The notes under the pieces: generated by a model
Database searches by the model: none
What the model saw: only the letters and a program-made list of their open reading frames with translations
What the model was told of the DNA's origin: nothing
Shown here: one piece after another, positions 1 through 44,765 of the stretch
How positions within the stretch are numbered: position 1 is the first letter of the stretch
Layout: each line of letters begins with the position of its first letter
From: Deferribacteraceae bacterium
GTDB lineage: Bacteria; Chrysiogenota; Deferribacteres; Deferribacterales; JAISNW01
Direction: 5' to 3'
Assembly: GCA_031256375.1 (NCBI GenBank)
Contig: JAIRQX010000003.1
Location: 1 to 44,765 of the forward strand
Length of the DNA stretch: 44,765 nt
Position numbers and translations under genes: made by a program

Positions 1-420
1 GACGTTTGAAAAGATTCCGTAGGGTGTGCACTCGCTATGACAAAACAGATGTAATGTTCTTGGCGTTTATTCAATTTGCCTTTATTGCTATATGGCTAAA
101 ATAGTGTCAACACACCCTAACTTTTTCATCTGCCTTCTCCTGCAATTACTATAGAAATAGCGAACTGAGTAGTCACATGATACGGATTATAATATCACCT
201 TGTCAAGTAAGTTTTTTCAATATTTTTCAATAAAATCAATATATTACAGACTTGATTTCAGAAAAATTGGGGGGACGCGAAATGCCGAAAAATCAACAAT
301 CAATTCCAAATGAGGTATTTATATGGATTTATACCGGATTGCAATCAATTTATTTACTTTACGATAATACTGTTTTGTGTTAGTAATGAGAGGAACGTTA
401 AAATCGGAGGGATTATACCT
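1..420. other. Non-coding stretch upstream of the FIST gene
   Basis: I see no convincing gene here. A 9-bp inverted repeat (TAGGGTGTG near 19-27, CACACCCTA near 111-119) brackets about 100 bp and could be a tiny inverted-repeat element or a degenerate insertion-sequence remnant. From about 227 to 285 the sequence resembles 11540-11598, upstream of the acyl-CoA dehydrogenase gene. The reading frame of the next gene extends upstream of 421, but that part lacks a ribosome binding site and looks like read-through of AT-rich spacer. Confidence 0.5.
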
Positions 421-1626
421 ATGAAATCCGCAACTGCTGTAAGTTATGAGTTGGACGATTATGCGGCGGCGGCTGAAGAGCTGGTTGCGCAAATAAGGAG
501 CAAACTTACTTTCGGCAAACATACTGTTGCAGTATTACACGGACAACCCGATATGGAGATCGGTAAACTTTCAGCAGCTATAAGCGGTAAATTAGACTGT
601 AACGTTATCGGCGGGACAACAGCCGGCGCTGCCATGCTGACAAAAGAAGGATATCACGAACTTGCCGTAGCGCTTCATGTCATGTCAGGTGACGACTGCC
701 TGTTTGTATGCGCCATCAGCGATTCAATAGAAAAGGATGCAGAAAAAGAGATAAAAAACACATATCAGGCGGCGTACCGTAATCTGAAAGAACAGAATCC
801 GGATGCCGAACCGCAGATGCTTATCTGTGTGTTATCAACTGTGCAAAGCTGTTCTCCGGATAATATTTTAACCGAGATCTCACAGATTTGCGGCAATCTG
901 CCTGTTTTCGGCTATGTTTCCGCAGATGATTTTGAATTTTGCAAACAGCAGGTATATCTTAACGGAGAAATAGGCGACAACCGTATAGCATTTCTGATGT
1001 TATCCGGCAATATCAGACCGATATTCCAAGTATCAAACCTTTCATGCAGACGAACGATTGAGAAACAGCTCGTTACAAAATCACACGATAACGTTATCTG
1101 TGAAATCAACGGTAAACCGGCATACGAATACATTAAAAAATTTCCGTTTATTAGCGATCAGACGGAGGTTCTATGGAATTACCAATTTTTTGTTGAGATG
1201 AGAAACGCCGACAGCAAAGAAATATTTCCGGTATCGCGCGCATTAAATACTTATAACAAAGAAACCGGAGAGGTTATATGCTTTGCGGATGTGCCTCAGG
1301 ACTCATATATCGGACTGTTATACTGTGACGATAAAGATGTAACCGTTTCCACAGGAATGGCTCTGAAAGAGTTTATGGACAAATTAAAAGCGGTGGACGG
1401 GAGGGGGTATGAGTATTCAACGGCGCTTATAGCAAGCTGCAGTTTGCGTAATATGTTTTTAGCGGATCAGAAAGATATGGAGGGCAATCTTATAAGAGAT
1501 CTCTTTCTTCCGAATCTGACCGTGTCGGGGCTGTACGCTTTCGGTGAAATCGCGCCGACCAGCATTAATAAAGGCAAGGCTGTAAACCAATTTCACAACG
1601 CAACGTTTACTATGTGCGCATTTTAA
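421..1626 (+). CDS. FIST-domain sensory protein
   Basis: Predicted soluble FIST (N and C domain) sensory protein of 401 residues. The N-terminal part contains the family-like stretch VIGGTTAGAAM around residues 59-69, and the C-terminal part has the FIST_C-like layout ending in a conserved small-residue/phenylalanine tail. FIST proteins are thought to bind small ligands such as amino acids and pass the signal to partner kinases or cyclases. I chose ATG 421 because GGAGG lies at 406-410; the open frame upstream to 310 has no such site. It is followed 44 bp later by a hybrid histidine kinase on the same strand, so the two probably form one signalling unit. The ligand cannot be read from sequence. 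Confidence 0.85.
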   Translation: MKSATAVSYELDDYAAAAEELVAQIRSKLTFGKHTVAVLHGQPDMEIGKLSAAISGKLDCNVIGGTTAGAAMLTKEGYHELAVALHVMSGDDCLFVCAISDSIEKDAEKEIKNTYQAAYRNLKEQNPDAEPQMLICVLSTVQSCSPDNILTEISQICGNLPVFGYVSADDFEFCKQQVYLNGEIGDNRIAFLMLSGNIRPIFQVSNLSCRRTIEKQLVTKSHDNVICEINGKPAYEYIKKFPFISDQTEVLWNYQFFVEMRNADSKEIFPVSRALNTYNKETGEVICFADVPQDSYIGLLYCDDKDVTVSTGMALKEFMDKLKAVDGRGYEYSTALIASCSLRNMFLADQKDMEGNLIRDLFLPNLTVSGLYAFGEIAPTSINKGKAVNQFHNATFTMCAF

Positions 1627-1670
1627 AGCATTTTAAAATCTTTTTTATAATCTGTTAAGGGTGACTTCTG

Positions 1671-3389
1671 ATGAGCGATCTGACAAATAAAACGCAAGAT
1701 GATTGTAAGGAGCCATCTGTAAAAAATGAAAACAGCGCCCTCAAACGTAAAAACGCAAGGCTTCAGCGGGAATACAACAACTTGCTGCAACTGTACAGAC
1801 AGGCTGTTACGATGCGTGATTACAACGAAAAAGAGAAAGAAACGCAGATGCGGTATAATCAGATGCTGCGCGACAACAGCCCCGATGATATATTTTTGCT
1901 GGACACGAAGCTGAATATTTTACTCTGCACATCATCATTCAGAAAAAGCATTAACCAGGATGTGGCGGGCGAACCGTTTTTACCGCTTATAAAGGAGAAT
2001 CTCGGCAAGGAACTTGCCTGCAAAATAGAGGAAGCGCTCAAAAAAGTTTTTCAGGTCGGCGCAAAGATTGCCATAGACGCGCAGGTTAATGTACAACCAG
2101 ACGGGAAGAAAATTGAATCATTTTATTCTTTTCAGTTTTCACCCGTATTTGACAACAACGGCAAGCTAAACGGAATTGTGGTTCTGGCGCATGACAACAC
2201 AGAGATACATTACGCCAATGTGAAAGCGGAATCGGCAACCCGCGCAAAAAGTAATTTTCTGGCGAATATGAGCCATGAAATCCGCACGCCGCTTAACGCT
2301 ATTATAGGTATGACACAGGTAGGACTCGCTTCTAAAGAATACAAGCAGATGCTGTATTCTTTAGATCAGATTTCAGTGGCATCTAAACAGCTTTTGTCTC
2401 TGGTCAACGATATTCTTGACATATCAAAAATTGAGGCAAACCGCCTTAAACTTTCTATATGTAATTTTGATATAAAATCCATGCTGGCTTCGCTGCTGAG
2501 TATGTATTTTGTCCGCGCAAAGGAAAAATCCATTGAGTTCGGCATGATTTTGAGCGAAAACTTCCCCCAATATGTGAATGGTGATGAATTACGCCTTTCA
2601 CAGGCTATTACAAACCTTATTTCCAACGCTATTAAATTTACGCCGGAAAAAGGGAAGATCACACTTTGCGCTTCAACTTCCGAAGAGCTGACAACCGGCT
2701 GCTTACGTCTTGATATATCGGTGACGGACACAGGAATCGGCGTCAATACGGAACAAAGCCATAAGCTGTTTGAACCGTTTGAGCAGGCTGACAGCGGAAC
2801 TGCGCGTAAATATGGCGGCACAGGTCTCGGACTTACCATAACCAAGAAGATAATTACTATGATGAACGGCAATATCGGCGTAAAAAATATGCCCGGAGGG
2901 GGAGCATGTTTTTATTTTCACGCTATAATCGGAAAGGTGGATAACTATGAAATGCTTTCCCTGCCTAATTATGAAATATCCGGCGAAAAACCGGATCTGT
3001 CGGAATTTTCATTACTGATTGCCGAAGATATTGAGATAAACAGGGTAATAGCCCTTGCCCTGCTTAAGGATACGCATATTTTTACCGAATGTGTGGGAAA
3101 CGGGCTTGGAGCGGTAGAGGCTTTTGAGAAAGACCCAAAAAAGTATGATATAATCTTAATGGATATGCAGATGCCTGTAATGGACGGTCTGGAGGCAACA
3201 CGCATAATCAGGGCTATGAATATTCCGGAAGCGGCGCGTATCCCGATTATAGCCATGACAGCCAACGCATTTGCCGAAGATGTGCTGGAGTGTAAAAAAG
3301 CCGGTATGAATGATCATATCAGCAAACCACTTGACGCCGCTGTTTTTGTCAGCAAAGTGGCAGCCTATTTAAAGCATAAAGTTTATTAA
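1671..3389 (+). CDS. Hybrid sensor histidine kinase with receiver domain
   Basis: Cytoplasmic hybrid histidine kinase of 572 residues with no membrane segment. Order of parts: an N-terminal coiled coil (about 20-65), a PAS-like domain (about 70-180), a HisKA domain with phospho-accepting His202 in MSHEIRTPLNAIIGM, a HATPase_c domain (N box NLISNAIKF, G boxes DTGIGV and GGTGLGLTI), and a C-terminal receiver with acceptor Asp498 in ILMDMQMPVMDG and a conserved lysine in SKPLD. No output domain is present, so the signal must go to another protein through phosphotransfer or contact. Lack of transmembrane segments fits a kinase that takes its input from the neighbouring soluble FIST protein. Its 3' end overlaps the convergent DUF4416 gene by about 41 bp. 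Confidence 0.93.
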   Translation: MSDLTNKTQDDCKEPSVKNENSALKRKNARLQREYNNLLQLYRQAVTMRDYNEKEKETQMRYNQMLRDNSPDDIFLLDTKLNILLCTSSFRKSINQDVAGEPFLPLIKENLGKELACKIEEALKKVFQVGAKIAIDAQVNVQPDGKKIESFYSFQFSPVFDNNGKLNGIVVLAHDNTEIHYANVKAESATRAKSNFLANMSHEIRTPLNAIIGMTQVGLASKEYKQMLYSLDQISVASKQLLSLVNDILDISKIEANRLKLSICNFDIKSMLASLLSMYFVRAKEKSIEFGMILSENFPQYVNGDELRLSQAITNLISNAIKFTPEKGKITLCASTSEELTTGCLRLDISVTDTGIGVNTEQSHKLFEPFEQADSGTARKYGGTGLGLTITKKIITMMNGNIGVKNMPGGGACFYFHAIIGKVDNYEMLSLPNYEISGEKPDLSEFSLLIAEDIEINRVIALALLKDTHIFTECVGNGLGAVEAFEKDPKKYDIILMDMQMPVMDGLEATRIIRAMNIPEAARIPIIAMTANAFAEDVLECKKAGMNDHISKPLDAAVFVSKVAAYLKHKVY

Positions 3390-3870
3390 AAAAAACAGAC
3401 GCTTCCCGCCTTATATAATCTGCGTAAGTCCACGGCATTGGAATATAAGAACCCTTTCTGCGCGTGAGCTGAATATCTCCGTAAACCCCTTTACACAAAT
3501 ATATCCTGTGTGTAAAGTTTTTTGTGCTTGCCACAACTACCTTTTCAGTGGCAAGATAACCGGGGTCTATATTGATTATACGTTTGCCGCCGTCTGCAAA
3601 CAAGGTTTCCGCTTCAATAGCCGTTAATTTATAATCAGGCAGTCTTTCGGGACCGTCCGCGCCTGTAAAAGCCACAAAATATTTCCGCAATCCGGAACCC
3701 ATCTCAGGCGTGTAATATTCTGTGTGATTAAAATCAAACTCTTCAGAAAGCAGCGCCGGCAAACCCCATATGCGGGTCAGGAGTTCATGCGTATTACTCA
3801 TTTTAAGCGGATTGTACATTACAGCCGCAAAATAGGCGACATTACCGGGCGGAGACAAACTCATAACCAT
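3349..3870 (-). CDS. DUF4416 family protein
   Basis: Protein of 173 residues that I assign to the uncharacterised DUF4416 family, judged from its length and from segments such as FDFNHTEYYTPEMGSGL, LYLCKGVYGDIQL-like and GSYIPMPWTYADYI. Members occur in many deep-branching Gram-negative bacteria and are sometimes annotated as GTP-binding, although no Walker motif is visible here. It lies 23 bp downstream of corA on the same strand and is probably co-transcribed. The start is uncertain: ATG 3870 and ATG 3864 are both possible and neither has a clear ribosome binding site. Its last 41 bp overlap the end of the convergent kinase gene. Confidence 0.7.
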   Translation of the reverse strand: MVMSLSPPGNVAYFAAVMYNPLKMSNTHELLTRIWGLPALLSEEFDFNHTEYYTPEMGSGLRKYFVAFTGADGPERLPDYKLTAIEAETLFADGGKRIINIDPGYLATEKVVVASTKNFTHRIYLCKGVYGDIQLTRRKGSYIPMPWTYADYIRREASVFFNKLYALNRLPLC

Positions 3871-3893
3871 TTATACCATTCAGCGGTTCAACA

Positions 3894-4853
3894 TTAAAAC
3901 AATCTGCGTTTTCTGAATAACAGGAAGGTTCCTATACCGATAAACGCCATTGCCGCCAAAACTATAGGATACGCATATTTGAAACCCAGTTCCGGCATAT
4001 AGTTAAAATTCATCCCATATATGCCTGTGATTACCATAAGCGGCATAAAGATCAGGGAAACCGCGGTCATAACAGTCATAGTCCGTGAAAGTTTGTACTG
4101 TAGCTGTGTGAATATCTCTGTCTGAAGTGAATTCAGCGTTTCCCAGAAGCTGTCCACAAGGGTGTTTATTCTGCTCGCGTGGTCATACAGATCATTAAGA
4201 TAAGGGATCATTTCAGGGTTCCGGATATGTGAATTTTGCTGATTAATAAATACTGATATCATATCCTGAACAGGGTGAACTATCTTCCTGAAGAAATGCA
4301 GCTCTCTGCGCAGATTAAACATCTGATTCAGGTTATGCTCCATTTGTGATTCAAGAATTGTATCTTCAATTTCATATACAATTTCCTGATAAGAGGATAT
4401 AAATGTAAGATAGTGGTCTATTATTGTGTCAAGCAGTTCGTAAGCGGTTTTTTCCGCCGAACTGTAGTTAATGCCTATCTTTTTTACACAATTATTTATA
4501 ATGTCATTTGTTTTTTCTTCAAATGTCAGAATAAACTCCTTGCTTACAATAATATTTAACGGTGAAGGGCAGAGTTCATTGTCTGCTTTATTGTAACTGA
4601 AAGTTTTCATAATAAAAAGGGAGTAGTTTTCAAAACGTTCATACTTTAGCTGATGGCTTGGATTTAAAATATCCTCCAATACAAGGTCGTGAATCTGATA
4701 GTGGTCGCAAATTTTTTCCAGCAGCCGTATATCTTTAAGCCCTATTACCCTGAGCCAGATACCGTTTTTGGGAAGCAATTCCGGTTCAACTATATCTGTT
4801 CCGTCGTAAACAAATGATTTTATAGGTAAGTTTTTAATGTTCTTTTTTTTCAT
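3894..4853 (-). CDS. corA: CorA-type magnesium/cobalt transporter
   Basis: CorA-family divalent cation channel of 319 residues. A large cytoplasmic N-terminal domain is followed by two C-terminal membrane helices; the signature GMN sits at the end of the first (GIYGMNFNYMPEL), and the protein ends in a short basic tail (FRKRRLF). It mediates Mg2+ (or Co2+/Ni2+) influx as a homopentamer in the inner membrane. I place the start at ATG 4853 (MKKKNIKNLP), with AAGG upstream; the frame stays open to 4913, but that part overlaps the small CxxC gene. The 20-bp overlap with that upstream gene suggests translational coupling. Confidence 0.92.
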   Translation of the reverse strand: MKKKNIKNLPIKSFVYDGTDIVEPELLPKNGIWLRVIGLKDIRLLEKICDHYQIHDLVLEDILNPSHQLKYERFENYSLFIMKTFSYNKADNELCPSPLNIIVSKEFILTFEEKTNDIINNCVKKIGINYSSAEKTAYELLDTIIDHYLTFISSYQEIVYEIEDTILESQMEHNLNQMFNLRRELHFFRKIVHPVQDMISVFINQQNSHIRNPEMIPYLNDLYDHASRINTLVDSFWETLNSLQTEIFTQLQYKLSRTMTVMTAVSLIFMPLMVITGIYGMNFNYMPELGFKYAYPIVLAAMAFIGIGTFLLFRKRRLF

Positions 4854-5031
4854 TTTTTGTAACCTTATGAGTAAACATCTGGCACGGGATGTTGGAATTG
4901 CGGAATACTTCAAGTGACGGGATTACTTTTGATTTAAACCCCAATGCTTCGCACGCGTAAGGGAATTGCGGCTCCCATGTAATTTGCATATATTTACATT
5001 TAAAACAGTCTATGCGTTTGCCGCTTTTCAT
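4834..5031 (-). CDS. Small CxxC conserved protein
   Basis: A 65-residue protein with an N-terminal CFKCKYMQITWEPQFPYAC region and a later conserved GFKSK...PS...NS..PCQMF pattern. I recall a widespread family of about 60-65 residues with this layout (CxxCxx[YF]xxTWxPxFPxxC), often misnamed uracil-DNA glycosylase although it is far too short for that enzyme. Four cysteines suggest metal or Fe-S binding; the function is unknown. It overlaps the start of corA by 20 bp, so the two are probably coupled. Conservation of the motif argues this is a real gene and not a shadow of corA. Confidence 0.75.
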   Translation of the reverse strand: MKSGKRIDCFKCKYMQITWEPQFPYACEALGFKSKVIPSLEVFRNSNIPCQMFTHKVTKNEKKEH

Positions 5032-5080
5032 AATCTATAATTGGCAATATGCTTAATCATGTCAAGCTGAATTACCTTTA

Positions 5081-7225
5081 TTACGCTTCTTCCGCCTTAA
5101 AACGCTTCAGCCGCAGAGCGTTCGTTACCACCAAAACAGAACTTACGCTCATAGCCGCCGCAGCGAACATCGGGTTCAGAAGAGGTCCGCCAAACATATG
5201 TAGCAATCCCGCCGCAACCGGAATGCCTATTACATTATAGCTGAACGCCCAAAACAAATTTTGTTTGACATTACGGATTGTCCGTTTGCTTAAATGAATA
5301 GCCGTCAGAACATCCATAAGATCGCTACGCATAAGTACGATGTCAGCGCTTTCCATTGCCACATCCGTGCCGGAGCCTATTGCAATGCCGATGTCAGCCT
5401 GTGCCAGCGCGGGGGCGTCATTGATGCCGTCTCCGACCATTGCTACCCTGCGGCCGTTTGCCTGCAATTTTTTTACTTCATTACCTTTATCCTGCGGCAA
5501 CACCCCTGCGAGCACCTTGCTTATCCCTACCTGCGCCGCAATTTTTTCTGCCGTTTGCAGACTGTCGCCTGTAATCATTATAACTTCTATCCCCATTTCC
5601 TTTAAGCGTGCGATTGCTGTTTTGCTGCTCTGTTTGGGTTTATCGGACACCTCTATGCGCCCTTTATATTCATTATCAACATAAATGCGTATATCCCGCT
5701 TAATTTCCACCTTTTTGCCCTCTATGCCGCCTTCAACGCCATAACCGATAATTGCTTTAAAATCACTGACATCAAGATATTCTCCGCTATAATACCCACA
5801 AATTGCTTTTGCTACAGGATGTTCTGAATACCGTTCCAAAGAGGCGGCAATCTGCAAAACATCACCCTCAACCGCCGTAACTTCGGGTTTACCTTCGGTA
5901 ATCGTTCCTGTTTTGTCAAACACAATGGTATTGATTTTATGCGTGGTTTCCAAAGCCAGACCGCCTTTGAACAAAATACCGTTTTCCGCGCCCTTGCCCG
6001 TTCCGACCATAATCGCGGTCGGTGTAGCCAAACCAAGAGCGCATGGACATGCAATCACAAGTACGGAGATAAAAATAGTCAGAGCGAATCTGACATCGCC
6101 ACCCGTACCGATAAACCACGCAATTCCCGATAACATGGCAATAAGACACACAACCGGCACAAACAGACCGGAGACTTTGTCAGCTATAGCCGCTATTGGA
6201 GCTTTATTACCCTGCGCATCCTCCACCATCCTTATGATTTGCGCAAGCGCGGTATCCAATCCGATTTTATCCGCCCTGAATTGAATTACCCCTGTAGTAT
6301 TTATTGTGGCGGCGTACACATAATTGCCGGCTTTTTTGTCTGCAGGCATACTTTCACCGGTAAGCGCGGATTCATCAACAGATGTATATCCGCCGGTAAC
6401 AATACCGTCCACAGGGATTTTCATCCCCGGTTTCACTATGATAACATCGCCGATTTTAACTTCACTGACTGAGATCTCTTTTTCCTCTCCGTTTTGAATT
6501 ATAATAGCCGTTTTGGGCGTAAGCCCCATCAATTTTTTTACAGCTTCGCCCGTTTTCTCCTTTGACACTGCTTCCAACGATTTCCCCAGCAGAACCAGCG
6601 TAATAATCACCCCCGCCGATTCAAAATACAGAGATTCCGCCGCCTCGCAATTAGCGTTTGCAATCCGCCATGTATTATAAAGGCTATACATCACTGCCGC
6701 CGCGCTTCCGACAGCGACCAGAGAATCCATATTGGGGCTGCGGCTTATAAGCGACTTAAAACCTACGGTATAAAAACGGTATCCCGCGCCGATTACCGGG
6801 ACAACAAGCATCAACTGCGTCAAAGCAAAAACCAGCGGATAATTCATCATATCAAGCCAATATGGGAAAGGCAGACGCACAAAGCTGATCATCTGAGACA
6901 TAGCAATATAAAGAAGCGGGAGAGAAAATGCCGCGGCAACGGCGAATTTTGTCCAAAGAGTTCTGATCTCTTCCTGTTTTGATATACGGTTTTTACCGGT
7001 AATCTCTGTTTTATTCAGTTCCAGAGGGGTATATCCGATTTTTACGATTGCTTCCTTTATGTCAGATAGCTGTAAACTGTTTTCGTCATATTCCACAAAC
7101 AATTTTTCACTTGCAAGGTTTACTGACGCTTTTTTTATACCTTGCAGTTTCATAACTTTCTTTTCAATCCGTTGGGCACAGGCGGCACAGGTCATGCCGC
7201 GTATGCCGATAACTTTGCCGTTCAA
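5081..7225 (-). CDS. copA: Copper-translocating P1B-type ATPase
   Basis: Heavy-metal P-type ATPase of 714 residues, most like Cu(I) exporters. It has one N-terminal HMA domain with GMTCAAC (Cys13, Cys16), TGES at 289-292, the metal-transport motif CPC at 393-395, the phosphorylation site Asp437 in DKTGT, and the GDGIND hinge motif. C-terminal membrane helices carry YN and MSVSS, which are diagnostic of the Cu+ subgroup. It exports cytoplasmic copper across the inner membrane. The best start is TTG at 7225, since the HMA strand KVIGIRG precedes the first ATG and the upstream aminotransferase stops only 3 bp earlier. No copper chaperone or CueR-type regulator is adjacent. Confidence 0.94.
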
Positions 7226-7228
7226 AAT

Positions 7229-8416
7229 TTATCTCTTTTTTGCCGCATATTCTTTTATTGCGTTCGAAAGGCGTTTTATCCCTTCTCTGATAGTTTTTTC
7301 GTCCGAGCAGGTATAGTTCAGCCTCATTGAGTTTGACTTTCTGCCATCCGCATAAAAAGGTTCGCCGGGGACAAATACCACATGATATTTTACCGCAACA
7401 TCCAGAAGCTCCATTGCGGAAAACCCTTCCGGCATTGTTACCCACAGGAACATTCCACCTTCCGGCTGTGTATATGTGATATCTTCCGGAAAATATTCAC
7501 CCATTGCCTCAATCATTGCCGTGCGCTGGGCAAGGTATCCGGCGCGTATTCTGGCAATGTGTTTGTCTATATCGTTGTCATAAAGATATTGGCAAAGCAC
7601 CCTCTGTGCGAGATAATTAGTATGCAGATCAGCCGCCTGTTTGGCAATAACAAGTTTCTCCATTATTTGTTTCGGCGCGCACGCCCAGCCGATACGCAGC
7701 CCGGGAGCCACTATTTTTGAGAATGAACCCAAAAGTATGCTGTTGTTATGGGCGAACTTTTTGACCGGGGGCAGATGTTCCCCGAGAAAACGTATTTCAC
7801 TGTATGGATCATCTTCAATTATCACCGTTTCAGTGTCTTTCAGAACTTCCGCGGCTGATTTGCGGTTTTCCAGACTGTATGTCAGACCGCTCGGGTTTTG
7901 AAAGTTCGGTGTTGCGTAGAAAAATTTTGGGTTGTATTTTTTTATCGCCTCTTTAAGCTCAGAAATATCTATACCGTCAGTATTGAGTGAAACCTCGTGA
8001 AAATGCGGGGAAAATATGGAAAACGCCTGTATCGCTCCAAGATATCCGGGTTTTTCTATTACAACATGGTTACCTGTATCAAGAAACACCTTTCCCGATA
8101 GATCAAGCGCTTGCTGGGATCCGCTTACAATCAATATTTCATCTTTTGTGATTTCAATGCCTCTGTTTTTATACCGTGTGACTATGAATTCCCGTAACGG
8201 GTCATACCCTTCAGTTGTGGTGTACTGCAACGCCTCCTGCCCATGTTCGCACAGAACTTTATCAGCCGCTTCGCGGACAGCGTCCACCGGAAAATAAACC
8301 TTATTCGGTAAACCGCCGGCAAAAGAGATTATATCCGGTGTCTGGGTGAATTTAAGAATCTCCCGAATGAAAGATTTAGGCGTACTTAAAATGTTTTTGG
8401 AAAATCTGTACTGCAT
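7229..8416 (-). CDS. PLP-dependent aminotransferase (class I/II, 2-aminoadipate/MocR-like)
   Basis: Aminotransferase of 395 residues, fold type I. Visible landmarks: FAGGLPN near the N-terminus, VSGSQQALDL, ATPNFQNPSG (substrate/PLP contacts), IIEDDPYSEIRF (PLP-binding Asp and Tyr) and LGSFSKIVAPGLRIGW with the Schiff-base lysine. This pattern matches the group containing LysN (2-aminoadipate transaminase) and the aminotransferase halves of MocR regulators; no HTH domain is fused here. The substrate cannot be fixed. ATG 8416 is preceded by a strong GAGGTGA site, which rules out the longer open frame. It sits 22 bp downstream of ubiX and 3 bp upstream of copA, suggesting co-transcription. Confidence 0.9.
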   Translation of the reverse strand: MQYRFSKNILSTPKSFIREILKFTQTPDIISFAGGLPNKVYFPVDAVREAADKVLCEHGQEALQYTTTEGYDPLREFIVTRYKNRGIEITKDEILIVSGSQQALDLSGKVFLDTGNHVVIEKPGYLGAIQAFSIFSPHFHEVSLNTDGIDISELKEAIKKYNPKFFYATPNFQNPSGLTYSLENRKSAAEVLKDTETVIIEDDPYSEIRFLGEHLPPVKKFAHNNSILLGSFSKIVAPGLRIGWACAPKQIMEKLVIAKQAADLHTNYLAQRVLCQYLYDNDIDKHIARIRAGYLAQRTAMIEAMGEYFPEDITYTQPEGGMFLWVTMPEGFSAMELLDVAVKYHVVFVPGEPFYADGRKSNSMRLNYTCSDEKTIREGIKRLSNAIKEYAAKKR

Positions 8417-8438
8417 TTCTAAATCACCTCTGTTATAA

Positions 8439-9005
8439 CTACTCTCCGTAGCAACCCCAGCGGGGAATATCTGTGTTAATATCAAATAAATCCAAAGCTC
8501 TGGCAACGCTTTGGGTTACAATTTCCGCTATTGTAGTTGGTCTTGCATAAAACGAAGGAACAGGCGGACAGATAACGCCGCCTGCCTCGGTTACCGCCTG
8601 CATATTTTTAATATGCCCTAAATGAACGGGGGATTCCCGTACCATAAGCACAAGTCTTCTGCGCTCTTTTAATGTCACATCCGCAGCGCGGGCGATAAGA
8701 TTGTCACATATGCCGTTAGCCACACGCGCCATTGTATTGGCGGAACAGGGGGCTATTAACATCCCATTTGTGTGAAAAGAACCGCTGGCTATCGGGGCGT
8801 CAATGTCATTAATGTCATATATTTTATGGCTCAGAGACTGAATATAGCTGTCCGGCGTACCGCACTCGCAACGCTGTATTTTTTTTGCCGGTTCAGTTAT
8901 GACAAGATGAATTTCATACCCGGCGCGGTTCAACAGTTCAAGAGCCGTAATTCCGTATATGAAACCGCTCGCGCCTGTAATTCCCAGCACTATTCTTTTC
9001 CCCAT
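8439..9005 (-). CDS. ubiX: UbiX-type flavin prenyltransferase
   Basis: Flavoprotein of 188 residues in the UbiX/Pad1 family, which prenylates FMN to make the cofactor for UbiD-type decarboxylases used in quinone or aromatic metabolism. Evidence: N-terminal GITGASGFIYG Rossmann loop, IAPCSANTMARVANGICDNLI, and the conserved RESPVHLGHIKNM segment followed by PPVPSFYARPTT. The length is normal for the family. No ubiD is present in the window. The gene starts at ATG 9005 and is followed by the aminotransferase gene after 22 bp. Confidence 0.93.
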   Translation of the reverse strand: MGKRIVLGITGASGFIYGITALELLNRAGYEIHLVITEPAKKIQRCECGTPDSYIQSLSHKIYDINDIDAPIASGSFHTNGMLIAPCSANTMARVANGICDNLIARAADVTLKERRRLVLMVRESPVHLGHIKNMQAVTEAGGVICPPVPSFYARPTTIAEIVTQSVARALDLFDINTDIPRWGCYGE

Positions 9006-9082
9006 CAGCGTATACTAGCGTTGTTACAGATAAATATCAATAATTTATCGGAGAGACGCATCTATAGATTTTATGACGTAAA

Positions 9083-10135
9083 TTACAGCGACTGTACAAA
9101 TTTTTTCATATCAGCCTTGCTGATATTTAATATTTCAGATCCTTCCGTGACAGTAATTTTTTTTTCATTCACAGCCTTTACCGCCATACTGTACATCCTC
9201 TCCTCGATATATAATTTTCTGTTGAGCGGTTCAGGATCTCTGTCATCTTTAAGTTCACCGTTTTTATACTCTTTAAGGAAGCATTCATAGAGTCTGTCAA
9301 AATTGCCGAGGCGGTAAAGAACCGTTTTATAATGAACGCCGAATATTTGTTTAACTTTAATCACCCTGTCAGTCCAATGAAGCCCTTTGCCTGAGTTCCA
9401 GTAAATATTTAAACCTTCCTCCGGCATTATAAAGTGGCTTGCAAAAAGGTCCGCTTCGTCCTCCTCTGACCATATAATCTCATTGTTTATTTCCTGAAGC
9501 CTTTCGCTGTGCATTATAAAATGCCCTACTTCATGCGCTATAGAGAATAAAAGCTGCTCGTAAGTGAGTCTGTCGTTATTGTTGACAATAACGGCGGGAC
9601 CTCCGTCCTTTACACCCACAGACAGGCTGAAAAATTTGTCTGTATTGACGCTTGCTGAAAAAAGTTTTATCCCCAGCATTGAAAGTGTCCGCGATATATC
9701 CAAAACGGGAGATATATTATCCAAACCAGCAAGTGTTCTTAATATTATCGCATTTTCAGCGGGACCTGCAACCGGTTCAACGGTTTTATAATTTTCCGGA
9801 AGATAGCTATCTGTAAGGCTTTCCAGTTTATTATACCGGTCCAGTTTATTTATTATGTATGAAATGACGCTTTCTTTGGAACGCATATTCCTGCAAGATC
9901 TGAAACGTATAGTTGTCAGCTTTCTGGCAGGCGCCAAAAGGGAATTCATATCAACTGAAAGAGCGTAAGCGATTGCCTCCGCCGTTTTTCTGCGTATGCC
10001 CGCGGATTTGCCTGTCTCAATCTTTTTTATTGTTGCAAGCGCAACGCCGGATTTATGTGCAAGCTCCTCCTGTGTAATCTTGTTTTGATATCTGTAACGC
10101 TTAATATTTTCCGAAATATTTTTTGCATCATCCAT
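9083..10135 (-). CDS. XRE-type HTH regulator fused to ImmA/IrrE metallopeptidase
   Basis: A 350-residue two-domain protein. Residues 8-65 form an XRE/Cro-type helix-turn-helix (TQEELAHKSGVALATIKKIE). The central part carries a zinc metallopeptidase motif HEVGH at 201-205 with the likely third ligand Glu227 in DEADLFASHFIMP, typical of the ImmA/IrrE (M78) family. Such proteins cleave or regulate partner repressors, as in mobile-element induction or stress responses. No phage or conjugative genes are next to it, so it may act as a chromosomal stress regulator. The C-terminal 70 residues are charged and helical with no domain I recognise. Confidence 0.88.
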   Translation of the reverse strand: MDDAKNISENIKRYRYQNKITQEELAHKSGVALATIKKIETGKSAGIRRKTAEAIAYALSVDMNSLLAPARKLTTIRFRSCRNMRSKESVISYIINKLDRYNKLESLTDSYLPENYKTVEPVAGPAENAIILRTLAGLDNISPVLDISRTLSMLGIKLFSASVNTDKFFSLSVGVKDGGPAVIVNNNDRLTYEQLLFSIAHEVGHFIMHSERLQEINNEIIWSEEDEADLFASHFIMPEEGLNIYWNSGKGLHWTDRVIKVKQIFGVHYKTVLYRLGNFDRLYECFLKEYKNGELKDDRDPEPLNRKLYIEERMYSMAVKAVNEKKITVTEGSEILNISKADMKKFVQSL

Positions 10136-10160
10136 ATAAAAAGTATGTAATTACCACAAA

Positions 10161-11486
10161 TTACTCCTGCGGCGCTTCTTCTTCCGTAAAATTCGCGCGC
10201 TGGATTTTATTATCCTCCATACTTTGAATCTTTATATTAAAACCGCGCCATTTAAAAGTATCGCCTACAGACGGGATTGCCCCCGCAATGTCATAAATCA
10301 GCCCTCCCACAGTGTCATATTCAGACATATCTTCTGTACGTTCTATATTAAAATATTCACAGAGGCTGTCTATGTTGGTACGAGCATTTATAGCGTATTC
10401 CCTGTCAGATATCTTTGTAATGTCATACTCTTCAGGTTCGTCATCATATTCATCCCATATATCGCCGACTATCTCCTCCAGCACATCTTCCATAGTGACA
10501 ATTCCGGCAACGCCGCCGTACTCATCCACCACTACCGCCATATGCTGGCGCGCCCGCTGAAACTCTTTCAGCATATCGTCTATTTTTTTTGTTTCCGGCA
10601 CAAAAATGGCGCTGTGCATTGTTGCCATTATATCCTTTATATCCCACCGTTTACCCAGCATATTTATCATCTGTTTTATAGAAAGAATCCCGATAATTCT
10701 GTCCGATGAGTTTTCATACACAGGAAACCGCGAATATCCCGTCTCCTGAATAAGTTTTATGAATCCGTCCTTGTCTATGTCATGCGGAACCGCAACCATC
10801 TCAGTGCGCGGAACCATTACCGACTTAACGTATATATCGGAAATATCAAAAATATTAGAAAGCATCTGCTGTTTCCGCTCTTCCAGAACTCCCTGTTCCT
10901 CGCTGACATCTATAAGATATTCCAGTTCATCCTCTGTCAAAATACGTTTTTTGCCGTTGCTGTCAGCGGAAACGCCTGCAACCAACGCCGTTAATGCCGA
11001 CATTACGGATGTCACGGGATAACAGATATAATAAAATATCCTTAAGATATATATATTGGGCAGTACAACCGCCGCCGCAACCCGTTTCGCCAACGCTTTG
11101 GGCAGCACTTCAGCAAATATAACAAGCGTAATAACAATCAGCGCTGTAAAGGCTATTATGTGAACGCCTGCGTAGCTCCGGACAAAAATTGTTCCGACGC
11201 TGGTTACAATAACTATCAAAGATATTTTGCAGAACACTATAGTGTTCATAAGTCTGGTGGAATGGTTAAGCCAAAGATTAAATACGCCCGCGCGACCTTC
11301 GCGTGCAGCCATAATATGTTTTATGCCCAAATCCCCAAGGGTTGTAAGTGACATTTTTGTTGCTGTCAGAAAACTTAGTGAAAAAATACAAACGATTAAT
11401 ACTGTAATAGTACTAAAACTGCCATCCAAAAGAAAAAACTCCCGGTCATAGTCACAGATGACCATATATTCAATTATTTTTCTCAT
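10161..11486 (-). CDS. DUF21/CBS-domain membrane protein (CNNM/CorC family)
   Basis: Membrane protein with an N-terminal DUF21 domain of about three to four helices (roughly residues 25-165), a pair of CBS domains (roughly 195-335, with MVPRTEMV and MAVVVDEYGGVAGIVTMEDVLEEIVGDI) and a C-terminal CorC_HlyC domain. Family members are linked to Mg2+ efflux or homeostasis; older annotation calls them hemolysins. The start is ambiguous: ATG 11486 overlaps the -10 element of a near-consensus promoter, so translation may begin at ATG 11465 or at TTG 11429, which follows GGGAG. It is the first gene of the minus-strand block. Confidence 0.9.
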   Translation of the reverse strand: MRKIIEYMVICDYDREFFLLDGSFSTITVLIVCIFSLSFLTATKMSLTTLGDLGIKHIMAAREGRAGVFNLWLNHSTRLMNTIVFCKISLIVIVTSVGTIFVRSYAGVHIIAFTALIVITLVIFAEVLPKALAKRVAAAVVLPNIYILRIFYYICYPVTSVMSALTALVAGVSADSNGKKRILTEDELEYLIDVSEEQGVLEERKQQMLSNIFDISDIYVKSVMVPRTEMVAVPHDIDKDGFIKLIQETGYSRFPVYENSSDRIIGILSIKQMINMLGKRWDIKDIMATMHSAIFVPETKKIDDMLKEFQRARQHMAVVVDEYGGVAGIVTMEDVLEEIVGDIWDEYDDEPEEYDITKISDREYAINARTNIDSLCEYFNIERTEDMSEYDTVGGLIYDIAGAIPSVGDTFKWRGFNIKIQSMEDNKIQRANFTEEEAPQE

Positions 11487-11514
11487 TGTAGCATAAAAAA
11501 ATACAGATTGTCAA
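11485..11514 (-). promoter_or_regulatory. Near-consensus sigma-70 promoter for the DUF21/CBS gene
   Basis: Read on the minus strand: TTGACA (11514-11509), an 18-bp spacer, then TACAAT (11490-11485). This is one mismatch from the ideal -10 and a perfect -35. The -10 overlaps the most upstream ATG of the DUF21/CBS gene, implying that translation starts further in or that a different promoter is used. Confidence 0.65.
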
Positions 11515-11606
11515 ATTTGGTTACTTTATTAAATAATACTCAATAAATTCAATATGTTACCGATGCCACTGCGAAAAGAGTGGGCGCGCGCGAAGGCATT
11601 ATACTC

Positions 11607-11635
11607 TTGCATAAATATCAGCCATATATTATATA
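11607..11635 (+). promoter_or_regulatory. Candidate sigma-70 promoter for acyl-CoA dehydrogenase gene
   Basis: TTGCAT (11607-11612), a 17-bp spacer, and TATATA (11630-11635). The predicted start near 11642 leaves a short leader containing AAGGAG at 11650-11655 before ATG 11665. The spacing is right; the surrounding AT-richness lowers confidence. Confidence 0.45.
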
Positions 11636-11664
11636 TCCTTAATTATTTTAAGGAGCATAACAAA

Positions 11665-12789
11665 ATGATTTTGAGCGAAGAACATGAACTTTTAAGAGAG
11701 GCTGTACGAGAGATAGCGTTAAAAGAGCTTGCCCCTCGCGCCGAAGATGCCGACCATAATATGACATTTCCCGCGGCGCAGCTTAAGGCGCTTGCCGCCA
11801 GCGGTATGCTGATGATAAAGTACCCTGAAAAATACGGCGGCGCGGGGGGAGATAATCTAGCAAGCGCCATTGTAGCGGAAGAAACCGCGCGGGAATGCCT
11901 TTCATCATCAACAACGTCTCTTGTGCAGATGCTTTCGGGAGACTGTATCTTTCTTTACGGCACAGAGGAACAGAAGATGAAATATATGCCGAAAATGGCA
12001 ACCGGAGAGTTGCTCGGCTGTTTTGCCCTAACAGAGCCGGGCGCCGGTTCCGACGCCTCCAATATGTCAACTGTGGGAGTTGACAAAGGGGATCATTATC
12101 TTGTAAACGGCACAAAAACATTCATTACAAATGCCGAATACGGCGATTTTATCGTGGCTTTTGTAAAAACCAACCCGGAACGCGGCGCAAGGGGAGTAAC
12201 CGCAATGATCCTTGAAAAAGGGCAGTTTCAGGTATCAAAACATGAGGATAAAATGGGGATGCGGGCGTCAAACACCTGTGAAGTGGTTATAAAAGATGCA
12301 AAAGTTCCTAAAGAGAACGTTTTGGGCAAGCCCGGACTGGGGTTTATCATCGCCATGTCCGCGCTGAACGGTGGGCGTATCGGAGCGGCAGCGCAAGCTG
12401 TAGGAATGATGCAGGCTATGCTTGACGAAAGTATCGCTTATGCCAAACAGCGTGAGCAATTCGGCAAACCTATAGGTTCCAACCAAGCTATACAATGGAT
12501 GATCGCAGATATGGCAAAAGATCTGAATGCCGCAAGACAGCTTACTTACCACGCTGCCGCCCTTACTGACAGCGGCAAACCTTCCTCCACAGAAGCGTCT
12601 ATGGCTAAACTTTTTGCAACGGAGGTAGGGATAAAACACGCTTCAAACGCTGTCCAGATTCACGGAGGATACGGCTACTGCAAACCTTCCAAGGTAGAGC
12701 GTATGTACAGGGATATCAGAATTCTGACCATATATGAGGGAACTTCCGAAGTGCAGCGGATGGTAATTTCAAACAATATAATGAAATAG
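11665..12789 (+). CDS. Acyl-CoA dehydrogenase
   Basis: FAD-dependent acyl-CoA dehydrogenase of 374 residues. Landmarks: CFALTEPGAGSDAS (flavin/substrate contacts), YAKQREQFGKPI, QIHGGYGYCKPSKVERMYRD and TIYEGTSEVQRM with the catalytic-base glutamate of the short/medium-chain type. It performs alpha,beta-dehydrogenation of acyl-CoA esters, passing electrons to ETF. No etf or other beta-oxidation genes are in the window, so chain-length preference is unknown. ATG 11665 is chosen because AAGGAG lies 9 bp upstream; the frame upstream to 11554 is not family-like. Confidence 0.93.
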   Translation: MILSEEHELLREAVREIALKELAPRAEDADHNMTFPAAQLKALAASGMLMIKYPEKYGGAGGDNLASAIVAEETARECLSSSTTSLVQMLSGDCIFLYGTEEQKMKYMPKMATGELLGCFALTEPGAGSDASNMSTVGVDKGDHYLVNGTKTFITNAEYGDFIVAFVKTNPERGARGVTAMILEKGQFQVSKHEDKMGMRASNTCEVVIKDAKVPKENVLGKPGLGFIIAMSALNGGRIGAAAQAVGMMQAMLDESIAYAKQREQFGKPIGSNQAIQWMIADMAKDLNAARQLTYHAAALTDSGKPSSTEASMAKLFATEVGIKHASNAVQIHGGYGYCKPSKVERMYRDIRILTIYEGTSEVQRMVISNNIMK

Positions 12790-12835
12790 TGACTTTATTG
12801 ACAATCCTAAAAACAAAACATTTCAGGAGGATAAA

Positions 12836-13153
12836 ATGCCTACAGTACTAACAAACGATAATTTTGAAAAAGAGGTGATTAACTCAAAAAAACCGGTGCT
12901 CGTGGATTTCTGGGCAACATGGTGTATGCCGTGCAAGATGCTGGCGCCAGCGATTGACGCCCTTGAAACAGATTTCACGGATAAAGCGGTTTTTGCTAAA
13001 CTTGACGTTGATGAAAACAAAGAGATAGCTTCCCGTTACGGTATTATGAGCATACCGACTGTACTTTTGTTTAAAAACGGAGAGATAGTAGAACAGTTTG
13101 TCGGCGTCCAGCCTAAGGCTACATACACCGGCGCGCTGAATAAATATATCTGA
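12836..13153 (+). CDS. trxA: Thioredoxin
   Basis: A 105-residue thioredoxin with active site WCMPC (Cys30, Cys33) in FWATWCMPCKM and the cis-proline loop IPTVLLF. The usual family sequence is WCGPC; the methionine here is seen in some bacterial thioredoxins and may shift redox potential. A cytoplasmic dithiol reductant. It has a strong AGGAGG site just upstream and sits 46 bp after the acyl-CoA dehydrogenase gene. Confidence 0.95.
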   Translation: MPTVLTNDNFEKEVINSKKPVLVDFWATWCMPCKMLAPAIDALETDFTDKAVFAKLDVDENKEIASRYGIMSIPTVLLFKNGEIVEQFVGVQPKATYTGALNKYI

Positions 13154-13190
13154 CCACTTTGCAAAAATATAATAAAGGCGGCAAATTCTT

Positions 13191-14630
13191 ATGAATGTTC
13201 TGTTTATAGCAAGCGAGATGGAACCTTACGCTAAATCAGGGGGGCTGGCAGATGTAGTAGCTGCTTTGCCTAAAGCGCTTAAATCATTGGGGGTAAAGGT
13301 AAAAGTAGTTATCCCCCTATATTCTTCCATTAAATACGACCGGTATTCGCTGAAAAAAATTATGCCCGGCGCCTGTGTGCACATGGGGATATGTGAAGAG
13401 TGGTACGACGTCCACCATACCAATGTCCCTCACGGAGTGGATGTCTATTTTGTTGAATTCCAAAAATATTTTAACCGCCCGGGTTATTACCATGACAGCG
13501 GCGGAGAGTATAAAGACAGCGCATTCCGCTTTTCTTTCCTGTCCAGAGCTGCGATGCAGATCGCAAAAGACCTGAAATTCAAGCCGGATATTGTGCATCT
13601 CCATGACTGGCAAACTGCTATAGCCGCTTATTACATCAAAAAAAGGTATGACCCGTTTTTCTCCGGCACAAAAAGTTTTCTCACCCTGCATAATGTGGGC
13701 TACCAAGGCGTTTACGACAGAATAGCCTTACGGTACGCTATGATTGACGAGTGGGACTTTACTCCGGACACTTTTGAGGCGTTCGGTCACATCAACCTGC
13801 TGAAGGGGGGAATATCTTTTGCAGACAAAATTACGACTGTAAGCCCTACATACGCTGAAGAAATTCTCGGGCATGTAGGCGCGAACGGTCTCCATGTGTA
13901 TATCAACCGGCGCAGAAACGATTTACACGGAATCCTGAACGGCGTGGACACATCAATATGGAATCCGGAAACGGATGATTATATCCCCGCCCGCTTTAAC
14001 GCAAAAGGTTACAAAAAAGGGAAAAAACTCAATAAAGCGGCTTTGCAGAAGAATTTTAATTTGACTGTGACGCCGGATGTGCCTATTTTCGCTTTTATAG
14101 GCAGATTCGCGGAACAGAAAGGTTTGCATCTGCTTCAGCCTATTATACGTCCGATATTAAATGACATGATTTGTCAATTTATTGTACTTGGATCAGGGGA
14201 TCCGTCTTTGGAGAGATTTTTCGGCGAACTTCCCGCTTTTAGTCCGGGGAATGCCGGAAGTTATATAGGGTATAATGAAAATCTGGCGCACCTTATTGAA
14301 GCGGGGAGCGATTTTTTTGTAATGCCGTCAATATATGAACCGTGCGGACTGAACCAGATGTATTCACATATTTACGGAACTTTACCTGTAGTACGTTCTA
14401 TAGGCGGCTTAAACGACACAGTTGAACAGTATAATGAAAAAAACGGCGACGGAAACGGTTTTAAATTTAATGACATCTCCTCATCCGCTCTTTATTATAC
14501 AATAGGCTGGGCTGTTTCTACATACTACGACAGGAAAACGCATATAAGGAAGATGATTAAGAACGCAATGGCGCGTGATTATTCATGGGAAAAATCAGCG
14601 GAAAAATATCTTTCACTATATAAAATGTAA
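13191..14630 (+). CDS. glgA: Glycogen (starch) synthase, GT5
   Basis: ADP-glucose (or UDP-glucose) glycogen synthase of 479 residues with GT-B fold. The N-terminal KSGGLADV loop binds the sugar nucleotide, HDWQTA and the HNVGYQG region are typical, and the C-terminal domain has FIGRFAEQKG and EPCGLNQMYSHIYGTLPVVR containing the catalytic glutamate. Length matches the bacterial GlgA family. It is the only glycogen gene in the window, lying between trxA and lepA; glgB, glgC and glgP must be elsewhere if present. Confidence 0.95.
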   Translation: MNVLFIASEMEPYAKSGGLADVVAALPKALKSLGVKVKVVIPLYSSIKYDRYSLKKIMPGACVHMGICEEWYDVHHTNVPHGVDVYFVEFQKYFNRPGYYHDSGGEYKDSAFRFSFLSRAAMQIAKDLKFKPDIVHLHDWQTAIAAYYIKKRYDPFFSGTKSFLTLHNVGYQGVYDRIALRYAMIDEWDFTPDTFEAFGHINLLKGGISFADKITTVSPTYAEEILGHVGANGLHVYINRRRNDLHGILNGVDTSIWNPETDDYIPARFNAKGYKKGKKLNKAALQKNFNLTVTPDVPIFAFIGRFAEQKGLHLLQPIIRPILNDMICQFIVLGSGDPSLERFFGELPAFSPGNAGSYIGYNENLAHLIEAGSDFFVMPSIYEPCGLNQMYSHIYGTLPVVRSIGGLNDTVEQYNEKNGDGNGFKFNDISSSALYYTIGWAVSTYYDRKTHIRKMIKNAMARDYSWEKSAEKYLSLYKM

Positions 14631-14735
14631 TGTCAGCATAAATATTCCGCAAGATTGATTTCCGTGCGCCGCGCTTGAAACTGCTTGCCTTGTTCCCCTA
14701 TCTTGGTATATCTTAAACAGGTTACAGGGGTTCTC

Positions 14736-16541
14736 ATGCAGAATGAATTTATACGGAATTTCAGCATAATAGCGCACATAGATCACGGTAAATCCACGCT
14801 CGCCGACAGAATTATTGAATATACAGGCGGTCTTGACGAGCGCCGTATGAAAGAGCAGGTGCTGGACAGTATGGATATAGAGCGCGAGCGCGGGATTACA
14901 ATAAAAGCGCAGACTGCGAGGCTCACATATAACGCAAATGACGGTAACAGTTACCAGTTAAATCTTATTGACACTCCCGGTCATGTGGATTTCACCTATG
15001 AAGTTTCCCGCAGCCTTGCCGCGTGCGAAGGCGCGTTAATTGTAGTAGATGCGTCACAGGGCGTGGAAGCGCAGACAATCGCAAACGCATTTATGGCTGT
15101 TGATCAGAATCTGGAGCTTATCCCTGTTATCAATAAAATTGATCTGCCCTCCGCTGATCCCGACCGCGTAAAAGCGGAAATAGAGGACGCCATCGGTATT
15201 GACGCGTCAGAAGCCGTGCTTGCAAGCGCAAAAGAGAAGATAGGCACAAAAGATATTCTTGAAATAATAATTAAACGTATCCCCGTTCCCGTAGGCAATC
15301 CGGATAAACCGTTAAAGGCAATGATTTTTGACTCGTGGTACGATTCGTACAGAGGGGTGGTAGCACTTGTGAGGTTAGTTGACGGGGTTATACGGGCAGG
15401 CGACAAAATAAAGCTGATGTCAACCTGCAGAGAGTATGAAGTTGCCGAAATCGGCGTTTTTACTCCGCTGTCGATGCCGGTTAGAGAGCTTTCGGCAGGG
15501 GAAGTGGGATTTATTACCGCAAGCATCAAGGATGTACATGAAGTTAAAATAGGAGATACCGTAACTCATGCAAAAAAACCTACTACAGAACCTTTTCCGG
15601 GATTTAAAAATGTTAAGCCCGTTGTTTTTTGCGGACTTTATCCGATAGATCCGAAAGATTACCAGGAATTGCGTGATGCCCTTGAAAAGCTGATATTAAA
15701 TGACAGCGCTGTTACTTTTGAGCCTGAAAGCTCTCAGGCTCTTGGATTTGGATTCAGGTGCGGATTCTTAGGATTGCTCCACATGGAGATAGTGCAGGAA
15801 CGCCTTGAACGTGAATTTAATCTGAACCTTATTTCAACCGCTCCGACAGTTATATTTCAAGTAATTAATACGGACGGCGAAATTACGGAGGTGGATAATC
15901 CCGCCCTGCTTCCTCAGCCCGGAGAGTATGAGGCTGTTAAAGAACCGTATATTTCGTCAACAATAATTCTTCCGTCTGAATATGTGGGAAATGTTATGCA
16001 GCTTTTGCAGTCCCGCCGGGGCATACAGCGAAACATGAAATATATGAGCGCTGTCAGATCCATACTGGAGTATGATCTGCCCCTTATGGAGGTGGTAACC
16101 GATTTTTACGACAAACTGAAATCAGTCTCCCGCGGGTACGCTTCGTTTGACTATGAATTTGCCGATTTCAGAGTAAGTAATCTTGTAAAACTTGATATAC
16201 TCATTAATAAAGAGCCGGTTGACGCCCTGAGCATAATAGTACACAGGGAACAGGCGGAATACAAGGGGCGGGAGTTGGTGGAACGTATGAAAGATGTGAT
16301 CCCGCGTCAGATGTTTGAAGTTGCGATACAGGCTGCCATCGGCGGTAAAATTATTGCCCGTAGCACTGTTAAGGCTTTTCGTAAAGATGTCATAGCAAAA
16401 TGCTACGGAGGCGATATTACCCGTAAACGCAAATTACTTGAAAAACAAAAAGAGGGAAAAAAACGGATGAAACAGATAGGACAGATAGATTTGCCGCAGG
16501 AGGCGTTTCTGGCGGTGCTTAAGATAGGGGAAGATAAGTAA
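14736..16541 (+). CDS. lepA: Elongation factor 4 (LepA)
   Basis: Translational GTPase of 601 residues, the usual LepA length. G1 [10 protein letters not shown]3 DTPGHVDF, G4 NKIDLP and a C-terminal LepA-specific domain ending with the conserved [21 protein letters not shown] stretch are visible. LepA binds stalled or assembling ribosomes and is linked to initiation and ribosome maturation. ATG 14736 ([10 protein letters not shown]) matches the family start and follows AGGGG; the open frame from 14685 is longer without support. The neighbour downstream, lepB, is a classical partner of lepA in many bacteria. Confidence 0.96.
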
Positions 16542-16558
16542 AAAAAGGGTATTTTATA

Positions 16559-17188
16559 ATGTCAAAAATTGAAAAAAATGTTGATAATGTTGATAATGAA
16601 AATCCCGATAAGGGGAAAAACTCAACGCGGGATTTTATTGATTCACTTGTGATCGCATTTGTTATCGCTATGATAATACGCACATTTCTGCTCAGCGCAT
16701 ACACAATTCCATCCGGTTCTATGCTGGAAACTCTTCAAATAGGAGATTACCTCTTTGTAGGCAAAATCAGTTATCTGCTGGGAAATCCCCGTTTCGGCGA
16801 TGTGGCGGTATTTGAGTACCCTCTTGAGCCGGAGAAAGATTTTATAAAACGTGTGATGGGCGTACCGGGCGATAAGATAAAAATTGTGGACAGGGTTGTG
16901 TATCGCAACGGCGAACCGCTGGATGAAAAATATAAAAGGTTAGTCAAATTTTACAGCGCTGATTATATCTCGGATAATGTTCCTGAATTTACGGTACCGG
17001 AAGGTCAGTATCTGATGATGGGCGATAACCGTGATGAAAGCTATGACAGCAGATTCTGGGGATTTGTATCCAGAAAAAGTTTTAAAGGCAAGGCGCTTAT
17101 AATCTATTGGTCTAAAGAGCCAACTTCCGGCTTTACCGGTTTTGTAAAAGGGATACGCTGGGACAGACTGTTGAATATAGTGCGTTAA
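16559..17188 (+). CDS. lepB: Signal peptidase I
   Basis: Type I signal peptidase of 209 residues, which removes signal peptides from exported preproteins at the inner membrane. One N-terminal membrane helix (about 26-48) precedes the catalytic Ser54 in IPSGSM; the general base is Lys97 in FIKRVMGVPGD, and the MGDNRDESYDSRFWG box follows. It starts 17 bp after lepA, matching the common lepA-lepB pairing. Confidence 0.95.
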   Translation: MSKIEKNVDNVDNENPDKGKNSTRDFIDSLVIAFVIAMIIRTFLLSAYTIPSGSMLETLQIGDYLFVGKISYLLGNPRFGDVAVFEYPLEPEKDFIKRVMGVPGDKIKIVDRVVYRNGEPLDEKYKRLVKFYSADYISDNVPEFTVPEGQYLMMGDNRDESYDSRFWGFVSRKSFKGKALIIYWSKEPTSGFTGFVKGIRWDRLLNIVR

Positions 17189-17197
17189 GGGGCTTGA

Positions 17198-17905
17198 ATG
17201 AATAAATATAAAACAATATTGATTAAGCTGAGCGGCGAAGCGCTTATGGGAACCCAAAAGTTCGGAATTGACGGAGATACGGTGCGGTATATTGCGCAGG
17301 AATTCCGTGCGGTATATGATTCAGGTGTACGGATAGGGGTTGTCATCGGCGGGGGAAATATTTTCAGGGGCGTTTCCGGTACCGCGGAAGGGTTAGACCG
17401 TGTTGTCGCCGATCATATGGGGATGCTTGCCACGGTGATAAACGCCCTTGCGCTTAAGGACGCCCTTGAGAACGCTGGTATTCCGACACGGGTTCAGACA
17501 TCCATAGAGATGCGGCAGATAGCGGAACCTTTTATACGTCTGCGCGCTATGCGTCACATGGAAAAAAACAGAGTAATTATTTTTGCAGCCGGTACAGGGA
17601 ACCCATATTTCACCACAGATACCGCCGCGACTTTGAGGGCATCGGAGATAAACGCGGATGTGGTTATTAAAGCAACTAAAGTGGATGGCGTATATACATC
17701 AGATCCCAAAAAAGATCCGGGAGCAAAAAAATTTGATAAAATAAGCTATATGGATGTGTTGACAAAGGGGTTAAAAGTAATGGATTCCACAGCTATAAGT
17801 ATGTGCATGGATAACCATATACCTATAATTGTATTCAGTCTTTATGCAAAAGGCAGTCTTTTGAAAATAGTAAAGGGGGAACCGGTCGGCACGCTGGTTG
17901 AGTAG
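17198..17905 (+). CDS. pyrH: UMP kinase
   Basis: Bacterial uridylate kinase of 235 residues, phosphorylating UMP to UDP as a hexamer of the amino-acid-kinase fold. [28 protein letters not shown] and [16 protein letters not shown] are clear family segments. It begins 9 bp after lepB. In most bacteria frr follows closely; here the two are separated by 284 bp filled with a duplicated repeat. Confidence 0.96.
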
Positions 17906-17910
17906 CTCCT

Positions 17911-18021
17911 GCGAAGCGTCGGAGGGACGAAGCGGCGTACCGCAGGGCGGATTCACTCCGCCGAGGATAAAGCCGCGTGGGCGAAGTGAGCGCACGATGC
18001 GCGAACGGAGAAAAAAATAAT
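17911..18021. repeat. 111-bp direct repeat, copy 1
   Basis: Near-identical to 18065-18175; the only difference I find is T at 17919 versus G at 18073. It is richer in G+C than the flanking genes and ends in an A-rich tract. It contains two compact hairpins: GGCGGA/TCCGCC at 17946-17962 and GCGCA/TGCGC with a 3-base loop at 17990-18002. The element resembles REP/BIME-like intergenic repeats. The copy starts just after the pyrH stop codon. Confidence 0.9.
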
Positions 18022-18029
18022 ATGTAAGC

Positions 18030-18046
18030 GCCCACAGGATGTGGGC
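18030..18046. repeat. Perfect hairpin between the two 111-bp repeats
   Basis: GCCCACA, loop GGA, TGTGGGC: a perfect 7-bp stem in the 43-bp segment between the repeat copies. No U-run follows, so it is not a standard intrinsic terminator; it could stabilise or punctuate the pyrH-frr transcript. Confidence 0.7.
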
Positions 18047-18064
18047 AAGATAACCGCCCGACAA

Positions 18065-18175
18065 GCGAAGCGGCGGAGGGACGAAGCGGCGTACCGCAGG
18101 GCGGATTCACTCCGCCGAGGATAAAGCCGCGTGGGCGAAGTGAGCGCACGATGCGCGAACGGAGAAAAAAATAAT
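18065..18175. repeat. 111-bp direct repeat, copy 2
   Basis: Second copy of the element at 17911-18021, offset by 154 bp, with the same two internal hairpins (18100-18116 and 18144-18156). It ends 14 bp before the frr start codon, whose ribosome binding site (TTAGGAGA) lies immediately after the copy. Long minus-strand open frames across this region are products of the repeat and are not genes. Confidence 0.9.
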
Positions 18176-18189
18176 TAGGAGACGCAAAA

Positions 18190-18753
18190 ATGTCAAAAAC
18201 AGTCATTAACGAAATGAAGGAAAAGATGGATAGGACAATTCAGCACTACAAAAATGAGTTAAAAGGTGTTCGTACCGGTCGCGCTTCAGTGTCTTTGTTT
18301 GACAATATCCGCGTTCAGGTTTACGGCGCCCCTACCCCCCTTAACGGAGTTGGTACGCTTCATGTAGCTGACGCACACATGGTGACTGTGCAGCCGTGGG
18401 ATACATCTCTCATCTCTGCCATTGAAAAGGCTATTTTAAGCAGCGGATTAGGGTTTAATCCTTCCAATGACGGAAAACTTATCCGTATCCCTATCCCCAA
18501 ACTCACAGAAGAACGGCGTAAGGAGATGGTCAAACTTATAAAAAAAATGGCGGAAGAAACCAAGGTAGCATTGCGCAATGAACGCCGCGATGCCAACGAA
18601 AAAATTAAAAAACTTGAAAAAGATAAGGATAACCCTATATCTGAGGACGAATCCAAACGCGCGCTTGATGAAGTGCAGAAACTGACTGACGCTCAGATAA
18701 AAAACATAGACGACATAAGCGTTGCCAAAGAGAAAGAGTTAATGGAAATATAA
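18190..18753 (+). CDS. frr: Ribosome recycling factor
   Basis: A 187-residue ribosome recycling factor, which with EF-G splits post-termination ribosomes. The three-helix-bundle/beta-barrel pattern is recognisable: LKGVRTGRASVSLFDNIRV, VQPWDTSLISAIEKAI, LIRIPIPKLTEERRKEMVKLIKK-type middle section and a charged coiled coil to the end. Length is standard. It is preceded by the 111-bp repeats and followed 20 bp later by uppS. Confidence 0.97.
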   Translation: MSKTVINEMKEKMDRTIQHYKNELKGVRTGRASVSLFDNIRVQVYGAPTPLNGVGTLHVADAHMVTVQPWDTSLISAIEKAILSSGLGFNPSNDGKLIRIPIPKLTEERRKEMVKLIKKMAEETKVALRNERRDANEKIKKLEKDKDNPISEDESKRALDEVQKLTDAQIKNIDDISVAKEKELMEI

Positions 18754-18773
18754 AAAGGGAAGGCGGATTACCG

Positions 18774-19505
18774 ATGTCCTTGTCAGAAAATATCCCCCGC
18801 CATGTTGCTTTAATAATGGACCGTAACGGCGAGTGGGCAAAGAAGCGCGGTATTGACCGCACCATGGGACATAGGGAGGGTGTACGGGTTATTCAGCGTA
18901 TTTTAAATGCTGCGGAAGATGCCGGGGTGAAATTTCTCAGTCTTTTTGCTTTTTCCACAGAGAACTGGCTGCGCCCAAAAAATGAGGTTTCATTTTTAAT
19001 GAGACTTCTGGAGGAATATCTCAAAAAAGAGGCTCAGGAACTAATAAAAAGAGATGTGAAGCTGATCATATCGGGTGAGACAAACCGGATTCCGGAGTCT
19101 GCGCGTAGAATGCTGGCGGATTTGGTTGGAAAATCTTCTGCAAACGCAGGGATAGTTCTTAATATTGCGCTTGATTTTGGGGGACGGGCGGAGATAACCG
19201 CCGCGGCGTTAAGGATCGCTGAAGATGTAAAACGTGGTATAGTTACTCCGGAAGATATTACTGAGAAACTTTTTGAAAAATATTTGTACTGTCCGGAACT
19301 TCCTGATGTGGATTTATTAATCCGCACAGGCGGTGAGTTGCGGATAAGCAATTTTATGCTTTGGCGGCTTGCCTACGCGGAGTTTTATTTTACTCCGGTA
19401 CTGTGGCCGGATTTCAGCGCGGAAGATTTTAAAAAAGCTCTGGAAGAGTTTGCTCGCAGAAAACGCAGATTCGGCATGACAGACGAACAGATAGAAAACA
19501 TATAA
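18774..19505 (+). CDS. uppS: Isoprenyl transferase (undecaprenyl diphosphate synthase) with altered active-site motif
   Basis: cis-Prenyltransferase of 243 residues making the undecaprenyl carrier for cell-wall synthesis. Family segments: HVALIMD, FSTENW, LNIAL.FGGRAEI, LIRTGGELRISNFMLW and YAEFYFTPVLWPDF. The nearly invariant motif MDGNGRWA is here MDRNGEWA: Arg17 replaces glycine and Glu20 replaces the arginine that contacts substrate phosphate. FSTENWLRP also carries Leu where Asn or Lys is usual. All other landmarks and the frr-uppS-cdsA-dxr context are intact, so it is probably the functional housekeeping enzyme, but the substitutions are unusual or could mark sequence error. Confidence 0.92.
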   Translation: MSLSENIPRHVALIMDRNGEWAKKRGIDRTMGHREGVRVIQRILNAAEDAGVKFLSLFAFSTENWLRPKNEVSFLMRLLEEYLKKEAQELIKRDVKLIISGETNRIPESARRMLADLVGKSSANAGIVLNIALDFGGRAEITAAALRIAEDVKRGIVTPEDITEKLFEKYLYCPELPDVDLLIRTGGELRISNFMLWRLAYAEFYFTPVLWPDFSAEDFKKALEEFARRKRRFGMTDEQIENI

Positions 19506-19517
19506 GGCGGTCAGGTT

Positions 19518-20354
19518 ATGAGTGAACTGATTAAACGGGTAATTGTTTCCGCTGCGCTGATTCCCGCCGTTGTCCTCTTAACTTTATGGGAGAATACTAT
19601 TCCGTTTGCAGCGGGGGTATATTTAATTATTTTGCTTGGTAACAAGGAGATAATACCACTGATGCGGAAGGCGGGGGAACCGGTCACTCCGGCAATAGCG
19701 TGGCTTGGGGCGTTGACAACGCCAATCTGCTTTTATTTTACTGATTTAAAATGGGTTCTTTTTGCCTTTGTAATGATAATGATAATATTTGTGGCGTTCA
19801 TAACCAAACTTTTCTCAGGCGATCCCGCCGGCGGTACAATAAGGTATGTTTCCTCCAATATCTTTGCCGCCGTATTTTTCCCTATGATGTTTTCCTTTAT
19901 ATGGCTTCTGCGGGAGCTACCCAACGGATCGCTCTGGTTATTTTACCTGTTTGTAGCTATATGGGCTTCGGACATATTTGCATACTTTGTCGGCTCAAAA
20001 ATCGGCAGACGTAAAATAATACCAAAAATAAGCCCGAAAAAAAGCCTTGAAGGGTTTATAGCAGGTATTACCGGCGGAACAGGGTTGGCAATTCTTTTTT
20101 ACTGCCTTTTTATTGCGGGTTCGGATCGTGTGCCATTTATAATGATTATTATTATGTCGGTTGATATTGTTGCCGCCGGTATTTTAGGTGATCTTTTTGA
20201 ATCTATGATGAAAAGAAACGCGCAAATAAAAGATTCCGGCGCTCTGATCCCGGGGCACGGGGGAATACTTGACCGTATTGATTCCATACTGTTTGCCGCG
20301 CCTGTTTTATATGTATATCTCTATATGTATGTCAGAATATGGGGGGGGGCATGA
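19518..20354 (+). CDS. cdsA: Phosphatidate cytidylyltransferase
   Basis: Integral membrane enzyme of 278 residues making CDP-diacylglycerol from CTP and phosphatidate. Several hydrophobic helices are visible, followed by the C-terminal signature SMMKRNAQIKDSGALIPGHG and GILDRIDS that defines the CDP-alcohol-forming family. The gene ends in a G9 run that encodes Trp-Gly-Gly-Ala, and its TGA overlaps the dxr start as ATGA, implying translational coupling. Confidence 0.95.
   Translation: MSELIKRVIVSAALIPAVVLLTLWENTIPFAAGVYLIILLGNKEIIPLMRKAGEPVTPAIAWLGALTTPICFYFTDLKWVLFAFVMIMIIFVAFITKLFSGDPAGGTIRYVSSNIFAAVFFPMMFSFIWLLRELPNGSLWLFYLFVAIWASDIFAYFVGSKIGRRKIIPKISPKKSLEGFIAGITGGTGLAILFYCLFIAGSDRVPFIMIIIMSVDIVAAGILGDLFESMMKRNAQIKDSGALIPGHGGILDRIDSILFAAPVLYVYLYMYVRIWGGA
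20341..20349 (+). repeat. G9 homopolymer tract at cdsA/dxr junction
   Basis: Nine consecutive G residues within the last codons of cdsA and one base before the dxr ATG. The tract probably acts as a purine-rich ribosome binding region for dxr. Runs of this length can slip during replication, which would change the cdsA end and its coupling to dxr. Confidence 0.85.
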
Positions 20355-21466
20355 AAAAACGCAGAGTGGCCGTTATAGGGGCTACCGGTTCCATCGGGAA
20401 GCAGGCTGTTGATGTGATAGAACGCAACATAGAGATGTTTGACACGGTACTTTTAACTGCCAATATAAACAAACCCGCCATGGAAGATGCAGGACGCAGA
20501 TTATCGGCGAAAAAAACTCTTCTTACAAACAACCAGACCGGAGAGCTTGTAAAAATTCTTGAAGATATTGAAATAGATATCGCGGTCATTGGCGCATCAG
20601 GCGCTTCAATGATTATGCCGGCATACATACTTGTCAGTAGAGGGGTTACGCTTGCGCTTGCCAATAAAGAGTGTATAGTTTCGGCGGGCAGACAGATAAC
20701 TTCCGCCGCGGATGCCAATAACGCGTTAATTATTCCTGTTGACAGTGAACACTCAGCCATATTTCAATGTTTAAAAGGAAACCGCAGAAAGGATATAACT
20801 AAACTTATACTGACAGCCAGCGGCGGCACATTCAGAGATCTGCCGGTCCATGCGCTGGCAAATGTAACCCCCGCTCAGGCGCTAAACCATCCTAACTGGA
20901 AGATGGGGCATAAAATAACGGTAGATTCTGCAACCATGATGAATAAGGGGTTGGAACTTATTGAAGCCCGCTTTCTTTTTAATATGCCGCCTGACAGACT
21001 TGAGGTAGTTATGCATCCGCAAAGCATAATCCACGCGATGGTTTCGTATTTGGACGGTTCCGTAATGGCACAGATGAGTTTGCCTGACATGAAAACACCT
21101 ATTTCTTATGCTCTCGGATATCCGGAGCGGATAGAATCCGGCGCAGGGCAGCTTGATTTTACCAAAATTATGAACCTTGAATTTTATCCGCCTGATAAGA
21201 AAAGATACCCTTGCCTTGATATAGCGTTAAAAGTATTATACAATGACAGTTCTTCAAATATGATAGTTATGAACGCCGCCAATGAAATAGCGGTAAACGC
21301 GTTCCTCAGAGAGGAGTTGGCTTTTAACGCTATCGCGCCGCTAATAGAGAAAATACTTGAAAAAGCGGATTTCAGTGAACCGAAAGGGATAGAGGATGTT
21401 TTGGAAATAGATAGACATACAAGAGAGTCCGCACAGGCTTTATTGCGGATTAATCAACCGGAGTAA
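20351..21466 (+). CDS. dxr: 1-deoxy-D-xylulose 5-phosphate reductoisomerase
   Basis: DXP reductoisomerase of 371 residues, the second step of the MEP isoprenoid pathway, using NADPH and a divalent metal. GATGSIGKQAVDVI is the NADPH loop; LANKECIVSAG, PVDSEHSAIFQCL, TASGGTF, HPNWKMGHKITVDSATMMNKGLE-type and MHPQSIIHAMV segments form the active site. Isoprenoid precursors made here feed UppS three genes upstream. ATG 20351 overlaps the cdsA stop, and the few codons before it are part of the G tract. Confidence 0.96.
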   Translation: MKKRRVAVIGATGSIGKQAVDVIERNIEMFDTVLLTANINKPAMEDAGRRLSAKKTLLTNNQTGELVKILEDIEIDIAVIGASGASMIMPAYILVSRGVTLALANKECIVSAGRQITSAADANNALIIPVDSEHSAIFQCLKGNRRKDITKLILTASGGTFRDLPVHALANVTPAQALNHPNWKMGHKITVDSATMMNKGLELIEARFLFNMPPDRLEVVMHPQSIIHAMVSYLDGSVMAQMSLPDMKTPISYALGYPERIESGAGQLDFTKIMNLEFYPPDKKRYPCLDIALKVLYNDSSSNMIVMNAANEIAVNAFLREELAFNAIAPLIEKILEKADFSEPKGIEDVLEIDRHTRESAQALLRINQPE

Positions 21467-21469
21467 AAA

Positions 21470-22789
21470 ATGTCAATATTACTGGCTATTTTTGCCCTCG
21501 GAGCGCTTATCATTGTACATGAGCTCGGGCATTTTTTAGCTGCCAAGTTATGTGGAGTTTATGTGGAACGTTTCTCAATAGGGTTCGGTCCCAAATTGTG
21601 GTCAAAAACCAAAGATGAAACTGAATACTGTCTTTCAGCGGTTCCTCTCGGCGGTTATGTAAAACTGCACAGAATGAACGAGGAGGAAGAACAGATTGCA
21701 GGCAAGGAGAATCAGGCGTTTTTTAATAAGCCGTACCATAAAAAGATTATAGTAATCACTGCCGGCGTTGTTTTTAATATACTGTTCGCAATTCTTTTGT
21801 TTTCTGTGATATTTATGGTGGGTTATAAAGCTCACTCCCCTGTGGTGGGTTCGGTTTCTGAGGGGAAAGCGGCGGATCTGGCGGGTTTTCTCCCTTATGA
21901 TAAAATAACGGATGTAAACGGCAAGCGTGTGCGTTCATGGGAAGAGTTTCTTAGTCATATTGACAGGCGTGAAAATACAGAGTTTCAGGTCGGTATTGAA
22001 AGAAACGGCAAAAACACCGTATTAACATTGCGCCCCGATGAAACAAACCATGTAAACCCGTTAGGTGAAAATGAAATAATTTCCGATGCAGGGATGTCTG
22101 TGTTTTTAGAGCCTGTGGTGAGCGGACTGACGCAGGGTTATCCGGCGGAAAAGGCAGGTATAAAGAAAGGTGACAGATTCATCTCAATAAATAACGAAGA
22201 AACAAGGGAATGGCACGATGTTGTGAAAATTATACGCACAAACAGGGGAACCCCTCTGGCGCTCGTTATGCAAAGAGACGGCACGGAATATAGCATTAAT
22301 GTAACGCCGCTGATTTCCGGAGAAAACGAAAACGCCACAGGTATAATAGGCGTATTTTCATTTGAAGGCAATATTATACTCCGCGACCCTCCATGGACAG
22401 CGGTCCGGCGTGGCGCCGAAAAGGCTGTAATGATGACAGGGCTTATGTATAAAGGGATCGGTCAGCTTTTATCAGGGAGAGTAGCAAAGGAAAATATAGG
22501 CGGTCCGATACTGATTGTAAAAGAAACCGCTAATTCAGTCCAAGACGGTCCTGACAGATACCTCAGCTTTATTGCGTTTATAAGCATCAATCTGGCTGTA
22601 CTGAACCTTCTTCCGGTACCTGTTCTGGACGGCGGTTATGTTTTGATGTACACTTACGAGTTTATAGTGCGGCGCAGGATAAGCCCTGCCGCGCAGAAGA
22701 TAGGTCAGATGATCGGGTTTGCGCTTTTGGGCGCGATTATGATACTGGCATTTTATAATGATATAATGAGATTTTTTAGTATAATGTAG
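21470..22789 (+). CDS. rseP: Site-2 intramembrane metalloprotease RseP
   Basis: Zinc intramembrane protease of 439 residues (M50B). The first helix carries HELGHFL (metal ligands and catalytic Glu), the last part has LLPVPVLDGGYVL with the third ligand Asp, and between them lie two PDZ-like regions (around residues 115-185 and 205-285). RseP releases anti-sigma factors after a first cut and also clears signal-peptide remnants. It starts 3 bp after dxr, the common arrangement in bacteria. Confidence 0.95.
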   Translation: MSILLAIFALGALIIVHELGHFLAAKLCGVYVERFSIGFGPKLWSKTKDETEYCLSAVPLGGYVKLHRMNEEEEQIAGKENQAFFNKPYHKKIIVITAGVVFNILFAILLFSVIFMVGYKAHSPVVGSVSEGKAADLAGFLPYDKITDVNGKRVRSWEEFLSHIDRRENTEFQVGIERNGKNTVLTLRPDETNHVNPLGENEIISDAGMSVFLEPVVSGLTQGYPAEKAGIKKGDRFISINNEETREWHDVVKIIRTNRGTPLALVMQRDGTEYSINVTPLISGENENATGIIGVFSFEGNIILRDPPWTAVRRGAEKAVMMTGLMYKGIGQLLSGRVAKENIGGPILIVKETANSVQDGPDRYLSFIAFISINLAVLNLLPVPVLDGGYVLMYTYEFIVRRRISPAAQKIGQMIGFALLGAIMILAFYNDIMRFFSIM

Positions 22790-22805
22790 AATAAGAGGTA
22801 TGGAT

Positions 22806-23261
22806 ATGTATGACAGAAAAGCAAAGAGTTTGGCAGGAAAAGGTTTTACGCTTATTGAAATATTAGTTGTTGTCGCAATTATAGGGATTATGGTTGCGGC
22901 TATCGGACCAAATATTGTCGGTTATGTTGAAAAGAGCAGAGTCGGACGGGTTAAACAAGATATAGTGGTGCTTAGCGGCGCTCTTCAATTATATAATTTG
23001 GATAACCATGTTTATCCCACCACAGAACAGGGGCTTAAAGCGCTTGTAGAACAACCCACAAGCGATCCTGTACCCACTGCGTGGCAGCCGGGAGGTTATC
23101 TCGGGAAAACAACTATACCTAAAGATCCGTGGGATACCCCTTATGTTTACCGCAGCCCGGGCGATAATGGCGAAGATTTTGTGATTATTTCTCTCGGCAA
23201 AGACAAAAGAGAAGGCGGAGAAGGTTATAACGCGGATATAGTAAGTACCAATCTGGAATAA
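22806..23261 (+). CDS. gspG: Type II secretion major pseudopilin GspG
   Basis: Major pseudopilin of 151 residues. The prepilin peptidase site is G/FTLIEILVVVAIIG after a short basic leader, followed by the GspG-specific region (YNLDNHVYPTTEQGLKALV, GGYLGKTTIPKDPWDTPYVY) and a C-terminal calcium-site-like loop (SLGKDKREGGEGYNADI). It forms the periplasmic pseudopilus that drives protein secretion. I prefer ATG 22806 over ATG 22800 because AAGAGG at 22793-22798 is too close to the earlier codon. It opens the gspG-N cluster. Confidence 0.95.
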   Translation: MYDRKAKSLAGKGFTLIEILVVVAIIGIMVAAIGPNIVGYVEKSRVGRVKQDIVVLSGALQLYNLDNHVYPTTEQGLKALVEQPTSDPVPTAWQPGGYLGKTTIPKDPWDTPYVYRSPGDNGEDFVIISLGKDKREGGEGYNADIVSTNLE

Positions 23262-23267
23262 AACTGA

Positions 23268-23690
23268 ATGTTGCGGGAGAAGGCGTTTACCCTTATTGAA
23301 ATACTTGTGGTTATTGCCGTTATTGGAATAATGATGATGGCAATGACGCCGGTTTTGGGCGAACGTATAGCCAAAGGAGATGCACAAACTGCGTTTTTTA
23401 ATGATCTGTTAAAAGAACATCTTGAAATAGCCAAAGCGGAGGGTGTTCCTGTAGAAATATTGGGTTTCAAAGGCTCAGACAATATGATCAAATATGATGG
23501 CGACAGAATATCAATCCCCGGAATAAAAAGCGTTCAGAGCGCCCGCATAAACGGAGAAAATTCTGAAGGGGTTGAATATCTGATCACGGTCTATCCTGAC
23601 GGGCTATGCGATCATTTTGTTCTTGAGACGAACAGTTTAATTATTGAATCATCTCCTCTTCTTATGACGGTCAGAATCGGGAAAATATGA
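23268..23690 (+). CDS. gspH: Minor pseudopilin, GspH-like
   Basis: A 140-residue prepilin-like protein with leader MLREKA and cleavage/hydrophobic segment FTLIEILVVIAVIGIMMMAM. The rest is poorly conserved, as usual for GspH. It follows gspG by 6 bp and its stop overlaps the next start as ATGA. The assignment rests on gene order G-H-I-J-K. Confidence 0.8.
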   Translation: MLREKAFTLIEILVVIAVIGIMMMAMTPVLGERIAKGDAQTAFFNDLLKEHLEIAKAEGVPVEILGFKGSDNMIKYDGDRISIPGIKSVQSARINGENSEGVEYLITVYPDGLCDHFVLETNSLIIESSPLLMTVRIGKI

Positions 23691-24025
23691 ACATAAAAGC
23701 CTTTACACTGGTTGAAGTTTTGGTCGCCATGTCTATATTGGGTATATCTATGCTGGGCATATACGGAGTACTGAATAATGCGCTTTTTACCACAAAGAAC
23801 ACCCAAAACAGGCTTTATCTGATTGATAAGGGGTATGAGCGGATACTAAAACACACCCACTATCCCCGTATAGCCCAGAGTGACACCGAATCTGACAACG
23901 GAACGGAAACAGAATATGAATATATAAAAAAGAACACTTTATTACCCGGGGTTACAGAGATTACTATGGTGGTTAAAAACAAAGACGCAGTTATCAATTA
24001 TGTTTATTTCGAGCGCACAAAGTAA
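23687..24025 (+). CDS. gspI: Minor pseudopilin, GspI-like
   Basis: A 112-residue protein with a very short leader (MNIKA) and the prepilin segment FTLVEVLVAMSILGISMLGIYG. Size and position match GspI, which forms the pseudopilus tip with GspJ and GspK. Its ATG overlaps the gspH stop, and its end overlaps gspJ by 26 bp. Confidence 0.83.
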   Translation: MNIKAFTLVEVLVAMSILGISMLGIYGVLNNALFTTKNTQNRLYLIDKGYERILKHTHYPRIAQSDTESDNGTETEYEYIKKNTLLPGVTEITMVVKNKDAVINYVYFERTK

Positions 24026-24563
24026 ACGCGGCTTTACACTTATAGAGGTAATGATAGCCACTGCTATCTCAGCCTTCATCCTCTTGGGCGTTTACTCTAT
24101 GTTCAGCGGGGTTATTAATACCAAAAACGGGCTGGAAAATACAAATAACAACCTTATTTTCAAAGAGACGCTGGAGCGGCTTATAGCAAAAGATATCCGT
24201 ATGATGACTGCCGGAGTCCCGCTTCTTCCCCCTCCCGATAGCGGAGAGATACGTTTGCTGTCAATGGTTACTCAGAACAGCTTGCGGTTTAACAAGTCGC
24301 TGCCTGTTGAAGCGCTTTATTATGTTGACACAACGCTTGACAATGGTACGCTTTACAGACGGGAAAGACATCTGGATATGGGTTATCAGATGGAGATGCC
24401 GCTGGCGAAAAATGTTTCCGAATGTACAGTTGAATCGTTTGACGGTTCTGAGTACTTTGATGGTTTTGCGGTAAACAGGTTCATATTCAGGTTTTCATTT
24501 CACATAAACGGCAAACTGCTACAGTTTGTGACAGGGCGGATGGTAGACACAATAAATGAATAG
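24000..24563 (+). CDS. gspJ: Minor pseudopilin, GspJ-like
   Basis: A 187-residue pseudopilin: basic leader, then GFTLIEVMIATAISAFILLGVYSMF, with a downstream domain containing LERLIAKDIRMM and a closing LQFVTGRMV strand, typical of GspJ. Part of the tip complex. It overlaps gspI by 26 bp and gspK by 8 bp, so the cluster is tightly coupled. No strong ribosome binding site is visible, in line with coupling. Confidence 0.85.
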   Translation: MFISSAQSKRGFTLIEVMIATAISAFILLGVYSMFSGVINTKNGLENTNNNLIFKETLERLIAKDIRMMTAGVPLLPPPDSGEIRLLSMVTQNSLRFNKSLPVEALYYVDTTLDNGTLYRRERHLDMGYQMEMPLAKNVSECTVESFDGSEYFDGFAVNRFIFRFSFHINGKLLQFVTGRMVDTINE

Positions 24564-25482
24564 CGGAAAAGGGAATGTGCTTGTTACAGTGCTAATTATG
24601 ATGGCATTTCTGACAAGTATGGTTATTGTTATATATGAAAGATCAACCGCTTCATACAGAGGAGTTCTTGATTTACAGGCGGACAATCAGGGCGGGATAT
24701 ATGCAGGTACGGCGCTTACAGCGCTGCGTGCGCTTATGGAGTATGACAATCCTGAATACGATGATCCTACGGATCAATGGAATATGATTCCGAGCATACC
24801 GGTAAAAGGCGGATTTATTTCTGTTACTGTAAGACCGGCGGATGACAGACTTCCTGTAAATGCGCTTGTTAACACAGATAACGACACTAAAAGGCGGATG
24901 GAGAAAGCTTTTGAAACTATGTACGCATCTCTCGGATACGACGATGAAATGTGGAAATCACTCAAAGATTGGGTATCCACCTCCACCGCAATACCGCTGT
25001 CTCAAACGATTCCCGGCGCGGTATTTAACCCGGGCGGCAATAGTTATACGGCTAAAAACGCCATGCTTAGTTCGCTTTATGAAATCAGGCTGATTCCCGG
25101 GTATTCAGGGGTGTACAAAGATATTATTAAACATCTGTCGCTTGGCGAACTGGAACCCAAAATAAATATAAATTTTGCCGACAACCTTACAATACAGTCG
25201 TTTCTGCCGGAACTTGCCCCTTATGTGGATAATATTATAGCCGAACGGGAAAAAGAACCTTTCAGAAACAAAAACGCGTTGTATAATATATTAGGAAGCG
25301 GTAACAGAGATATTTATACGGCGACGCTTCCTTTTTTTGATGTAAAAAGTACTTTGTTTTATGTAAAAATAGAGGTAGATATTCTGGACACTCTGCAATA
25401 TTACCATATCCTTATGAGAAGGAACGGGAGCAGATTTACTGTTATAAGATACATTGAAGGCAGAGGGCTGGACTACTTTTAA
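24556..25482 (+). CDS. gspK: Minor pseudopilin GspK
   Basis: A 308-residue protein with an N-terminal hydrophobic segment (VLVTVLIMMAFLTSMVIVIYERS) and a long alpha-helical domain with IKININFADN and repeated helix-hairpin-like segments, as in GspK, the large tip pseudopilin. As is common for GspK, the usual Glu at position +5 of the prepilin motif is absent. It follows gspJ with an 8-bp overlap. Confidence 0.87.
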   Translation: MNSGKGNVLVTVLIMMAFLTSMVIVIYERSTASYRGVLDLQADNQGGIYAGTALTALRALMEYDNPEYDDPTDQWNMIPSIPVKGGFISVTVRPADDRLPVNALVNTDNDTKRRMEKAFETMYASLGYDDEMWKSLKDWVSTSTAIPLSQTIPGAVFNPGGNSYTAKNAMLSSLYEIRLIPGYSGVYKDIIKHLSLGELEPKININFADNLTIQSFLPELAPYVDNIIAEREKEPFRNKNALYNILGSGNRDIYTATLPFFDVKSTLFYVKIEVDILDTLQYYHILMRRNGSRFTVIRYIEGRGLDYF

Positions 25483-25495
25483 AGAAGGGGAAATA

Positions 25496-26539
25496 TTGAC
25501 CGTGTTATCAGTTAAGCAAAATGAGGAGGATATTTATCTGCTTAAGAACGGAATGTTGTATGGTATATCCGGATATTCCGAAGATTCACGGTTGATTCAC
25601 CGTCATGCCGGTCCTTTTTCAATTTCTGAAATATTGGACAGAGACAGGCGTTTTCAGCTTGTAATAGACGACAGCTACTTTTTCTATGTAACAGTGGGTA
25701 AACTGAACATAAGCCGCAGAAAGACGCGCAATGTTATAGAAAACTACCTTCAGTCGGCATTCCCGATGGATCTTTTCTCCGGTTTTGCTGTTGAGGAGAA
25801 CAAAGGTATTTATACTGCGCTGGTATTCCGTTCCGACCTTTATAACCTCATGTCTGACGAAACGGTATTTTTCCGTAAAGCCAGAAAAATATCCACCCCA
25901 TTGAGTGAAGTATCCGCACGGTATCCCACATTTCTTTTTAATGACGGCAGCAGGGTATATCAGAAAAGAGAAGACGCTCTCGAAACTATGAGCAGCAAAC
26001 CGGAGGGTACGCTTCAGGCGGATGATATGTGGAACGAGCTTCTGCCGTTGAAATGCGAAGTTCAGTTGCCCGGCATTCAAAAAAGCCGTGATGAAATAAA
26101 AGGATACCAAAGGCTGATTATAGTTATCGCTGTATGTTACATTTTATTTCTGCTGTCCGGAATTACCGGCATAATGTCAGACTCCCGGAGCTTAAAATTT
26201 TACGAAAACCAGCTTCAGGATTATTATGCACAGGCGGATGTGGTAAACAGCGCGGATCCTTACGGGACTCTTATATCAAGGGCTCAGCGTTCGGTTTTAG
26301 CCCCTTTTCGTGTAATGGATATTATAAAAAATATTGGCGATGTCCTCCCTAAGGATACAATGATAGAATCTGTCACAGTAAATGAAAAAATGGTTAAACT
26401 GGAAGGGTTCGTCAAAGATTTTGCCGGAATGGAAACCCTTAAAACTACGCTTGAAAGCAAGCTGAAAAAAAAGATTACTATAGATGACAGCCGTCAGACG
26501 GGGGATCAGATAAAATTTACAGTCAGGTATGAGCCGTGA
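25496..26539 (+). CDS. gspL: Type II secretion protein GspL-like
   Basis: Inner-membrane platform protein of about 347 residues. It has a cytoplasmic N-terminal part, a single membrane helix (LIIVIAVCYILFLLSGITGIM, roughly residue 215-235) and a periplasmic ferredoxin-like domain. This layout and its place between gspK and gspM fit GspL (or PilN-like); sequence identity to the family is weak by eye. I prefer TTG 25496, preceded by AAGAAGGGG, over the TTG at 25454 inside gspK. Confidence 0.72.
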   Translation: MTVLSVKQNEEDIYLLKNGMLYGISGYSEDSRLIHRHAGPFSISEILDRDRRFQLVIDDSYFFYVTVGKLNISRRKTRNVIENYLQSAFPMDLFSGFAVEENKGIYTALVFRSDLYNLMSDETVFFRKARKISTPLSEVSARYPTFLFNDGSRVYQKREDALETMSSKPEGTLQADDMWNELLPLKCEVQLPGIQKSRDEIKGYQRLIIVIAVCYILFLLSGITGIMSDSRSLKFYENQLQDYYAQADVVNSADPYGTLISRAQRSVLAPFRVMDIIKNIGDVLPKDTMIESVTVNEKMVKLEGFVKDFAGMETLKTTLESKLKKKITIDDSRQTGDQIKFTVRYEP

Positions 26540-27048
26540 AAGATTTTTTAAACAGACTGAACATTGAAAAATTGCAGGATTTCCATACCCGCCAGAAACT
26601 GCTTTCGTATTTTCTCGCAGTAATATCAGTTATAGCGCTTTTTTACTGGACACAAACGATAATATCAACTAAACGGGCGGATATGCAAGCCGCCACCGTC
26701 GCCACAAAAGAGCGTATTATCCGTGTACAGGGGGAAATTCAAAAACTTCAGGATAAACAACAGAATGTAAAGTTGCTCAGCACAGGTCTTCAGTCGTATA
26801 TTCAGATAATGGGGCAGAATATGGGGATATCCGCAAAATTTGTTAATATAAAGCTGATTAATTCAGTAAACAGGCAGGAGCAGGTTTCTTTCAGATCAGA
26901 AAACCTTGTGTATAAAGATTTATCAGCTATTCTTCAAGATTTTGAACAGTATGATAATATATGGGTTAAAAGTGTATATATATCAAAACGTTTTGACAAC
27001 CCCAAACGGCTGGATATAGCATGGGATATAGTGCGGGCAATACAATGA
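26536..27048 (+). CDS. gspM: Type II secretion protein GspM-like
   Basis: A 170-residue protein with one N-terminal membrane helix (LLSYFLAVISVIALFYW), a coiled coil (about 50-80) and a small periplasmic domain, matching the GspM/PilO layout. It partners GspL in the inner-membrane platform. It begins with GTG 26536, which overlaps the gspL stop as GTGA, a coupled start. Confidence 0.75.
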   Translation: MKDFLNRLNIEKLQDFHTRQKLLSYFLAVISVIALFYWTQTIISTKRADMQAATVATKERIIRVQGEIQKLQDKQQNVKLLSTGLQSYIQIMGQNMGISAKFVNIKLINSVNRQEQVSFRSENLVYKDLSAILQDFEQYDNIWVKSVYISKRFDNPKRLDIAWDIVRAIQ

Positions 27049-27809
27049 CAAAAAAGACCATAAAATATGCGGGGATATTTACAGCTTTTTTTATAGCGGC
27101 TCTTTTGGCGTTATTTCCGTATTCGTCAGTTGCGGATAGCGCTCTTATGAAATTGATTACAGAAAACAAACTGCCTGTATCTTACACAAAAGTAAAGAGC
27201 GGTTTATTCCGTACCAATATCACGGGAGTAACGTTAAACAATATCACTATCGGGGATCAGATAATTGACAAGATTAATTTGGGCAATATTAAGCTCTCTT
27301 ACACCCCCTTTTCGTTATTAACCCACAGTGTCAAAGCATTTATTAACTCTGATTACGGTACGGCAAATATAAAATACAGTAAAAATAATGTTATCGCCGA
27401 TACCGCGCTGAATATTTCAAGGTTAGCCGGCACATTAAAATTTCAGGCTGCCGGAGAGCTGAAAATTACCATCAAATACAATTCAAAAGACCTCAAAGGC
27501 GTTTTAAATCTGAATTCAAGTTCATTTACACTCTCTTTACCCGTTTTGGGTCCCGTAAAAGGTGACAGCCTGACGGCAGAATGCACAATTACAGGAAATA
27601 TTCTGATGATTACATCGTTAAAAATAGCCGGCGACAATCTGACGGTGGAAAATGCCGATGGTCAGATAGAATTAAATAGAGAAAATATTAAGCGTTCAAC
27701 GCTTAATATTACAGGAAAAGCGCGCGTTATGGGGCTGACAAGTGACTTTGGCATCAGGGGGGCAATCAATTCTCCGCAGTTTTCCACACAAATACAGGGT
27801 ATGGAGTAA
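27045..27809 (+). CDS. gspN: Type II secretion protein GspN-like
   Basis: A 254-residue protein with an N-terminal membrane anchor (AGIFTAFFIAALLALFPYSS) and a periplasmic beta-rich domain with repeated SLPVLGPVKGDSL-type strands, resembling GspN/AsmA-like proteins. ATG 27045 overlaps the gspM stop as ATGA, which decides the start over the upstream ATG 27021. It ends the pseudopilin cluster; gspC, D, E and F are not in the window. Confidence 0.75.
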   Translation: MTKKTIKYAGIFTAFFIAALLALFPYSSVADSALMKLITENKLPVSYTKVKSGLFRTNITGVTLNNITIGDQIIDKINLGNIKLSYTPFSLLTHSVKAFINSDYGTANIKYSKNNVIADTALNISRLAGTLKFQAAGELKITIKYNSKDLKGVLNLNSSSFTLSLPVLGPVKGDSLTAECTITGNILMITSLKIAGDNLTVENADGQIELNRENIKRSTLNITGKARVMGLTSDFGIRGAINSPQFSTQIQGME

Positions 27810-27911
27810 AATATTACGTTTATAAAAAAGTAATTATTAACAGTACTTGCGTTGATAAAAAAAAGATGTTACTTTAACAATATTATTTACTATTAAGGAG
27901 ATCATAAGGTT

Positions 27912-28808
27912 ATGGCATTAAATCACAATATTCTTCTTGAAGCGGGTACAAATGAATTTGAGATTGTAGAATTTGTAATCCGTTCCTCCGATAGACCATA
28001 CCACTTTTGCATAAATGTTGCAAAAGTGCGTGAAGTTATAAGGTTTCCTGAGGTAGTGCATGTTCCTGATGCGCACAAGTCAATTATCGGAACAGCAAAT
28101 ATCAGGCAAAATCTTGTACCTATTATAGACCTTGGTTACTGGCTCGGGTTACGGGAGACTTCCCACCGGGATGACAGCAAAGTGATAGTAACCTATTTTA
28201 ATCACATGAACAACGGTTTTATGGTGGATGAAGTGGTCCGCATACATAGGATCACTTGGGCGGAGATAAGGGATTACTCTTCTATCACTGATTTTCATAT
28301 GATAGAATCTGTCCTCGGGGTTATAAATATTCAGGAGCGTATGATACAGCTTCTTGATTTTGAGAGTATAATATCTGAGATTAATCCCGGCAGCAATTTT
28401 AAAAATTCTGAAATTGATATGACTTTAGCGGATAAACGCAAAAATTTTGACGTATATCTGGCGGAAGACTCGCCTGTTATACGGCGTCTTTTGGTACAAC
28501 ATTTTACAAAAGCCGGATATAGAGTTAGAGCCTTTGAGAACGGCGCCGGTCTTATTAAGGAAATTGATAAAAAAGTGCCTGACGTAGTCATAACAGACTT
28601 GGAAATGCCTGCCATAAGCGGAGATTATGTAGTAAAGAAACTGAGAGAATCTTTTTCAATATCAACTCTGCCGATAGTCGTTTTCTCATCTATGGCAAGT
28701 GAAGAGAACGAGCGTAAACTTGTAGGGCTGGGAGCTAACAGATTTATAGGAAAACCGGATATTTCCATGTTAGTAACCATTATAGACGGTTATTTGCTAA
28801 AGAGGTAA
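27912..28808 (+). CDS. cheV: Chemotaxis coupling protein CheV
   Basis: A 298-residue protein with an N-terminal CheW-like domain (about 15-160; NVAKVREVIRFPEVVHVP, IIGTANIRQNLVPIIDLGYWLG) and a C-terminal receiver domain with acceptor Asp229 in VVITDLEMPAISG and the lysine in FIGKPD. CheV links chemoreceptors to CheA and tunes adaptation. It has an AAGGAG site upstream. No other chemotaxis genes lie nearby. The 102-bp gap before it suggests its own promoter. Confidence 0.94.
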   Translation: MALNHNILLEAGTNEFEIVEFVIRSSDRPYHFCINVAKVREVIRFPEVVHVPDAHKSIIGTANIRQNLVPIIDLGYWLGLRETSHRDDSKVIVTYFNHMNNGFMVDEVVRIHRITWAEIRDYSSITDFHMIESVLGVINIQERMIQLLDFESIISEINPGSNFKNSEIDMTLADKRKNFDVYLAEDSPVIRRLLVQHFTKAGYRVRAFENGAGLIKEIDKKVPDVVITDLEMPAISGDYVVKKLRESFSISTLPIVVFSSMASEENERKLVGLGANRFIGKPDISMLVTIIDGYLLKR

Positions 28809-28810
28809 AT

Positions 28811-29551
28811 ATGAAAAAAATAGTTTTATCGTTTGCTGTGTTTTATCTGTTTTCAGCCTGTGCAGCAAGTCAGACAATCACAGATGATGCGCTGGTTTCC
28901 CACATTGCAAATGAACTTTCAATAGCTCAGGCTTCAATGGCGTCTTTGCAGTCAGATTTGGATGCTCTTACTCTGAAAAACGAGTCAATGAATGCCGAAC
29001 TCCTGCAAAACACAGAAACAATCTCTGAATTACAGGCAAATGTATCATATCTTATAAATGAGTTTACGATAGTTAAAAAACCCAAGCAAACATCAGCATC
29101 ACAGTCAACGTCATCATCGGGCGCCGACGCTTCATCTGACAAAACTACAAGAATCGTTATAATTGAAGATTCGCAGGCTATGAAGGACAGTCTTTACTCA
29201 TATGCTTTACAGCTTTATCAGGATGGAAAGCACAATGAAAGCATTGAGAAGTTTCAGGAATTTCTTTCACAGATGCCTAATGACGCCCTTTCAAATAATG
29301 CCCAATATTGGATAGGTGAAAACTACTACAGTATGCGCGATTTTCAAAAAGCGCTGACCGCTTTTCAGGCAGTACAGACAAAATACCCAAAAAGTAAAAA
29401 AGTACCGGACGCTATACTGAAAGCGGGGTTTACTTATTATGAATTACGCAATGTAGCTAAAGCCAAGGAATCGTTAAACAGCGTTATCAAAAACTATCCG
29501 GAAAGCAGTGCAGCAAAACTTGCCAAACAAACTTTGGCTAAATGGAAATAG
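28811..29551 (+). CDS. cpoB: CpoB/YbgF-like cell-division coordinator with TPRs
   Basis: Secreted 246-residue protein. Signal peptide ending FSACAAS (a loose lipobox, so it may be lipid-anchored), a coiled coil at about 35-80, a Ser-rich linker, then three TPR-like repeats (SYALQLYQDGKHNESIEKFQ..., NAQYWIGENYYSMRDFQKALTAF..., ILKAGFTYYELRNVAKAKESL). This is the CpoB/YbgF layout, a Tol-Pal partner that coordinates peptidoglycan synthesis with outer-membrane constriction. tolA, tolB and pal are not adjacent. It starts 2 bp after cheV. Confidence 0.82.
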   Translation: MKKIVLSFAVFYLFSACAASQTITDDALVSHIANELSIAQASMASLQSDLDALTLKNESMNAELLQNTETISELQANVSYLINEFTIVKKPKQTSASQSTSSSGADASSDKTTRIVIIEDSQAMKDSLYSYALQLYQDGKHNESIEKFQEFLSQMPNDALSNNAQYWIGENYYSMRDFQKALTAFQAVQTKYPKSKKVPDAILKAGFTYYELRNVAKAKESLNSVIKNYPESSAAKLAKQTLAKWK

Positions 29552-30732
29552 CCTGTATTACCGGTAAACAATTTTTTCATTTTATAGCGGTTCAACTTGT
29601 CAATGCGAGGAACGCAGTGACGAAGCGATCCATTGGGAGCGTTTCCCCGCATGGATTGCCGCGCTTCATAAAAAACTACTATATAAAAAATTTTGAATTA
29701 TTCCTCCGGAAAAAACAGTTTTTGGGGAGGGATATTCTTTTAATCTGTTTTATATTTATATTGTGTTGCCCGGCTGCATTCTCTTGGACAGAGGAGGAGG
29801 TCTGGCCGGATATGCCCCATCCCGCGCCTGAATATATCTCATTTACAGCCGGCGGCGGCTATTCATACCGTATACCTTCAGGATACAACGGGTTAAAGAA
29901 TATTAACACGGGTGTTTTTGTTATAGATGCGGAACTTTACGCATCAAGGAATGTGCCGTTATTTTCAAAACTTAAGTGGCAAAGCGCCGCAAAGTTTAAT
30001 TTATATGAAGAAACGGCAACTGCCGGCAGCCAACCCCCTTCTGAGTATTCAGGATTTATAGAACTCCGTATGCCTTTCACAACATTCTTCCTGTCACGAA
30101 ACACATCTTGGTTTGTACAGTATAAAAAACGGAGCGATACATTCAGCGGGAAGTTTTCCTCAGATACGTACTATAAAAACGGAGTGATTTTTCAGCCGGG
30201 TGATAATGTAACTTTGAATAAACAACTTCAAAAGATTGCCGTTGCCATTGATACGCCAATTACCGGCGAAGATTCCCCTGATTCTTATTCACGTTTCGGA
30301 ATTTATTATGCTCAGAATATCCGTTCACGCAGCGCAAAACGCCTGGGCAACACGAATACTGGCGGATGGCTGCTGACAGTTCTTGAACAGCACGGCGGTT
30401 TATTTTATGACATAAATAAACCCGTGTTTACGCCGGGATTATCTTTATCTTTTTCCCTTGACGCAGGCTTAGGGCAACAGGAGATACTGCCGAACGTCTA
30501 TGAAATAACCAGTTCAGAGTTTAAAGCCTCAAAAACGCTTTTTTATACGGATTTTAACGCCGGCATTGCCTATAGGATATCAATTACAAAATGGCTTGGG
30601 GTTAAAACTTATATTGAATACGGTTATAGTGACATAGCTCTGATGAGCAGCATATCGGACAGCTCTTCAACATTAAACAATAATGGAGAACAATCCCTCC
30701 TCGGAGGATTATTATTTAGCTTCATCTTATAA
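29542..30732 (+). CDS. Predicted outer-membrane protein, uncertain start
   Basis: A protein of up to 396 residues. The convincing part begins with a secretion signal (ILLICFIFILCCPAAFSW, roughly residues 65-83) and continues as amphipathic beta strands ending SLLGGLLFSFIL, with a terminal hydrophobic residue, as in outer-membrane barrels. I do not recognise the family. The frame upstream of the signal reads through a dispersed palindromic repeat at about 29599-29667 and overlaps cpoB by 10 bp, so the true start is probably near 29720-29740. GGGGAGGG at 29724-29731 is a good ribosome binding site but only rare start codons follow it. Confidence 0.6.
   Translation: MEIACITGKQFFHFIAVQLVNARNAVTKRSIGSVSPHGLPRFIKNYYIKNFELFLRKKQFLGRDILLICFIFILCCPAAFSWTEEEVWPDMPHPAPEYISFTAGGGYSYRIPSGYNGLKNINTGVFVIDAELYASRNVPLFSKLKWQSAAKFNLYEETATAGSQPPSEYSGFIELRMPFTTFFLSRNTSWFVQYKKRSDTFSGKFSSDTYYKNGVIFQPGDNVTLNKQLQKIAVAIDTPITGEDSPDSYSRFGIYYAQNIRSRSAKRLGNTNTGGWLLTVLEQHGGLFYDINKPVFTPGLSLSFSLDAGLGQQEILPNVYEITSSEFKASKTLFYTDFNAGIAYRISITKWLGVKTYIEYGYSDIALMSSISDSSSTLNNNGEQSLLGGLLFSFIL
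29599..29667. repeat. Dispersed palindromic repeat of the TCATTGCGAGGAACG type
   Basis: Begins TCAATGCGAGGAACGCAGTG and continues into an imperfect palindrome: GAAGC (29622-29626) pairs with GCTTC (29663-29667), ATCCAT (29628-29633) with ATGGAT (29651-29656), GGGA (29635-29638) with TCCC (29644-29647). I recall closely similar intergenic sequences scattered in many bacterial genomes. It sits just after cpoB and inside the apparent N-terminus of the next frame. Confidence 0.7.
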
Positions 30733-31072
30733 TGTGGAAAAGATGTGGATAAAAAAACGCGCGTTAAGATTTGCTCCATAAACATTTTGTGCTGATTTTT
30801 CCGAAAAACCTTTACTATACTAACTTTTCATTTGCACTACTATAATGAGAGAAAATTTTGTCAAGTTTTTTTTTATTCACCATTTATGTGGAAAAGGGTT
30901 TGGAAAAATCTCTAACTCTTTGTTGAACATATAATACCCTGATTGTCTGTTTTTTAATCAGTAAGGAGGGGTGAAAATTTTTTTAACCGCTATTTTTTAC
31001 AATAATCTTTCTTGCCAAATTGTCACTGTTGCTGTAATTCAAATAGCGTGAATTTTACGAAAGGATAATAAG
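30733..31072. other. Intergenic region with DnaA-box-like sites and pst promoter
   Basis: No gene is visible in these 340 bp. TGTGGATAA at 30744-30752 is a perfect DnaA box on the minus strand (TTATCCACA); TGTGGAAAA occurs at 30733-30741 and 30887-30895. The stretch is AT-rich with several T runs. A putative promoter for pstS lies near the right end. An origin is possible but three sites are few and no dnaA, dnaN or gidA gene is near. Confidence 0.45.
31012..31040 (+). promoter_or_regulatory. pstS: Candidate promoter for pstSCAB
   Basis: TTGCCA (31012-31017), 17-bp spacer, TAATTC (31035-31040), then a short leader with AAAGGA before ATG 31073. TTGTCAC and CTGTAAT occur inside the spacer but are 12 bp apart, one more than the PHO-box period, so I do not call a PhoB site. 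Confidence 0.4.
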
Positions 31073-31915
31073 ATGAAAAAGGGTTTGTTTATATTCATTT
31101 TTTTGTTATTTGCCTCATTTATTTTTGCAGCGGATAATTCTGAATTTACCGGATCTAGTTTATCCGATTTCAACAGTCTTTCGGGCGTTATCGATATCGC
31201 CGGGGGTACCGCTCATATCCCTGTTATGAATGCAGCCGCCCAGAAAATAATGCGGCATAACGGCAGGATTAAAATTACGGTTGCCGGAGGAGGTTCCGGC
31301 GCAGGGGTTAAACAGGTGGGAGAAGGGCTTGTTAATATCGGTAACACTGGACGCGCTTTAAAAGAGAGCGAAATTGCCCAATATGGACTTAAAACATATC
31401 CGTTTGCCATAGACGGCGTTGCGGTGGTTGTTCACCCGGCAAACAGCGTAAGTAGCCTTACAAGTACACAGGTTCAGAATATTTTTGCCGGTAAAACAGT
31501 TAATTGGAAGGAATTGGGCGGTAAAGACGCTGCAATTAATCTCTATACGCGTGAAGAAGGCTCCGGCACCCGCGAAGTTTTTGCCGATATCTTGCTGAAA
31601 GAGGTAGTTATCTCGCAAAAAGCTGTAATTATAAACTCTAACGGCGCAATGAAGACTGCCGTTGCAGGAGACCTTAACGGAATCGGATATGTGGGGATAG
31701 GTTTTACAGATAAAAGTGTAAAAGGCGTTGTTCTGGACGGTATCCCCCCTACTCAGAAAAACGCTTCCACAGGAGTTTATAAGGTAACCCGGCTTTTATA
31801 TATGAACACCAGAGGGGAACCTGACAAACTCACCGGAACTTTTATCAGATATATTACCGGCAGCGCCGATGGCAGGAAGTTTATAGAAGATGCCGGTTAT
31901 ATACCGATTAAATGA
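31073..31915 (+). CDS. pstS: Phosphate-binding periplasmic protein PstS
   Basis: A 280-residue substrate-binding protein with signal peptide MKKGLFIFIFLLFASFIFA. The phosphate-site pattern is visible: GGTAHIP (usual G-S-T), GGGSGAGVKQV, GNTGRALKESE and TREEGSGTREVF. It delivers phosphate to the PstCAB importer. Its TGA overlaps pstC as ATGA. It is shorter than many PstS proteins but similar to the phosphate-binding type found next to pstCAB. Confidence 0.93.
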   Translation: MKKGLFIFIFLLFASFIFAADNSEFTGSSLSDFNSLSGVIDIAGGTAHIPVMNAAAQKIMRHNGRIKITVAGGGSGAGVKQVGEGLVNIGNTGRALKESEIAQYGLKTYPFAIDGVAVVVHPANSVSSLTSTQVQNIFAGKTVNWKELGGKDAAINLYTREEGSGTREVFADILLKEVVISQKAVIINSNGAMKTAVAGDLNGIGYVGIGFTDKSVKGVVLDGIPPTQKNASTGVYKVTRLLYMNTRGEPDKLTGTFIRYITGSADGRKFIEDAGYIPIK

Positions 31916-32760
31916 GAAAACATTTTCCGGCGGCGGCTGTATATCTTTTTACTTCCTTAGGGTTTTTAAGTATAGCGGCGCTTTTTGCCGTAATTATAAG
32001 CGGTTTTTTTTATAGTATTTCAAAAATAGGTTTGGGCGCGGCTATTTCATCCTTTACATTTGAATGGATACCGGAGGGAGGGAAATACGGGATATTGCCG
32101 ATGATCGCCGGCACATCGCTCATAGCTTTAATTGCCGTATTATTTGCTGTTCCCTTATCTTTTGGGATAGTAACATCTGTATGGATATATAATAACGCAT
32201 TCAGCGCTTTTCTGCGGGGGCTTTTACGTTTTATGTCCGGCATACCCACTGTAGTGTATGCTTTTTGCGGAATTATTGTCATAATTCCGATATTCAGAAG
32301 CGTGTCCGGCGGAAGCGGTTATAATATAATCACCGTCTCAGCGGCGCTTTGTTTTCTTATACTGCCTACGATGACATTAACAGCGGACTCAGCTCTGCAT
32401 TCATTCATTAACAGTCCGGAAAACCCGGTTCTGACCGCTGATTCTCTGGGTATAAAAAGGGAGAAGAGTTTTATATATATGGTGATGTACGCACAAAAAA
32501 AGTTGCTTTTTACAGGAGCGCTTTTAGCTTTCGGCAGGGCGGCGGGCGATACCCTTATCGTTTTGATGCTTTCAGGAAACGCGCCGGTAATGCCCGGAGG
32601 TCTTTTTTCATCAGTCAGGACACTTTCCGGGCATATAAGCCTGCTTACCGCCGCAGAAATTACGCCTCAGGCGGAATTTACACTTTTTCTGTCCGGTTTT
32701 TTACTTTTTATACTTGCGCTTTTTTTGAATTTTATTGTACGCACACTGAGAGGAAGATGA
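31912..32760 (+). CDS. pstC: Phosphate ABC transporter permease PstC
   Basis: A 282-residue permease with six predicted membrane helices. FAVPLSFGIVTSVWIY, GIPTVVYAFCGIIV and GRAAGDTLIVLMLSGNA (EAA-like cytoplasmic loop) match PstC. It pairs with PstA to form the inner-membrane channel. It starts with ATG in ATGA overlap with pstS and ends in the same type of overlap with pstA. Confidence 0.93.
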   Translation: MRKHFPAAAVYLFTSLGFLSIAALFAVIISGFFYSISKIGLGAAISSFTFEWIPEGGKYGILPMIAGTSLIALIAVLFAVPLSFGIVTSVWIYNNAFSAFLRGLLRFMSGIPTVVYAFCGIIVIIPIFRSVSGGSGYNIITVSAALCFLILPTMTLTADSALHSFINSPENPVLTADSLGIKREKSFIYMVMYAQKKLLFTGALLAFGRAAGDTLIVLMLSGNAPVMPGGLFSSVRTLSGHISLLTAAEITPQAEFTLFLSGFLLFILALFLNFIVRTLRGR

Positions 32761-33605
32761 TTAAATATTGGAGTCTTGTTTCAAGCATAGCTGTGACCGG
32801 CGCGGTAGTCATGCTTGTAATCTTTTTGGGTGTAAATGCCATTTCAGGTATGTCCGCCGCTCTTTTTTTCGGCGATGTAAAGCTATTTGACGCTGTTTTA
32901 GGTAGAGCGTTGGTTTGGGACGGGTTATGGACACCGCTTTTGGGTACATTGCGGCTGCTTTTTTTAACCGGGCTTTTTGCTGTGCCGGTAGGGTTATCTA
33001 TTGGAATATACGCTTCAGAGTACGCAAGAGGAATTAGGCGGCGCCTGATTGTGATTGTTCTTGAATCACTTGCGGGGCTGCCGTCAATAATAGTAGGGCT
33101 TTCCGGTTTTGTGCTAATTCTTTTTTTGCGCAGATATTTTTTCCCTGCTAACACATGTATGTTTTTAGCTGCTTTTTGCCTTGCGATACTGGTATTACCT
33201 GTAATATCGCTCAACACATATACGGCGCTGAAAGGAATTCCGGAGAATGTCAGGCTGACGGCGGCTTCTGTAGGACTTGGAAGAGAGACCGGCATATTCA
33301 TGGTTTTTATTCCTTCTGCAGCGGAGGGTATTTTCAGCGGGCTTTTGCTGGCTGCGGGAAGATGCGCGGAAGACACCGCCGTGATCCTTATGACCGGAGC
33401 TGTTGCGGGCGCGGGGAATATAACGGGGATATTTGATAAATTTGAGGCGCTGCCCTTTTTTATATACTACACAAGCGCTAATTACCGGGATGAAACGCAG
33501 TCGGCGCAGATTTTTACCGCCGCTTTTCTTTTACTTGTTATAACTTTGGCATTGCTTACTTCAGCAAGCGTATTAAAAAACAGGAGCCGCAGGTGGATGC
33601 GGTAA
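32757..33605 (+). CDS. pstA: Phosphate ABC transporter permease PstA
   Basis: A 282-residue permease, six helices. FAVPVGLSIGIYASEYARG, GLPSIIVGLSGFVLIL, GIPENVRLTAASVGLGRETGIF and AAGRCAEDTAVILMTGA are typical of PstA. Start overlaps pstC (ATGA); its end overlaps the pstB start by 13 bp. Confidence 0.93.
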   Translation: MIKYWSLVSSIAVTGAVVMLVIFLGVNAISGMSAALFFGDVKLFDAVLGRALVWDGLWTPLLGTLRLLFLTGLFAVPVGLSIGIYASEYARGIRRRLIVIVLESLAGLPSIIVGLSGFVLILFLRRYFFPANTCMFLAAFCLAILVLPVISLNTYTALKGIPENVRLTAASVGLGRETGIFMVFIPSAAEGIFSGLLLAAGRCAEDTAVILMTGAVAGAGNITGIFDKFEALPFFIYYTSANYRDETQSAQIFTAAFLLLVITLALLTSASVLKNRSRRWMR

Positions 33606-34276
33606 ATATAAAAAACCTTTCGGTGTCGTTTGACGGGAAGGAGGTTCTGAGTATATCGGAGCTTGATATAAAGGCTTGCGCTGTCACCGTGATAACAGGG
33701 ATTTCCGGAAGCGGTAAAAGCACCCTTTTACGCTCTATAAACAGACTTAATGAATGTTTCAAAAACTGCCGCACATCAGGGGATATTACTGTCACTTTGG
33801 CAAATAAACCGCGCTCTGTGTACGCTTATCCCCCTGAATATCTGCGCCAGAAGGTGGGTATGGTTTTTCAGCGCCCGAATGTACTGCCTGTCAGTATTGA
33901 AAAAAATTTTCTGATACCTTTGGTTCACGGCGCTGATCTTTCACATAAAAATGCTGTGCGGGTTATGGAAGAGAAGTTAAAAACCGTGGGGCTTTGGGAT
34001 GAAGTTAAAGACAGACTAAATGTTTTAGCAAACGCGCTTTCCGGCGGACAGCAGCAACGATTGTGCATTGCCAGGGCGCTTTCACTTGATCCGGAAATAC
34101 TTTTGCTTGACGAACCTACATCATCTCTTGACAAAAGGTCAGAAGAGTTCGTAGAAGAGTATATCTTGGCAATCAGCAGTACAGTAACAGTTATTGCCGT
34201 TACTCACAACGCGGTACAGGCGCAAAAACTCGGCGCCGGATTTGCAGATATGGATATGATAAATAAATTGTTTTAA
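33593..34276 (+). CDS. pstB: Phosphate ABC transporter ATPase PstB
   Basis: A 227-residue ATPase. Walker A GISGSGKSTLL, Q-loop VGMVFQRPNVLPVSI, signature LSGGQQQRL, Walker B EILLLDEPTSSLD and the switch histidine in AVTHN. Shorter than typical PstB (about 250) but complete. The GTG at 33593 is supported by GGAG just upstream and overlap with pstA. No phoU follows, although phoU commonly ends pst operons. Confidence 0.92.
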   Translation: MDAVNIKNLSVSFDGKEVLSISELDIKACAVTVITGISGSGKSTLLRSINRLNECFKNCRTSGDITVTLANKPRSVYAYPPEYLRQKVGMVFQRPNVLPVSIEKNFLIPLVHGADLSHKNAVRVMEEKLKTVGLWDEVKDRLNVLANALSGGQQQRLCIARALSLDPEILLLDEPTSSLDKRSEEFVEEYILAISSTVTVIAVTHNAVQAQKLGAGFADMDMINKLF

Positions 34277-34344
34277 TAACGCTTGCTTTTGCCTGAAAGA
34301 GTGTGTATAGATTATATGGCGTTGGTTCCTTTCACTTCCACGAA

Positions 34345-34370
34345 GTCTAGTCTGTCTGGTCTGTCTGGTC
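34345..34370. repeat. Short tandem GTCTGTCTG repeat
   Basis: The unit GTCTGTCTG is repeated about two and a half times, preceded by GTCTA. It lies between pstB and the RRM gene. No gene or terminator is evident in this 128-bp gap. Confidence 0.6.
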
Positions 34371-34404
34371 AATGCTAATGTTAATTGCAGGAGTTGCTTA
34401 TAGT

Positions 34405-34683
34405 ATGAAGAGGTTATTTGTAGGAAATCTTCCGTTTACCACAACGGATGACGACTTGCAGAAGTTGTTTGCAAGTTTTGGTGATGTCAATTCGGCCCGA
34501 GTAATTATTGACAAACAGACCGGACGCTCACGCGGCTTTGGTTTTGTTGAGATGAAAGCGGAGTTAGCTTCCCGCGCTATGTCTGAACTGAATGACAGTG
34601 ACTACGGCGGCAGAAAAATCCGCGTGAGTGAAGCTCATGAAAGAGAGCAGCGGGAACGTTCTTTTTCCGCACGCGGTAATTAA
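34405..34683 (+). CDS. Small RRM RNA-binding protein
   Basis: A 92-residue protein made of one RNA-recognition motif: RNP2 LFVGNL near the N-terminus and RNP1 RGFGFVEM around residue 45, ending in a short charged Arg/Ser tail. Single-RRM proteins of this type occur in cyanobacteria and other bacteria and are linked to cold or translation control, though roles are poorly known. ATG 34405 (MKRLFVGNLP) follows AGGAG at 34389-34393. It is directly upstream of the structured region before cas6, so it might act on that RNA; this is only an inference. Confidence 0.92.
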   Translation: MKRLFVGNLPFTTTDDDLQKLFASFGDVNSARVIIDKQTGRSRGFGFVEMKAELASRAMSELNDSDYGGRKIRVSEAHEREQRERSFSARGN

Positions 34684-34687
34684 GCTG

Positions 34688-34854
34688 CGGAAATGTTATA
34701 GTTCCGTATAACAACAAACTGAGGGAACGGGGTTATAAATACCTTTCTTAAAACAGATTGTCCTGTATTTTTTTACCTCAGTTTAGTGTAAAACTCCGGT
34801 AATCAGAGATCTTTCGGGGAGCATGACAGACGGTTCCCCGGAGGGTTACTCCGG
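34688..34854 (+). ncRNA. Candidate structured RNA with competing hairpins
   Basis: Several inverted repeats exclude one another. CGGAA (34688-34692)/TTCCG (34702-34706) competes with GTTATA (34695-34700)/TATAAC (34707-34712). AAACTGAGG (34716-34724) pairs with CCTCAGTTT (34776-34784). CTCCGG occurs twice (34794-34799 and 34849-34854), and either copy can pair with CCGGAG (34838-34843), which also overlaps the GGGGA/TCCCC stem (34816-34839). Such alternatives are typical of riboswitches or attenuators. It could be the rbp 3' region, a free small RNA or a cas leader. I match it to no known family. Confidence 0.4.
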
Positions 34855-34942
34855 TTACAGCTTTCTATATAGCTAATTTAATCCTACAAATATTTTTTTT
34901 ATATTTGATGTTATTTTTAAAAAATAATTTGAGGAATCTTTT

Positions 34943-35698
34943 ATGCGGGTAGAAATAGCGCTTAGTTGGGACAGTAATATTGATAAGGTCACATCAAATT
35001 ACCGTATGGCTTTAGCATCGTTGATTAAAGAGGCTTTTAACAAATCATCGGAAAAATTCAAGGTTTCGTTGTACGATTCAGGACACAGATACAAACCGTT
35101 TACATTTTCAATACATTTTCCGTTAAACAGAGAAAAAAACGAAAAAAATTTCATATATCTGTCAGGCAATAAGGCTATACTGACATTTTCCTCCCCGGAT
35201 TATGAATATATTATGAATTTCTGTAACGGTATTCAAAAAATAAGGCAATATAATATGGGTTTTCCTGTGTATATAGGGCAAACTATGCTTTTACCCAACG
35301 AAACCGTTATGGAAAACAAAAGGGTTTGGCATACGGACGCCGCGGTTTTTCATATGTACGATGATGAAGGCAAGCGTTCAGGGTATGCCAAAGAGGGAGA
35401 GTATGGTTTTAATGCGGCTGTAATGAGACATATACAAGCCAAGGTCAGAAAAGCGTTTCCAGATATGGCTGAGGAAGATATCAACACGATCTCAATTCAA
35501 TGGATATGGGCTAAAAATATTGCGGTATCACATTATAACAGCCTTGTTTCATGCGTTGAGGGAGTCTTTTGCCTGACGGCGCCTTCAGAGGCGCAGCAAC
35601 TCTTTTATGACACAGGTCTAGGAGCCAGAAATTCTCAGGGGTTTGGAATGTTGTTTTGTGGAGAACACAGAACGCTCCCTAATGGCGGTGTTAAATGA
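34943..35698 (+). CDS. cas6: CRISPR endoribonuclease Cas6
   Basis: A 251-residue Cas6, which cuts the CRISPR transcript within each repeat to release crRNAs. The C-terminal glycine-rich loop GLGARNSQGFG (225-234) is the family hallmark; the N-terminal half has the expected ferredoxin-like pattern (FTFSIHFPL, YIGQTMLLPN). It opens the cas operon with GAGG upstream, and its stop overlaps cas8b as ATGA. Confidence 0.92.
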   Translation: MRVEIALSWDSNIDKVTSNYRMALASLIKEAFNKSSEKFKVSLYDSGHRYKPFTFSIHFPLNREKNEKNFIYLSGNKAILTFSSPDYEYIMNFCNGIQKIRQYNMGFPVYIGQTMLLPNETVMENKRVWHTDAAVFHMYDDEGKRSGYAKEGEYGFNAAVMRHIQAKVRKAFPDMAEEDINTISIQWIWAKNIAVSHYNSLVSCVEGVFCLTAPSEAQQLFYDTGLGARNSQGFGMLFCGEHRTLPNGGVK

Positions 35699-37242
35699 GC
35701 GAAATCAAAGTATATCTGAAAGACTGGAGCTTTAACGCCGGCGTAGTGGGATTTATGAGCATATTCGGAAATACTGTTGAGGATATTAAAGGTGCAGGCA
35801 TAAATGTTGAAAGTAATTATATAACTTTTGATAAATCGTTGCTGGATGGTTTCGGGGAGAGATATAGAGAACATCTGATAAGGTATTTTTTGACTGATAA
35901 TCTTCTGGACAAGCAGATTAAGTTGCTGGAAGATGAGGAATCTGTAAAGAAACTAAAGAAACAGGATTGGGAAAAATCTGATTTTAAAGTTTTTTATAAA
36001 ATATTTGAAAATGTGAATATAAAAAGTCTTGATGAGTTAAAATCAAATGGCAAAAGCGCATCGGAAGCTATACGAAAGGCTAAAAATGATAAATATTTTG
36101 AAAATGCACAGGAATCTGACGAACTCCTGACAAGCAGATTTATAAATTACGGTGGCAGAAACGCGGTACAAATAGCCGGAGTTAATGATATAATTCAAGC
36201 TATCAATAAGTGCGTTGAATATTTGAACACAGAAAACAGTAATCCAAGTAAAAACTCATGCTCAATGTGTGGCAATAAAGATGCACAAAAGAAATATATG
36301 TCCTCAGTAAACACAATGGGCGGTTATGGAGGTAGTTCTATATCATGGTTTTATAAGGATATTTATATTTGTTCTGTATGTGAAATAGTGTATAGATGTA
36401 TGTTGTCAGCTCTTTCAAAAGCGGCTAACAGCATTTATTATTTTGCCAATATCAACACGTCGGTTAAAAATCTTTTTGAATGCAACATGAATCTAAAAAC
36501 TGTTGAGATAGGTGCAAATGCGCTATTGAGTTACATTGAGCGTATCAAAAAGTTAGCGGAGCTAGATATTGAACGGCGTAATTTTAACTCCTTTCAGTTT
36601 ATCAAAACAGAACAAAATGGACTGATAGGTAAACCCGGTTACAACCTTTATCAATATCACATCACACAGGAACTTATGAGATTTTTTTCGGAATATCCGC
36701 CTCCGTCAGGTTCATATGCCCATGATCAGGGCACATGGATATACATTTACGAATCATGGCTTGAAAAAGCTCTTGTAGGCACACTTGGCTGGGCGGACGC
36801 GGCGACGCTTTTTAACGCGGGGATAAACAAAAAAACAAGCGTACTGTTGTTTTACGCTGTAATATATATATCAGCATATCGCAAAATAACTGGAGGTAAT
36901 ATGGATGTAAAAAAAGAAACCAATGTCATCGGATGGGGCGGAAAATGCGGTTCTGATTTAAAAATCAGACTGGAGACGGGAAAAGCTGAAGGGCTTGCTT
37001 ATGCTTTACTCGGAGCGTTAAAAACTGAAAATATGAACGAGTTTTTGAACAGCTATATGCGCGCAATGATGAGTTATGATCTTCCGCCGACCTTTCCTAC
37101 GGAACTGCTGGAGGATAAAGAGAGGTTTATCCAATTCGGATATGCTTTTCTGGCTGGATTATTGCAGGGGGACAGAAAAAATGATGATAAAAAAGGGACC
37201 GATAACAATTCAAATGCAACAAAGGAGATAGCAAATGGCTAA
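35695..37242 (+). CDS. cas8b: Type I-B Cascade large subunit Cas8b (Cst1-like, CXXC-CXXC)
   Basis: A 515-residue large subunit with zinc-finger-like pairs CSMC (Cys189, Cys192) and CSVC (Cys226, Cys229), the hallmark of the CXXC_CXXC Cst1/Cas8 family found in type I-B (Tneap-like) systems. It is expected to recognise the PAM and hold Cascade on target. The N-terminal LKDWSFNAGVVGFM segment is typical. Position between cas6 and cas7, with ATGA and 8-bp overlaps, supports the call; sequence in this family is variable, so the subtype label is less sure than the role. Confidence 0.82.
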   Translation: MSEIKVYLKDWSFNAGVVGFMSIFGNTVEDIKGAGINVESNYITFDKSLLDGFGERYREHLIRYFLTDNLLDKQIKLLEDEESVKKLKKQDWEKSDFKVFYKIFENVNIKSLDELKSNGKSASEAIRKAKNDKYFENAQESDELLTSRFINYGGRNAVQIAGVNDIIQAINKCVEYLNTENSNPSKNSCSMCGNKDAQKKYMSSVNTMGGYGGSSISWFYKDIYICSVCEIVYRCMLSALSKAANSIYYFANINTSVKNLFECNMNLKTVEIGANALLSYIERIKKLAELDIERRNFNSFQFIKTEQNGLIGKPGYNLYQYHITQELMRFFSEYPPPSGSYAHDQGTWIYIYESWLEKALVGTLGWADAATLFNAGINKKTSVLLFYAVIYISAYRKITGGNMDVKKETNVIGWGGKCGSDLKIRLETGKAEGLAYALLGALKTENMNEFLNSYMRAMMSYDLPPTFPTELLEDKERFIQFGYAFLAGLLQGDRKNDDKKGTDNNSNATKEIANG

Positions 37243-38179
37243 ACATCTTACATTCACAATACTTTTTCAGGGGCGTAACCTTAATTACGGAGAAAGTGTC
37301 GGCACCGTAGGCACATTAAAAAAACATTACAGGGACGGCAGGGTTCATTCGTATCTTAGCCGTCAGGCGTTGCGATATAGTCTTATTGAGATATTAGCGT
37401 CTTGGGATAAAAAATGGAAAACAAAAGTTGAGGGTGAAGGAAAAACTCTCCAATACTCTTACTCCGCTACAATAAAGGATAATCCAGAATTGGACCTGTT
37501 TGGATATATGAAAACAAAGAGCAGTAAAGATAAAAAGAAAGAGGGGGAGGATTCAAAGGAGAAAACCATGCTCCGCCCCGCTCCTGTGCGTATAAGCGAT
37601 GCCACATCATTAGAGGCTTGGAACTCTGAAACAGCGTTTAACAACAATATGGGGCTTATGCGCAGAACCGGAAGCGACTCTTTGGGGCTGATTCCATACC
37701 AATATGAATCGCATATGTCATGGTACACCTACACCGTAACAATAGATTTGGAAAATATCGGCAAAAACGAGAACTCCGAAGAGGTTGTTATTGACGAAAA
37801 AGAGAGATTTAAACGTATTAGTACACTTCTGGACGGGATAAAATGTCTTTACAGAGATATACGCGGCCGCAGGGAAGACTTAAGCCCGATTTTTATAATA
37901 GGGGGCGTGACCGGCACAGGCAACCCAATATTTTACAACTTATTAAAGGTTGATTATAAAAATAACGCCGATACTCTTAATGTGGAAACGATTAAAAGCC
38001 GCATGAACATTACAGCGCCACCGGAAAATAAACCTATTAGGGATGAAATCCGCGTTGGGTTTACAAGCGGCATATTCGGCAACGAAGGCGATATCAAGAA
38101 TCTGCCGAATGCAACAACTGTAGAGGAGTTTTTTAACGCTATAAAACAGGATATAAGCAAAGTTTACGGAGTTGCATAA
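37235..38179 (+). CDS. cas7: Cascade backbone Cas7 (Cst2/DevR family)
   Basis: A 314-residue Cas7 of the Cst2/DevR group that polymerises along the crRNA. Landmarks: FTILFQGRNLNYGES at the N-terminus, RVHSYLSRQALRYSL, RPAPVRISDATSLEAW, and a C-terminal GFTSGIFGNEGDI. A charged insertion (residues about 85-110) is rich in Lys and Glu. AAGGAG precedes ATG 37235, and its TAA overlaps the cas5 start as TAATG. Confidence 0.92.
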   Translation: MAKHLTFTILFQGRNLNYGESVGTVGTLKKHYRDGRVHSYLSRQALRYSLIEILASWDKKWKTKVEGEGKTLQYSYSATIKDNPELDLFGYMKTKSSKDKKKEGEDSKEKTMLRPAPVRISDATSLEAWNSETAFNNNMGLMRRTGSDSLGLIPYQYESHMSWYTYTVTIDLENIGKNENSEEVVIDEKERFKRISTLLDGIKCLYRDIRGRREDLSPIFIIGGVTGTGNPIFYNLLKVDYKNNADTLNVETIKSRMNITAPPENKPIRDEIRVGFTSGIFGNEGDIKNLPNATTVEEFFNAIKQDISKVYGVA

Positions 38180-38886
38180 TGAAAGCTCTGCGTGTGGAGC
38201 TTTATCAGGATCATGTATGCTGGCGGCAGGAGACCGGATACCGTTTTTTTCAAACTTATCCCCTCCCCACCCCATCTATGGTGCGCGGGCTTGTGCATAA
38301 ACTGATGGGGGTTAAACCGGGCGGCAACCGGTATATCCCACTTAAGATAAGCATTCAGGGTAGGTATGACTCCATATTTGTTGATATGCAGCGTTGGGAT
38401 ATGGAGACAAAAAAGCGAAACGGCGCGTCTAACGCAGATTCGCATACGCTTATGTTCTGGGAAGAGCTTGCCAATGTTTGCCTCACTCTGCATATAGCAT
38501 TTAAAAATGATAACGAAACCAACCTTATAAAGTTAAAAGAGGGGTTTATAGGAAACACTGTAGTATTAGGCAGAAATGAAGATATTACCAGAATTGACAG
38601 CATTGATATTGTAGAGCTTGTAACGCCTTCAAACAAACTTTCACCTAAATATCCGATGTTTATGCCTAAAAATGAAGATAATGAAGGATACCCCGTGTTT
38701 CATTTGCCATTTGCGTACAGTATTATAGGCTCTCAGCGGATATTTAAGTATATTGACGCCTGCCTAATTAACGCTGGATCTCAGATAAAATCAAAATATT
38801 GCTTAGTGGCATGTAATTACCCCGAACACCCTGTATGTTTTTTGGAGCTAAACGATGACGATGAAAAAGATATTAGCGAAAAGTGA
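38179..38886 (+). CDS. cas5: Cascade subunit Cas5 (I-B/Cas5t-like)
   Basis: A 235-residue Cas5 that caps the 5' handle of the crRNA. The N-terminal LRVELYQDHVCWRQETGYRFFQTYPLPTPSMVRGLVHKLMG matches the Cas5 RAMP start (substrate-binding Gly and PTPS motif). Start overlaps the cas7 stop (TAATG); end overlaps cas3 by 32 bp. Confidence 0.92.
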   Translation: MKALRVELYQDHVCWRQETGYRFFQTYPLPTPSMVRGLVHKLMGVKPGGNRYIPLKISIQGRYDSIFVDMQRWDMETKKRNGASNADSHTLMFWEELANVCLTLHIAFKNDNETNLIKLKEGFIGNTVVLGRNEDITRIDSIDIVELVTPSNKLSPKYPMFMPKNEDNEGYPVFHLPFAYSIIGSQRIFKYIDACLINAGSQIKSKYCLVACNYPEHPVCFLELNDDDEKDISEK

Positions 38887-41122
38887 CGGAACCACTCTGG
38901 AAGAACACACAAACGCTCTGATAGCCTGTTATGATAATTGGTTAGTGCAAATACAAAAAATAAACCCTTTGCTATACGATAAAATAGCGGACTGGCGCTC
39001 TTTTGTAAGAGATATGCTGTTTTTTCACGATCAGGGGAAAAGAGTTGCGCCTTTTCAACAAAATTTGTCAGACAAGTCAAAACAACCCGTGTGGCACGAG
39101 CTATTGTCTTTAGCGTTTATATCGGAAGAAAAAGAAGATTCATGGGGTGATTGCGCCAAGTATATACTCAACGCCATTGCCAACCATCATAAGAGAGACA
39201 GGGGAAATCCGGAAATACGGAAATTGCATATTGAATATCTAAAAGATATTTATGACGACTATAAAAATAATAAGCCAACAGACTGGGACTGGCTAAAAAG
39301 CAATGGTTGGGATGAGTGTATTGAAAAAACGGTAAATTGTATATTTTATGATACAGACTTTTTCGGTAAGAGTAACTTTGATCCTTTTAAGCACAATTTT
39401 TTTAAAGGTATGCTGCATAAGTGCGATTACGCTGCATCTGCCGGACTGAAAAATATGGAAACTATTTACAGCGGCAATTATAATTTAGCTTTTCAGAACT
39501 ATATGTCATATAAACCCCTTTCCCCGCTGCAAGAAAAATCGGGAGAACTGTCAGAAAAAAGCGTAATACTTATTGCTCCTACAGGTAGTGGCAAAACAGA
39601 GCTTTCCATGAACTGGGTACGCAAAAACGGAAGCTGCAAAGTGTTTTATCTGCTGGGAATGCGCACGGCGGTTCAAAAGATGTATGAGCGTTGGAAAGAT
39701 TGTTTTGGAGACAGCAATGTAAAACTGCTTCATGGTGAAATTGCCTATTATATGATTGGTGAGGAGATGGGAAACGAACAATACAATAATCTCCATGATA
39801 AGCTAACTATGGTTAAACAACTGTCTATGCCTATTACCATAGCCACTGCGGATCAGATTATTACATCCACGCTGAAATATCACTCGTTTGAAACGGTATA
39901 TCTCACGTGCGCCTACAGTCAGATAATAGTTGACGAAATACAGAGCTTTGACCCGCAAGCGATGGCAATTATAGTATATTTCTTAAAGGAGATACACAAC
40001 CTTGGAGGCGGGTTTTTGCTTATGACCGCCACGCTGCCTCCGTTTATAAAAAAAGAGTTGTCAAAATTAAACAATGTTGAATTACTTGATCCTCTGGGGT
40101 ATGAATCACACCCAAAATCACTCAATATGGACCTAAAACGACACAGATTTAACTGGCTTGAAAACAGTTATATAAACAGCAATAAAACTATTGCGCATAT
40201 TATGGACTCTTTTAAGGAAGGCAAAAGCGTATTGGCAATCTGCAATACTGTCGCTATAGCGCAGGATGTTACACAAAAATTGAGCAAAAGCGGCGTAGAG
40301 GTTAATCTTTTGCACGCGCGGTTTATCCGCAAAGACAGAAATGATAAAGAGGAGCAAATAACAAAAGACGCGCCGTCCGACAGAGAAAAGAGCAAGCCTG
40401 TAATATGGGTATCCACACAGATAGTGGAAGCAAGCCTTGATATAGATTTTGATGAAATGCACACAGAGATATGCACTGTGGACAGCCTTCTGCAACGGTT
40501 CGGCAGATGTTACCGCAAGCGTGAATATGGCGGAAATGTGCCGAATATCTTTATTTATGATTATGACAAAGACGGTAATCCAAAAAACTATACAGAATTG
40601 GTTTATGACAAAGAATTGCTTGAGTTCACTAAAAAACATATAGCTGAATATGATGACAGATTACTTACTGAAAAAGATAAATATATATTTTTTAACGATG
40701 TTTTTTCAGAACTCACGGACACAAGCGAGTACAAAAAAAAGTACAACAATATGCTGACGTTGCTCAAAAACAGTTACAGAGCGGAAACTCGTAAAGAAGC
40801 ACAGGATTTGTTCAGACAGAGCGGAATGCTCAACTTTAGTATTGTGCCGTTTGAGCTCCAGCCGGAAGTGGATGGACTTTTAGAAAACTGGGCAAATTCA
40901 AGCGGTAAAGAGCGCGTCGCTACACAGGCGGATATTATGCAATATACTGTCAGCGCGGCAGTTAAACGCAATGATATAGCAAAGCTACGCTCTCTTGAAA
41001 AAGATTATCCGAACAGTAAATTTGCTGCAAATCTGTATTACGCGCCGGAAACGCTTTACAAATATGACAATATTACAGGATTACAATATATAAAAGGTGA
41101 TGAACCTATAATTTTAGATTAA
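38855..41122 (+). CDS. cas3: Cas3 HD nuclease-helicase
   Basis: A 755-residue fused HD nuclease and superfamily 2 helicase that unwinds and degrades DNA bound by Cascade. HD ligands: His18, His58-Asp59 (FFHDQGKR), His81 and His111-His112. Helicase: Walker A APTGSGKT at 241-248, DEIQ box at 360-363 (instead of DEVH), MTATLP (motif III) and LLQRFGRCYRK (motif VI). Start at ATG 38855 (GGAG 12 bp upstream) overlaps cas5 by 32 bp. Confidence 0.95.
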   Translation: MTMKKILAKSDGTTLEEHTNALIACYDNWLVQIQKINPLLYDKIADWRSFVRDMLFFHDQGKRVAPFQQNLSDKSKQPVWHELLSLAFISEEKEDSWGDCAKYILNAIANHHKRDRGNPEIRKLHIEYLKDIYDDYKNNKPTDWDWLKSNGWDECIEKTVNCIFYDTDFFGKSNFDPFKHNFFKGMLHKCDYAASAGLKNMETIYSGNYNLAFQNYMSYKPLSPLQEKSGELSEKSVILIAPTGSGKTELSMNWVRKNGSCKVFYLLGMRTAVQKMYERWKDCFGDSNVKLLHGEIAYYMIGEEMGNEQYNNLHDKLTMVKQLSMPITIATADQIITSTLKYHSFETVYLTCAYSQIIVDEIQSFDPQAMAIIVYFLKEIHNLGGGFLLMTATLPPFIKKELSKLNNVELLDPLGYESHPKSLNMDLKRHRFNWLENSYINSNKTIAHIMDSFKEGKSVLAICNTVAIAQDVTQKLSKSGVEVNLLHARFIRKDRNDKEEQITKDAPSDREKSKPVIWVSTQIVEASLDIDFDEMHTEICTVDSLLQRFGRCYRKREYGGNVPNIFIYDYDKDGNPKNYTELVYDKELLEFTKKHIAEYDDRLLTEKDKYIFFNDVFSELTDTSEYKKKYNNMLTLLKNSYRAETRKEAQDLFRQSGMLNFSIVPFELQPEVDGLLENWANSSGKERVATQADIMQYTVSAAVKRNDIAKLRSLEKDYPNSKFAANLYYAPETLYKYDNITGLQYIKGDEPIILD

Positions 41123-41125
41123 CAA

Positions 41126-41617
41126 ATGATTACGGGCTCAGAATTTGCATATTATTATCTTTGTGCGCGCAAACTTTGGCTGTTTTCCCATGCCATACAC
41201 ATGGAGCATGAAAGCGACAGAGTTGCAGAAGGGCGGTTGCTGCACGAAACAAGCTACTCAAGGGAAAAGAAAGAGATAGATATGTTTGGCTGCGTGATAG
41301 ATCATTTTGATAATAAAAATAACATTATCCATGAGGTTAAACTATCCCCCGCCGTCAGTGATGTTCACATTAAACAGTTGCAGTATTATATTTACCGCTT
41401 TAAGCATGAAGCGGATCTGTTATGCACGGGGATGATAGACTACCCAAAGTTAAAACGAAAACAGCCGGTGACATTAAGCGATGCAGATGAAGAACAGATA
41501 GAAACGGATTTAGCGGAGATTATGAAGATAAAAACACAAGCATCACCACCTCCTAGCCCTGAAATTATGAATAATATATGCAAGTCCTGCGCCTACGCGG
41601 CATACTGTTTCGCGTAA
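41126..41617 (+). CDS. cas4: Cas4 Fe-S exonuclease
   Basis: A 163-residue RecB-like nuclease involved in PAM selection and trimming of prespacers. Four Cys (Cys13, Cys152, Cys155, Cys161) are placed to hold a 4Fe-4S cluster; GRLLHE and EVKLSP provide the RecB-type catalytic residues. It lies 3 bp after cas3 and 4 bp before cas1, the usual adaptation-module layout. Confidence 0.93.
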   Translation: MITGSEFAYYYLCARKLWLFSHAIHMEHESDRVAEGRLLHETSYSREKKEIDMFGCVIDHFDNKNNIIHEVKLSPAVSDVHIKQLQYYIYRFKHEADLLCTGMIDYPKLKRKQPVTLSDADEEQIETDLAEIMKIKTQASPPPSPEIMNNICKSCAYAAYCFA

Positions 41618-41621
41618 TAAT

Positions 41622-42662
41622 ATGCGTTCATATTATATTTTAAGGTCAGGCAGACTGAGTCAGAAAGACAAATCTCTGTTGTTTTCCAGCGGTTACGATG
41701 TGGAACATACGCTTTTTGAAGATTTAACGGAAGATGAGCAGAAAAATGTGGTTCAAAAAAGTTGGCTGCCTGTGGAAGAGGTTGACAGTATTTATTTTTT
41801 CGGGGAGACCGATACAAACTCCAGAGCGTTGGGACTTCTTGGAAGCCATGGGATATGCGCACATTACTTTAACTATTATGGGTGGTACACAGGCTCTTTT
41901 GTGCCGCGCAAAAGCCTTATTTCAGGCGAAACAACGGTACGTCAGAGCGAACATTATTTAAACGAAGAAAAGCGAATGGTTTTGGCAAGGGAGTTTGTAT
42001 CAGGTTCAATATATTCCATGAGAGAGGTTTTGCGCCCGCACTCAGAAAAAAATGCCCAGATAAAAACAATTATGGACGAAATAAAAGGACTGCAAAAAGA
42101 ATTGATAAAACAGGCAAATATTCCCGCTGTTATGGGAATAGAGGGCAATACCAAGATTAAATATTATATGGCAATAAAGCAAATAATACCCGACGAATTT
42201 GAGTTTGAAAAACGGGTAAAACATCCGCCGGATAATGCTGTGAATGCGCTAATCTCATTCGTAAACAGCCTTGTGTACACTGCTATACTGAAAGAACTTT
42301 ATTCAACGCCGCTTCATCCGTCAGTGGGTTTCCTGCATGAACCTTTTGAGCGGCGCTATACGCTGGTTCTGGATATTTCAGAAATATTTAAGCCGTTGAT
42401 AGGGGATAAAATAATTCTGGAACTGCTGAATAACAAAAGACTGCGTCTTTCCCACTTTGATAAAGACCTGAACTATTGCTATCTTAACGATTCCGGCAGA
42501 AAGGTAGTGGTATCGGCATTTGACGAAAAGGTTAAATCCACAATAAAACATAAAAAACTCAAAAAAATGTTGTCATGGAAGCAAATGATACGGATGGAAT
42601 TGTACAAAATAATGAAACATATAACTAAGGATGAGCAATACAATCATTTCAGGCTGAAATAA
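41622..42662 (+). CDS. cas1: CRISPR integrase Cas1
   Basis: A 346-residue Cas1 of the type I-B kind. Metal ligands Glu174 (MGIEGNTK), His239 (HPSVGFLHEP) and Glu254 (LDISEIFKP) are all present. The N-terminal beta domain has IYFFGETDTNSRALGLLGSHGI and FNYYGWYTGSF. With Cas2 it inserts spacers at the leader end of the array. Confidence 0.97.
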   Translation: MRSYYILRSGRLSQKDKSLLFSSGYDVEHTLFEDLTEDEQKNVVQKSWLPVEEVDSIYFFGETDTNSRALGLLGSHGICAHYFNYYGWYTGSFVPRKSLISGETTVRQSEHYLNEEKRMVLAREFVSGSIYSMREVLRPHSEKNAQIKTIMDEIKGLQKELIKQANIPAVMGIEGNTKIKYYMAIKQIIPDEFEFEKRVKHPPDNAVNALISFVNSLVYTAILKELYSTPLHPSVGFLHEPFERRYTLVLDISEIFKPLIGDKIILELLNNKRLRLSHFDKDLNYCYLNDSGRKVVVSAFDEKVKSTIKHKKLKKMLSWKQMIRMELYKIMKHITKDEQYNHFRLK

Positions 42663-42943
42663 TGTATTTGATAGCAATGTATGATATTACACTTAATGAA
42701 AGCGGACAGCGCAGATTATCAAGAATTCTAAAACTATTCCGGCAATATTTGCACCATACACAAAAATCTGTGTTTGAAGGTGAAATATCTGTCGCAAAAT
42801 TTAGCGAATTAAAATACAAAACAACGCAAATAATAGATAAAAATGCTGATTATATACTGTTTTTTACCGTTCCTAATAGAAAAAATATCACAAAAGAATG
42901 TTTAGGAGTAGATTTTGACGCTACCGCAAATATACTTGATTAG
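42662..42943 (+). CDS. cas2: Cas2
   Basis: A 93-residue Cas2 with the ferredoxin-like start MYLIAMYDIT (Asp8) and conserved RRLSRILK and KSVFEGEIS strands. It is the structural partner of Cas1. Its ATG overlaps the cas1 stop (TAATG). It is the last cas gene; the array starts 189 bp further on. Confidence 0.96.
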   Translation: MYLIAMYDITLNESGQRRLSRILKLFRQYLHHTQKSVFEGEISVAKFSELKYKTTQIIDKNADYILFFTVPNRKNITKECLGVDFDATANILD

Positions 42944-43132
42944 ATGTTTGAAAATTGTATATTGAAAAGTGATATTTGTTATAACACTATGTTGCAATCA
43001 AAACTTATCCCTATTGCGATATGGTAAAAAGCGTATAAAATCAAGTTGCTGTATATTACACTATCGGAGGTTTGGGAAAATTTTAAAATCTTTATTAAAA
43101 ATACTCAGTAATTATTAGTGACTTACTATCGG
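42944..43132 (+). promoter_or_regulatory. AT-rich region between cas2 and array, probable CRISPR leader
   Basis: No gene is seen. The 189 bp are AT-rich, with a palindrome-like TTATAA near 42979 and a good -10-like TATAAA at 43034-43039. It borders the first repeat and lies next to the adaptation genes, so it is the natural leader candidate. However, the reverse complement of the repeat (GTTTATATCC...GGCTTAAAC) looks more like common I-B repeats, so the leader could instead lie beyond the right edge of the window. Confidence 0.5.
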
Positions 43133-44765
43133 GTTTAAGCCTCCAAATATGGGATATAAACCTTTGCCGCTGTGAGTTCACCCACACGCGCACCTGGTTT
43201 AAGCCTCCAAATATGGGATATAAACTAGAAAATATAATCGTTATATCGCAGTAGCGGCAGCGTTTAAGCCTCCAAATATGGGATATAAACGAAGCATAGC
43301 CTCGCGGATACGTTGTTCGTGGGTTGGTTTAAGCCTCCAAATATGGGATATAAACGAAACCGCATCAGTCACTACCTCAATTTCTACCCCGGTTTAAGCC
43401 TCCAAATATGGGATATAAACCTTCCGGGGATAGTTAATATTTTCGTATTGTTAAGAGTTTAAGCCTCCAAATATGGGATATAAACCGCCATATGAAGCCT
43501 CCAAATCCGCACACTGCTCACAGTTTAAGCCTCCAAATATGGGATATAAACTTTTATCTTGATGAGGTTCTACCGGGTGATACTTATGTTTAAGCCTCCA
43601 AATATGGGATATAAACTTTTATCTTGATGAGGTTCTGCCGGGCGATACATACGTTTAAGCCTCCAAATATGGGATATAAACTTATAATCTCACAACAACT
43701 GTCACAATGGAAAATGGGTTTAAGCCTCCAAATATGGGATATAAACCAGAAAGGTCCCGGCGAACAAGTCCCTCTTGGTGGAGTTTAAGCCTCCAAATAT
43801 GGGATATAAACATAAAAGGATTGCTAAAGACCAGATGAACTTCCAAGGTTTAAGCCTCCAAATATGGGATATAAACTTTGAGTTGTGCGCTAATATTGAA
43901 TGTGCGAACAAGGTTTAAGCCTCCAAATATGGGATATAAACCCATTTTCAAGTTTATACACATACTCAAACAGTGAGGTTTAAGCCTCCAAATATGGGAT
44001 ATAAACATCAAAATTCCCTTTATTGATTTTGTGATTTTCCGAGTTTAAGCCTCCAAATATGGGATATAAACTGCTATTACAGGCAGGGAAGAAGAAGCAA
44101 AAAAGGAGTTTAAGCCTCCAAATATGGGATATAAACCGTATAGGTTAGCCCCGCGTAGGTCAGCCCCGCATAGTTTAAGCCTCCAAATATGGGATATAAA
44201 CAAAAAATTTGAGTATGTGAAAGTCATACAACAAAATGATAAAGCCTCCAAATATGGGATATAAACTAGTAAAATAAAAAAAACAGCATAGAAAAGGAGT
44301 TAGTTTAAGCCTCCAAATATGGGATATAAACTGATTTAAAATAATCCGGGTTGTGTACAAATTACGAGTTTAAGCCTCCAAATATGGGATATAAACCAAT
44401 TTATACACAACCCGTGTAACTTTAAATTGAGGGTTTAAGCCTCCAAATATGGGATATAAACTTTACACGCCGTTAGTGACAGTGTGTTGTTCTCTATGTT
44501 TAAGCCTCCAAATATGGGATATAAACTAATAAAATAAAAAAAACAGCATTATAAGAAAGGGGTTTAAGCCTCCAAATATGGGATATAAACCTCGCAAGCA
44601 GCATCAATTAAGCCACCGTCACGACAAGTTTAAGCCTCCAAATATGGGATATAAACGTAATCAAGTAATAGCAATGGTTTGAGGGTGCAGTTGTTTAAGC
44701 CTCCAAATATGGGATATAAACATAAGTCTCCCGCGCTCCCCTCGTGTCCGCTGTATGGGTTTAAG
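43133..44765 (+). CRISPR. Type I-B CRISPR array, at least 25 full repeats, open at right edge
   Basis: The repeat is 29 bp, starting GTTTAAGCCTCC and ending GGGATATAAAC with 5-bp inverted ends. Full repeats start at 43133, 43197, 43262, 43327, 43392, 43457, 43523, 43588, 43653, 43718, 43783, 43848, 43913, 43978, 44043, 44108, 44173, 44238 (degenerate), 44303, 44368, 44433, 44498, 44562, 44628 and 44693; a 26th begins at 44759. Spacers are 35-37 bp. Several appear to target Microviridae-like phages (see findings). All repeats but the 18th (GATAAAG in place of GTTTAAG) look identical. Open frames on the minus strand across the array are repeat translations and not genes. Confidence 0.99.

Follow-up and report, generated by a model that had tools for sequence, protein, structure and literature searches.

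The CRISPR array at the end of this contig is best explained, at a probability of roughly nine in ten, by repeated acquisition of spacers from gokushoviruses by a type I-B system, with the adjacent spacers 7 and 8 representing one site in VP1 as carried by two phages. The two spacers (43552–43587 and 43617–43652, forward strand, 36 nt each) are flanked by identical 29-nt repeats and differ at positions 21 (A/G), 27 (T/C), 33 (T/A) and 36 (T/C). All four are synonymous third codon positions, and both spacers read FYLDEVLPGDTY. These coordinates, differences and the common peptide had been given in the initial annotation and were exact on re-reading the array. The similarity of the pair (27.5) was about twice the maximum reached in 60 shuffled arrays (13.5), and in the host genome the DNA motif occurred in the two spacers only.

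The array and its type I-B operon

The window, by which we mean the whole 44,765-nt stretch analysed, carries on its forward strand a CRISPR array (43133–44765) of 25 repeats of GTTTAAGCCTCCAAATATGGGATATAAAC, each of 29 nt, with spacers of 35–37 nt; the array is cut off by the contig end, and its repeat has no other occurrence in the 1.95 Mb host assembly. Upstream on the same strand lie cas6 (34943–35698), cas8b (35695–37242; PADLOC Cas8b, 3.7e-52), cas7 of the Cst2/DevR kind (37235–38179; TIGR02585, 4.8e-58), cas5b (38179–38886), cas3 with HD and helicase parts (38855–41122; TIGR01587 and TIGR01596), cas4 (41126–41617), cas1b (41622–42662; TIGR03641, 2.3e-116) and cas2 (42662–42943). The cas8b, cas7, cas5, cas3 and cas6 genes together with cas4-cas1-cas2 make a complete I-B set, and regular repeats and spacers adjoin it. 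The system is presumably active in interference.

The 189 bp that separate cas2 from the first repeat (42944–43132, forward strand) are 73% A+T and form a putative leader, judging by their position. If the leader is indeed this A+T-rich stretch on the cas2 side, as is likely, spacer 7 is younger than spacer 8, and 8 would have been acquired before 7. Two irregularities were seen within the array. Repeat 18 (44238–44266) is the sole variant repeat, with GATAAAGCC in place of GTTTAAGCC, and stands in the array interior, not at the visible end; spacer 6 (43486–43522) holds AAGCCTCCAAAT, 12 nt identical to the repeat of its own array. The genes at 1–34276 of the window, which include an RseP-like M50 protease with PDZ domains and a YfiO/TPR protein, suggest a diderm bacterium; the host phylum is represented by 51 genomes only in the genome collection. 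The assembly contained no 16S gene, and the matches to Cas1 stayed under 60% identity.

Microvirus targets and a candidate PAM

The searches support the assignment of the spacer 7/8 peptide to an N-terminal segment of gokushovirus VP1, with the spacers in the sense direction. The initial annotation had noted a resemblance to a gokushovirus-like VP1 capsid segment, and the peptide does align to VP1 in the coding frame, with a score of 63 against microvirus proteins compared with a shuffled null maximum of 43–44. A blastn search, which the annotation had proposed as a check, matched spacers 1–12 to 160 of the 50,697 phage records in INPHARED; among the matches listed, all were to microvirus VP1 or major capsid genes on spacers 7/8 and not to unrelated genomes, and microviruses dominated the leading entries of the organism tally. 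The closest protospacers differed from the spacers at 4 of 36 bases, so that the true source phages are absent from the collections searched. Neither IMG/VR nor INPHARED contained an exact protospacer, which limits the naming of the source phage and not of the gene. The exact peptide was likewise not found in IMG/VR; a relaxed peptide pattern recovered 38 contigs there, nearly all microvirus-sized and carrying the motif within a VP1-like frame, and the pattern DEVLPGDTY recovered 15 more. A search of the host genome for a microvirus capsid gene with PF02305 (Pfam) gave no match, and the control was likewise silent.

Further spacers point to the same phage family. Spacer 10 (43747–43782, forward strand) encodes QKGPGEQVPLGG and scored 53 against the same null maximum of 43–44; homologues read LPWP followed by QKGPGVELPLG at this site, and we assign the spacer to VP1 (QKGPG..PLG). 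Spacer 11 (43812–43847, forward strand) probably derives from VP2, the DNA pilot protein (KRIAKDQMNFQ, before an MSNTxYQR motif), since its best amino acid and DNA matches both fall in frame on the VP2 motif, with a score that is not significant by itself (p 0.12–0.30). The chance of finding the three clear microvirus spacers within four slots was 0.03, and that of four within five slots, counting spacer 11, was 0.007; both the clustering and the microvirus share of the spacers are biased estimates, because only conserved sites are detectable at such distance. The remaining spacers matched no phage record, and none of them exceeded the null against microvirus proteins.

Two other pairs of siblings, both well above the null, occur on the forward strand. 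Spacers 18 (44267–44302) and 22 (44527–44561) are identical at 22 of their first 23 nt and probably represent one intergenic site in two related elements; a stop codon (TAG/TAA) stands at their start and a Shine-Dalgarno-like run at their end. Spacers 19 (44332–44367) and 20 (44397–44432) overlap over 30 nt when one of them is reverse-complemented, with several mismatches in the overlap, as for one site read on opposite strands from two related elements. Pattern searches of IMG/VR for spacers 7/8, 10, 11, 18/22 and 19/20, as peptide or as consensus, returned nothing exact, and sources for 18/22 and 19/20 were not found in them. Repeated sampling of related elements thus appears to be a habit of this array.

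The initial annotation had placed a proline ahead of the VP1 segment, and had considered a CCN PAM plausible on that ground. A proline codon directly precedes the site in 52/52 strict-motif sites, with CCG, CCT, CCA and CCC all occurring, although the search pattern itself required the proline. Among unfiltered homologue sites, CCN stood before the spacer 7/8 site in all those listed, and the homologue flanks agree with the expectation. The spacer 10 site is a second VP1 site directly after a proline codon. As only 3–5% of VP1 sense positions follow CCN, two out of two is unlikely by chance; in homologues of spacer 11, CCN was not seen before the site. We regard CCN, read from homologues rather than from source phages, as a candidate PAM of this system. 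CCN is tabulated for type I-B (PMC8482600), and the Clostridioides difficile I-B system uses it for acquisition and, as a strong PAM, for interference, which occurs at YCN (PMC8406132). The present system resembles the latter in its type and, if the candidate PAM holds, in CCN lying 5' of the protospacer, and differs from it in host and repeat. A weak coding-strand preference has been reported for I-B (PMC8482600); sense sequence is found in spacers 7, 8 and 10, and in 11 as well if that assignment is real.

Origin of the synonymous pair

We propose that gokushovirus-type Microviridae were sampled by the type I-B system on several occasions. Spacers 7 and 8 would come from one CCN-flanked VP1 protospacer present in two phages that are related yet distinct and that differ at this site in synonymous positions only. 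Each crRNA, being VP1 sense, would leave the packaged plus strand itself unpaired; its target would be the complementary strand in the double-stranded replicative form, to which it would bring Cas3. Priming from microvirus spacers acquired earlier (8, 10 and 11) may have aided acquisition.

Sampling of the same capsid site from two diverged ssDNA phages had been the view of the initial annotation, and it is still the best reading. Within a set of 92 VP1 sequences, pairs sharing the same first 11 residues and having four mismatches at the site were 39–74% identical in VP1, which favours distinct phages; close VP1 pairs are rare in this set. The two spacers might instead be alleles of one phage species, for example if a variant of the phage behind spacer 8 came in later and spacer 7 was acquired by priming. 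We consider this possible but doubtful. It would fit the consecutive adjacent slots, the clustering with spacers 10 and 11, and the small number of changes, four compared with a mean of 10.4 between known gokushoviruses; the 39–74% identity of same-peptide, four-mismatch pairs argues against it, with the reservation that close pairs are under-sampled. The PAM-distal placement of the four changes lends it nothing special, as 17 of 78 natural four-change pairs are alike in this respect. The idea that this placement signals escape was rejected on the same count.

Array duplications are known, and spacers 7 and 8, adjacent and in identical register, could be taken for a duplicate that subsequently mutated. 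This is very improbable: none of the four changes alters the peptide in the phage frame, for which the probability is ∼0.002 under four random substitutions, the flanking repeats are identical, and duplication would not yield the other two sibling pairs, of which one differs at one end and one is on opposite strands. That the spacers, short as they are, resemble VP1 by chance or come from a cellular gene has a negligible probability, given that the phage-record matches listed are all microviruses, that the eight-residue core is exact, that spacer 10 maps independently to VP1 and that motif occurrences in GTDB are VP1-like frames and one other CRISPR array.

The VP1 site in another array and in other phages

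The GTDB-wide pattern scan returned 15 places, of which 14 were VP1-like frames and one was a CRISPR spacer in a Duodenibacillus MAG (CALXQK010000001.1; L067:1001–1090). Translated, this spacer gives FFVDEVLPGDT; the VP1 site is that of spacers 7 and 8, and one of its edges falls on the same codon as theirs. The host is unrelated, however, and in this array repeats are 28 nt and spacers 33 nt long (in size I-E-like). A neighbouring spacer in it, AGLNALYADF, also resembles a microvirus protein (p 0.03). In a phage set chosen by VP4, without the motif, the VP1 site ranked 4–10 in conservation among 292–554 CCN sites. It is highly conserved and not unique; a claim of first place in conservation among CCN protospacers was rejected as ascertainment bias, the site having that rank only in a motif-selected set.

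One might go further and regard the site as a codon-locked target in gokushoviruses to which CRISPR systems return again and again: different hosts would sample it repeatedly, and their arrays would stock synonymous variants. We think this unlikely; conserved sites are those that remote matching can find. If it were true, the conserved proline would supply the CCN PAM and the conserved peptide would restrict escape to synonymous changes.

That CRISPR systems target Microviridae is well established. Spacers of gut bacteria match gut Microviridae, of which 766 genomes are reported as targeted in the human gut (PMC8530359), and Chlorobium spacers also match microviruses (PMC8226683). In contrast to the gut data, two variants of one VP1 site here adjoin in one array. 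In pink berry Desulfofustis, two spacers address one conserved phage capsid site that varies among related phages (PMC10370329); those spacers are reverse complementary and directed at other phages, whereas spacers 7 and 8 share strand and register, differ synonymously and concern an ssDNA phage. Spacers 7 and 8 are thus a new, clear example of ordinary CRISPR biology. They show how translated conserved segments can reveal remote spacer matches where a nucleotide protospacer is absent, and offer a defined case in which to ask whether CRISPR systems prefer capsid codons that are conserved and PAM-locked. The spacers also tie gokushovirus infection to an uncultured bacterium, a useful link since the hosts of microviruses are poorly known.
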